Assembly: GCF_051622035.1 (NCBI RefSeq)
Contig: NC_135359.1
Location: 27,681,501 to 27,745,500, forward strand
Length of the DNA: 64,000 nt
From: Arctopsyche grandis
Lineage: Eukaryota; Arthropoda; Insecta; Trichoptera; Hydropsychidae
Direction of reading: 5' to 3'
Below, piece by piece: positions 1 to 64,000 of this stretch. A model generated the notes under the pieces. That model worked only from the letters and a program-made list of their open reading frames with translations, had not been told where the DNA came from and ran no database searches. How positions within the stretch are numbered: the stretch's first letter is position 1; each line of letters begins with the position of its first letter. The translations under genes were made by a program, and so were the position numbers.

Positions 1-1439
1 AAAAATAAAAATGTATATAGTAACTGAAGTGTTCTTATAAACATGACATTTAACTTGCTCGTGGGCTTTTCGTTCTAAAAGGAATTTTCCTTTAAATTTG
101 AATTCGTGATGTCGTGAGAGGTGAAGTACATAGGTGTTAATAATGCAGGTGAAGACGATGATGTTGCGGGGTGGTTGGATTCTCACCGTGTGGTCAACAA
201 GACCACCATTAGCAGGATAAACTGAGATAATTAAGGTGTTCAATGGTGGCATTTGTTTAAGACGACAACCACAAATGCAGTCTTTTGCGAGACGATTATG
301 CAATACCGTGTGACCGCGATAACGTTATTGACTTTATACCTCGTGAAGATTTCATAGATATAGCTGAGATTCCAGATTGAATATTGCTGTGTGATTTACC
401 TTTGGGATAAGAACACTCGACTGTCCATATACACACATACATATGTACATATATGACGCTATAAAAACACTGTAGAATTAAAATTGTTTAAAAACATAAT
501 TAACAGCGGAAGAACACCGTTAATGCAATTGACAAAGAAAACATACATATGTATATTTGTATATACAGATTGAATCGAAAGTTTTGTAATGTAAACATGT
601 CATTTTTTTGTACAACTCGGTAGTTGTTAGTATTAGGGTGCTAATGTTGATTTTACTTTACATGTTTTATAAAAAAGTTATAGTAAAAAATTCAATTCAA
701 TTACATTATATTTATTTTAACATGTCTTGTTTGTATGTACGTATAAATAATAATATAACTCAATTGGCAGTTTACATATGTATATTATGATATAGAAATG
801 GATTTTTTGAACATACTGTAATTGTCGTAGTGTACGTCTGTTGACATATAAAACTTCAAAGAAGAATCGAATAAATTTTGTTCAGAACATTTGATATTTG
901 TTCAAAAATACACTCCTAGGTGAGGTTGTCAAATATTTGTACAGTGCGGTGCGTGAGAAAAGAATAGGATTCAATTTTAGTGTTGAAATTATCTCCAATG
1001 TCTCGTGTTGACTCATTACAATAGCCATTTTGTACTTTAATACACGTATAAAATATATAGAAATAACTGAAGATGAACAAAACAAATAAAAGGTGCACTT
1101 AACTGTTTAGATGGATACATTACATATATTATATAATACATAATAATATAATTTAAATGATAAACAAATCAGCTGCCATTACTTAGCAAATATGTATTTA
1201 CATATTCTTAACATAGAAGGAAACGGGAAACCACTGCATTATCATTCCAAGAAATTCATCAACAGGACAGAGAGGAGTGAAGGCAGATCGTCCAATCGAT
1301 CCCAGATGACAATAAATGACCAAGACTTTGAGCAAAACGAGAAAGAAGAATGTCCTTTAAAGGATAGAAATACACATGCAATTTTTATCATGGCCCTTAT
1401 ATTATTTGAAACAGTAAAAAAATAAATATACCTACATTA
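1..1439. other. AT-rich gap, no gene seen
   Basis: I find no coding exon, RNA gene or clear repeat here. The longest open frames are short and low in complexity, with no recognisable domain and no convincing splice sites. Confidence 0.5.
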
Positions 1440-1548
1440 ATAAAGGGCATACAATCCTGAAAGTTCCATCGTATTCGGTTGAGTGGTTTAGGAGCCTTTA
1501 CGAGACATACAGACAGACAGACAAACAGACATTCATTTTTATATAAAT
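1440..1548 (-). mobile_element. Fragment resembling a Helitron 5' end
   Basis: Read on the minus strand, this has a TATA-rich start, a run of TCTG/TTTG units, and a phrase close to AACCGAATACGATGGAAC. The same phrase recurs on the plus strand at 56.1 kb. In lepidopteran genomes such sequences sit at the 5' end of non-autonomous Helitrons. The outer end abuts a SINE at 1549 and the inner end fades out. No coding capacity is visible. The Helitron label is inferred from resemblance only. Confidence 0.4.
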
Positions 1549-1932
1549 AGCCAGCAGTATGGCTTAATGGTAGCGTGTATGTTTAGCACCAAGTGATCAG
1601 TGGCTTCGATCCGCCATACTGCTGGTTAGATTTGGGGATATTCGTGACTCCAAATCGATCGTTTCTTATCAGAGTTTGCCAATTTTATCTGATCATTGTT
1701 AATACGGTTCCTAAAAATTGGCAAAAAATCATCTTTCCTGTTGTCACAAATTTTCTAATTAATTAATAAATTAGTTGTTATTTCGTGTTCTTCAGCTTCA
1801 GGAAATACAGTGATTTATGTAATAATAAAATGCTGCATTGTTTGTAATTAATTGCTCAGGAAGCCGCATTGGGGTCTTCCTGTCAAGCCTTCTTGGCAAA
1901 TATCAATGTAAAAATAAAATAAAATAAAAAAT
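1549..1932 (+). mobile_element. tRNA-derived SINE, copy 1
   Basis: The head contains an A-box-like TGGCTTAATGGTAGCGTG and a B-box-like GGCTTCGATCC (other copies read GGTTCGATCC), as expected for a pol III promoter derived from a tRNA. The body carries a GATCGTTTCTTATCAGAG block and the tail GGAAGCCGCATTGGGGTCTTCC, ending in repeated AAATA units. At least seven related copies lie in this window in both orientations, so this is a dispersed SINE and not a tRNA gene. Confidence 0.8.
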
Positions 1933-2352
1933 ATAGCCACCAGTCTGGTTTAGTGGCAGCGTGTATGTTTAGCACCAAGTGATTATTGGGTTCAAGCACG
2001 ATATACTGCTGGTCAGACTTGGGTATTTTTTGAGTCCAAGTCGATCGTTTCTTATCAATTTTGTCTGATTATTGTTGAAACGGTTCCTCAAAATTGGCAA
2101 AAAATGATCTTTCCTGTTGTCATAAATCTTCTGTATTTATTGTGTGTATAATTTGAAAATATTATGTACAAAATCTAAATCCATAGATGTCTCAATGGAT
2201 TAATTCTGTAATTAATTAATTAATTAGTTGTTATTTCATGTTCTTCAGCTTCTAGAAATACAATGATTTATGTAATAATAAAATGCTGCATTGTTTGTAA
2301 TTAATTGTTCAGGAAGGCGCATTGGGGTGTTCCTGTCAAAAATAAAATAAAA
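1933..2352 (+). mobile_element. tRNA-derived SINE, copy 2 in tandem
   Basis: This is a second copy directly behind copy 1. It has a diverged head (TGGTTTAGTGGCAGCGTG) and a degraded B box (GGTTCAAGCACG). The middle holds the CCATAGATGTCTCAATGG block seen in other copies. The tail is the AGGAAGGCGCATTGGGG motif followed by AAATA repeats. Confidence 0.75.
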
Positions 2353-4785
2353 CATACAGATTCAAATATGACGAGCTTTTTCCGGTTTTAGTTTGAAAAC
2401 TTGCAGAAGGCACAGAGTATAGGATACGCATCATCAAAGGGCTACTTGGGAAATTTCAATGCTTTCCTTATTAGTACATAGGGTATTCAAGTGGGTAATC
2501 TCATCGATGCATTTCTAGAATTCCTTAGTATCATTTCAAGCATCGCCACTTGAAAGCTTCAACTTCAACTATGTCCGCCGCTTTCCAAATATCACTTGTT
2601 TTCGAAACGATGGTGAGGTTCGATTTGCGCGATGTTCCCTGGCATGTAATGAAATGTAAGCGTATCCCATCACAATGGTCGAGATAACCAGTGGGTGGGT
2701 GGGTGGGTGCGTGTGCTGCCGGTATTTATTCAGATGGAATCGTCTTCAGCGGCTTGTTTCTCCTCGCCATGCCACCTTATCACCACATGGACATCTGACT
2801 CCTTATTTCAGACCCTGACTGTGACCAGACCGGCCAGCTTCCACGCTCTCGATACATTCGTCGTGATGCTTTTCCGGAAACTTGAACTGCGGGACACATC
2901 AACGCATGTATGGCTGGACCACTGCTTAGTTGCTTAGTACTTGGTATCCATCCGGTCATCCCATAAATATCTACAGATAATCATACAATACCCGAGTGCT
3001 TGTTATTGTCTTACTTTGTAGCGGGTATATTTATCGCCACACATTGTAAAACCAACGACAATTATTTCATCCTGGTCGAAGTATCCGAAACCACCCAGGC
3101 AATAATAATTTTAATTATATAATCATATTTCTAAAAAAAATTTGAGCGAAGCTGTTGAAGGGTCTATGGTTTTTCCGTAACCAGCCAAACAAATAATACA
3201 TAATAGGTAACTACGCATACATTTTTTAAACAAACAGAACAAAAAAGTCAAATTATTTCTTACATATGTATAAATCTATCAATATCGAGTATTTGACACA
3301 TATACATATGTATATATTATTTTAAAGAATGACACTAGTATGTTTAAAATAAAGTACGGGGATATTTTATATTGGAACAAATTCACACAAACTAATTTAT
3401 AGATGCTTAAATTTTTAATATACATATATATAATACAGAAAAAAACTTTGGAATTTAAACGCTCACCACACATAGTTTCTAACAAAAAAACAATTAATTA
3501 AATATTAAGACATCTATATACATATGAGCGGTTATATTTTAAACTGGTATAAGTCCACTTTTCCTCATTTGGAGAAATATTTCGCATAGCATTAAATATA
3601 ATGTTTTGCGTTTATGAATATTTAAAAATATTTGTGGCTTGTAATACGTTTATTTTGCTTTTCCGAGATTCTGGACATATCGAATTAAAATAAATGATAA
3701 CAATTTGTAAATTAGGTCAAATAGAAATATGGTTTTTAAAACTGAAAATTGGACAATTCTTCTATTCTTATATTACACTATTCTTACTTGAAACTTATTG
3801 TATTTAATCCTAAGTTTTTAATTTTTTTAACACTGAATATATACTTCATTATAAGGACCAGTTCTAATATAATATAAATGAAGAATATCTTTCCCACAAA
3901 TTAGATTGAAATATTTCTCATTTCCACAGAGAAGATTTTCCATTTCCTGGCCCCTAAATATAAGCTGAAGCTTAGTTCAATTTCGCCAATGTTTTTGTTA
4001 TATAACTATAGAATGTAATAAATTCAATGTTAGTTCCGATATATATTATTTTATCGTACGCTACGTATTTATAAAGCAATAATAATAATTTAGCAGTACT
4101 ATAGCACTTTAATATGTACATATAAAATCCAGTGAACTAAAAAATTGTGTTTTTGGACTGGAAAATTGGGTTTGCGCCACTTTCAAATATTACGTCCCAT
4201 ACTTTATATTTTTTGTAATCACAAACATTACTACACGTAAATTTGTAAGCAAGGAATCAATTGATTGTTCAACTTGTGTATGGTGGACAAAAGGAGTTTA
4301 TTAGCAAAGAAAAATCCAAGCAAACTCTGTTTTTTGAGATTATGTTGTATATATACAATGCATGTATGTAGATATGTCGTTACGAATTAGGCAATACTAA
4401 TTTGCAATTATTACAAACTACCGAATATTGAAGATTATTTAAAAAAAATGTTGAAAAGTTCGTAAATCAATTGAGTAGATGAACTTGTAGTTTTGAGCAA
4501 ATTATGTTCAAATATTACTACCTACATATATTTAATATATAATTTCGAAAGAGACTCGGGTAAAACCACTAGCTATTTATAATACTAAAAATTACTACAT
4601 ATGCACATACATATATGTTATATAATACATACCTTTTATAAAATAGCTCATTTTATTTATTTTTTACAAGGCTTTTTAAATAAAGTGATATCACAATGTA
4701 AAATGCAATTTTAAACAAATGTATGTAATTTTTTGATATAATATGAACGAACAAAGGTGTTTATGCTGAATAGTATAGTTCTTTA
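2353..4785. other. Gap; unassigned mixed-GC block at about 2.54-3.11 kb
   Basis: The interval 2540-3110 is clearly richer in GC than its surroundings and includes a (GGGT)n run near 2693-2708. It could be an exon, a UTR or an old transposon. A 60-100 residue open frame there shows no recognisable domain. The rest is AT-rich with no gene visible. Confidence 0.35.
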
Positions 4786-5394
4786 TCAACTCAAAATAAA
4801 ATAAAATTATATTGCACGCCAATATTACCACTATTAACCTATGCTTCACCTGTATGGAATAACGCCTTGAATACTAACCTTTCCAAGCTCCAAATAATCA
4901 AAAATAAATCCTTAAAAATAATTTATAACACACCCAAATATACCAACTTGAAAAACTGCACGCCATAAATAATATTCCGTTTGTTACAGATATTACTAAC
5001 AAACTAGCCAGTAGATTCTATGACAGAATCACTAATAACCATACTAACACACTTGTGAAGAGTCTCGGTGATTACAACAAAATGTCTATACCCTTCAGGT
5101 ATAAACACAATCTACTTTAGATCGTCGACTTTAGAGAGTGTTTAATTAATATTATGTATTAGATGTATTATGAGCATTTATAAGAATTTTAAATAGGTTT
5201 TTGAGCTCTTTTTCCTATTATGCTGTACATTAACATTATAATAATATAATACTATGATTACTAAAAAAAAAAAATTAAAATTGTAAAATAGAAAATGATC
5301 AGTAGATCAGTAGCAATTGAAATATATATAGATGTATTGTGAATATAATTTAGTAATAATAAAAAGCATTTAAAAATCAAAATACTGAATAGTA
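4786..5394 (+). mobile_element. Truncated non-LTR retrotransposon 3' end (copy A)
   Basis: Conceptual translation of 4806-5120 gives the C-terminal part of a Jockey/CR1-like reverse transcriptase: a LLTYASPVWNN motif, then a KLQIIKNKSLKIIYN-type thumb segment, with a stop or frame break inside. The following 3' UTR (5120-5394) contains the phrase AGGTTTTTGAGCTCTTTTTC and ends in AATAATAAAAAGCATT. The same 3' UTR recurs at 47.66-47.94 kb and 59.59-59.79 kb. The copy is dead and 5'-truncated. Confidence 0.7.
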
Positions 5395-5499
5395 TTCAAC
5401 AGCCAATTCAATAAAATATATAATTTAATTGATTTTCATCGAATAGTAGCGATACAATTGAATAGCGATACAAGTATAGCGATGAAATAATTTAAAATT

Positions 5500-5925
5500 G
5501 AGCATGTGAAAAATTCAAAATGAATTATTCATTGTGTGTTGAATATTCTCGTTACGCGTTCTCTAGCCGCGATAGCAATCTATCTGAACCGATTCGATTG
5601 GATCGCGACGCTCGCCGGTCTAGCGGTGACATCCTGTTTATACTTCCAGATCGGATCTGATCCAGGCCAGTTTAACAAGGACCATGTTGGACGATATTTA
5701 CCCGTGTGATTTGTATGGACGTCCTCGTACGTGTACCGGCCGAACAATCGCACTTGTTATCCGCTCGAATCGCCTTTGCAAATGTTAAACCACGTTCAGA
5801 TTAGATAATGCGTCGTAAAGATGGGTAAACCGTAGAACTAACTTTACGTAAATCAACGATTTCGCATACGAGTGTTGTTTGCTCTCCCTCTAACCCTCTC
5901 AGTGCCGTGATATCTTGCAAAGGTA
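5500..5925 (+). other. Candidate noncoding 5' exon or promoter region
   Basis: This GC-elevated block ends at a possible donor (CAAAG followed by GTAAAT at about 5923). It has no long open frame. It might be a 5' UTR exon of a gene continuing outside recognisable range, but I see no matching downstream exon, so this is only a suggestion. Confidence 0.2.
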
Positions 5926-6811
5926 AATCAATTATTTGAAGTGAATTCTTTCGCTATAAAGCACCTCCTCGTTTCCTTTCTTCGTAAGAGTATCGAAGTA
6001 TTACCATGCTTTTTACTTTATTTTATTTATGTACATATTCTATTCCTGGGCGTAAAATACCATACACGTATGTTATTCCTTTTATTGATACGCATGTGTG
6101 AAAAAGGATAAGAAATGCAATTGTTGAGTTCAATAGAACGATTTTGACAACGATTTTCAAAAATAAGTGCTAAATATCTTCAGATTTAATAACAATTAAT
6201 ATTGCAAGAATAGCAGTATGATATGAACAACTGAAATTCCCATTATACATATATTATATAATATAATATTTATTTATTTATTTTATTCTAAACAGACCAT
6301 TGTGGCATAACAGGAATTCCTAAAGCGCCACAATGGTCAAAAACATAACACAAAAAAAACAAAATAACAAATAAACACAAATCAATACACAACGAAAATA
6401 ATACACCCATCAATTATACATAAAAAAAATACATTTGAACATAAACATAAATACATCCATACATAAACATAAAAAACAGCATTTAATAATAACAGATAAA
6501 GTAAAAATATCAAATAAAAAAATATATAGCATAAGGAATGCCTTGCACCTACAGGCAGTTTCAATAAATATGTAAGAAACAACTACAAATACAAAACATC
6601 CCTGTAGGCCCAAATGGAAGAGAGTTAATCAAAATTTCACTCATAAATCACAATCAATCATGAAAACAATGATGAGCGCAGACAACCAGATAAATGGGTT
6701 AGAGTAATTTCCGACAATTTACGCTCACTAAGGTGGAAAATATCACATTCAGTCTCGGCAGCATAATAAGGACTAAATATCATATTTTTGAAATTAACTA
6801 TTATTTAATAT
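5926..6811. other. AT-rich gap
   Basis: I see no gene. The A-rich stretch 6345-6520 gives spurious minus-strand hydrophobic frames rich in F, L and Y codons. Confidence 0.45.
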
Positions 6812-7446
6812 AGCCAGCAGTATGGCTATATTGGTAGCGTATATGGTAGCGTATATGTTTAGCACCAAGTGATCAGTGGTTCGATCCGCTATACTGCTGG
6901 TTAGATTTGGGGGTTTTGTGACTCCAAATCGATCGTTTCTTATCAGAGTTTGCCAATGATCATTGTTGAAACGGTTTCTCAAAATTGGCAAAAAATCATA
7001 TTTCCTGTTGTCACAAAACTTCTGTATTTATTGTATGTACAATTTGTAAAAAGTATGTACAAAATTTAAATCCATAGATGTCTCAATGGATTAATTCTGT
7101 AATTAATGAATTAATTATTATTTCGTGTTCTTCAGCTTCTGGAAATACAGTGATTTGTGTAATAATAAAATGCTGCATTATTTGTAATTAATTGTCCAGG
7201 AAGGCGCATTGGGGTCTTCCTGTCAAGCTTTCCTGGTATATATCTATGTAAAAATAAATAAAATATAAATATGTATAATGAAAGGTAATTTATAGGCGCG
7301 CAAGCGCACATATTATTAATCATAAAAGGTTGAGTGTCCGCATTACACGCTCACCGATCCAACCCGTTCGAAATGATTGAATGAATTTGTCTTCCTGTCA
7401 AGCCTTCCTGGTATATATCTATGTAAAAAATAAATAAATAAATAAA
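6812..7446 (+). mobile_element. tRNA-derived SINE, copy 3, plus an extra 3' tail
   Basis: The main copy spans 6812-7265 with an intact B box (GGTTCGATCC) and a local duplication of GGTAGCGTATAT in the A-box region. A further tail fragment (TCTTCCTGTCAAGCCTTCC, then AAATA repeats) lies at 7389-7446 after about 120 bp of unrelated sequence. This implies a second insertion or an internal duplication. Confidence 0.75.
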
Positions 7447-7926
7447 ATATACGTATGTACAAAATACTATATCGTCTTCATTTCAAGTGGTAGTATTTTG
7501 GTAAATGGAACAGGCCAATTATTTTATAGATATAGTAAAATTTAAAGATATAATATAATAAAGATGAAGATAAGTACGAAAGTTTGTAAAATCTGCATCT
7601 CGACCCTAAATGTGCGCAATTATTTGCTTTGTCTAAGAAAGTTTTTTTAATAACTTAAAGAAGATTTGCAGTTACTAGCAAGCCTAGATTCAAAATTTTT
7701 TGGGGAAAATAAGGACAATTCTAGTACTGAGTATACATATGTATATGAAGCTGACCATAAGATGCTCTTTTGATTGCGAAGAATACAAATAATAAATATT
7801 ACAATAAAAAATTACTTAATTTCTTTAAATTGAGCGCCAACCAACCAAGTGCAGTAAATTTTCAAAATGGATATACTCATTGAGAAAATTTCTAAAATGT
7901 TCGATTCACATTTCAATGGTCTAAAG

Positions 7927-8360
7927 TAGAGTCTCCGATTCGAATAGTCTAGTACTCGACACTCGAGAGTATACTCTTTAATTTTTAAAGCTCTCGATAA
8001 TAATCGAATATTACGAAAATTACTCGAGTAATATTCGCAAATCAAAAATTTTGAAATATTTCAAAAACAAAAATAAATTTAATAACGTTTTGCTTGCAGT
8101 TAGAGTCTCCAATTACATATTTGACATCATATCCAATTACTCGACACTCGAGTATAGAGTAGTAAAATCTTAAAATACTCGAGTATATTATATATTTTTT
8201 TGAAATATTTCAAAAATTTTGATTTGCGAGTATTACTCGAGTAATTTTCGAAATACTCCATTACCGAGAGCTTAAAAAAAGCCTTGTAAAAATAAACGAA
8301 TGTACCAATACTCTCGAGTGTCGACTCGAGAGTACTCGACTACTCGAATTGGAGACTCTA
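7927..8360. mobile_element. Foldback MITE with 8-bp TSD (hAT-type)
   Basis: The ends are inverted repeats beginning TAGAGTCTCC, followed by ATTCGAATAGTC on one side and the matching AATTCGAGTAGTC on the other. Perfect 8-bp direct repeats GTCTAAAG flank the element at 7919-7926 and 8361-8368. The inside is made of repeated, inverted ACTCGAG-rich segments, and another partial TAGAGTCTCC head lies at about 8102. The 8-bp duplication and a YARNG-like terminus fit the hAT superfamily. It has no coding capacity. A relative is at 62.72-63.15 kb. Confidence 0.8.
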
Positions 8361-8364
8361 GTCT

Positions 8365-10276
8365 AAAGGGGCCCTGGAATAATTGTTAAAACTTTCGATT
8401 AAGTATAGGGAAAAGTCATCTCAAGAAAAACGACGCGGTAATATAATAAAAAATAATAGGTAATATAAATAATACATTCTATATAAAAAATGGAGAATGT
8501 CCTGTAAGAAATCATGATTACGAAACTGATTTTAAAATGCACCACTTAGAAATTACCGCGTAATCGATATTCAATACAAAAAGTATTTCATAAATTTTTC
8601 GAACAACAACGTGTTCTTAATTCTTTGTATTAAACATTAAAGATCTTTATTGGAAAAAGTATTAATTCATTGATTTTATGAATACTATCGGTGACCTGAA
8701 CGCAAAGCGAAACGCTAAACCCGTCAATACTATAATATCATAGCCATATTACAAATTGGATGATGGACATGTTAATGACAGTGGTGAATATTGTGATCAA
8801 TAAAAAGTAATTAGAAATTAGAATTCAATCCAATCGAATCGCGAGAAGTGAACAGCAAAAAAGTGACACAAAAAATCATTAACATTTCACAGCAATACAT
8901 TTTGTAATGTTGATACTTTATCGAAAATGGTTTGTAATTATTTCTATGTATGAATGAGAATCGATAACTAAGATCATTGATTTCTAATTTTCCAATATCA
9001 AATCTCATTATGTTTTTTGCACGCTCTACATATTTTTTTCATCGATACGGTTCATTGTTGCATTTTGACAATTTCATTTGTGATCTCGTTAAGCCTGCGA
9101 ATTGGACAATGTCAATATAGTTAAACATAATTTCATCATTGCCACATAGCAATATATCATTTGTGATAGAATCACGCGTGTTTATCTCTAAACAGAATCG
9201 CGAACGACAAGGATTAATAGTACATTAATATATAATATAATGCGATTTCGAAAAAGTTAATTTATTTATTAAAGATCGAACCGCATTGATTTACACTCGG
9301 ACTAAAATTGGCAATTAATTTTTAATTCGAATATACATATGTAATCAAAGCTTCAAATATCACAACTGTTTAATCAAAAATAAGTTTCAGATACTCGTGA
9401 AAAGCACACAGAGAGTTTCCCACGGTTGCAGCAACCACTAAATAAGATCACTCGAGTTGAGTAAACATTGGTTGTTTGAACATCCTCACCGGCGTTACCT
9501 GTGATACGTTCAATCAACATTTGTGAGCTTCCACATACTTAACTAAACAACAAAAATGTACGCGCTATGTTATACCCACATACGTAAGAGCAAACTGCGT
9601 TATTTTCGAACCGGTCAAAAGAGAACAGATTAAAATGTCTGCGCATTTGAAAGATCGCAATCGGAGATTATAATAAAAATAATGAAGTGTGCGTATATGG
9701 AGGTGAGTACGTATTATATTTATCTGCTTCAATTACAACGACCGTTTGCCGGTGTTCAACGGTTAATTTATTGACAAATGGGCAACGTAACAAATTATCA
9801 GATCGTAAAAACGTTCCTTCAATCGTATTTCGTTCTATCTTGTTGAATCAGTTGTACAAAATTATACAACGGCAATTACAAAACAGGTAGCTGACATTCA
9901 ATACAAACTATTTAACTACTGTGCTTTCATTCAAAAGTGATAAATATTATACAATTTTATGGTGATGGGAATAAAAATTTAAAAAAATGTTAGTTGTTGG
10001 TAAAATTTAATTTCATTTAAAACTAAACAACCTTGATTACTTTTTTTCGTATAAAATTATATTTTAAATACATATTATAGTACTCCAATTAAAATAATTA
10101 AATACAATCGAAAGATAAAATATGTATACCTAATATTATACATATTTGTATGTAGTATTTACAAATATACATATACGAGATATTATATTGACCGTTCAAA
10201 CAGTATTTATACTAATAGTTAAAATCACAACTTTCTATATAATAATTACTTAACAACTAGGTAGAATAATTTACGA
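8365..10276. other. AT-rich gap; possible small exon near 9.6-9.7 kb
   Basis: No domain-bearing frame is seen. A weak candidate 5' exon ends with GTATATGGAG before the donor-like GTGAGT at about 9702; no partner exon was found. Confidence 0.3.
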
Positions 10277-10536
10277 TATATCGTCGTTGATTCTGCAAAG
10301 CCCGTTATGAATATTATACGCTGAATTTGAGTTATAAGCAAATAATTATAGCTCAATTAACTTATTTGACTCTTTATGTGAAATTTTTCAAGATATTATT
10401 TAGTAATACTTATGTAACATATGTATATATGATCGAAATAAAATTTTTTGTATACTAAATGTTTCTATTTATGTTTTAAAAATATTTTAATCACTCCCGA
10501 ATAATAAATTGGCTTTGCAGAATCAACGACGATATA
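10277..10536. repeat. Short element with 26-bp perfect inverted ends
   Basis: The segments 10277-10302 and 10511-10536 are exact reverse complements (26 of 26). The left arm contains CGTCGTTGATTCTGCAAAGC. They enclose about 208 bp of AT-rich noncoding DNA. No target duplication was recognised, so a MITE is likely but unproven. Confidence 0.6.
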
Positions 10537-10737
10537 CATACATACATACAAATTATGTACATTTAAATATTTACAATATATTTTTCATATTCAAATAAAT
10601 TAAACAACTGAATCAATTAATAAACTGTAAATTTTTCATATTCTGATTTTATTTATTATTATTAATTTAAATCATACTCAATTGATGTTTTGGAAGAGTT
10701 TGATTGCAAAATAGAAATTTAATTGATTGAATCTATG

Positions 10738-10743
<6 letters not shown>

Positions 10744-10827
<84 letters not shown>

Positions 10828-10831
10828 TATA

Positions 10832-10904
<73 letters not shown>
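10744..10904. repeat. Long (AT)n microsatellite
   Basis: An almost pure AT dinucleotide run of about 160 bp, broken only by two TTAA interruptions. The Ile-Tyr repeat frame read through it is not a gene. Confidence 0.98.
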
Positions 10905-10906
<2 letters not shown>

Positions 10907-11252
10907 GAAAATATAATTAATAATTAAAAGGCTTGTTTTACATTATAACAATTAAACATAAATGGCACATATATTTAACAAATTCACTATATTTCATATT
11001 CCAATTTAAAAATTGACTTATAACTGTTACACATTTAAATTTAAAACGTTTATCAATAAATTATATTGCACAAATTCACATCATATTAGTACTCTATGTA
11101 GTCACAAACTCAAATTTATTATTTCGTATTAAAAAAAATAATAGAATAAATACCGTATAAGTAGAGATTAAAAATAATTTGTATGACGATATGCAAATTA
11201 TAATCGACGCTAACGATTACTTATTTATTTATATACACGAGATTTCTTAACG

Positions 11253-11828
11253 TTAGCTGAAGTCCGTGAGGAATGGATCGAAAGGTGACAGCGAGTCGTC
11301 TGGAAAATCAGGCGACAATGAAAACTCCGATGACACAGAAGCCGAACAGAACGTATCCGGCAGATCTGAGGAGAAAGCCGACGATGGAGATGGAGCCACA
11401 TCCTCAAGACGAACATCGAACAGATCGAAATGGCAAGATTGAGAGGGCTGCTGAGGACTGGCGAGGGCTGCCGCCAGGGTGGCTATGTACTGAGTAGCCA
11501 GACGAAGGGTAGATATCTTGGTGAGTCGCTCCGGAACTGTAGGTGCTCCAGCACCTCCTGGAACGCATCTTCTCAACGCTTCAAAAGCACTGTTGATCTC
11601 CCTCATGCGGGATCGCTCTCGCGCGTTCGCCGTACGTCTTCTGTACTTGCTGAGGGGTGCTGCTCTGACTGGTCCCACTGAAGTCCTGGATTCTCCCTTG
11701 CCAGCGCGGGGTCTCAGCTTGTATTTGTCCTTTGAGGAGTCGTCTCGGGTGTCGTCCTTGTCGTCGGCGTTGTTGTTTGGATCCGGGAAGATTCTCCCGT
11801 CCAATTGCAGCACCAGGTTAGACTTCAT
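11253..11828 (-). CDS. dei: bHLH transcription factor, delilah/taxi-like
   Basis: A single open exon encodes 191 residues. A lysine/arginine-rich region (about 33-62) leads into a bHLH domain at about 62-121. The basic helix contains TANARERSRMREINSAFEAL, with the DNA-contacting Glu at about 71. A loop with PTVPERL and helix 2 (TKISTLRLATQYIATLA) follow. The tail is rich in Ser, Asp and Phe. The KYRR-TANARER-RMREIN phrase matches my recollection of Drosophila Delilah, a nuclear factor of muscle-attachment (tendon) cells and wing. This protein is shorter than I recall for the fly protein. The start is the first in-frame Met, with AAAC before ATG. The gene is much richer in GC than its surroundings. 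An AATAAA-like signal lies only 24 bp past the stop (11224-11229 on this strand). Other tissue-specific bHLH families are less likely. Confidence 0.78.
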   Translation of the reverse strand: MKSNLVLQLDGRIFPDPNNNADDKDDTRDDSSKDKYKLRPRAGKGESRTSVGPVRAAPLSKYRRRTANARERSRMREINSAFEALRRCVPGGAGAPTVPERLTKISTLRLATQYIATLAAALASPQQPSQSCHFDLFDVRLEDVAPSPSSAFSSDLPDTFCSASVSSEFSLSPDFPDDSLSPFDPFLTDFS

Positions 11829-12221
11829 GTTTCGCCGCCAGATTGGCTCTGTTCAAGTTGTCCACCGTTCGAATAGTCATGTCATACGTGGGAGGACGCA
11901 GAGAGCGTCTGCGAGATGAGAGCGAGCGGTCGCCACCGGTTAACAGTCGGTTGTCGACTGATCTTGGCTGTCGACCCTCCTTGGCGGAAACCACTTGAAC
12001 CCTCCCACCAGTTTTCCTCGGAGATAACAACTGCATACGCGGCTGTTTGCTCTGGCGCGAGTTGGGGTAGTAATCGGGAACCAGTTTATTCGATTGCTAC
12101 ACCGAAACTTCTGGAGATCGGCAGTTTAGAGATGAATCTTCCTACATAGAACTCTGTGGTGTGCTGTAGATTTAAAAATAATTATTAAACTTATCACTAT
12201 ATATATGTACATATTTAGATT

Positions 12222-12345
12222 GGGTCTACCTCACGGGACCGAAAGTGAAAAGGTCGAAAAAGCAAATATCAGAAGGCAAAGATCGAAAATCGAAAGATCA
12301 AAAAAAAAGGGTGCATGGTAAACGGTACTATGTATATATAATATC
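12222..12345 (+). repeat. Half copy of a foldback repeat family
   Basis: This begins GGTCTACCTCACGGGACCG, runs through GCAAATATC and GATCGAAAATCGAAAGATC, and ends in a poly(A) plus GGGTGCATGGTAAACGGTAC. The same segment forms the outer arm of the neighbouring foldback and recurs at 27.92-28.06 kb directly before the Helitron array. Confidence 0.7.
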
Positions 12346-12351
12346 GGTCTA

Positions 12352-12744
12352 CCTCACGGGCCGGAATGTGAAATGCCGGAAAACGCAAATATCGGAAGGC
12401 AAAGATCGAAAATCGAAAGATCTTAAGTCGAAAGATCAAAAAAAAAAAGGGTGCATGGTAAACGGTACATACTCACGTACATACTCACATAATTTGCGCG
12501 AGCAGGATACAACAGGAACAAGAGGAACAGGCTTTTCCTCCCGTATTAATGTGCGCGCGCAGAATACGGGAGGAAAAGCCTGTTCCTCTTGTTCCTGTTA
12601 TATCCTGCTCGCGCAAACTAAGTGAGTATGTACCGTTTACGATGCACCCTTTTTTTTTGATCTTTCGACTTAAGATCTTTCGATTTTCGATCTTTGCCTT
12701 CCGATATTTGCGTTTTCGGTAATTTCACATTCCGGCCCGTGAGG
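12352..12744. mobile_element. Foldback element, near-palindromic arms of about 190 bp
   Basis: The left arm (12352-12547) starts CCTCACGGGCCGGAATGTG. The right arm (12563-12744) is its near-complete reverse complement. The loop is about 15 nt and contains GTGCGCGCGC. The arms join two modules: an outer one with GATCGAAAATCGAAAGATC, and an inner one with GAACAAGAGGAACAGGC that is also the core of the hAT-type MITE next door. No coding function is seen. A transcript would fold into a very long hairpin. Confidence 0.85.
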
Positions 12745-12760
12745 TATATATAATATATAT

Positions 12761-12930
12761 CAGTGGCATGCGGTGAAATTATCTCTCTTTTTGTCGTACA
12801 GCCTTGTTTAACGTGCGCGCGCAGGATACGGGGGGAAAAGCCTGTTCCTCTTGTTCCTATTGTATCCTGCTCGCGCAAATTAAGTGAGGATGTACGACGG
12901 GGGGAGAGATTGTTTTACCGCACGCCACTG
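12761..12930. mobile_element. hAT-type MITE, copy 1
   Basis: The 170-bp element begins CAGTGGCATGCGGTGAAA and ends in a matching inverted repeat (TTTTACCGCACGCCACTG). Perfect 8-bp ATATATAT flanks are present on both sides. The 8-bp duplication and CAGTGGC end indicate the hAT superfamily. A second copy lies at 38.56-38.72 kb. Confidence 0.85.
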
Positions 12931-12959
12931 ATATATATACTAACCATCCTACCCACTAT

Positions 12960-13112
12960 GTCAATATGTAAAAAATTATGTACAAGTCTAAATCCATAGA
13001 TGTCTCTAATTTCGAATACTTCAGCCTCTTGAAATACAGTGCTTTATGTCATAAAAAATGCTGCAATGTTAGTATTGGAGTTTACCTGTAAACAGATAAA
13101 TAAATAAAATAA
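12960..13112 (+). mobile_element. SINE relic
   Basis: Pieces of the SINE body (AAATCCATAGATGTCTC) and tail (ACAGTGCTTTATGT, AAATGCTGCAATGTT) end in an AAATA tail. The tRNA-like head is missing. Confidence 0.6.
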
Positions 13113-14662
13113 TATCACATCTTCAATACATCTGAAAGTTTTAGATTGTGAGCAATATTTTTAAAAAGTGAATAAATATTGAATAAATTAGTGATTATAT
13201 ATGTATGTACATTTAAGGCTTCTTTATACAAGGGTAAATATTTTAAACAATTTAATATACTTACATGCGATGCACTGGGGAAACTTCTAATGATACTATG
13301 ATTGGATTTAAAAATAAAATAAAATATGATCGCCATAGAAACAAGCACCTTTCTCTGAAAAAGTATGTATGTAGCTGTGTTATACATACATAAATACATA
13401 TGTGTGTTCGTGTGTATAACCAATATTCACCTAATAATGTAATATTACCATTAGATATGTTCAAAGCGCATTTTGAATAGGCCATTATTTACATCCATAC
13501 ACAAGTATGAATCAATTTCATTTCATAGTATATTGAGCCATCTATATATAAACAATAAAATGATTTAACATTAACGGTGGAAAAAATACATGCTGTAACC
13601 ATTTTTGAAATTGTTGTACATATAAATAAAATTAAAATATGTAATATCGGCTTTTTTTCGTTTGTGTATTTTTGCGTGTCCGATTTTATTCAATGAGCAT
13701 TTTGTGTCTTTTCGGTTTTTTTCAGTATGGGATAATCATTTCACTGCATTTCCCATATTTTTATTTTTTTGTGCAATGTTGAATGCGATCATGCAATTTA
13801 TAAAAAATACTACATGAAAGCCAATTGATGACAAAACAATAATTATATTGCAATCAGTTAATAGTGAACTGCGGCACTATTAAATACAAAATACTCTCAG
13901 TAAAGTCACAAGGTTCATAGTTTTTGACTTCAAAGTCCATTTGGCCAATACACTGAGCAACAACAAAAAAAATCACGTTTTTACTAATCAATCCTTGCTA
14001 AGTTTGATCCATTGAATTCGAATATTATAATGATTTTTGATATTTACTAATCATTCCTTTATTGAGATATGAGCGTTTTAAAATAAGGCGTAATTTTTAC
14101 AGATATCTGGCTTTCGCAATGATAATAATTTGTAAGTTGTAAATTTTAGTAGCAAAGGCCCATTTCGGGGCCCCCAAGATTCGGGGGCCCCGAATAAATA
14201 AAACTATTCAAATAAATTTAATAAAATGGTTACTATTAGATTACTCATGTTTAAGAGGGCTGGACACCAGCGCATTATCCATACAAACGTATTACACTTC
14301 TCCCTTCCTCAATTATGGCACTAGAGAAATTATTTTTTAATATGTTATGGATATCCACCATTGGGATGCATCTATCGTTTTATTTTTTTGATTAGTTATT
14401 TTTTATAGGAGCTAGGAGCCGCCAAACATCTATAAAATCGCCTCTTTTTTACACCCACGAAATGAATCCAGCGTGCTTATTTAACGGTCGATTTAAAAAA
14501 AAAATACGCACACAGGTACATAGAAAATATCTTTTTTATACAGATGATGATTTTTTTTTAAATTGGTCCAGTTTCGGAGAAGAAAATTGGAGAATACGAA
14601 ACCTCGATTTTGTCGATTTAAAATACTTATTATCTGGTCGAAGCGCAACTGTCGCATTCACT

Positions 14663-14663
<1 letters not shown>
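13113..14663. other. AT-rich gap with one GC palindrome
   Basis: I see no gene. At 14164-14194 there is a 12-bp inverted repeat (TTCGGGGCCCCC and its complement) with a 7-nt loop, which stands out in AT-rich DNA. Confidence 0.45.

Positions 14664-14730
<67 letters not shown>
14664..14730. repeat. (AT)n tract, left of the hAT insertion
   Basis: A pure dinucleotide run that continues after the hAT element at 16614. The transposon therefore appears to have inserted into a pre-existing (AT)n tract. Confidence 0.95.
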
Positions 14731-16720
<1,990 letters not shown>

Positions 16721-16899
16721 AATTATAAATTATATTATATAAATTATATTGTTTTATTTTAATGGAAGATATACGATTTAAAGCTATTTTGCAATTCAGT
16801 TTTTTAGAAAATTTTTGAGATTAAATGAATATTAAGACTTGAAAACGATTTTGCCGGTGTTTGTTCCCGAGTTGTCCTTTCACGGCGATTCCATTCCTT

Positions 16900-17190
16900 T
16901 GCTCACGATTTCTTTCGGATGGTTTTTTTTCTTGTATCTCCATCTTTGGTTTTTTCAATACTTTGATACAGATCGTCCATGATAACAGCAATTACGAAGG
17001 AAATGCGGAATGACAGTTGCACCCCAGGTAGAGAAAAAAACCGTCCGAAATGGCCGCCATCTTGCCATATGCAGTGATCTGATTGGTAGCGATAGTTGAT
17101 AGATATCAAATACCACGGTAGATACCGCTAGTGTTAACGCTACCATTGGCTGTCGGCAGGTTTGCCGTTAATTCGAATAAACAGAGAGAA
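16900..17190 (-). promoter_or_regulatory. Candidate housekeeping-type promoter and first exon
   Basis: On the minus strand this has two CCAAT boxes (CAGCCAATGG at about 17148 and ACCAATCAG at about 17083). A YY1-type motif AAGATGGCGGCCAT lies at about 17049-17062. Downstream is an ATG opening MDDLYQSIEKTKDGD, which stops within about 25 codons. The element spacing resembles a TATA-less promoter. I do not recognise the peptide and see no following exon, so it may be a captured or dead promoter. Confidence 0.3.
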
Positions 17191-17427
17191 TTTTTGCCGT
17201 TCTTTGGAACAAAACAAGATTTTAAATATATTTTTTTAGTCATTTAACTTGGTTTTAGAAAGAATTCAAGTATATAGTATTGTGTGAAAATATTCCTAGA
17301 ATCGGAATACATTTTTATCTCCGTTTTGACCAAATATGCAGATACCGGGTTTTGGAACTCGACGACTCAAATATATCGAAGAAAGAAACGGTAACAAAAT
17401 TAAGTTTTCGGGTGTACAGCCCTCTTA

Positions 17428-17556
17428 AGCGGTTTATATTACAAATACCGAGTGAATTTTATGAAAATTCAATTACAATGTAACCTAGAACATATAAGAA
17501 CTAATATTACGCCCGAATAGATTAGGATTAAATGTTTATGCAAAAAATACAATTTA
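17428..17556 (+). repeat. 130-bp repeat unit 1
   Basis: This starts TTAAGCGGTTTATATTACAA, continues with CCGAGTGAATTTTATG, and ends TGCAAAAAATACAATT. The next copy begins at 18370, so two units were originally in tandem. The start is similar, in reverse orientation, to the segment near the 3' end of the Helitron units at 28-38 kb (AAACCGCTTAA), which suggests an old Helitron relic. Confidence 0.6.
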
Positions 17557-18369
17557 AGGTCTGTTCATACTTAACAGCACTGCACGGCTTCAGCACTGCA
17601 CGACTCCGTTTCAAATATGTCATGTTATTACATTTCTATTCATATCTACCTACACGTCGCGGTCACGTCACGTTTACAGCAATTTGGCCGAGTGCAAGGC
17701 AAAATCGGCTTATTTATATATTAGAGGCCATGACGATACGGCGCAATATTGCTTACGTCGTATTGTCGAGTACTTGCAATATGAATGCATACACGTGCAT
17801 TCATAGCTACGCGTCAGAATACAAGTCAGCAAAAATGTTTCGGCGTTTATCGAACGAAAAATGATGTATAACCGCGTTGTTGTTGGAAGAAGAAGCTCAA
17901 GAAGGCAATAAAAAAGCACGGAGGCGTTTTGATGTGCATCCCATGTTAAAAAAATAGAAAAACCGAAGGAGAGTTTTGGACACTGTATAAGGAGCTTGTG
18001 GATGATGGACAAAATTTTTAAAAATATTTCCGTAAAATATTTTTTAAATATTTGCGCTAAAACCATGTCGAAAGATTGAACAGCTGTCAACTGTCACTAT
18101 CGATAATTGGTCAAAAACAGCAAAGCGGCAGACTCATGGCACGTAATTCGCGTGTATATTTCCACGATGGCCAAAAAAACGGATACGATACGTTGACGGA
18201 TGTTGCTGTAAGGTATGAACAGGATATGTCGGGTACTGCTGTAAGCCTGCCGTGGCGTAAACGTGACGGTTGGTATGAATATACCCATACAAAATGTACC
18301 AAAGAATACTTTTCGTACGGCCGGATACCTGCTGAAGTCGGTACGTGCTGACTAGGTATGAACAGACCT
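17557..18369 (+). mobile_element. PIF/Harbinger element remnant
   Basis: An 813-bp element bounded by AGGTCTGTTCATAC and its exact inverted copy, with the similarity extending to about 40 bp, and flanked by the 3-bp duplication TTA (17554-17556, 18370-18372). A TWA duplication is diagnostic of PIF/Harbinger. Inside, at about 17910-18040, a broken frame reads RRFDVHPM, GEFWTLYKELVDDG and KYFR, matching the N-terminal region of HARBI1-like nucleases. The catalytic part is deleted and stops are present, so this is an internally deleted, non-autonomous copy. Confidence 0.85.
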
Positions 18370-18955
18370 TTAAGCGGTTTATATTACAAACACCGAGTGA
18401 ATTTTATGAAAATTTAATTACAATATAACCTAGAAAATATAAAAACTACTATTACACCCAAATTTTTATTTTTTTTTTTATTTTTTTATTTTACATATAT
18501 ACCAGGAAGGCCTTACAGGTAAATCCCAATGCGCCTTCCTGGCCAATTACAAATACAAAGGCAGCATTTTTTTATTATAAGTCGTTGAATTGCGAGACAC
18601 TGAAAAAACTCGCAAATTAACGAGACATCTATGAATTGTACATAAATTTTTATTGTACATCCATCAAATTTCAAATAGTGGTGACATAGTAGGTAGGAAG
18701 GATTTTTTAGCCAATTTTTTTTCCGGGAACCGTTTCAACAATGAAATCAGAGAAAATTGGCAAACTCTGATAGGAAACGATCAACCTGGAGTCACAAATC
18801 CAGGTCTGACCAACAGCATACTCTGAAAAATTCATTTTCATTCAGGGATAGAACCCGGCACCTTCTTGACGGTAAGCAGAAGCTTAACGTCCGAGCTATG
18901 CTGCTGGCTAATGGATTACGATTAAATGTTTTATGCAAAAAATACAATTTAATTA
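18370..18955 (+). repeat. 130-bp repeat unit 2, split by a SINE
   Basis: The unit restarts TTAAGCGGTTTATATTACAA at 18370. A reverse SINE (18462-18908) interrupts it, and it resumes with ATTAAATGTTTTATGCAAAA and ends at about 18952. The first unit ends at the Harbinger insertion point, so the nested order can be read off. Confidence 0.6.
18462..18908 (-). mobile_element. tRNA-derived SINE, second subfamily
   Basis: In reverse orientation it shows a T-rich start, ACCAGGAAGGCCTTACAGG, the body with AACGATCAACCTGGAGTC, and a head ending AGCTATGCTGCTGGCTA. The head type (AGCATAGCTCGG on the sense strand) differs from copies 1-3 and matches the copy at 46.6-47.0 kb. Confidence 0.75.
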
Positions 18956-19075
18956 TCATAATATTTTGACAAAATAATCACAAAACGACAATAAGCGCAC
19001 CATTCGCAGCCATGCGCTCAGTTTGACAGTACGAGTTGAGCATTCGTAACATTTGGTCACTAAACGACTGTCATC

Positions 19076-19699
19076 ATGGCAGTGTACACGGCTATGAACC
19101 GCATCAAGCGAGAACTGCTGGAGGTGGGGCGCGATGGGGCCGAAGGGGGCGCAGGAGATGGGGGCGCGGGGGGCGCAGTCGCCGTTCGCCCCCGAGCCGA
19201 CACCTGGGCCCAACTCCGAGGCGACATTTCCGGACCCCCAGACACTCCATACGAAGGCGGCCGCTTCCTTCTCGACATCGACGTGCCCCCGGCATATCCC
19301 TTCGAGCCCCCGAAAGTCCGCTTCGTGACTCGTCTCTGGCATCCGAACGTATCCTCGGCCACCGGAGCCATCTGCCTGGACATCCTCAAGGACGAGTGGG
19401 CGGCCACCATGACCCTTCGCACCATGTTACTCTCTTTGCAGGCGTTGCTGTGCGCTCCGGAGCCGGACGATCCTCAAGACGCCGTCGTGGCCACGCAGTA
19501 CAAGTCAGATCCGAGTCTATTCGAAGCTACGGCCCGTCTTTGGACTCATCTCTACGCTGGTGGGCCTCACGCTCATCCCGACTTGCAGAACAAGGTGACC
19601 GCTCTCACCGAAATGGGAGTGGATCACACGAGGGCAGTCATCGCTCTCTCCTCCTGCCACTGGGACATGCAGAAGGCTACCGATTATTTGTTTAGTTAA
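19076..19699 (+). CDS. UBE2K: Ubiquitin-conjugating enzyme E2, UBE2K/UbcD4-type
   Basis: An intronless 207-residue protein. The UBC fold spans about 1-155 with [24 protein letters not shown], the HPN triad (89-91) and the active-site Cys100 in [14 protein letters not shown]-terminal UBA domain (about 168-207) ends in ATDYLFS. Only the E2-25K class (human UBE2K, fly UbcD4) combines these two parts. The enzyme takes ubiquitin from E1 onto Cys100 and is known for K48-linked chains, acting in cytosol and nucleus. Compared with the fly protein, the strand around residues 19-44 is replaced by a Gly/Ala/Asp-rich insert. GC content, especially at third positions, is far above the surroundings, and there are no introns, so a retrocopy is possible. 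Core residues are intact. The start matches the family N-terminus (NRIKREL). AATAAA lies at about 20046. Confidence 0.9.
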
Positions 19700-20337
19700 T
19701 TTTCCCGTACCTGTATGTAAACGGTGGGGTAAAGAATATTTTTTTGATTCGAAATGTCTGTAGTTTTTTCCACCTATTGAATAGTTCATATATATATATA
19801 TGTATGTAATAATGTGTGAATTTACTTTTCTAGGTTTATTTTAATATATATAAAAATATTCCATGATCTAATATGGCCGACCATTCCGAAAAGTGAAGAA
19901 ATTCTATATGAAGTTATTAGAAATCAGCATTGTGAAGTTGTGAAAGATAATTACTTTGTCTATTTAGGTCTATATTGATTCAATTTGTTCGGGAATTCAC
20001 CAGGGAATTGAACTTTGAATGATATAATGGACATAGTTTTGGGTAATAAAGGCAACTCTCAATAGTAATATTTTGAAATGTACAATTTTCTCTATCGTTT
20101 TTACATGCAATATAAAAGAAGACTTATAAATTTAATTATTATTGAGTTATTGTATATTATTGTTAAATTTTATTGGTTCTACTCGTTCCACCAACTTGCA
20201 ATATCTCAAGACTCATTTTCTCAATTTTTTCGGTGTATTTCACAGACGAGTTTGTACATATATATAAAAAACACATATATAAATATTTTACGCAATGAAA
20301 TACTTATTTTGCGAGATAATTAAAAAAATGTGGTAAG
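19700..20337. other. Gap: 3' flank of the E2 gene
   Basis: AT-rich. It holds the probable 3' UTR of the E2 gene with an AATAAA at about 20046. No other gene is seen. Confidence 0.5.
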
Positions 20338-20645
20338 AATTAATTTTTAAACGTTTTAATTAAATGTTTTGAAGCTTATAAATCTATGAATGATCACAGT
20401 ATGTTTCGTATATTAAATACATGTATACAAAAAAAAATGTAGAAATTCATTTTTAAACGATTTAATTAAATGTTTTGAAGCTTATAAATCTATGAATGAT
20501 CACAATATGTCTCGTATATTAAATACATGTATACAAAAAAAAATGTAGGAATTCATTTTTAAACGATTTAATTAAATATTTTGAAGTTTATAAATCTATG
20601 AATGATCACAATATGTCTCGTATATTAAATACATGTATACAAGAA
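20338..20645. repeat. Tandem repeat, three units of about 103 bp
   Basis: Three near-identical copies begin around 20338, 20442 and 20546. Each contains TTTTGAAGCTTATAAATC, GAATGATCACAATATGT and ATTAAATACATGTATAC followed by an A run. The copies differ at only a few sites, so the array is young. Confidence 0.9.
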
Positions 20646-23600
20646 ATATTTTTCTATACAATATACAAACTCCTGCTTAAGCAGATGAAAAGTTGAGAAA
20701 ACGAGTGTCGAGAAATTGCAAATTGGTACAACGAAGCCGAACCGAATTTTATTTATAAAGTTGTTTCCAACTTGCATACGTCTGAGCAATTCGACTAGTG
20801 TCTTATAAAATAAGTTTATGAAGTTGCAAATTACTCACGAGGGTTAGTCTCATTACGCAAAACTATACACATACAGACATTTCAAATCATAAGTCGCCCG
20901 ACTGTGTGTAAATCCGTGTTACTTGCCAAATTTCTTTCATTACAACGATTCCAATTTGGTTTATCATTTAGTTTATATTCCGAGTACTTGTTCTTCGATG
21001 CTCTCACTATTTGATACATTCTATTATATATATATTTTTATTGTTGATTAGTTGGATCTGATGCACGTTGGTGTTCGTCATAATTGTAATATCAGCGTCA
21101 TGATTGTATTATCAGTATAATAACATCCGTCTTTTTGATGAATATGCAGTTGATTTGCTGGGAAAGGCTATCTACATATGAATGTATATCTAACGTATGC
21201 ACAATTAAGACGAACTTTAGTGTGTGTTAGTTTTTATCGAATTTCCTGTTGTTATCGACGACAAATTATGTATGTAATTGTAAAGGCTACATTTGTTTGA
21301 GGTGTCTTTTCTATTAAAGTGACGCACGTTGACCTTTTAAGTCATTCCAAATTGTACTTTAAATATGATTTTCTTTTATAATGCAAATCTTCCAAACGTT
21401 TTCAAATTTTTTTAAAATATTGCTTCAAAATTTCTATGTAATATGCATTTTGTATTTATCATTGAATTGTGTCACCTTTTTATTTGGATCGTTTTTTTGT
21501 ATGCCGATAGTATTGACACAATTTTCGATAGTGCTTTATCAGAATTATCTTTAATATTTCTTCGTAATGTGGCCGATAAAAAAATATTAATTCTAAATAC
21601 GGATTGTGAACGTTTCAGATCCCCACACTATATAGTACATAATGTTAGCACAATTTTTTTATACGAAAATGTAAATAGCCGAAAAAGAATTTAAATTCGT
21701 TATAGATCTACATACATACATATACATATTTATATGTATGTATTATATAGTTTTTTATTTTATATATATTTATAAATACGTAACATATTTCTACACAAAA
21801 AAAAATGTTAACACAAACTTAATGTAAATTTTATTTTTAGTCTATACAAAGGATTCCGTTTTATTACAGCAAAAAAAAAATTGTCCCAAATAACTGGCTG
21901 GTCCTAATAAGCTAATGCGAAGGATTACTATTGTTTTCTTTGTTTGGGATTTGTCCCGAATAGCTGGTTGACTTAATGAATCGGCGTTCCAATTTAAGCG
22001 GAATCCTCTGTATATTTACTTATATAGTTATCAATTAGAAGTGGTTTAATAGATAATTTGAAATTGCAATTTCATTGTCTGTTACGGCTACACTGGCGTG
22101 CATACATACATATGTTTTGTATGCCTACACGTTTTTGATGCATTTATTCCAGCCGATAGTCGATGCGAAGCTTTAAATTTTGAACTCGAAAATTTTTCAA
22201 TCAAATGTTAGTTTTTCAATTCGTATGTCTGTTTAGAAGCTAGTTTAATCACATGTATGCGTGTGTGTATATTTTTTCCTAACTAAAATAAATGATATTT
22301 GATGTCTACGATTATGAGATAGAAAATCATGTATTGTATTTGAAGTTGTGATCACATTTATAAAATAGGTTGTAAAATTATTCGATTATAAAATAATTTT
22401 TAGTATTCGATGAGTTTCATTATTTTTTCAGTGACGTACAAAAACCATATTTGCAGATTGCTCATTGCTATTTTTTTTATTTGTCCGAAGTGATTAATCT
22501 CAAATATAAACATACATATATACGACAAGATAGTGTGATAGTATTGTTCAAATAAAACACCATTAATTTATATCAATATTTTAATCATATTTTTTACATA
22601 ATGGCAAAAAGAACACATTCATTTTAAAATGATTTTCTTTTTCTTTGTATGTATAGTATATTTATAAAACTATTTTTTTTTTCAATAGAAGCGATGCAAC
22701 TTAGAATTTGTTTCGTGAAATTAATTATTGTTTACAATTTCAACGTACTGTTAAAACTTAAAATTAGTTTTGATATAATATAAAAATATTTACAATATGC
22801 ACAGTATTTTAGTTACCTCAAATTTTAAGTTCTATAGACTCTATTCATAAAAATGTATACATACGTACGTACGAGAGTTAGTTGTAATTTTTCTTTGGAG
22901 CAGAATATTAACGTTTTTTTTTTTTTTAATTAATTAAGGATTGGACCGATCAATGGTTACTTCAAAATCACATAATATACGTCAAAACAAAGTATACAAC
23001 TTATATAGGAGTCCTCGTGTTACATTTATCGTATCTAGCTAGGTATATAGTAACATTCGGAATACAGTCTGCAAATTATATTATACAGAAAAGTAAAATT
23101 ATTCTACTTTCGCTCGATAAGAAATACAAAATTATTTATCTATTTAACATTTTATTCAAAATCTATTCAAATTAAGCCTCTGAATGGAGAATTACAGTAG
23201 TATCTTGTTATTAAATATTCAAAGTTGAAAAAATCGTACCAATTACCGACAAATATCACGTGCCAGCGCTGTCTCGAAAATCTATACCATTAAAAAAAAA
23301 TAACATCTTTTATATATATATTTTTTCCAACAATATGTACGTTTAATACAATACAACGAATTCTCATCCTTTGAATAAAATTTCACTTTACATAAAATAT
23401 AATGCGTCATAGATTATCTTCTTAACATAATAATATACATATATATTCAAAACAAATACGAGATATAAAGTAGAAAATCTATATATTGTATTTTATTTTT
23501 TTGATAGATTAAATTATATGTATTTATTATATCAATAATTACACGATAAACGGCAATATTGCTAAGTAATAAAATAATTTCCTAGCTAGTATTTGTATAT

Positions 23601-24924
23601 ACACAATCCAGTCTTATAGTCTTATGTGATTTATACATATTTACACAGTTTACACACGTTGAAATATCTGGTCAAAATATAAAGAGAACTAAATTAAAAC
23701 AAGTTGCTTAGGAGCATAGCGACGGGTCCGACAACAAATTTATATATTTGGCACATTTCATTTGAATCGACTCATCTTTGATGCATCAAAGGATGAATAC
23801 GTATATGTGTAAAGCGATAGAAATTAAATCATCCAACAGTTCATGCATGTCTAATACTTTAAAATATTCCGAGTACAGTGTTACTGGAAAGGTTTGATTA
23901 CGAAAATGATAGTGGAAGACAAATAACTCTGCAATTCTATAATATAATACTATATTCGTCAGGCAATGGAAGCGAAAGGCGTAGAATGATTGTTTTAAAT
24001 GAAAAAAAGGCATTAGATCTTTTTTAAGTGGTATATGTACATATATAGTATATTGAAAAGCTACAAATTGGTTATAAAAATTAATCGATAACATGAATTA
24101 ACAGTGATTATCATGCAAAAGCGCCACTTTACACGAAACGCTGTATCAATAAGTCATTACAGCATTTTCATAGAGTTCATATGGTGTTGGTATATATATT
24201 GAATACCAAACAACTGCTTTAAATTAGCATTTTCGTTATCTACGATACCTACCATTGCCAGATACTCGTACATACGAATAAAAATCAAAAGAAATAATAC
24301 TAAAAATGATAAGGAAAATAATATTAAAAAAAGTATATTTTAATCATATCAATAGCAATACACACAGTCAATGTTTATTTATAAAAACAAGCTTTCTTAT
24401 ACATGTATTAAATATAATATATATATGTATATATAAATCGACCAAATAAATGCAATGGAAAGAATGATGCTCCTATGTACATACATTTCAATGTTTGAAT
24501 TAATAAAACATGCAGTAATGTTACAAATTGAATAATATATAAATATTGTAGTTCGAATGGTCAATAAATACTTTTATTAAAACGTATTAGAGAATGTACA
24601 CTTCGGGAATTGTCACAATGGAAAAAGTACAATCAACTTTTGATGTATACACTATGTATGTACAAATCCGTAATTGCTACACGATCAACGTTTTTAATTT
24701 GAATATATCACCCAATACAATCCGTCGGCACACAGGTTCACGTTTAAAACTATCTGACAAAAATATTTTTAGGTTCCGTTCATCACTTGCAGTATTTATG
24801 TACACTGTTTGATTGTTTTATAGTCATTTCAAACTAGCTTACGACATAAAAGCACCAATTTTGATACCGTTAAAGTATATTATGAGTGTACCAGTATAGC
24901 CTGCATGACGAGCTTCAGCAAGTC
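20646..24924. other. Long AT-rich gap
   Basis: Over 4 kb without a supported gene. The part nearest 24.9 kb probably includes the 3' UTR of the Kekkon gene on the minus strand. No transposon was recognised. Short frames are AT-rich shadows. Confidence 0.4.
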
Positions 24925-27462
24925 TCAGACTTCCGTACCGTCCTCACCCTCGTCCTCGAACAGTGGTCCGTTCGGGTCGGATGGACTCTTCTTTTTAGGC
25001 TTTGGTGGAGGTCTAGGGGGGATTTTGCCACTTCTAGACGAAGGCAGGGTATCGTATGTTGATTCGTTCATCGATGCGTCGTACGCCGATCCGTTGGACA
25101 TGTACGATTGATTCTTATCGGCCAGTGCAAACCTCTTCATGGCTGCCAAGTCTGAAGTTTCTTTTAAACGATTAGGTCTCTGCTCTAAATCGTGTAGAGA
25201 TGGTGACAGTTGGAAATGCATCGAGTTGTTACCTATTCTGGGCAACGTTGAACTATAAGGGGTGCTCGGTGCGGGGGACGGTGCCTGTTCTTGTTCTTCA
25301 ATAGGAGCATACATCACAGCTACTGGCGCTTGATAGCTTCCAGGTGTTGAAGGTAATGGACGGCCTCTCATACTTCCAGGAGAGAGCGGTTGTTCCAAGC
25401 CTGCCTTGTTTAGTGACAGCACTGAGCTACCGTCTGCCGTTGTTCTCAGCCCTAAGTTATCGTATACTGGTTCCACTCCTTCAACTGGTGCTACCACTGT
25501 CATGTAACTTGCCGTGCTTGCCCAGCTAGGTATCCTTGGTCTTCTTGGAATGGTAACATATCCCATGCGAGGTGCCGGAGCTGGGGCACACGGTGAAGTG
25601 AACGGAGATTGAGACCTAGAGTGAGAGATGGTTTTGTAATGGTTTGGATTTGTTCCGTATATGGGCGATTGCATAGGACTTTGTTGCTGAATCTGTTGGG
25701 GTAAGCGGGTGCTGTCTGGTGCCGTAGACGCAGAGCTGGCAGCAGGAGAGGCTTGTTCGCCTCTAGGTGGGAAAGAGAGTAGATCTGGTGGATAAGTTCT
25801 CTGGTCACTTCGGCCGATAGTGTTGACGCTGATTGGATCCCGGGAGCGTTTGGCATGGTGATCAGCAAAATCCATTGATCTACTTTCATCTTCATTGGGT
25901 GCTGAAAAAAATAAAAATAAAACAAGTTATAGTACCTCATTGTCATCTAAGTCTAAGGCAAGGAATCAAATATTAAATTTAAATAAAATGAAAATTAAAC
26001 AATAAGGATAATTACCAAAGACTGAATCATTATCCAAGAGGGTCTTATTCAGTTCAGACATTTCAGTTCCTCCACTACCTGTGGAAATAGGAGCGTCGTA
26101 ACGTCTAGGTGGTTTCGTCAATGGATTTACTGTAGTAATTAAGCTTTTCTCCATTTCTGTAATTACTGACCCTTCGATTAAAGCTTCGCCATTCGAGGAA
26201 TGCATGTCTGATTTGATGTGCCTTTTTACGTCTTTCTTTTTGCAGAAGCAATAGCACAACAGAACAATGACGACTAGCAAAATAACAGCGCCCACAGATA
26301 GACCAACTATGAGGAACAAACTTTCGTTTGCACCCACTCCAGCTCCCACGATACCTTGGACGCGGTTGACGGTCAAAGAAATACTGCTGGTTACCGATCC
26401 GCCAGGATTTTTAGCAACACAAGTGTAGTCACCTCTATCCTGATATCTAACATTGATAATAGTCAAATTTACCCAGACAGTCAAATCGAGATCACTACGT
26501 CTGATCACCAGCCTATTATCAGCGTACTTTCTGGACATTCCATCAATTGTGACGGTATTTTGAGCCCAAGTGACGTCTGGTTTGGGATTTCCCATTACTT
26601 TGCACGTCATAGTGATATTTTCGCCAGTTGCTTGCATGGCAGTACCATGCACGGGTTCTATGATTCTGGGTTTACAGGCGAAATCGTCAGATGCCAAGTC
26701 ATTCCAGTTTCTGTTATGTAGTCTTGGAGGCTCTGCACAAGATGTCGGGTGGGTGTACAGGTTTTTTTCGGATATCCAATTCCGGAAGGATTGAAGGTTA
26801 CAATCGCAATTCCAGGGATTGTTTCGAAGCACCAGGCTCGTTAGTGAAGATACATTCTTGTGGAAAGTATCGAAATTCATGTGAGTCAAATTGTTGTAGC
26901 TCAAGTTCACCGTTATCAACTTTGGCAAGTTTGTGAATGTGTCAGTTCCTATTGTGTGAATATGGTTGTTGATCAAATCAACATTTTGCAAGAAGCGCAA
27001 TTCCTTGAATAAGCCATTGTGCAACTTTTCCAACTGATTGTCGCCCAGGTTGATGATCCGAATCTTTTCGAGGTCGCTGAATGTATCAGCGTGTAGAATT
27101 TGAATATTATTTCTGGACAAGTCGATTTCAATGAGGATTCTCAAGTTTTTGAAGCCGTCTTTATGTATGGTGATAATTTGGCAACTTCTCAGATAGAGTT
27201 TCTTTAAGTTGACCAGTCCCACCTCCTCGAAAGCGTTTTGAGTGATTTCGTGCAACTTGTTGTGTGATACGTTCAAGTTTTGGATATCACTACTTAATTT
27301 GTTTGGGATGGTTGTAAGATCCACGCAGGTGGCTGCTTTGTTGCCGGACAACCATTTGCATTCACATGGTGCCGGACACTCCGAAGTGAAGTCAGTGTGT
27401 GCCATTGCGGCGCTGAATATCATCGCTAACCACACGAAGGCTATCTTCGTTGATTCGTCCAT
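24925..27462 (-). CDS. Kekkon-family LRR-Ig transmembrane receptor, kek5-like
   Basis: Two coding exons (27462-26016 and 25901-24925) join in phase through consensus sites (TTTG/GTAATT and TTTTTTCAG) to give 807 residues. In order: signal peptide (1-21), LRR N-cap (CPAPCEC, 29-46), about five to six leucine-rich repeats (57-215), LRR C-cap (NPWNCDC at 215-221 to about 263), one C2 Ig domain (Cys287 to Cys348, with DRGDYTCVAKNPGG), a transmembrane helix (about 381-406), a CYCFCKKK stop-transfer, and a long Ser/Pro-rich cytoplasmic tail. The tail contains VYDNLGLRTTADGSSVL and PRPPPKPKKK and ends GTEV, a class I PDZ-binding motif. This order defines the insect Kekkon family, plasma-membrane modulators of EGFR or BMP signalling. 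The tail motifs remind me of Kek5, but assignment within the family is uncertain. Confidence 0.88.
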
Positions 27463-27530
27463 ATTTGAAACGCTCTGATCTCATCCAATCAATTATTTAA
27501 TCGGCGATAAGACCTGCAACAAATACATCA
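27463..27530 (-). other. Kekkon 5' UTR exon boundary (intron in 5' UTR)
   Basis: On the minus strand a consensus acceptor TTTGTTGCAG lies just upstream of 27513, giving a 50-nt 5' UTR segment before the ATG. A further upstream noncoding exon is therefore expected, outside what I can identify. Confidence 0.55.
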
Positions 27531-27918
27531 TTTTAGAACAACATCCAAATAGAAATCCATCCATTATAGAAATCATAATCTTGAAATTGAAACAGGTGGG
27601 AGGAAATGAATTTCAGAAACTTTCAAACCAAACTTTCAAGTGTAAAGAAAAACTTGTGTCAATCATTAATAGTATTCAGAAGTATAAAATAAATTTGTGA
27701 TGAAAGTTAATATTACCAATTTGTTGATAGTACACATAATTTTCAACGAAAAAAATATCATAGAACTACACACACACACATGTATTTATATAATATATGA
27801 ATATCTAGAAATGAACATGGTTAAAAACGTCAAGCAGATCTCATTGATTACCTACCATGCATCCCTTAAATCAGGTTATTTTAAGTAGTTTTGTAAAGTA
27901 GCATACATATTTATAATG
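27531..27918. other. AT-rich gap
   Basis: Presumably intron or upstream DNA of the Kekkon gene. A short (AC)n run lies at about 27770. Nothing else is recognised. Confidence 0.45.
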
Positions 27919-28055
27919 TGGGTCTACCTAACGGGACCGAAAGTGAAAAGACCGAAAAAGCAAATATCGGAAGGCAAATATCGAAAATCGAAAGATCTTA
28001 AGTAGAAAGATAAAAAAAAGGGTACATGGTAAACAGTACTATGTATATATAATAT
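27919..28055 (+). repeat. Half copy of the foldback repeat family
   Basis: GGTCTACCTAACGGGACCG through GATCGAAA-like blocks to GGTACATGGTAAACAGTAC, then ATGTATATATAATAT. Almost the same as 12222-12345. It abuts the Helitron array. Confidence 0.7.
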
Positions 28056-28910
28056 ACTAGCTGTATTACCCGGCTTCGCTCAGTGTTTATAATATAAACC
28101 GCTTAAACATGACTAAGCTAATTTAATTAAAAAAAAAAAAAAAAATTAAAAATTAAAAAAAAAAAATTAAAAAAAAAATTAAAAAAAAAATAAAAAAAAA
28201 AAATAAAAAAAAAAAATCAAAAAAAAAAATTTAAAAAAATCAAAAAAAAAAAAATCAAAATTTTTTTTTTTGCCTTCTAGGGCTTCGCCCTCGGCACCCC
28301 CCTGAGCCTTTGCCTTCTAGGGCTTCACCCCACCACGCCCCATGAGCAATTGCCGTTTAGGGCTTCGCCCCCATGATCAGTTGCCTTTTAGGGCTTCGCC
28401 CCTCCGCGCCCCCATGATTCAAAGCCGTCTAGGGCTTCGCCCCCCCTAGTTAATGCCTTTCAGGGCTTCGCCCCCCGCGCCCCCAAGATTAATTGCCGTT
28501 TAGGGCTTCGCCCCCCTTAGCTAATGCCTTTTAGGGCTTCGCCCCTCCGCGCCCCCATGATTAACTGCCGTTTAGGGCTTCGCCCCCCTTAACTAATGCC
28601 TTTTGGAGCTTCGCCCCTCCGCACCCTCATGATTAAATGCCGTCTAGGGCTTCGCCCCCATGATCAGTTGCCGATAAGGGCTTCGCCCCTCCACGTCCCC
28701 ATGGTTAAATGCCGTCTAGGGCTTCGCCCCCATGATCAGTTGCCTTTTAGGGCTTCGCCCCTCCACGTCCCCATGGTTAATTGCCGTCTAGGGCTTCGCA
28801 CCCATGATCAGTTATTTATTTTTATTTATTTATATATATTTAGCTATCAAGCTAATTTAAAAAAAAATACATCTTAATTATTATACTTAACTCTAAAATT
28901 TATAATTAAC

Positions 28911-31739
28911 TTATATGTACTGTCCCTCACAGAGGTGTCTCTTCGCACCTCGCAGGAATGCATCCATGTTTTTAGCAGACCTGACGCACTCAGGGAGGGC
29001 ATTATACATGAGCACACCCCTGTGAAAAACACCCCCAGCCGTCTTATTCTTTCTTACTCTACTTACAACTAGTTTGTCCTTATTTCTAGTATAAAAACTA
29101 TGTTTATCTCTATTCCTTATTATATAATCATCAAAATACTTAGGTAATAACTTATGATCTAACTTATAAACAAAAGACAATGTACTAATATTTAGACTAA
29201 TTCTAATACTCATCCATCCTAATTCATCTAACATACTTCCAATACTCTTAAATCTACTCACATTCAAAATAGCTCTCATAGCTTTATTCTGTATTTTTTG
29301 CATTTTTTCTAAATCTTGGCCACTAAACAAATTAAGCACAGTGGCACAATAAACCACATGTGGCAAGACAATTGAATTAAACACTAAAATTTTACTTTTT
29401 TTACTTAAAATATTTCTTAATCTACATAATACACCAACTTTTCTAGCCATTTTTTTTATTATATAGTCAGCGTGCATTTTAAAATTTAGTCCTGAATCTA
29501 TGTATACACCTAAGTATTTTATATTTTCAACTTTTTCAATTAACTTATCATTAATTCTAATTTCATTCAATATATTTTTATTTTTACCATTCAACCACAT
29601 CATTTTTGTTTTATTCACATTCAACTTTAATTTATTTTCACACAACCAGTCATTCACATAATTTAATTCTATATTTAAAATCTCAGACATTACATCAACA
29701 TTCTTTCCAATTATATATATCAATGTATCATCTGCAAACAAATGTATTTTACACATCTTAATTACCTTAACAATATCGTTTATATATAATATAAATAATA
29801 AGGGTCCCAATTTGGACCCTTGCGGCACTCCATGAGGTGTTACATATTCAGAGGATAACACCTTATCAATTTTTACTCTTTGCCTTCTATTATTTAAGTA
29901 TGATTGAAGCCACTTTAATACTATACCATTTATTCCTAACTTATATAATTTTTGTAATAAAATATTCCTATCTACTGTCTCGAACGCTCGCTTAAAATCT
30001 AGAAAAACTGCTCCAACAACCATGCTAGATTCATCCATCGTCTCCATCCAATCAGAAACCACCAATTGGATAGCGGTTTCTGTTGAATGTTTCACTCTAA
30101 ATCCAGACTGTTCCACAACCAAACAATCATTTATACTAATGAACTCTTTCAATTGAATCATAACGATTTCCTCCAGCATCTTCTCAACAATCGGTAACAT
30201 ATTGATGGGCCTCATTTCACTGGCTTTATGTGTGCCCGTAACCTTTGGTACCGGTACAATAGTAGACACCTTCCATGCATCCGGGACGGATCCCACTTCT
30301 AACGATTCATTTATTAATTTCAGTAACTGAGGTCCAACCATATCCCAAGTGTTGATTAAAATATCTAGAGTCAATCCATCCATACTAGAAACTGATTTCA
30401 TGCCCTTCAATACACCATTTAATCCCTCCATTTCCACTAATTTAAACCTTTCAAACTTATTTAAACCCAAGTTAATATCATCATTCACACTATTATGCCT
30501 TGTTTGTATTGAATTAACTATATCATTCACACTATTGATGTAAAACTCATTCAATCTTTCAACCATATCCTCTTTATCATTATATACTACTCCCTCGACT
30601 TCTAATTCATTCAAAGAAACATTTTTTCCCCCGGAAATCAAAGTTTTAATTATTCGCCACATTTTTGTGGGATCTTTTTTTGCACCATCAATATTTCTTT
30701 CATGCCAATCCCTCTTCGCATTACGTAAAACATTCACACATTTATTCCTCTTTCTTTTATACTCTAACCAAGCCTTTTCTAATTGGATTCCATCCATAGC
30801 CTTAATAATTTTATATCTTTTATAACTAACATTCTTATCAACTAAGCTTTCCTTTACTTCCTTGGTAAACCAAGGTTTCAGCTTATGCTTATGCATGATT
30901 CTTGTGGTTTTTACGCATTTACTTTTAGAATATGTTATATTACGATACATTATCTCCCACATTTCATTCACACTATCACCATCCTTTCCCCATACACACT
31001 CCTTTAACAATTCATTCATCAATTGATAATCAATGTTTTCTCTTTCAGTCACCTGCATATTTTTAAGTCCTCCGTTACTAAACCGCTGTCCCAAAAACAT
31101 GTTGACAATAGAATGGTCTCCTATTTTCGGTACATCTTTCACCTCACACCGCAGATCCATTATATTCGTTATAACCAAATCAATGAGAGAGCTTGATAAA
31201 TTATTCACTCTCGTTGCTTCCGTCACTTTTTGTTTAAAACCCAATTCATTTACCCAATTTCTCAACTTTTTTACATAAAATTCTTCTGTCTGTAACCAAT
31301 TAAAATTCCAGTCCCCAAACATAATTATATTTTTACTCACATCTATACTTCTTTCACTCAATTCTTCTAAAAATTTAAGAAATCTTCCACTTCTACCATT
31401 CGGAGAGCGGTAAATTACTAGCAAAAACACAGTAACTCCATTCACAAGCAGATCCACACCAATTGTCCAAAACTCACCATCAACCTTATTAACTATTACA
31501 TTACCGTAACTTAAATCATCCCTTAAATACAATAGTACCCCACCCGTATGTCTAGAATTAGAGTCACATCTCAAAACACAATATCCATCTATATTCAGCT
31601 CAAAATCTTCAAAATCACTAGTTACATGCGTTTCACTTAAACCTATAAATAATGGTTTTTGACTTACAGTTAAACTCCAAACCTCATCCTTGTGAGCAAA
31701 AAAACTTTGTACATTTATACCGATACCTTTTGGTGGTTG
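28911..31739 (-). CDS. Retrotransposon ORF2: endonuclease and reverse transcriptase
   Basis: From the codon after the TAG this frame runs 942 residues without interruption. The N-terminal APE endonuclease has INVQS, GLSETH, RHTGG, YRSPN, FGDWNFNW and GDHS (about residue 207). The RT has MRPINMLP, QSGFRVKHSTETA, FLDFKRAFETVD (motif A, about 578-589), GVPQGSKLGPLLF and the catalytic FADD at 668-671. The thumb region contains KYLGVYID and KMQKIQNKAMRAIL. The enzyme nicks target DNA and primes reverse transcription there. No ATG occurs until about residue 140 (IIMFGDWN), inside the endonuclease. Translation therefore most simply enters from ORF1 by readthrough. Confidence 0.92.
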   Translation of the reverse strand, partial: QPPKGIGINVQSFFAHKDEVWSLTVSQKPLFIGLSETHVTSDFEDFELNIDGYCVLRCDSNSRHTGGVLLYLRDDLSYGNVIVNKVDGEFWTIGVDLLVNGVTVFLLVIYRSPNGRSGRFLKFLEELSERSIDVSKNIIMFGDWNFNWLQTEEFYVKKLRNWVNELGFKQKVTEATRVNNLSSSLIDLVITNIMDLRCEVKDVPKIGDHSIVNMFLGQRFSNGGLKNMQVTERENIDYQLMNELLKECVWGKDGDSVNEMWEIMYRNITYSKSKCVKTTRIMHKHKLKPWFTKEVKESLVDKNVSYKRYKIIKAMDGIQLEKAWLEYKRKRNKCVNVLRNAKRDWHERNIDGAKKDPTKMWRIIKTLISGGKNVSLNELEVEGVVYNDKEDMVERLNEFYINSVNDIVNSIQTRHNSVNDDINLGLNKFERFKLVEMEGLNGVLKGMKSVSSMDGLTLDILINTWDMVGPQLLKLINESLEVGSVPDAWKVSTIVPVPKVTGTHKASEMRPINMLPIVEKMLEEIVMIQLKEFISINDCLVVEQSGFRVKHSTETAIQLVVSDWMETMDESSMVVGAVFLDFKRAFETVDRNILLQKLYKLGINGIVLKWLQSYLNNRRQRVKIDKVLSSEYVTPHGVPQGSKLGPLLFILYINDIVKVIKMCKIHLFADDTLIYIIGKNVDVMSEILNIELNYVNDWLCENKLKLNVNKTKMMWLNGKNKNILNEIRINDKLIEKVENIKYLGVYIDSGLNFKMHADYIIKKMARKVGVLCRLRNILSKKSKILVFNSIVLPHVVYCATVLNLFSGQDLEKMQKIQNKAMRAILNVSRFKSIGSMLDELGWMSIRISLNISTLSFVYKLDHKLLPKYFDDYIIRNRDKHSFYTRNKDKLVVSRVRKNKTAGGVFHRGVLMYNALPECVRSAKNMDAFLRGAKRHLCEGQYI

Positions 31740-31742
31740 CTA
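31734..31742 (-). promoter_or_regulatory. Candidate stop-codon readthrough site, TAG CAA CCA
   Basis: On the minus strand the only barrier between ORF1 and ORF2 is TAG (31742-31740), followed by CAA CCA. This fits UAG-CARYYA, the context that drives readthrough in tobamovirus-type recoding. The frame continues with PKGIGINVQS, the start of the endonuclease. The match is seen in the sequence; its function is inferred. Confidence 0.7.
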
Positions 31743-32819
31743 TATATTATTATACTTAATTCTATTTCTCATTAATTCTATATTTCTTTTATATACACTG
31801 CACTTAGTGTCCAACGGTCCGTGATTTGTGTTCAAATTTAATTTTAATTTATTATTACTTTTAAAGCAATTATTACATTTTATTATTTTATTGTTACATC
31901 CCTCGCTTTTGTGCCCTTCTTCTCCACATTTCGCACATGTCACCTTGTTTCTACAATCCACCGCTTTGTGATTAAATCCGTAACAATTTAGACATCTTAG
32001 AATATTAATTTCTTCAAAAACCCTACATCTATCCCAATTTATATTTACTTTTCCATCTTCAATAAATCTTTTAAATGTATTGCAATCTACTTCCACTATC
32101 GCATTATATTTATTATTTTTTCTACTTTTCCATATTTTTAACACCTTCAGTTCACCATCATTTATAACTTCTTGATTTTGATTCATCAAACACTCAGCCA
32201 ACTGTTCACTTGTAAGTTCCTCCGACATATCTACAATTTTAATTTTGGGATTTTTTAATTCCCCTCTTTTAACATTATAATTCTCCCCTAATTTATTTTC
32301 TACTTCTTTTATTAATTTAATACTATCCTGTGCACTGTTACACGTTACAGCAATGCCCCCTTTACCGATTTTTTTAACCCCTTGTATTCCTATTTTTAGT
32401 TCCTTAGGGTTTATTAAACTTTTACATTCTTCCTTTGTCTTGTCCGTTTCTTGGATTTTTTTCGGAACAATTATTGTTATGTCTTTATTATTCTTCTTAA
32501 GTGCATTTGCATAACTAAAACTATTTTCACTCTTATTTACACTTTTTAAAATGTTTAATTCACTGTTGGTTTTTATTATATTTATGTCTTTTTGTATATT
32601 GTTTTTCAAATTTTTAAATTCACTTCTTAATTCACATATTACATCCAAAAATTGTTCCTTATCATTATTTTCATTTTTACAAATATATTCAACTAATTTT
32701 TTTACTGATGTAATTAAAAATGTCTTATTGTCATTTGATATACTGTTAGTTTTTGTGGTCAAAATGTCCATAATTTTTTTTTCAATTGTTATTACTTCAC
32801 TTATGCGTTCTGATGCCAT
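31740..32819 (-). CDS. Retrotransposon ORF1: CCHC nucleic-acid-binding protein
   Basis: 359 residues. The N-terminal half is Lys/Asn-rich with a likely coiled coil (about 1-90). A central RRM/PRE_C2HC-like region follows (about 110-275). Three zinc knuckles end the protein: CLNCYGFNHKAVDC, CAKCGEEGHKSEGC, and a third starting CNNC with later His and Cys. Such proteins coat the element RNA and carry nucleic-acid chaperone activity. The first Met (MASERISE) follows a 5' UTR of about 130 bp. The frame ends AAT AAT ATA TAG and continues directly into ORF2. The A/T-rich codon use is unlike the host genes nearby. Confidence 0.9.
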   Translation of the reverse strand: MASERISEVITIEKKIMDILTTKTNSISNDNKTFLITSVKKLVEYICKNENNDKEQFLDVICELRSEFKNLKNNIQKDINIIKTNSELNILKSVNKSENSFSYANALKKNNKDITIIVPKKIQETDKTKEECKSLINPKELKIGIQGVKKIGKGGIAVTCNSAQDSIKLIKEVENKLGENYNVKRGELKNPKIKIVDMSEELTSEQLAECLMNQNQEVINDGELKVLKIWKSRKNNKYNAIVEVDCNTFKRFIEDGKVNINWDRCRVFEEINILRCLNCYGFNHKAVDCRNKVTCAKCGEEGHKSEGCNNKIIKCNNCFKSNNKLKLNLNTNHGPLDTKCSVYKRNIELMRNRIKYNNI

Positions 32820-33535
32820 TATTATACACTTAGGACGTACACATAATTATATATTACAAATTTATTTTTAATTTTTTAATTGTTACAATTTCGTTGTCCA
32901 AATCGCCACACACGTAATCAACGTCTGTACACGATCACGACACGAACAATAGTTGCCGATAAGGGCTTCGCCCCTCCACGTCCCCATGGTTAAATGCCGT
33001 CTAGGGCTTCGCCCCCATGATCAGTTGCCTTTTAGGGCTTCGCCCCTCCGCGCCCCCATGATTAACTGCCGTTTAGGGCTTCGCCGCCCTTAACTAATGC
33101 CTTTTGGGGCTTCGCCCCTCCGCACCCTCATGATTAAATGCCGTCTAGGGCTTCGCCCCCATGATCAGTTGCCGATAAGGGCTTCGCCCCTCCACGTCCC
33201 CATGGTTAATTGCCGTCTAGGGCTTCGCCCCCATTATCAGTTGCTTTTTAGGGCTTCGCCCCTCCGCGCCCCCATTATTAAATGCCGTTTAGGGCTTCGC
33301 CCCCCTTAGTTAATGCCTTTTAGGGCTTCGCCCCTCCGCGCCCCCATTATTAAATGCCATTTAGGGCGTCGCCCCCCTTAACTAATGCCTTTTGGGGCTT
33401 CGCCCCTCCGCACCCTCATGATTAAATGCCGCCTAGGGCTTCGCCCCCCTTAGTTAATGCCTATTAGGGCTTCGCCCCTCCGCGCCCCCATGATTAAATG
33501 CCGTCAAGGGCTTCGCCCCCATGATCAGTTGCCGT

Positions 33536-34400
33536 TTAGGGCTTCGCCTCATAAGGCTGCGCCCCATGGGGCTTCGCCCCATGAGGCTGCGCCCCCTTCG
33601 GGACCCCATGGGGCTGCGCCCCAGGAGGCTGCGCCCCCTTGCGCCCCCTTCGGGGCCCCATGCGGCTAAGCTCCATAAGGCGGCGCCCCATAAGGCGGCG
33701 CCCCATAAGGCGGCGCCCCATAAGGCAGCGCCCCATAAGGCGGCGCCCCATATGGCGGCGCCCCATAAGGCTGCGCCCCATAAGACAGCGCCCCATAAGG
33801 CTGCGCCCCATAAGGCGGTGCCCCATAAGGCAGCGCCCCATAAGGCGGCGCCCCATGAGGCTGCGCCCCATGAGGCTGCGCCCCCTTTGGGGCCCAATGA
33901 GGCTGCACCCCCTTCGGGGCCCCATGAGGCTGCGCCCCCATGGGGCTGCGCCCCATGAGGCTGCGCCCCCTTCGGGGCCGCATGCGGCTAAACTCCATAA
34001 GGCGGCGCCCCATAAGACTGCGCCCCATAAGACAGCGCCCCATAAGGCTACGCCCCATGAGGCTGCGCCCCCCTGCGCCCCCTTCGGGGCCCCATGAGAC
34101 TCCGCCCCCCTGCGCCCCCTTCGGGGCCCCATGTGGCTAAGCTCCATAAGGCGGCGCCCCATAAGGCAGCGCCCCATAAGGCTGCGCCCCTAAGGCTGCG
34201 CCCCATAAGACAGCGCCCCATAAGGTTGCGCCCCATAAGGCTGCGGCCGATAAGGCTGTGCCCCATAAAGCTGCGCCCCCTTTTGAGCCCCATGAGGCTG
34301 GGCCCCCCGGGCCCCATTCGGGGACCCACGGGGTTGCGCCCCTTGTGGCGCCCCTGGCGGGGCCCCATGAAACTACTCGCCTTGCGCCCCCGCGGGGGTG
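33536..34400. repeat. GC-rich 16-bp tandem array
   Basis: Units such as GCGCCCCATAAGGCGG and variants (ATGAGGCT, TTCGGGGC) repeat dozens of times. The unit is 16 bp, not a multiple of three, so all frames stay open at different phases. The long Arg/Pro-rich or Gly/Ala/Trp-rich frames on both strands are therefore artefacts. CCCCTTCGGGG hairpins are scattered through it. Confidence 0.92.
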
Positions 34401-34558
34401 AATCCATTGAATCGAAAAAAACAAATCGGCGCCCATGGATCGAAAAAAAAAAAATCGAATCACGTGTTCGATGACGTCACCGATCTACGGACGACGACGA
34501 CGACGACGACGACCAAGGATATTTACATACAAAGTCTCTTTCCAAATTATAGATTAGA

Positions 34559-36869
34559 CTAGCTGTATTACCCGGCTTCGCTCAGTGTTTATAATATAAA
34601 CCGCTTAAACATGACTAAGCTAATTTAAATTAAAAAAAAAAAAAATTTTAAAAAAAAATTTAAAAAAAAAATAAAAAAAAAATAAAAAAAAAATCAAAAA
34701 AAAAATCAAAAAAAAATTTTTAAAAGATCAAAAAAAAAATCAATTTTTTTTTTGCCTTCTAGGGCTTCGCCCTCGGCACCCCCCTGAGCCTTTGCCTTCT
34801 AGGGCTTCGCCCCTCCACGCCCCATGAGCAATTGCCGTTTAGGGCTTCGCCCCCATGATCAGTTGCCTTTTAGGGCTTCGCCCCTCCGCGCCCCCATGAT
34901 TCAAAGCCGTCTAGGGCTTCGCCCCCCTTAGTTAATGCCTTTTAGGGCTTCGCCCCCCGCGCCCCCAAGATTAATTGCCGTTTAGGGCTTCGCCCCCCTT
35001 AGTTAATGCCTTTTAGGGCTTCGCCCCTCCGCACCCCCATGATTAAATGCCGTCTAGGGCTTCGCCCCCCCCTAGTTAATGCCTTTCAGGGCTTCGCCCC
35101 CCGCGCCCCCAAGATTAATTGCCGTTTAGGGCTTCGCCCCCCTTAGCTAATGCCTTTTAGGGCTTCGCCCCTCCGCACCCTCATGATTAAATGCCGTCTA
35201 GGGCTTCGCCCCCATGATCAGTTGCCGATAAGGGCTTCGCCCCTCCACGTCCCCATGGTTAATTGCCGTCTAGGGCTTCGCCCCCCTTAGTTAATGCCTA
35301 TTAGGGCTTGCGTCCCATGAGGCTGGGCCCCCCGGGCCCCCTTCGGGGCCCCACGGGCCCCCTTCGGGGCCCCACGGGGCTGCGCCCCTTGTGGCGCCCC
35401 CTTTTGAGCCCCATGGGGCTGCGCCCCATGAGGCTGGGCCCCCCGGGCCCCCATTCGGGGCCCCACGGGGCTGCGCCCCTCCACGCCCCATGAGCAATTG
35501 CCGTTTAGGGCTTCACCCCCATGATCAGTTGCCTTTTAGGGCTTCGCCCCTCCGCGCCCCCATGATTAAAAGCCGTCTAGGGCTTCGCCCCCCTAAGTTA
35601 ATGCCTTTTAGGGCTTCGCCCCCCGCGCCCCAAAGATTAATTGCCGTTTAGGGCTTCGCCCCCCTTAGTTAATGCCTTTTAGGGCTTCGCCCCTCCGCAC
35701 CCCCATGATTAAATGCCGTCTAGGGCTTCGCCCCCCTTAGTTAATGCCTTTTAGGGCTTCGCCCCCCGCGCCCCAAAGATTAATTGCCGTTTAGGGCTTC
35801 GCCCCCCTTAGTTAATGCCTTTTAGGGCTTCGCCCCTCCGCACCCCCATGATTAAATGCCGTCTAGGGCTTCGCCCCCCTTAGTTAATGCCTTTTAGGGC
35901 TTCGCCCCCCGCGCCCCAAAGATTAATTGCCGTTTAGGGCTTCGCCCCCCTTAGTTAATGCCTTTTAGGGCTTCGCCCCTCCGCACCCCCATGATTAAAT
36001 GCCGTCTAGGGCTTCGCCCCCCTTAGTTAATGCCTTTTAGGGCTTCGCCCCCCGCGCCCCAAAGATTAATTGCCGTTTCGGGCTTCGCCCCCCTTAGTTA
36101 ATGCCTTTTAGGGCTTCGCCCCTCCGCACCCCCATGATTAAATGCCGTCTAGGGCTTCGCCCCCCCTAGTTAATGCCTTTTAGGGCTTCGCCCCCCGCGC
36201 CCCCAAGATTAATTGCCGTTTAGGGCTTCGCCCCCCTTAGTTAATGCCTTTTAGGGCTTCGCCCCTCCGCGCCCCCATGATTAAATGCCGTCTAAGGCTT
36301 CGCCCCCATGATCAGTTGCCTTTTAGGGCTTCGCCCCTCCGCGCCCCCATGATTAATTGCCGTCTAGGGCTTCGCCCCCCTTAGTTAATGCCTATTAGGG
36401 CTTGCGCCCCATGAGGCTGGGCCCCCCGGGCCCCCTTCGGGGCCCCACGGGGCTGCGCCCCTTGTGGCGCCCCCTTTTGAGCCCCATGGGGCTGCGCCCC
36501 ATGAGGCTGGGCCCCCCGGGCCCCCATTCGGGGCCCCACGGGGCTGCGCCCCTTGTGGCGCCCCCTTTTGAGCCCCATGGGGCTGCGCCCCATGAGGCTG
36601 CGCCCCCCTGCGACCCCTTCGGGGCCCCACGGGGCTGCGCCCCTTGTGGCGCCCCTGGCGGGGCCCCATGAAGCTACTCGCCTTGCGCCCCCGCGGGGGT
36701 GAATCCATTGAATCGAAAAAAACAAATCGGCGCCCATGGATCGAAAAAAAAAAAAAAATCGAATCACGTGTTCGATGACGTCACCGATCTACGGACGATG
36801 ACGACGACGACGACGACGACCAAGGATATTTACATACATACAAAGTCTCTTTCCAAATTATAGATTAGA
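34559..36869 (-). mobile_element. Helitron-like unit 2
   Basis: A 2311-bp unit with the same ends as unit 1, joined without spacer on both sides (minus strand: ...CTAG then TCTAATC...). It contains a poly-A/T zone (34630-34750), an AGGGCTTCGCCC minisatellite (34755-36390) with an island of GGGCCCC-rich units at 35310-35480, a second GGGCCCC-rich block (36400-36690), then ATCGAAAA, CACGTG, TGACGTCA, (GAC)n and the TATAGATTAGA end. No protein is encoded. Confidence 0.72.
34755..36395. repeat. AGGGCTTCGCCC minisatellite
   Basis: About 31-bp and 41-bp monomers alternate, giving a dimer near 72 bp. Each carries AGGGCTTCGCCC, flanked by TGCCTTTT or TGCCGTCT and by CCATGATTAAA or CCTTAGTTAA. Several higher-order blocks of about 145 bp are almost identical, indicating recent amplification. 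The same family fills 28273-28813, 32955-33535 and 37107-37770. Confidence 0.93.
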
Positions 36870-38555
36870 CTAGCTGTATTACCCGGCTTCGCTCAGTGTT
36901 TATAATATAAACCGCTTAAACATGACTAAGCTAATTTAATTAAAAAAAAAAAAAAATTAAAAAAAAATTTAAAAATTAAAAAAAAAAATAAAAAAAAAAT
37001 AAAAAAAAAATAAAAAAAAAAAATTAAAAAAAAAATAAAAAAAAAATAAAAAAAAAATTAAAAAAAAAAATTTTAAAAAATCAAAAAAAAAATCAAAATT
37101 TTTTTTTGCCTTCTAGGGCTTCGCCCTCGGCGCCCCCCTGAGCCTTTGCCTTCTAGGGCTTCGCCCCTCCACGCCCCATGAGCAATTGCCGTTTAGGGCT
37201 TCGCCCCCCTTAGTTAATGCCTTTTAGGGCTTCGCCCCCCGCGCCCCCCTTAGTTAATGCCTTTTAGGGCTTCGCCCCCCACGCCCCCAAGATTAATTGC
37301 CGTTTAGGGCTTCGCCCCCCTTAGTTAATGCCTTTTAGGGCTTCGCCCCTCCGCGCCCCCATGATTAAATGCCGTCTAAGGCTTCGCCCCCATGATCAGT
37401 TGCCTTTTAGGGCTTCGCCCCCCGCGCCCCCAAGATAAATTGCCGTTTAGGGCTTCGCCCCCCTTAGTTAATGCCTTTTAGGGCTTCGCCCCTCCGCGCC
37501 CCCATGATTAAATGCCGTCTAAGGCTTCGCCCCCATGATCAGTTGCCTTTTAGGGCTTCGCCCCCCGCGCCCCCAAGATTAATTGCCGTTTAGGGCTTCG
37601 CCCCCCTTAGTTAATGCCTTTTAGGGCTTCGCCCCTCCGCGCCCCCATGATTAAATGCCGTCTAAGGCTTCGCCCCCATGATCAGTTGCCTTTTAGGGCT
37701 TCGCCCCTCCGCGCCCCCATGATTAATTGCCGTCTAGGGCTTCGCCCCCCTTAGTTAATGCCTATTAGGGCTTGCGCCCCATGAGGCTGGGCCCCCCGGG
37801 CCCCCTTCGGGGCCCCACGGGGCTGCGCCCCTTGTGGCGCCCCCTTTTGAGCCCCATGGGGCTGCGCCCCATGAGGCTGGGCCCCCGGGCCCCCTTCGGG
37901 GCCCCACGGGGCTGCGCCCCATGAGGCTGGGCCCCCGGGCCCCCTTCGGGGCCCCACGGGGCTGCGCCCCTTGTGGCGCCCCCTTTTGAGCCTCATGGGG
38001 CTGCGCCCCATGAGGCTGGGCCCCCCGGGCCCCCTTCGGGGCCCCACGGGGCTGCGCCCCTTGTGGCGCCCCCTTTTGAGCCCCATGGGGCTGCGCCCCA
38101 TGAGGCTGGGCCCCCCGCGCCCCCTTCGGGGCTTCACGGGGCTGCGCCCCTTGTGGCGCCCCCTTTTGAGCCCCATGGGGCTGCGCCCCATGAGGCTGGG
38201 CCCCCCGGGCCCCCTTCGGGGCCCCACGGGGCTGCGCCCCTTGTGGCGCCCCCTTTTGAGCCCCACGGGGCTGCGCCCCTTGTGGCGCCCCCTTTTGAGC
38301 CCCACGGGGCTGCGCCCCTTGTGGCGCCCCTGGCGGGGCCCCATGAAACTACTCGCCTTGCGCCCCCGCGGGGGTGAATCCATTGAAACGAAAAAAAAAA
38401 TCGGCGCCCATGGATCGAAAAAAAAAAAAAAATCGAATCACGTGTTCGATGACGTCACCGATCTACGGACGACGACGACGACGACGAAGACGACGAAGAC
38501 GACGACCAAGGATATTTACATACATACAAAGTCTCTTTCCAAATTATAGATTAGA
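36870..38555 (-). mobile_element. Helitron-like unit 3
   Basis: A 1686-bp unit, the shortest of the three, with a smaller AGGGCTTCGCCC array and a longer GGGCCCC-rich block (37775-38345) built from units of about 100 bp. On the minus strand the start TCTAATC is preceded by A (T at 38556), as expected for the outer border of a Helitron. The terminal TTAGA could instead belong to the target duplication of the adjacent MITE, so this border is ambiguous by 5 bp. Confidence 0.68.
38439..38457. promoter_or_regulatory. Paired CACGTG and TGACGTCA motifs
   Basis: A palindromic E-box and a perfect CRE lie 5 bp apart, just inside the unit's 5' end. The same pair is at 34461-34479 and 36765-36783. They are candidate binding sites for bHLH and bZIP factors near the start of each Helitron unit. 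Function is inferred. Confidence 0.4.
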
Positions 38556-38558
38556 TAT

Positions 38559-38718
38559 GAGTGGCATGCGGTGAAATTATCTCTTTTTTAGTCACACAGC
38601 CTTGTTTAATGCGCGCGCGCAGGATGCGGGAGGAAAAGCCTGTTCCTCTTGTTCCTGCTCGCGCAAATTAAGTGAGGATGTACGACGGAGGGAGAGAGAC
38701 TTTTACCGCACGCCACTG
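38559..38718. mobile_element. hAT-type MITE, copy 2
   Basis: 160 bp, close to the copy at 12761-12930, with ends (G)AGTGGCATGCGGTGAAA and TTTTACCGCACGCCACTG. The first base is G where C is expected. The flanks TTAGATAT and TTATATAT agree at 7 of 8 positions. The core GAGGAAAAGCCTGTTCCTC is shared with the foldback at 12.35-12.74 kb. Confidence 0.82.
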
Positions 38719-39794
38719 TTATATATATGTATATGTATATATATACTAACTATTTTTCATATGTATGCATGGTAAACGAACATTTTCGACATTTTAATAT
38801 TCGGAGCGGTGACGGTCACCCGTATAATTTATATGTAAGTAGCACTGTACACATGTAAAACGAGCGATACTAATAAAATGATAAATTTTAGCGTGCCTCA
38901 TTTTCATGAAATAGAAAAATGATTAAATTATGAGATATAGTGTAAGAAAAAGTTATAGGCGTTTAAAAAATTAAAATCTGACAAAGCGAGAGGGTGGCGG
39001 AAAGGAAAATATATAAGGCTACTGACCACTAAACGTCAAGATAGTCAAAATTTTTGCATTTTCAAACGTGTCTATTACGATTATTTTTCACCATCGTACT
39101 GACGGAATTGATTTAAATATTTATCGTTGACCAAAACGCCCAAAATGGCAAAGTTTTAAAACGATCGGAAGAATGTAGGATATAGTATAATATGTTGTCA
39201 GACCAATGAGCGAAGTGAAATACAGAAGAGTCTTGTAATAACAATGAGCGAAGTGATATATAGAAGAGGAGCATTGTAAAAAAAAAGATATTTTATTTTC
39301 TAGTTAAATTATATGAGTCGACCGTATTAGTAATATTGTGAAGAGATTTTTAATCTACAGTTATCAGATAAAATATCATTGGTTCCACGTCTTCTATTGT
39401 TCATATTCTAGACAGTACTATTATATTATAATCACAATCACTTACTTGACGGAAGATAGTAGTGGCATTGTAGAAAAAGCATGTAAATACATCTCTGCTT
39501 TTTTAATTCGTTAGATATGGTGCAAAAAATGGCGTTTTTAGCAAATTTGTGCAAAAAAGGTAAAAGCGTTAGGCTATCAAGCGTCTCTACTATATGAATC
39601 ATAGATACAAAATGCAACGTTATCATAACTGTTTTTCATTATCGGTTGTAACGGTCTTTCAGATCAATCGATATGACAATTTTTATGACGGCCCAGATAT
39701 GTACATAGGTAAATATTGTATACCGTATGTTGACTTTTTGAACAAATAAGATATGGCTGATTTTTTTAATCCAATGCTACACAATATTTTATGC

Positions 39795-39854
<60 letters not shown>

Positions 39855-39946
39855 AAATCATCGTTATAGTCAATATTGTTTTATCGATCGATGGCTCATC
39901 TGACTTCCTCATCTGAGTGATTCATATCCTGACTGTATTAACTGCA

Positions 39947-39993
<47 letters not shown>

Positions 39994-40074
39994 TTATAAA
40001 AATTATAAAATTTTTTAAAAAACAATTTTTCAATTCTTGGAAAATGTTATTAATTGCAATAATTTCAATTTCAG
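38719..40074. other. AT-rich gap with two (AT)n tracts
   Basis: Microsatellites lie at about 39803-39850 and 39950-39989. A short duplication (CAATGAGCGAAGTGA) lies at 39205-39260. No gene is seen upstream of the candidate exons at 40075. Confidence 0.45.
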
Positions 40075-40387
40075 CTCAGAAAGTGATGTGGAAATGATGA
40101 GCGTTCGCTCGGCATCGCCAACAAAAATGTAAGTTGTTTCAATGTACAGAACAGTACAAGGATGATTATTTATCAATGATTTACAATATTCATAATTACA
40201 ATCACTTTTCTTTCAGGTCCATCTCCGAGGCGGGATCTTCGTCAAACGAGTAAGTCACATACATATACATATATTGTTTCTGTATTACTATCAATTCTTG
40301 GATTTATTAATAATCGCATTCGCTTTTAAATTTCAGACTCAGCGATGTTGAGATGAGGAGCCGGAGCTCAGTGTCGCCTACCAAATT
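40075..40387 (+). CDS. Candidate gene segment: three short symmetric exons
   Basis: Exon-like blocks 40075-40128 (54 nt), 40217-40249 (33 nt) and 40337-40387 (51 nt) each follow a TTTCAG acceptor and precede a GTAAGT donor. All lengths are multiples of three and all junctions are phase 2. Joined, they read through without a stop. The first gives SESDVEMMSVRSASPTK, the second SISEAGSSSN, the third LSDVEMRSRSSVSPTK. Exons 1 and 3 are plainly duplicates. The product would be a Ser-rich low-complexity repeat with SPTK phosphosite-like ends. I cannot name the family. Flanking exons are not found, and a retrotransposon fragment follows directly. Confidence 0.5.
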
Positions 40388-40439
40388 GTAAGTTGTTTCT
40401 AATATTATATAATTGTATGTTTTTTTTAATTTATAAAAT

Positions 40440-41190
40440 TTATAAATTTATAAATTTTTATTTATAAAATCGAATACTAATACTACTTCTATGTCTGCCA
40501 CTGACGTTGTTTCATCATTAGAGCTGCGCCCAAGTGTTTCATTTGCTGATGTTTGTACGGGAGCTGCTAGATGTTTGAAGCCTGATATTAAAACTACGTC
40601 TGCAAGTATTAGTGAATCTTCTATGGAAACGGTGGCAGTGACGTCGATGTTTGCCTCTTCTCCTACATCTGCCTGCTCAAATGGTCCTGATAGTCGTGAT
40701 TCTGTTGTGACTGTGTTGGCTTCTTCTTCTGCTTCCTCTTCCGTTTCGTCTCCATTGGCTCAACCTCCGTTGGCTCAATCAAAACTGCCATTTCTTGTCT
40801 CAAAGAAAGTCACGCGCCAAACTGGGAGACCGAAAATTGGTAATTTATTACCAAAATGCACGAGGTCTCAGGACAAAGCTGGCTGCGTTTAATTCAGCCG
40901 TTTCTACTACATATTTGTGATGATATGGTAGCACTAACGGAAACATGGTTGACTTTCAAAGTTCAGCATCATTTTTTAAAGCTGAACTTTTTGATTCTTC
41001 CTGGAGGCTGCATCGTCGCGATAGAGTAGATCGACGTGGTGGTGGTGTATTATTTGCTTGTCGTGATTGGTTTCGGTCAGTCCGGATGACAAACTCTATC
41101 TGGTGAGGACTTATGGAATTCATAACTTGAAAATCATAATCGAGAAAGAATATTACGAAATACAAAAACCTTGTAAACATAGAATGAATT
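40440..41190 (+). mobile_element. 5' fragment of a non-LTR retrotransposon
   Basis: An open frame from 40491 to about 40892 is rich in Ser and Ala. In an overlapping frame an APE-endonuclease start appears (YQNARGLRTKLAAFNS). After a frame break at about 40917 it continues as DDMVALTETWL and DRVDRRGGGVLFACRDW. These are the first two blocks of a Jockey-group endonuclease. The rest of ORF2 is absent, so the copy is dead. Confidence 0.65.
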
Positions 41191-41881
41191 CAAGACGATA
41201 AACGATATATATAATAATAATAATTATTATTTTTAGTTGTTTGATTAAATGTTTAATTAAAGTTTGAATCAAATTAATTTTATTATTTGTTTATTTTAAA
41301 AACAGAAACAGACAGAATTTCAATGTTTTTAATAACATTAGTAACAATTAGTAATAATGAAAAAAATAGTAATAATGAAAAAAATAGTAATAAAGAAGAA
41401 AAGCATTTAATAATGGTAGATATGGTATATATGTATCATACATACATACATATTTACAATGTACATATGTGATAATAAGAAAAATGATCAAACAATATAA
41501 ATTTAAAGCAAGAAAAGGAAAAACAAAAAGGATCAATATGTAATATTAATTAAATTAAACAGATAATTGTAATACTTAAAGTAACGTAATACTTAAATAA
41601 TAATACTGAAAGTAACTTTAATTTTCAGACGAATTCCAAATTGAATAGTGACATCTATGAATATTACGAAAAATATTAAAGCTATTAAGTACACAAACCA
41701 TTTTATTATTGAAAAAACTTTTAAATAATGACTACCAAAATTAAAATTAATACATATATCATATTAAATTAATATCGGTAAATTAATATGAAAATATTTT
41801 ATAAAACGCTCTCAAAATGAACATATTTCATAAAATTAATTATGATTTCTATATGTATTATATGTATGTTGACAATTAAAT
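41191..41881. other. AT-rich gap
   Basis: Simple AT-rich sequence, with a small AATAATGAAAAAAATAGT duplication at about 41354-41388. No gene is seen. Confidence 0.45.
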
Positions 41882-42450
41882 GAAAATCATCATCATCATC
41901 ATCTACAGCCATTCACTATCCACTCTGGATTAAGGCTTCTCCAATACGCTTTCACTTGTCTCTGTTTTGCGCAACTATTATCGATCTCACCCCACACATT
42001 TTCCTAATTTCGTCTACCTATCTTCCCGGTCTTCGTCTACTGGTTTTCTTGTACCCCTTTGCATTCTATCGGGTACCATTCTAGTGCTTCTTTTGTCAAC
42101 CTTTCGTCCATTCTTCTAGCCATTTCAATCTCTTCACTCTATCCACTACTCTTGTCATACTTCTCTTCTCACCCACTGTCTTTCCTCGTTATGCCTAGCA
42201 TACAACGTTCCATACTTCTTTGAGTGCATTGGACTTTGTGTAGCAACTTGGTGTTCAATGTCCAAGTTTCACATCCATACGTCATCACTGGCAAAACACA
42301 TTGATCGAAGATCTTTTTTTTCAGACAAAGTGGCATTTTTGATTTAAAAACCGCATTCGTTCGTCCAAATGCACTTCATTCTAATTCCACACGTCTCTTT
42401 ATTTCTTCTTCTTTACTACCGGACATGTCTATTATTGAATCAAAATATAC
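41882..42450 (-). mobile_element. RTE-clade retrotransposon 3' fragment, copy 1
   Basis: Minus-strand translation of the 42.2-42.4 kb part reads GRTNAVFKSKMPLCLKKKIF, then LPVMTYGCETWTLN and QRSMERCMLGIT, the C-terminal part of an RTE-type reverse transcriptase. Frames then break. The element ends in an ATGATGATGATGATGATT tail, typical of RTE elements. Confidence 0.8.
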
Positions 42451-43200
42451 AATTTTATTTAAAATAATTAATATATACGTATGTAGTTTTAGGACATGCA
42501 AAGAACTATATTATTATATTGAATACATATACATATGTAAATGCAAAAAATACTACCGAATCTGAGATGATTTTAAGAATGCATAACATTTACATTATGG
42601 TCTCAACAACAAAACAGTTTAGAATCTACAAGAAATGATTATTATAGATAAAGCTAAAAATAGCACGCCTCTGATGAAGTCTGTCAATCAATATAATATA
42701 ATGTGTAATTAATTAAATTTTTATAAATAGAAAATCGTGTATTATCAATACGAAAACATATATTAATAATTAAATAGCGTAAAACCCCATGATCAACGAA
42801 ATATCATACGATATCTGGAGATTAATTAAATAGATAATTTTTTGAAATTGATATTTTAAGAGCTTCGATAAAAAACACTTCAGATACTAAAAAAATAAAT
42901 TGACAAATAGTAGTAAGCCACATGTAATAAAAAGATTAAAATAAAAATGAGATCAAACTACAAATCGGAGACATTAAGGAGGTAAAATGATGTTGAATTT
43001 AAGGTAAATTCTGTCGTTGCAAGATACAGAGTCTGGATAGGAATGGCCAGAATTACGTATGTGTATTATTATATACAAAAAATACAAAATATGTATGTAG
43101 TAAGAAGTTTATAAAATCATTCGTCAAGTTAAGATGAGATAAAATTGATCAATAGCTTTTGTTATCTGTTTTGAATTAAGCTAAAGAGAGATAGCGAATG
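42451..43200. other. Gap upstream of carboxypeptidase 1
   Basis: AT-rich; the last 100 bp hold TTATCT (GATA-type, at about 43162) near the promoter. No other gene is seen. Confidence 0.45.
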
Positions 43201-43208
43201 TATATAAG
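43201..43208 (+). promoter_or_regulatory. TATA box of carboxypeptidase 1
   Basis: TATATAAG lies 41 bp before the ATG, implying a very short 5' UTR. The paralogue has the same GAATGTATATAA context at 52.39 kb, and GATA-like sites lie just upstream in both. This fits a strongly expressed gut enzyme gene (inference). Confidence 0.7.
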
Positions 43209-43241
43209 ACGAGTGTTTTGGAATCTAAACTTTAATGCGCC

Positions 43242-45445
43242 ATGATGAAGGTACTAGCGCTCTTGTTCTTCGTGGCCTTTGCCTTCGTGCAAGCCAACAA
43301 TGACTACTTGGAAGGGTAAGTTTTTCATATAAAAAAATCAATTTAAAATCATTCCAAAAATCTCCAACGATACGATTATTATAATAGGAGCAAGGTCTAT
43401 ACTGTGAGGCCCATGACCAAGAAAGACCAACTGATCGTCGCTGGTTTGGACAACATCCCCGGTGTTGACGTATGGCAACATGCTTCCATCTTCGGAAGAG
43501 AGGCAAGGATCCTTGTACCCAAAGATTCGCTTACCACCTTCGAATCCGTGCTCAGATCTTCCAGCGTTCAGTATGAAGTGATCATGGAAGATCCCAAGAG
43601 GTAAGCTACCAAATTCTTCAATGAAATGTTTAACTTTTATAATCAAGCAATATATTAATGTTGTATTCCATTACAGTGTGATTGAAGAGGAAATCAAGCA
43701 ACAAGAATTGGCAAGGATGAAGAGGGTTCCTGGAAGAATCAGTTTCACCAGTTACAACAGACATGCTGAGGTAAAGTTTTAACATAGATGCACATCAAAT
43801 AGTTTGTTAGAAGTAATTCTAGAATATAATATCGAACATATTATAGTCACTTATTTTATCTGTATATATTTTTTCTGTAGTCGTCAAATTGAATGATAGT
43901 ATAACTTTTTTTTTTTAAATGTATCTAAATAAGCAAAAAATCTTAAAAAGATTTTTAAATACAAATTTACACAATTGCAAACTATATCATTTTCATACAA
44001 TATGTTTTGATATTGAGTTTATTTTATTTTCATGCAAAATATAAAAATTATTTTGTTTGACAAATTATACTATGGAATACTTAGAGAATAAATTTTAATT
44101 TGAAAATAGATGTCGCAAAAAAAAAAAAACAAACGAAATAAAGAAATTAAATATGTATGGCTTCAGCAATTTAATCATGAAGTTTTTATGTTAATTTTCG
44201 GTTTAATTTTGCGTTTCGGAATAATAAAATATTTATATTTTGAATTAACGAGAATGATGAATGTGTTTGTAATCAATTGATGCATAATTCGAACGGATTT
44301 GTCACACGGCGATAACAATAAATCGAGGCTATCAGTTTGACAAATGCGATTGGTAAATAGGAAAATTTACGATTTTATTAAACGTAATCACTATTGTATT
44401 TTTGATATTGAATCACACTGATTGATTGTCGACTCGTTGTACGTATCATTATGCATTTTATGTAATTCGATGATATTTTTAGATCAACTCATACTTGGAC
44501 GACTTGGCAAGACAGTATCCAACCAGAGTGAAGGTTGAAACTTTGGGCAGAACCGTCAATGGCCGAGACATTAAAGTGATCAAGATCTCATCGGACGGAG
44601 GAAACAACCCCAACAAACCAATCATCGTTTCCGATGCTGGAATCCACGCTAGGGAATGGATTGCCCCAGCCAATGCTTTGTACATGATCAGAAAATTGGT
44701 AGAAGACATCACCGAAAGCGACGTAGCTAACAACATCGACTGGTTCATCATTCCTTTGATCAACCCTGACGGATATGAATACAGTCACACAAATGTAAGT
44801 AAAATCAAAATGCATATCAGATCCAAAATCAAAAATAGTGTTTTAACTTGATTGTGATTTTAGACGAGATTATGGAGGAAGACCAGAAGCACAGCTTCGA
44901 GCACTACCTGCCCAGGAGTTGACGGAAACAGGAACTTCGACTTCAAATGGATGCAATCCGGATCTAGTTCATCACCTTGCTCAGACATTTTCGCCGGACC
45001 AACCCCCTTCTCCGAAATTGAAACTAGGGTCCTTAGGGATTTGATCAACGCTAACAAGGCTCGTGTCAAGGCTTACCTTGCCATCCACAGTTACGGTAGC
45101 TACTTCCTGTATCCATATGGATATGACGGTTCCAACCCATCCAATGTAGCTGAGCTCAGAAGTTTGGGAGTTCAAGTTGGAAATGCCATTGATGCTTTGG
45201 CTGCTTCAGGCTCTACCAAATACTTGGTCGGAAACTCAGCTGTCGCTCTTAACTATGCTGCTGCTGGAGCCAGCGATGACTGGGCTATGGGTGTTGGTGG
45301 AGTGAGCTTGTCTTACACTTTGGAATTGCCCGGAGGTGGTAGTGCAGGATTCGATCTTCCACCATCAAGGATCAACCAGGTGGTGAGGGAAACTTGGGGT
45401 GGTATTTTAGTACTGGCTAGGTACGTTATCAACAAGGCAGCTTAG
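43242..45445 (+). CDS. Zinc procarboxypeptidase (M14A, B-like)
   Basis: Five exons (43242-43315, 43388-43600, 43677-43770, 44483-44794, 44864-45445), all with GT/AG ends, give 424 residues. A signal peptide (about 1-19) is followed by an activation domain (about 20-120), then the M14 catalytic domain. Zinc ligands are His182 and Glu185 (GIHAREW) and His306 (AIHSYGS). Arg254 in GNRNFDFKW helps bind the substrate carboxylate. Glu385 in YTLELPGG is catalytic. Cys247 and Cys270 match the conserved disulfide. The residue in the specificity pocket (GASDDW) is Asp, which suggests cleavage of C-terminal Lys/Arg, though insect enzymes do not always follow this. The product is a secreted midgut zymogen activated by trypsin-like cleavage. 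Stop is TAG; AATAAA is at 45505-45510. Confidence 0.95.
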
Positions 45446-45504
45446 GATGCATGTCTGCTTACGGAGTATAAATATTTTGAAATGTAATATAAAAGTGATA
45501 TTAA

Positions 45505-45510
45505 AATAAA
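45505..45510 (+). terminator. Poly(A) signal of carboxypeptidase 1
   Basis: AATAAA 60 bp beyond the stop codon, the first such signal after the gene. Confidence 0.7.
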
Positions 45511-46591
45511 CATACGTACATATTTACAATTAAAAACGTTGTATCATTTCATTCAATCACTACAGTCATATTATTAAGATCATTCGATAGTACATAAAAC
45601 GTATCAGTGAATTTGTTATTGTATTGGATGAATTAAAATCAAATAATTTCCCAAGTAAAATCTAGTTTTAAGATAATAAGAACAATGCTTTTTTGATTCA
45701 CTTACTATTATTGTGAGTATGAATACTTTTTAAGTACAATAGCCGATTCATGCATTTAATTCGACGTCATAAAATGAATTATTTGATTGTCTATTGTCAT
45801 CATAAACTTATCAGTTCATAGTTGGCACACTGTAATTTCTTAACCTTTTATCAGTCATAAGCATATCTAAAATATAACAGAAGTCTTTTATAAGAAGTCA
45901 ACAATAAACAGATATACTCATAGGAGAATAACAGAATAAGAGTTTAAGTCGTTGTGTCGTATTCGAGGAATTTTAATTTCGTGATATGCATATTTGATTA
46001 TATTAAAAAAAGGCGCTCATGGTGTCATTTACAGAATTATTTATTATGACTGCAAAACACGTTTGGGAGAGAGGCAAAAAAGGGTCCACGGTGTGTATGT
46101 ATGTGTGTGTGTGGTAGTTTTATTCCCTCTTTGGCAATATGAATATTTTAGTCAGAGGCCTCGCTTTTGCGCCCTCAGGACACACAGGGATAATTCCGCT
46201 TCCGAAAGATAACCGGAATCATTGCGCTTTTTTTCGCACTTGAACAAACAGATAAAGATTTTGGCAAAGAAAATTTTGTTCCCATAAAAAACCAGCTCAG
46301 ATAAAATTATTATAATAAATTATTTTATAAGATACGGTATCGCATTTTTTAAAACTAAGACCAAATTTGAAAGATTTATTCATTTAGTAATTTAACCCAT
46401 ACATATATAATAATTCAAGCAGATTATAGTAGATCCAAACTACATTATAATAATGTAAGCAGGTCTATTACTGAATTCCATAAATACAAAAGGACTTAAT
46501 AATCTACTAGTGAATGACAAAAAAAATATAAATTATATATGATAAGGTGTAAAAGCATAATATTAAGTTGATATCTGAGATAGTGTAAAAA
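45511..46591. other. AT-rich gap
   Basis: No gene is seen. A (TG)n run lies at about 46095-46112. Confidence 0.45.
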
Positions 46592-47036
46592 AGTAACTTT
46601 TATTTTATTTTTACATTTTATACCAGGAAGGCCTTACAGGTAAACCCCAATGCGTCTTCTTGGCCAATTACAAACAATAGAGCATTTTTATTTATTATAC
46701 AAGTCGCTGAATTACGAGACACTGACTCGCAATTTAACGAAAAATCTATGAATTGTACATACATTTTATTGTACATTAATCATACTCAAATAGTGGTGAC
46801 ATAGTAGGTAGGAAGGCCCAATTTTTAATCGGGAACCGTTTCAACAATGAGATCGGAGAAAACTGGCAAACTCTAATATGAAACGATCGACCAGGAGCAC
46901 AAATATCCAGGTCTGACCAGCAGCATTACAGATATACTCAGAAAAATTCTTTTCAATCGAGGTCAGCTCATGGGATCGAACCCGGTGCATCTCGGTGTTA
47001 AGCAGAAGCTTAACGACCGAGCTATGCTGCTGGCTA
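46592..47036 (-). mobile_element. tRNA-derived SINE, second subfamily
   Basis: Reverse copy with ACCAGGAAGGCCTTACAGG near its tail. The sense-strand head has AGCATAGCTCGGTCGTTAAG (A box) and GGGTTCGATCCC (B box). It is the best-preserved member of this subfamily in the window. Confidence 0.82.
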
Positions 47037-47339
47037 TAACCAAAGATCGGCTTTGGGACGATGCTTTTCGCAGAAAAAATGGTTCACTACCATGTATTTT
47101 TGCTCTCTTGCTTTGTTAAATAACATTGTTATATGAAAAGCACCAAGCAAACGTCAAAGTCTAGTTATAACTAGAGGTAGGATAGTCACAGTGCTATCCA
47201 TTATTCCATTGTTGTAAATCTTTTGTAAAAAAGGTTCAGCTAACCTTTAACAATGCATTTACCTTTGAACAATACGCGGCACCTTCTGGGTCCGGTGACT
47301 AGTTACAACTATTTAACTTGTTAGTTACGGAGGGGCGGC

Positions 47340-47535
47340 AGAAAGGCACGTATAGATAGCCAGCTGTCATCGCGTCGATCTGACAGAAGATTCCGATATA
47401 ATTTTTAATGATTTAATTCTTATAGCGTAATTTCAGACACGTTTGCCTCTCATATTGACATCTGATCTCCGATGTCGGTTAAGTATCAAATCTACTGGAA
47501 AAGTGGAAGTGGTTCAGTGGTTCAGTTCTGACTAA
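47340..47535. repeat. Dispersed repeat, copy 1
   Basis: Shares many blocks with 57370-57590 (AGCCAGCTGTCATCGC-like, TCCGATATAATTTT, CTCCGATGTCGGTTAAG, AGTGGAAGTGGTTCA). It is noncoding and its family is unknown. Confidence 0.55.
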
Positions 47536-47659
47536 GTGAAACTAATAAAAATACTATATGTAGAGATTTCCTTTATGATTCTGTGGTTCAGAATTTTTTA
47601 CGTAAATCAACTGTCGGTATTTTCAAAGCAACCGGTATACATACTTCAAGGAAGTTTTA

Positions 47660-47942
47660 ATCCAGTAATAGATTACCTAAACACAATCTGCTTTAGGTCA
47701 TCGACTTTAGTCTTTAGTTGATTTTATGCATTAATATATTAGAATTGTAAATAGGTTTTTGAGCTATTTTTCCTATTATGCTGTACATTAACATTAGACT
47801 AATATAATACTATGATTACTAACAAAATTAAATTAAAATTGTAAAATAGAAAACGATCAGTAGATCAGTAGCTATTAAAATAGATATAAGATGTAATGTG
47901 AACATAATTTGGTAATAATAAAAAGCATTTAAAAATCAAAAT
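47660..47942 (+). mobile_element. Non-LTR 3' UTR fragment, copy B
   Basis: Begins near the C-terminal codons ending AACACAATCTGCTTTAG, then the same 3' UTR as at 5.1-5.4 kb (AGGTTTTTGAGCTATTTTTC, AAAAGCATTTAAAAATCAAA). It is severely 5'-truncated. Confidence 0.75.
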
Positions 47943-49236
47943 CAATCCAGGAATAATACAAAGTAATACCGATTTCGGATTTATCTAACATAAAAATATA
48001 CAAATATTTTGGGTGCTTTACCAATAAGTCATACAGAAGCTTAAAAAACATTTTATGTAAACAAATTAGAAACTTCATATATATTAGTACGTACATAACG
48101 CAATCAGGTCATTGTTATTATAGCTTACTTGAATTGATTTCCATGTAAAACATACATATACAATGTATATGATTTGTAACAATACAAAAGTCAAAAAGAA
48201 ATAGTTCAATGGATTCACCTTGAATGCAAGGCTTTAGCGTTTATTAAGCTATTATAACATTGCGAATCGGATATGTACATATTTGCTGGTAGAGGCGTAT
48301 GTTACGCCCGGTTATTAATGTTGCGGAAAGAGATTGAGTTTTGATAGCGAAAACGAATCCACTGTGTAATATGAACATAGAAAACATTTACACGATGGAC
48401 GTGGAAAGGGAATACGGCAAAATCGGAAGTCGAGGGATAATATTAAAAGTCATGAATAAAACATGAACGCGCGCATGCGCTCATATTGCGTGGCATGGGC
48501 TTGAAAATCGAGCCGATGAAGTTGACAAATGAAATTCGCGCACATGACACATGCATCCGCATTGACATGATAAATGTGAAAATTTTGCCTATCAAAGTCG
48601 GCGGACTATTATTATTATTTTACTTGTACGCGCCGCCAATGGAAAAATATCATATTTCAACGTTAAACGGGGAAATTTACCGAACGAGAATTATCATTCT
48701 GGTGGAGTTTCATTGCGGCGAAAAGAAAATGCCGAATTTTTCCGGTGATTTGTGGCGTGAGATAACGAGTTGATCACGAGCTTTCTGGATATCGTATTGC
48801 ATATAAATTGGAAAGTTCGCATTTTTTCCAGAGTAACTTGATGCTCTAACAAGCGTCATTACGTTGCGGATGATGACGAAAAATTGGTAGACACCAATGT
48901 GATTTCTTCCGTATTAAATCATCTTCTTTCATATAATGGTGTGCTTACGCATGTACATACATACATATAATTGACTAATTGAATCAACCCACACAAGCAC
49001 TAATTATTTCATTTTCATATTTTACAAAAATGTATGATAAAGTTGCAGACGTCAAAAACATGTTGCGGATATTTTATTTTATTTAATACTTGGGAAAGAC
49101 GGCATAACCGATGGACCCTAATTTTATATTTTTCCATTATGCCATTGTCCGGCTGCCCCTGAGCGACATCTATGGTATTAAACTTGTACATATATGAATA
49201 AATTTATAGGTTATACATTTGAAATCATATACAAAT
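47943..49236. other. Gap; unassigned GC-elevated stretch at 48.3-48.8 kb
   Basis: A 95-residue frame at 48486-48773 (MRGMGLKIEPMKLTNE...) has no recognisable domain and I do not call it a gene. The rest is AT-rich. Confidence 0.35.
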
Positions 49237-49345
49237 ACAGCCAACAGTATGGCTCAGTGGTTGCCTTTATGTTTAGCACCAAGAGATTATTGGGTTCGTT
49301 CCCGGGCTAATCTTTAACACTGCTGGTTAGACTTGGATATTTGTG
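49237..49345 (+). mobile_element. SINE head fragment
   Basis: CAGTATGGCTCAGTGGTTGC (A box) and GGGTTCGTTCCC (degenerate B box), followed by a short piece of body. The tail is missing. Confidence 0.65.
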
Positions 49346-49974
49346 ACTCCAATTCGATTGTTTCTTACACTGTTCGACACGAAAAATGGTTCAGAGACAA
49401 GATATGACTTTTCTTATAGATCTATGCCCAGTGAACACGAATCTGGTAATGAAAAATGTTGATTGGCTCGAGATTCGGAGATATGTATATGTGTTTTTTA
49501 AATCGCGTGATTTTTCTATATCTTGGTGTTGTTTGGTCGATATCTCAAAATCTGTAAATTTCCTGTTCAAAATGAAAATTGAAATCTATAGTCGGGTATT
49601 TTATCTTTCATTTGTAATACTTTTTAGCTTTCAAATCTCTCTAAGTAGTAGTTCAGTTTAAATCAAAAGTCAAAAGTACGTATTTTCACTTGGGATTTTT
49701 TTCCTCTGTTAATACTATATTATATTGAGTATTTTCTATTGAAAAACGTTTATTGAGATAGTGTTCTGACCACACTATTTTTTGTTTTCGTTTAAAAGTG
49801 TTAATTGGAAGTGTGCTGAATTTTAAATCGGTAAAATTTCCAACTAAAAACTCGTACTATTATTTACTTGTATTTACACGAATCTGAATTCAATTAATAG
49901 TGATAATATATTAAATTGTCTTTATATGAGAATTAAATAAAATTCCACTTAGAAAAATAGTCGAAGTATGATAT
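49346..49974. other. AT-rich gap
   Basis: No gene is seen. Confidence 0.45.
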
Positions 49975-50285
49975 TGATTTATGTAATAAAAATTCTGCAT
50001 TGTTTGTAATTAATTGTCTAGGAAGACGCATTGGGGTCTTCCTGTCAAGCGTTCCTAGTATATATCTATGTAAAATAAAATAGTGGGTAGGATAGTTTTG
50101 CCAATTGTATGAGGAACCGTTTCAACAATGAAATCAGATAAGTTGGAAAACTCTGTTAGGAAATGATCGACTTGGAATCACAAATATCAAAGTCTGACCA
50201 GCAGTACTACAGAAATATTCGAAATCGAACCCGGCCACCTTTCGGTGGTTAGCATTAACTAAACTACCAAGCTATGCTGCTAGCT
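49975..50285. mobile_element. Tail-to-tail pair of SINE fragments
   Basis: A forward 3' tail (49975-50085, with GGAAGACGCATTGGGGTCTT) meets a reverse SINE copy (50086-50285, ending AAGCTATGCTGCTAGCTGA) at an AAATA stretch. This suggests one SINE inserted into the A-rich tail of another. Confidence 0.65.
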
Positions 50286-50339
50286 GATATGCGGATTTTA
50301 ATATACGTAAATATTCTAAATAGTATTTGAATATATAAG

Positions 50340-51410
50340 TCATCTTCTATTAAGGATCTTGGTGTAATACTCAATAATAAACTAGATTTCTCTGAACATA
50401 TTTCTTTTATTACCAACAAAGCATTTAAATCTCTTGGATTCCTACTCCGCTCAACAAAACCCTTTAATGATCCTTAAGTACTAAAATTACTTTATTTTTC
50501 CTTTGTAAGGTCTCACCTTGAATTTGCCTCAATTATCTGGTCACCTTTTTATTTATCCCATATTAATTGTATTGAGAAAGTTCAACTTAAATTTATTAAA
50601 TCCTTACGCTACCTTTTTCCTACCTATACCCATTCTACTGTTTCCGACATTTTAAAAATCCTTTCTTTTAACAATCTTTCTGTCAGGCGACGACATTCTG
50701 ATGCTATATTCTTCTTTAAGCTCATAAATGGTTTCCTTGATTGTTCTGATTTACTGAATAAGGTTAATTTCAGAATCCCAGTTCGATACCCTAGACGCGT
50801 TACACTCTTTTCACTTGATCCTTTCAATACTAATTCCCAAAAATATTTTTATCTGCAGCGCGTTTATCGTATGTTTAACGGAGAGCTGAATGAGGTTGAT
50901 CTGTTTGGTATTTCCCTACATCAATTCAGGTCTAACATCAAGAGAATCTTGACCGATTGATTCATTTTTTCTTCTATTCTATTTTTCCAATATTTCCATT
51001 ATTTTTATACTTTAGTTTAGTTATGTAATGTGCTATTTAATCATATTATAGCTTTCATTCCTTTCCATTTCATTTGTTTATTTTGTATTTACCTTTTTCA
51101 TTTGTTTTTTATATTTGTAAATTTCAATTTCTTCTTATATTCTATCTTATAACCTTTTCCAAATATTTTAATACTATAGTTTAATTATGCAATGTACTAC
51201 ATATTTTGTCATGCCTTTATTCTTTACTTTTTAATTTGTTTTCCTTATATTTATCTTTTTCATTTTTGTAAAAATCTATTATTGGACTCGGGTGTTACAT
51301 ATATTATTTATTTACTTTTTGTGTTTTTTATACCTATCTCTGTACATCCTGTCTGTTGATTTTTCAATTAATAAAATAAAAAAAATAAATAAAATAATAA
51401 AATAAATACA
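50340..51410 (+). mobile_element. Truncated Jockey/CR1-like retrotransposon 3' end
   Basis: Translation from 50345 reads SSSIKDLGVILNNKLDFSEH, later FVRSHLEFASIIWSPF and IEKVQLKFIKSLRYLFP, to RSNIKRILTD and a stop at about 50960. This is the RT thumb and C-terminus, with one internal stop (NDP*). A long T-rich 3' UTR ends in AAATAAAATAA-type repeats. It is a different family from the copies at 5, 47 and 59 kb. Confidence 0.8.
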
Positions 51411-52386
51411 TATAACTTTACAAAGTCCCTCAGAAATTACATCGTTATCGTAATTATAAAAATAAACTTTCAAGATCAAACTTTCGTACAATATTAAACA
51501 AGTACGGCATTGAAACGAGCTATCATAAAACCGATTAAACTTTTTTTAATGACTCATGAAGTAACTTTTTAATTTTTAAGCTCCCAAGCTGAAGTTCAGT
51601 GTCCTGTAAACGGAGTCTTCTCAATACACTCGATTTTGTCGAAAATATTTCTATACATTTTAAGGCAAATACCTGAATATTTATAAGTAATTAACGAAGA
51701 TTTTAAAAGTTAATTATTATATGATATAAAACAGTAATACAAATATGATAATAGAGTACAATATGTGTATACGTATATTTGTAATAAATGTAGCTTTGTT
51801 TTTAAATTAGGAATTATTACATTAATTACATATTTACATTAATATTCTTATTGCTTTGATAGCGAAAACAAATTTAGCTTATTATGTATGGGAACTAGTT
51901 ATTTATTAGGAATTTGACTCTCATTTAAATTTGCACGTTATATTTGAATTGGAACTGAGCGGAACACAATTATAAAGTCGATGCACTACGGCAAGTGGCG
52001 TCTGTCGAATTTAACGCTATATTATAGTGTTTCAAAAGTCATGGCAGTTAGACAGGCTGTCACATTTCAAATATAGTAATGGAAGTGGAACGTGAAACGT
52101 GAGAGAAGAGGATGGGATATCAAGTTCATCGAAGCATTTGTCGAGATGTTTGAATAATAGCGGACAGCAGCATAAACTCCTCAAAGGCCAAACAGTTGTC
52201 ACGGAACTGGAGTCAAAGGCCAACACTGTAGAACATTCAGAAACTGGGGTTTGGAGACGTCGAGCGAAGAAACCCGAAGCCGCAAACGCAAGGTGTTCAA
52301 TAGCTGGAAAGTTTTAATTAACGCGACGTCCGATTGAGTTAAATTGATAGATAGATGGCTTTTGTCAATTACATCGAAGTCGAATG
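51411..52386. other. Gap upstream of carboxypeptidase 2
   Basis: AT-rich, then a moderately GC-richer stretch from 52.1 kb. A GATAGATAGAT cluster at 52346-52356 is a candidate GATA-factor site for the downstream promoter. Confidence 0.45.
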
Positions 52387-52414
52387 TATATAAAAGACAG
52401 ACAATTTTAGTCAG
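52387..52414 (+). promoter_or_regulatory. TATA box and initiator of carboxypeptidase 2
   Basis: TATATAAAA (52387-52395) with an initiator-like TAGTCAG about 24 bp downstream and the ATG at 52440. Layout is the same as for the intact paralogue, so the promoter looks undamaged. Confidence 0.65.
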
Positions 52415-52439
52415 ACAGATAAACGTTTAGTTTGTCAGA

Positions 52440-54028
52440 ATGAAGGTACTCAACTTCTTGTTCTTGGTGGCGATCGCATCGGTGCAAGCCTGTAATGATT
52501 ATTTGGAAGGGTAAAATCGTGTTTTTATCTTAAAAAATTATTTCAAAAGCTACTCGAATTAAAATATACATTTTAATAGGAGTAAGGTCTACACTGTCAT
52601 GCCCATCAATATGACGGATCATTTGGTTGTCTCGAGTTTGGACAAAATTCCAGGAGTGGATGTATGGCAACACGCTTCCGTTCTAGGAAGAGATGCTAGG
52701 ATTCTAGTGCTTAAATATTCGTTAGAGGTTTTTGAATCAACACTCAAAACCGCTAATGTGCAGTTTAAAGTGTTAATGGAAGATCCCAAAAGGTACGTAC
52801 GACTAAATTAAGTAGTAATTTGAAGTTTCCATATAAAAGTAATGAAAATATAATTCAATGGCAACGTAATCGAAGACGAGATGAAGCAACAAGAATTGGA
52901 AAGGATGAAGAGAGTTAATGGAAGGATCAGCTTCACCAGTTACAATAGACATGCTGAGGTGAAGTTATAAATACATACGTCAATATAGGAATCACACTAA
53001 TGTATCTACATTTCGAACTTATGATATTTCAGATTAATACATATTTGGACGATTTAGCGGAACGGTACCCAAGCAGAGTGTAGGTCGAAACTTTGGGCAG
53101 AACCGTCAATGGCCGAGACATTAAAGTGATCAAGATCTCTTCGAACGGAGGAAACGACCCCAACAAACCGATCATCGTTTCCGATGCTGGAATCCACGCT
53201 AGGGAATGGATTGCTCCAGCCAATGCTTTGTACATGATCACAAAATTGGTAGAAGACATCACCGAGAGTGACGTAGCTAACAACATAGACTGGTTCATCA
53301 TTCCTTTGATAAACCCTGACGGATATGAATACAGTCACACAAATGTAAGTTGAATCACAATGATTATCAGATTCAAAATCACAAATAGTGGTTTAGCTTG
53401 ATTGTGATTTTAGGCGAGATTATGGAGAAAGAACCGAAGTACAGCTTCGAGCACTACCTGCCCAGGAGTTGACGGAAACAGGAACTTCGACTTCAAATGG
53501 ATGGAATCCGGATCTAGTTCATCACCTTGCTCAGACGCTTTCGCTGGACCAAGCCCTTTTTCCGAAATTGAATCTAGGGTCCTCAGAGATTTGATTAATG
53601 CTAACAAGGCTCGTGTCAAGGCTTACCTTGCCATTCATAGTTTCGGTAGCAACTTCCTGTATCCATATGGATATGACGGTTCCAACCCATCCAATGTAGC
53701 TGAGCTCAGAAGTTTGGGAACTCAAGTTGGAAATGCCATTGATGCTCTGGCTGCTCCTGGCTCTCCCAAATACTTGGTCGGAAACTCGGCAGTTATTATC
53801 AACTATGCTTCTGGAGTCAGCGATGACTGGGCTATGGGTGTTGGTGGAGTGAGCTTGGCTTATACTTAGGAATTGCCTGCAGGTGGTAGTGGCGGATTTG
53901 ATCTTCCACCATCAAAGATCAATCATGTCGTCAAGGAAACTTGGGGTGGAATTTTGGTACTCGCTAGGTATGTCATAAAACAGACAGTCAAGGATGAAGT
54001 AAATTCTCAAATATATATTGAATTTTGA
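52440..54028 (+). pseudogene. Carboxypeptidase paralogue, disabled
   Basis: Five exons line up with the intact gene: 52440-52510, 52580-52792, 52865-52958, 53033-53344 and 53414 onward. Exons 2, 3 and 4 have identical lengths. Zinc ligands (HARE, AIHS), the GNRNFDFKW motif and the SDDW pocket are kept. Lesions: the exon 3 acceptor reads CAA, not CAG (52862-52864). TAG replaces a Lys codon at 53081-53083. TAG replaces the Leu codon just before the catalytic Glu at 53867-53869. The normal stop is lost, extending the frame to TGA at 54026. All length differences are multiples of three, so death looks recent. Polymorphism or assembly error cannot be excluded. Confidence 0.88.
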
Positions 54029-55489
54029 CTTATAATATTCCTAGTTTAATTTTGACATATATTTTCCTAGTTTCATACCCGATATGTTGGAAGCGAAAGC
54101 GGTTAAAATTTTGGGAACAAACGAGTTGATATTTCATGCATTTGCCCACATAAATCTGTGTCTTTTGTGCCTAATGGTAGACAAAAGCTCTTTTTATCAC
54201 GAGGCCAATCGGAAGCTTTCATCTTAATAGGCACGGAAAGTTACTCTCAACTAAAATACTTTTCATATGATTGATATCCTATGGTGTCGTATACAAAATA
54301 AATTAGCGTCTACAGCCTATTTTTAAATCTGTATCGTTTCCCCGGGAAGCTGGAGAAGTATGATACTATCTCCCACCTGGATAATAGTAGTCATACAACA
54401 GATGTGGGGTTCATAATGCACCGCCACAACTGGTGGTGTTGCTTGTTAGCGGTCACAAGACAAATTTGCAGTATCGCGTAACCCACAAACAACCCCGACA
54501 CGCTTTACAGCCCTTCAGGGGTTGTTCTGGGTAGTTTGGTAGCACCGAGTGCATTCTAACAGGTTAGAAACTGCTAGTTGCCCGAAGTTTTCACTGCACG
54601 CCCGTTCGTTTAAACAGCGTTTCTTCTGGCAGCTCGTGTTGTCTAGATTTTATTTCTGAATAGGTTATCTTCGTTTATGTAATATTATATAATAGAGCGT
54701 TCAAGTAATAACTAATAAAATCAAGCTCTCATCTACGGCGAACCATGCAGTTTTTCGCAATCCTTTGAAGAGCGCTAGAATACTCCTTTTGCATATAAAT
54801 TGCTCTCAATCTCTCCGCGTTTGTTCTCACAAGTCACATTTTCGTTTCTATTTTCCACCTTGAGAATATTCCGAGAACGTTCTCATCTAATAGTCTGTAT
54901 TTAATATTTTACGTTACTTTCATTTTCAGCCTTTCATACTTTTTGCATAATGAAAAATATATATTTGACACGATTTAAAAAATGATTATCGCGCAATAGT
55001 TTTTGACAAACGTAATTAAAAATTCAACCAATTAGACTGACAGTTATTTGGCATAATTATTCTAGAAATTTATTTCATGCAAAAATAATTAGTTGAAAAT
55101 TTGACGCACAGTTGAATTAATTTTAAATAAACATAGCTTACTTTTCTAATACGAATACAGCTTGACGTGTTGAAAGCAGCCTTGGAAATATTCCGATCTG
55201 TAACAAAAATATATAATAATTACTAAAATGTCAGTGAAAATTATTTTATAATTTAAGGTCCTTTAATTTGAGATTTATTCTCAAAAATTACGTCTATCTA
55301 TAATAAGTATCTATAGTATTATTATTAATTATTTTATTAACTAGTAATGAATATGCAAATATGTATACGTAGTAAGAATACTTCGGTGGTCATTTTTTCT
55401 AACAAAAACGAAAAACTTTATTAATAAATAAAAAATATTATTTTCCAATACAAGAAAGTTGTTTGAAATCATTATCATATTTATTTATA
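54029..55489. other. Gap; possible structured noncoding block at 54.35-54.64 kb
   Basis: The block 54350-54640 is GC-elevated and can fold. AACAACCCC (54488-54496) pairs with GGGGTTGTT (54518-54526), and CACCGCCA pairs with TGGTGGTG at about 54420-54440. I do not recognise an RNA family. The remainder is AT-rich and empty. Confidence 0.35.
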
Positions 55490-56012
55490 GCCATTCGTCA
55501 TCCACTGTTAGATTAAGGCCTTCCCAAAACTCTCCCATTTGTCTCTGTTTTGTGCAACTCTCATCCATCTCATTGCACACATTCTTTTAATTTCATCCAC
55601 TCATCTCCCATGCACTTCTTTGCACACTTTATATTCTCTCGGGCACCATTCGATCACTTCTTTCGTTCGTTCTTCTAGTTAGGTGATTCGCCCATTACCA
55701 TTTAAATCTCTTAATTCTCTCCATTATATCCACTACCATTGTCATACTTCTCACCCACGTATTCCGTTTCCTGTCTTTCCTCGTTATTCCAAGCATACAA
55801 GGTTCCAAACTTATTTGAGTGCATTGGAATTTGTGTAGCAACTTGGCGTTCAATATCCAAGTTATGTATGTATATTTACATTAATATGTACGTCATCACT
55901 GGTAAAACACATTGATCGAAGATCTTTTTTTTCAGGCAAAGTGGCATTTTTGATTTAAAAACCGCATTCATTCGTCCAAATGCACTCTATCCTAATTTCA
56001 TATGTCTTTTTA
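55490..56012 (-). mobile_element. RTE-clade retrotransposon 3' fragment, copy 2
   Basis: Same element as at 41.88-42.45 kb, with matching stretches such as GTGGCATTTTTGATTTAAAA and GAGTGCATTGGA. It is interrupted near 55865-55890 by a short ATGTATGTA-type insertion. Confidence 0.8.
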
Positions 56013-56039
56013 TTTCTTATTCGACATATAATATTATTA

Positions 56040-56260
56040 TCTATATACATATATATAAAATTGAATGACAGTTTGTCCGTCGGTCTGTCTAGTATAGGTT
56101 CCTTAACTGCTCAACCGATTACGATGGAACTTTCAGGATTTGTTGTATGCATTTCCGGGAAGCTTAATGTGAAAAAAAATGGGGGAAATCCTCTTAATAA
56201 TAATATTTGTAATTACGATTTTACTGACGCGAAAGTTTGAAGCGCCATTGTGTAGTCAAG
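56040..56260 (+). mobile_element. Helitron 5'-end fragment
   Basis: Starts A/TCTATATACATATATAT, continues with GTTTGTCCGTCGGTCTGTC and CTCAACCGATTACGATGGAA. This is the usual look of lepidopteran Helitron 5' ends. No CTAG-type 3' end was found nearby. Confidence 0.5.
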
Positions 56261-59200
56261 GAAATGTGTTCGTTGATAACCACGTCAGCAGTTGGTTTAT
56301 GACGACACGGCTTTGAAGAGTCGTTAGTTGAGCTCCAACCATCACTTGAAAGATCATAAATAAATTTTAAAACCACTCTAAGATATGTATGATTTGAGAT
56401 GAACGTCGTATAAACAAAATTAAATTATTGCATAAAAAAATCATCGCGACGAAAAGTAACGTACGCATACAATATATTTTTTATTATGGGCATAATAAAA
56501 AAATGTTATTTTTGGCGAGAAAATTGAAAAAGATAACCATTGGTGCTGCAAGCATTTTTACAACACGTCGGGGGACCATCCGTCAACGTTTTAATGGGAA
56601 ATTAGCGACAGCCCACGGGCGCTCAGAGGCACTAGCGCCATAATTTTACAAATCATAATTGGGCACGATCGGATCGAGAGACTCTAACGACACCTAGCGG
56701 ATTCGAGACAAAATTTACACGAACCAGAATCGTCTGCTACTCGTGTTTCATGCTAATCGAAAATACACATACCATTTAATTTGAAATCATGGAACATCAC
56801 ATGGATATATGTTCATATACTTACATAGTTCACCCCAAATGGATCGTGGCTGAAATAACAAAACGATAATTATTAAGGTGCCCATTCAAATAGAGATATT
56901 TCTCCAGACCGGTCTTAAGTAATTCATCTGTCGCAGCGGTTTCTCGAAATTCAGCAATTTGTCTGTATATTGACAGATAAGGCTGTTCTCACAATAGAAT
57001 AAGTATAACAGTCAGATGATATTAGTTGTATTTACTAAATAATAATAAAAGACGACTTAGTTATTTCTTCTCAAGCTACGGTTCGTGTGTCCAAAAGTCG
57101 TTAACCACAAGAATCAAAATACAATAAACATGAACTTCTACAATGTTTAAAAAAAATCAAGGATCTGTCACAGCTTGGTTCTCCCAGTACTATATGTATG
57201 TATGTCGCTCTTGCTCTAAAAAGTTCTATATATTTTAAGATTATCAGAAATTGATTCTAAATAATCTATTAGTGAATTAAAAAAACGAATACGAGAAAGA
57301 TTAAAAGCGTCTAATATTAGGTTTATATGTGAAAATTGGAGTGAAAAAAAAAAACTTTAACATAATTGCAAAGGGGTGGTATAAAACCGTTTATGAATAG
57401 CTAGCTGTCGTCGCTCCGATCTAAAAGAAAATCCGATATAATTTTCAATGACTTCGTTAATGATTAGATTGATTTAGTTTCATGTCAAAGATATAAGCTT
57501 ACTTCAATGTAAGCTAGCCCCCCTATGTCGGTAAGATATCAAAGCGACCTGAAGAGTGGAAGTGGTTCAAAACTATCCGACCGCTGAACTCTGTGAGGTG
57601 GATAATAACGCTAGCCACGTTACGAATATCTACACAACGAATTATATTGCAATTATCGCTCGAATTAGTACGTTTAGATAAAAAAAAAAAATTTCAGATA
57701 GAAAACCAATCCTTATAAACGTGGTGAAATAAAAAAACTGTCCAAATAAGCGCAACATAGCACGGAGAAAAAATCCGTAAAAAAATATATATTTTTGACT
57801 TTTAAAATTCGCTAGACAATTAATTATAAGTATTTTAAAGCAAAGAAATATCAAAATCACTAAGAAAAACATCTGACTATTGATTCCAATAATACAAGAG
57901 CACAGTAATACTAGATTTTGAGTTAAAGACCACAAAAGCCAAAAAACTGAGAAAATCGCACATTTATTTAATTTTTACCTTTTTAACATTTATTCTAGTC
58001 TAGAAATTTAAAGAAATCGATTTTTTTTCTTTCATATTTTCAAAGCATAAACCTTTAAGAATATATCCTTAAGAGGATTTTCAAATTCAAATTATTTTCG
58101 GAGATATAGCTGCTTTAGTGACGTGGCATCTGACCGACACGTAAGTTAACCCGAAACTTTTTTTTTCGAGACGGTTGACATGATATCTCAAGTTCTACTA
58201 GACCAATTTACTTGAAATTTGGTGTGAGCCTTTGCTATACATTCCTCTATCGCATGAACTAGAACTATGACAAAATTCCAATTTTTAATATTTTTGAAAA
58301 ATTCGGAAAAGTAAAAAAAACTGGTAAAAAATATACTTTTTATTTCAAACAACCGCTATTTTGCGAAAAAAAATGTGTTTGACTTTTCCGTAGTTCATGC
58401 CATAGCAGCATTTGTTTGGATTAAGAATTAATTTGCTTTTTTGATTTTGGAATACTAGGAGGGTTGGAATCGTGTCAACCAGGGCGCACCATTTTTTTGA
58501 GACCCCTCACTTCATCAGCCTGTAACTTTTTGAATTTTGAATTTTTTCCTTTGATTTTTTTTTCTATGTATTTTTCGAACATAATGGCTACTAAAAATAT
58601 TTTTTGTTTTTTTTATTGCACTTGAAAAAATACCTAAAATTTATGCCTCTAGACTAGAATACCCCCTTAAACGCTCATATCTCTTAAACGATCACTAACC
58701 AACAAAAATCATTATCATATTAGAATTTAGTGGGTCAAACTTAGTAAAGGTTGGTTAGTCTCCGCTCTGGTAACTCAAAAACGTGATTTTTTGTTGCTCA
58801 GTGTAATTAATGATTTGAATTTGACTTATGGTACTTAAATTTTTGCTAAGGATTGGATTTGGATTTGAAAATGAAGTTTGACCTGATAAATTAAAAGCAG
58901 ACAAACAGGTGACAGAAGAGTATTCAAGGCGAGGGAGGAGGGTGTTGGTCAATATTTATCCCGTCAATTTTGACGGTCAATACGCGCTAGTGGGACGATA
59001 TTGAAAACTCGGTCATTATGACGGATGTTCACGTCGCGTGACGTGATTTATGCGTGTTGCCGTGTTCTGGAGTGGAATGGTGTATGGTGTGAGGTCCTTG
59101 GGGGACTCCCTTTCGGACCCAACACGTCGTGGCGAACGTGGTTATGGCGTTTCGGTGCCGAAATTGTTTAATTGCCGCATGTAGCACCTAGTGCTACTTT

Positions 59201-59589
59201 CGTCACCACTGTGTTTTCGGCCACGAATTTAAATTTCGGCGCCTTGTTTCGCCAATGTCACTTTAATTCGCCGAAGCGGAAATGACCGTGTATAATATTT
59301 GACAAATGCTTCGCGCACCACTTTAGGTAAATTCGGATGAAAACTTTAACCGGAAAATTGGAACAATCCATTTACATATTTCCGTCTGAACTTAAATCTT
59401 GAACTTACATATGTATATGTATATACAAAAAAAAATATTACTAAGGTTGAAAGTTGACGTACGGAATACAATGACTTGATATACGGTCTGCTTAGTATGA
59501 TAAACTATGACTGTGTATTAATGGTTCAAGCTAGCTCAAATCAATCTTCTGTCATATTAGTCATACGTTATCCATCGTCTCTGCTGACT
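56261..59589. other. Long gap with a dispersed repeat
   Basis: 57370-57590 is the second copy of the repeat at 47.34 kb. A GC-elevated stretch at 58.97-59.30 kb contains GTAGCACCTAGTGCTAC, a perfect 7-bp stem with a 3-nt loop. No coding gene is supported. Confidence 0.4.
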
Positions 59590-59792
59590 TTGAGATTGTA
59601 AATAGGTTTTTGAGCTCTTTTTCCTATTATGCTTTAGATTAACATTAGAATAATATAATACTGTGATTACTAACCAAATTAAATTAAAATTGTAAAATAG
59701 AAAATGATCAGTAGATCAGTAGCTATTAAAATAGATATAAGATGTATTGTGAACATAATTTCGTAATAATAAAAAGCATTTAAAAATCAAAA
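59590..59792 (+). mobile_element. Non-LTR 3' UTR fragment, copy C
   Basis: AGGTTTTTGAGCTCTTTTTC through AAAAGCATTTAAAAATCAAA, the same 3' UTR as copies A and B, with even deeper 5' truncation. Confidence 0.75.
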
Positions 59793-62723
59793 AATCTGCT
59801 GACTTTGAACGGGATGAAGTTATTCAATTCGTCCGCATTTCGAGTACCTCTGTAATAAATGGTGAACCAGATATTAAAATGTCTGTTTATTTTCTGTGCC
59901 ATAACAGGTCACTCTGAATCGATAATATGGCTAAATGTGTATATGAATTTGTGCAATGTAACATAGGTATAAAGATATTATTATTATAAACCGCAAGCAT
60001 GTTTATTACTTGCAACAATCAAAAAATTTGGACTAGCCACACGCCAGGGGGAAAGGGGATATTGCTAATTTTAACGTATGCGTCACAAAAATTAATTTAG
60101 ATAAATTAGCAAATTCCAAACTGGTTAACTTGACTTTCCGCCACCCACTCGTCTTGTTAGATTTTAATTGTTTAAACGCCTTTAACCTTTTCTATACATT
60201 ATAACATTTGCATTAGTAAGTAATTTCAAAGCTTAAGAAACATTCCTGTAGATAAACATTTTAATAAAAGATTTTGCAGTAGTTTCTTGGTCTACTCGTA
60301 AAAAATATATATGTATGTATAAGTTAATATAAAAAAATTGTAACAATTTGATTATGCAAAATTTTTGATTTATTTATTATATTTCGTCCACAAAATGTCT
60401 ATTTGTTCAAAGGGGAAGAAAATGCAAGAATATTTAAAAAAAGCTTTACTACAGTGAAGTACACTGGTAGATCTATTGCATACCAGTAGAGAGGTCATGA
60501 CTTCAAGTACCAGCGAAATACGGAGCTGGCGAGATCTTGTGGTTATTAAAATACAGATTGAACATCTCCTTTTAAAATTTTCCGATTTTTCCAGCCTAAT
60601 TATTTTGACAGATCCAATAAATCATTATCTTCCTCCTTAGTTTCTCGCAAATTTGAGTAATTAGCATCTCGAAGTCTTATAAAATGCTACCTACATAATG
60701 TATTTCTCGCAAATTTGCGGTGCATAGAAGATTTTGTTAATTATTCATAGATGTCTCTATTGCATTATATGTAGTGTTATGTTTGAAAAATTTTCCATAG
60801 ATGTCTTTATTGTATTATATATACAGAAAGCAATAACGTTTTACAATTTTGTCGAGTAATACTATTTTTCTTCAGAAACAATAATTGAAACGAATCGAAC
60901 TCCTGCTACGTAAGAAATCCCTTATAAATGTGTTTCATACGACTGGAGTATAAGTTTGATTGATTGCGAAACCCATACACGCACAAGCCGAAAGTAAAAC
61001 TATTGAATTTCCTCAAGAACGGAATACAAACGAAAAACTCAAAAGCAATACGGATATATGTACATACGTATGTATGTATAAAAATACACAAACCAAGAGC
61101 AGAATAAATATCGCAGCCAACATTGATTACATCCACACATACAGAGAACATGACGTATCAAAAGCGTACATATTATATTACGAAATCCAACGCAGTCAAT
61201 ATATCGAACCAAATTTACGCCAAAACTTAATACGGTCTACAAATTAAAACCGGCTTATATTCATATCATTAAATTCAGCACACCTACATACGAAAACGGC
61301 CATCAGATTAGGGCAGGCCGCTTACCCGAGACCTGCGTTCGCATTTCTACGCCCTTTGTACACACAAAATCCCACCCTTTGGGATTCGCAACATCTACCT
61401 GTACAAGACTATCCTATTTGAATAATTAGGCGAAACCGTATTTTCGCTACGCACTCCTACGCAGCCGTTCGTCGTATCCATTATGGCTGAAAAAAGTATT
61501 TAATATCACAAGTTAACCCTCGGTTGCCGCTGTGGAGTCTGTCGGATATTTAACATCGATTATTTTTGGGGATTTTTCCGGCGAAATCAACACATGTGGT
61601 TTTCTATTTTCAATTTTGGCAATTTGGTAAATGATAATAAATTAAGAGGGTTTCACGGTTCTTTGCCGTTTGTCATGAAATTTAATTTATGTTCGAGTCG
61701 GGGTCCGATGGACCCGTCGCATTCTGATAATAAATTGACTATTTCGGTATGAATTTATTGTCTATTAGCACAATTTAATTGTTTTCTTCACAAATCTATA
61801 AATTAAAATTAAGCTTCATATAATTGAAAACCACTTTTCTAATTTTATATCGAATTTTCTTATTATGTATTAAAGTTAAGCATTAAAACTTTGTGTATAT
61901 GTACAGTAAAATTAAAATAATTATATAATAATAAAGATAATATTGATATGTAAATAATAACAAAATTAACTAATAACAAAGTGAATATGAGAGTTCTTAA
62001 AATAAGCCAAAATTTCAGTTCAAATACATATACTGTTGATTGAATGAAATTCTGTTTAATATCTTGAGCAGTTATAAAACGATTGGCTAAACTTGCAAGA
62101 TCCGATCTTCCAGTGGAGTGTTTTTTTTCCAACCGGGCTTTTTAACCGAAGGTTCACACATCCTGTTTCTTTACAATGTTTCAGAATATGGTTTACCCTT
62201 GAGAAGTGATAATGAATATCCCAACTATGCTCCAATTAGGTGCATATAATCCATTGGATGATAGCGAAATTTTCTTCCAAAACAATTTTTTTTGTAAAAT
62301 GCAGTTACTCAAACGAAACAACTTGATACGAGGATTGTAAAAATAATAAGTACTGAATAGTCTTAACATATTTGTAAAAATGCCTTTTTTAATAAAAAAA
62401 ACGTAAAAATAGTTTAAACGTAATAAAGTTTGGAACCTTTCTGTTGAGAAATTCCAAGAAAACGACAAAATTGAGAGTTGCGATTGTCGTGATCGGCACT
62501 GTATGTACTGATTATGAAAAAAATCTTAGAATTTTTAAATAAAACACAAGCTTTCCTACTTGGAAATCGTCGGTTGCCCGATGACCTACTCTGTATTGTA
62601 CTTTTGATTTACATATTATGTATATATATTACGACAAATATAATATGATTTTGTACTAAAAAGTTTTGGTTTGGTTTTGCGAGTGTATATACACATAAGA
62701 GTAGACAGAATATATGTATCTAC
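59793..62723. other. Long AT-rich gap
   Basis: Nothing beyond short spurious frames and small simple repeats. No gene, RNA or clear transposon is seen. Confidence 0.4.
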
Positions 62724-63145
62724 TAGAGTTTCCAATTATTCAACTTCATCAACTATTCGAATATCGAATAGTAAAATTCAAAATATTTGAATAGTTTTAA
62801 ACAATAGAAAACAGCGTGAAATATTAATTCAAAATTATTAAAATAAACAATATAAGTGAAACGAAATATTTCTGCTTATCCATAAAAATTGCGTTCCCGC
62901 TTCGGACTGTATTTTCGTTTCCGTTTTAAATAAACGCTGCAATAAGTTCGCTTACGTAAAATACATACGTTCAATTTCTAAAGCGAGAAATTACAATGTC
63001 AAGTTCCACGAATCCATAGCTACGAGGCGAGACTAATACGTCATTCACACAATACACTGTTGCGTTACATAATTGCTCAAATATTCGAATAACGAATAGT
63101 TCAAAATAGGCCGAATATACTCGAGTATTCGAATTGTAAACTCTA
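62724..63145. mobile_element. Inverted-repeat element, relative of 7.93 kb
   Basis: Ends TAGAGTTTCCAATTATTC and the inverse of TAGAGTTTACAATTCGAA. The interior has repeated ATTCGAATA segments. No target duplication is preserved. It is probably an older, diverged member of the hAT-type MITE family. Confidence 0.55.
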
Positions 63146-63185
63146 ATATTTTTTCAGAACAATTCTTGTCTCAAATATTCAAAAT

Positions 63186-63502
63186 GGTTACCTGACAACT
63201 CGTTCACAGATTTTCCGTAAACCGAGGATGCACTCCAGGCATTACGTATACGGCCATCTCTTTCTCACCCCGTCTGTTCACCTAGATCTCGTTTACTATG
63301 CCATTACGTATGCAGCCAACTATTTCACAGACCGTCTGTTATCGGTGAACAGACGGTCTGTGAAAGAGATGGCTGCATACGTAATGGCAGAGTAAACGAG
63401 ATCATGGTGAACAGACGGGGTGAGAACAAGATGGCCGTATACGCAATGCCTGGAGCGCATCCTCGGTTTACGGAAAATCTGTGAACTAGTTGTCGTGTCA
63501 CC
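63186..63502. mobile_element. Foldback element with arms of about 155 bp (MULE-like)
   Basis: The left arm ends at 63340 and the right arm starts at 63348, with a 7-nt loop ATCGGTG. The arms are nearly perfect complements. Ends are GGTTACCTGACAACTCG and GGTGACACGACAACTAG. Flanks ATTCAAAAT (63177-63185) and ATTCCAAAT (63503-63511) match at 8 of 9 positions. Very long inverted repeats with a 9-bp duplication point to a Mutator-like foldback. Its RNA would be a long hairpin. Confidence 0.75.
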
Positions 63503-63511
63503 ATTCCAAAT

Positions 63512-64000
63512 ACGTCATAGCAATGATTGCTAAGTACCGAAGAGATATACATATTTACATAATTCCGGCAGATTAATTTCAAGACGCCTTACAAGCGTCC
63601 ACTTTGCATTTTCTTAGAAGAAGTGCAATCGTATGACTTTTGTGGAGCAATGCGACTTATTTAGAGTTTCAGGATGTCAGAATGCATAGTGCACATGCAC
63701 TACATTCTATATACACATACAAAGAAGGTTTGGTTTTATTTGTAACCGGTGATTTACAGCCGCGAAATCTCGTTTCATATACGAGAGACGAATGGCGGGG
63801 TTTTAGTGTGCATGGCCGCAACCGCCAAGAGCTTTTTCGTCTGGAGACTTGAGTCTCTTTTGAGTAACTCGACCGCAAACCGAGAGTACTCTAGCTGCAA
63901 ATTTTGATATACTTTCACCGCCATACAGAATTCATGGCAGCAATCGTGTTAGAAGCTGTGCGCTCTCTCCGGCCGTAAATCTCTCCACTGTCGCTTTTGA
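63512..64000. other. Gap to window end
   Basis: No gene is seen. The last 200 bp are moderately GC-richer and may belong to a feature beyond the window. Confidence 0.4.

Follow-up and report, generated by a model that had tools for sequence, protein, structure and literature searches.

A predicted UAG-CARYYA readthrough signal between ORF1 and ORF2 of a young LINE in Arctopsyche grandis

How does a non-LTR retrotransposon express ORF2 when this frame continues directly from the stop codon of ORF1 and has no start codon nearby? To our knowledge, the mode of ORF2 expression is known for few LINEs (overlaps, reinitiation and separate starts), and an element in Arctopsyche grandis raises the question in a simple form. 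It lies in the window analyzed here, a stretch of 64,000 nucleotides of contig NC_135359.1, with the following features.

28310-28813, no strand: array of 72-bp tandem repeats flanking the insertion on one side (repeat comparison)
28812-32951, minus strand: whole non-LTR element, about 4.14 kb (ends from comparing copies with unrelated flanks)
28812-28910, minus strand: 3' untranslated region with an A-rich, (AAATA)n-like tail (copy comparison)
28911-31739, minus strand: ORF2 (942 aa and a stop), encoding an apurinic-type endonuclease followed by a reverse transcriptase (Pfam and profile matches)
31320-31322, minus strand: first in-frame ATG of ORF2, codon 140, past the first endonuclease motifs (sequence)
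31632-31634, minus strand: ORF2 codon 36, Glu of ETHVT, nearly invariant (alignment of relatives)
31713-31715, minus strand: ORF2 codon 9, Asn of INVQ, first endonuclease motif (alignment of relatives)
31734-31742, minus strand: UAG CAA CCA, predicted type I (UAG-CARYYA) readthrough signal (sequence, conservation and the consensus in PMC3542737)
31740-32819, minus strand: ORF1, 359 aa plus TAG (ORF reading; homologues found)
32820-32951, minus strand: 5' untranslated region, about 130 nt (shared 5' end of copies)
32951-33548, no strand: array of 72-bp tandem repeats flanking the insertion on the other side, its unit very similar (repeat comparison)

Anatomy of the element and its junction

The element occupies the gap between both 72-bp arrays, and its 5' end is common to 27/30 copies within about 40 nt. 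It has the traits of a LINE, with an A-rich 3' tail, 5'-truncated copies (L013, L018 and L027) and no LTRs; neither these nor a protease, both of which murine leukaemia virus has, was found in the element. ORF1 carries three zinc-knuckle-like Cys/His clusters toward its C end (by eye) and matched a retroviral nucleocapsid chain in phmmer (E 0.0012). ORF2 encodes a reverse transcriptase with a FADD-type core (Pfam RVT_1, E 6.6e-33; profile match to LINE-1 ORF2p, E 2.6e-37). The apurinic-type endonuclease upstream of it gave a profile match to an L1 endonuclease chain (E 3.4e-12), the match to chain 2v0s beginning at profile position 3, and weak matches to Pfam Exo_endo_phos and Exo_endo_phos_2, under their cut-offs. 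The Asn of INVQ at codon 9 is presumably catalytic.

On the minus strand, ORF1 starts with an ATG at 32819 and runs for 359 codons to a TAG at 31742-31740. The same frame continues with CAA CCA CCA AAA GGT ATC GGT ATA AAT GTA CAA AGT and stays open for 942 codons, up to a stop at 28913-28911. This is the arrangement that the first-pass annotation had described at 31692-31760, an interval that brackets the site: ORF1 ends in TAG, and CAA CCA opens ORF2 in frame. Its further observations, that ORF2 has no ATG for about 140 codons and that both frames are otherwise intact over some 1300 codons, were borne out by the frame lengths (359 and 942 aa) and by the first ATG of ORF2. The first 139 codons of ORF2 after the TAG include no AUG, and the earliest in-frame ATG, codon 140 (31322), lies downstream of the endonuclease positions N9, E36 and Y110. 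An AUG overlapping the ORF1 stop, as in the stop-start of SART1, is likewise absent from the ORF2 frame at the window junction, where the nearest downstream AUGs are in other frames and at least 28 nt from the TAG.

In tobamoviruses and other plant viruses, type I readthrough follows the consensus UAG_CAR_YYA (PMC3542737). The window junction has two features of this type, a UAG directly before CARYYA and a same-frame ORF without a nearby AUG. Outside the element, CARYYA follows 2/1414 TAG triplets in the window (both strands, any frame), and a TAG-CARYYA at one given stop codon is therefore a roughly 1-in-700 event by chance. Pseudoknot-free folding of a single sequence revealed no stable RNA structure 3' of the TAG over 151 nt (z 0.00), and a longer stretch of 301 nt (z 1.35) did not reach the structure expected of types II and III. 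Type I readthrough works without extra 3' RNA structure.

Conservation of the junction among copies and relatives

A search with a heterologous ORF1 protein gathered 70 loci (L051-L120), of which L083, without the site, and L076 and L080, which belong to other families, were set aside. TAG was present at 67/67 readable main-family sites, with a sense codon in none. A second set, collected by an ORF2 search with a protein of 38-39% identity (49 scored of 9899 candidates), had ORF2 frames measuring exactly 942 aa in 49/49 copies and a fused frame in 0/49. The possibility named in the first-pass annotation, that the TAG is a private mutation and most copies have a sense codon, is thus not borne out. 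The hexamer after the TAG was CAACCA in 64 of the 67 sites and CAACTA, CACCCA and CGACCA in one each, CARYYA being lost in L078 (CACCCA) and L090 (CGACCA). A 1950-aa long frame at L056 was an artefact of upstream N letters. Eleven of these 67 sites, including that in the window itself, recur in a list of 40 copies that was picked by identity across the junction and is thus no test of TAG conservation.

Thirty copies from that list (L001-L030) were used to compare substitutions. Colinearity from the ATG to ORF2 codon 579 was found in 23/30, and all 23 retain the ATG, both frames and the TAG. Within these, pN/pS was 0.25 for ORF1 and 0.13 for codons 1-579 of ORF2, and a stricter filter (17/30 copies) gave 0.31 and 0.15; an earlier estimate that contained the misaligned copy L042 was discarded. 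Both frames thus remain intact with few amino-acid changes. The family has at least 40 copies without a single difference over 481 nt and is hence very young, and because copies differ so little, the main-family counts mirror recent spread as well as selection.

Diverged families of the same genome gave a longer view. In the L080 family, 67% identical in DNA to the window at the junction, TAG CAACCA was found in 3/4 copies read, and in the L076 family TAG with CAATTA or CAATCA was found in 10/13 stretches read. Of the remaining four stretches, two were degraded and two lacked the site; L129 and L135 are degraded and hold no intact TAG-CARYYA. A hexamer first read for L076 as TAGTAATAA came from a misplaced alignment, and ORF1 of L076 actually ends TAG CAATTA. 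The expectation that TAG and CARYYA would be kept while neighbouring codons drift is therefore upheld in these stretches. The second codon after the TAG varies between CCA, TCA and TTA, so that the hexamer gives Gln-Pro, Gln-Ser or Gln-Leu. This shows that the nucleotides of CARYYA, and not the amino acids, are conserved across diverged families. The linker measures 9 codons in the window and in L080, and 11, 16, 18, 18, 18 and 25 codons in six L076-family stretches whose ORF2 is in frame past the TAG. Altogether, ORF2 is in frame with ORF1 at eight junctions with a placeable endonuclease start (L070 aside), over linkers of 9-25 codons; L124 and L128 were counted in frame, yet a stop is present in the short ORF1 stretch read.

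More distant relatives showed other arrangements. In the metagenome relative P0003, whose ORF2 is 46% identical, a sense codon occupies the junction (...YAE-Y-Q..., where L125 reads ...YAE-stop-Q...) and joins ORF1 and ORF2 in a natural fusion; a fused product is therefore encoded at least once. A protein search with the readthrough frame yielded no listed relative that spans both ORFs, the highest query coverage being 74%, and this same search also missed P0003. Relatives on viral or prokaryotic contigs were searched for and none was confirmed. In the distant family L136-L137 (27% identity to query P0080), ORF1 ends in TAA with an overlapping ATG, and readthrough is therefore not universal among relatives. 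The position of the ORF1 end was considered and dropped as support: in 13/14 homologues (P0071-P0084; P0083 is without its C end) ORF1 ends within 9 residues of a conserved aromatic residue, but L136-L137 also end after such a residue, so that the stop position alone is no evidence of readthrough.

Readthrough and its alternatives

We consider it very likely that this young, recently active LINE uses the UAG-CARYYA after ORF1 as a programmed type I readthrough signal giving an ORF1-ORF2 fusion. The first-pass annotation had proposed this reading, and the TAG at all main-family sites together with CARYYA in diverged families speaks for it, the sense codon of P0003 being the variant found. Terminating ribosomes might instead reinitiate at a non-AUG codon just past the TAG, in the manner of SART1 without its AUG. 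Stop and ORF2 do adjoin, termination-reinitiation is established for that LINE (PMC5972666), and in a distant family of this genome an ATG overlaps the TAA. However, ORF2 lacks an AUG over its first 139 codons, reinitiation needs no shared frame, yet eight junctions are in frame despite their variable linkers, and the conservation of CARYYA would be left unexplained, all of which makes reinitiation unlikely.

Two further explanations are less probable still. The TAG could be a neutral or damaging master-copy mutation that spread by hitch-hiking, with fused copies elsewhere supplying ORF2, as the many identical copies of a very young family and the fused P0003 might suggest. Against this, none of the scored ORF2 frames is fused, TAG-CARYYA recurs in two diverged families, and ORF2 of the TAG copies has few amino-acid changes; hitch-hiking of a private mutation is strongly disfavoured and very improbable. 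Splicing could also remove the TAG, if ...ATATATAG/CAACC served as a 3' splice site and ORF1 were thereby linked to ORF2, and an AG does stand immediately before CAA. But by eye this AG has no pyrimidine tract before it, retrocopies of a spliced RNA would be without the intron whereas full-length copies retain the junction, and the downstream CARYYA again goes unexplained. This is the most remote of the alternatives.

With type I readthrough as the preferred reading, the majority of ribosomes would terminate at the UAG and release the ORF1 protein, and a minority would insert an amino acid there and go on into ORF2. The resulting fusion would be the sole source of complete endonuclease-reverse transcriptase, and the leaky UAG would set a ratio like that of Gag to Gag-Pol. 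We infer from the sequence that readthrough occurs; its efficiency, the amino acid inserted and whether the fusion would be cleaved belong to the same conditional part of the model. More broadly, an insect LINE lineage of several diverged families probably makes its endonuclease-reverse transcriptase only as such a fusion, kept by selection on nucleotides as the linker and the amino acids vary. It would form one branch, with a distant family using an overlapping AUG.

Known systems and implications

Several known systems resemble the junction in part. Tobamoviruses likewise place UAG directly before CARYYA with a same-frame extension, theirs in the replicase gene (PMC3542737), whereas here the predicted signal separates ORF1 from the endonuclease-reverse transcriptase of an animal LINE. 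In murine leukaemia virus, gag and pol share one frame and are separated by a UAG, with a fusion as the minority product, but this is a retrovirus with a stimulatory pseudoknot (PMC5009743). In the silkworm LINE SART1, ORF2 expression is also coupled to the ORF1 stop codon, although by reinitiation at an overlapping stop-start with downstream structure, whereas no AUG is available here (PMC5972666). The soybean element SIRE1 shows stop codon suppression, according to the title of its report, but it is an LTR element, and the suppression serves an envelope-like protein. In Candida albicans, Tca2 and Zorro3 also have stop codons between two ORFs; however, Tca2 is an LTR element at whose junction a reporter study found no readthrough, and multiple stops separate the Zorro3 ORFs (PMC7175516). 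The prior art found for LINEs is one suggestion of readthrough, for Group 3 of the germline non-LTR retrotransposons of the ciliate Paramecium, in a passage that mentions no CARYYA motif and no conservation test (PMC5405496).

If the reading is true, the best-known plant-virus readthrough signal would operate in a LINE and provide a brief rule for ORF2 dosage that can be tested, and a non-LTR element would have a natural ORF1-ORF2 fusion and a strategy like that of Gag-Pol. Gene finders may place the ORF2 start of such elements far downstream of its true beginning. Such a LINE would also be evidence that insects support CARYYA-driven readthrough at a level sufficient for a mobile element to persist.

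Anatomy of the element and its ORF1-ORF2 junction

The non-LTR element lies at these window positions:

32951 to 28812, minus strand: whole element

From its 5' end it comprises a 5' UTR of ~130 nt, ORF1 (359 aa), TAG and ORF2 (942 aa), and it closes with an A-rich tail; 72-bp tandem-repeat arrays of near-identical unit adjoin both ends. ORF2 contains a reverse transcriptase (Pfam RVT_1, E 6.6e-33) and an apurinic-type endonuclease, the latter by a profile match to the L1 endonuclease chain 2v0s (E 3.4e-12); RNase H and protease were absent among its Pfam matches. The Arctopsyche grandis protein P0071 (LOC143912008) is an ORF1 homologue with 96% identity to the window ORF1. GC-rich tandem arrays surround the element (window 28310-28813 and 32951-38345; units of 72, 143, 90 and 15-30 bp), the 72-bp array being interrupted by it. 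Other window frames resembled, by eye, a ubiquitin-conjugating enzyme (19064-19699, +), a leucine-rich repeat/Ig membrane protein (25966-27480, -) and a carboxypeptidase (44864-45445, +).

As the first-pass annotation had described, ORF1 and ORF2 share one frame split by a stop codon: ORF1 ends ...RIKYNNI, followed by TAG, and the same frame continues as CAA CCA CCA AAA GGT into ORF2. Its observation that ORF2 lacks an ATG for ~140 codons also held, the first in-frame ATG being codon 140, 3' of N9, E36 and Y110. In an alignment of 17 sequences Y110 is invariant and E36 nearly so. Translation starting at codon 140 would lose the first endonuclease motifs, which have a catalytic role. The sequence UAG_CAR_YYA is given as the type I readthrough consensus in the available text of PMC3542737. 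With the element excluded, CARYYA follows 2 of the 1414 TAGs in the window. The predicted RNA fold 3' of the TAG at the window junction was not better than that of shuffled sequences.

Copies of the main family

Copies were sought in the 475.7-Mb assembly (G000, 189 contigs) from which the window comes (C5:27681501-27745500). With a 481-nt query spanning the site, the best 40 of 146 candidates were scored, all of them 100% identical; being selected by identity, they are evidence solely that the TAG is not private to the window copy, a possibility that the first-pass annotation had raised. Thirty of the 40 were fetched (L001-L030), L017 being the window copy itself. The printed flanks are unlike one another, and 27 copies extend to ~40 nt or less from the 5' end, the other three (L013, L018, L027) being truncated. 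Of the 30, 23 stay colinear over the whole stretch between the ORF1 ATG and ORF2 codon 579, and the ATG, the TAG and both open frames are present in all of these. Few amino-acid changes separate these 23 copies in either frame, with pN/pS of 0.25 for ORF1 and 0.13 for ORF2 to codon 579, values to which the 481-nt core adds no variation by the way the copies were chosen. The full 942-aa ORF2 was found in 15 of 20 whole-fetched copies (L031-L050, the first 20 places of this query).

Protein queries were free of this selection. With P0078, an ORF1 protein of another source (34% identity over the alignment), the best 97 of 580 candidates were scored; 27 were places already in the 481-nt list, and the remaining 70 loci (L051-L120) were read. 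Eleven of L051-L070 are also in that list, nine of these within L001-L030. All 67 main-family loci with a readable site had TAG, none a sense codon; L083 lacks the site, and L076 and L080 belong to other families. The following hexamer was CAACCA in 64 of 67, the others being CAACTA (L110), CACCCA (L078) and CGACCA (L090). TAG CAACCA also stands in L138, another copy of the main family. With the ORF2 protein P0004 (38-39% identity), the best 49 of 9899 candidates were scored: the ORF2 frame runs for exactly 942 aa in each, with a stop directly before it, and none has a fused ORF1-ORF2, as read from frame lengths alone, which do not give the type of stop.

The 1950-aa open frame listed at L056 is an artefact: the copy is 5'-truncated, and a run of N precedes it. 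Copies, many of them with equal scores, cluster on single contigs (C24:44865-203396, C2:39.21-39.34 Mb, C23:1.46-1.53 Mb and C2:27.45-27.65 Mb of assembly G000), which suggests segmental duplication or local amplification.

The signal in diverged families

The first-pass annotation had proposed asking whether TAG and CARYYA are kept while neighbouring codons drift, and this is what two diverged families display. L080, a member of one, has 67% identity over the junction; its TAG CAACCACCA is unchanged and the following codons have drifted. Among the three further matches of its family that span the site, L133 and L134 have TAG CAACCA and L135 is degraded, so that 3 of 4 members in all keep the signal. 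For the family of L076, 44 matches included many that were main-family or off site; 13 stretches were read, a set exclusive of likely duplicates (C2:27446412, C2:22778168, C2:22713723) and other matches. Seven have TAG CAATTA (L076, L121, L125-L128, L131) and three TAG CAATCA (L122-L124); L129 is degraded with no intact TAG, and L130 and L132 lack homologous sequence at the site. ORF2 follows in frame in L121, L122, L123, L124, L126 and L128, with the endonuclease start 16, 18, 18, 18, 25 and 11 codons downstream, respectively, compared with 9 in the window and L080; in L128, Ser replaces Asn at this start. L124 and L128 have a stop within the short ORF1 stretch read, ORF2 is out of frame in L076 and L125, and the L127 and L131 stretches are too short to tell.

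Thus the CARYYA nucleotides are conserved, while the second amino acid varies between Pro, Ser and Leu and linkers differ in length by whole codons, as selection for readthrough predicts. Neither neutral drift nor protein-level selection alone predicts this pattern.

The linker of L122-L124 looks chimeric, with a main-family-like start (QSPNGIGLN or QSPNSIGLN) joined to the linker of the L076 family (SNNLIYNINVQG), a pattern resembling the product of recombination or template switching.

Relatives, precedents and proposed expression

The reviews PMC5972666 and PMC5009743, in their available text, cover reinitiation in SART1 and LINE-1, StopGo sequences, HeT-A frameshifting and TART; readthrough in LINEs is not among the topics there. 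An earlier suggestion of readthrough in LINEs concerns ciliates (Paramecium germline non-LTR retrotransposons, Group 3, PMC5405496), with no mention of CARYYA in the available text. The accessible part of PMC3441728 discusses an LTR element whose gag and pol are separated by a stop, CARYYA being absent. In that of PMC7175516, a reporter study saw no read-through at the Tca2 junction, which counsels care where readthrough is claimed purely on sequence. No earlier report of UAG-CARYYA in a LINE was found in the literature covered, a scope outside which most subscription papers and Repbase reports fall.

Among the matches listed, the protein search with the read-through frame returned no relative spanning both ORFs. 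The metagenome relative P0003 (ORF2 46% identity), which groups with P0001, P0002 and the window element in a clade of four (support 100/100), has both ORFs in one frame, with Tyr (...KIKYAEYQRQ...) where L125 has the stop (...KIDYAE*QL...). This one sequence on one contig shows that a fused product can be encoded. A minority of ribosomes may decode the UAG, leaving ORF1 in excess, and the fusion product would bear the endonuclease and reverse transcriptase, an arrangement that would be like Gag and Gag-Pol.

In ORF1 homologues from other sources, the C end lies <=9 residues from a conserved aromatic residue in 13 of 14 proteins compared; P0083 is incomplete. A distant LINE family in this genome (seven places at 27% to P0080) is a natural contrast. 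In the two read, L136 (C9:11536640-11536790) and L137 (C8:17014665-17014785), ORF1 ends in TAA with no CARYYA, and an ATG in another frame overlaps the ORF1 end and leads, by eye, into an apparent endonuclease start. Readthrough is therefore apparently confined, and seems to be a property of one branch.
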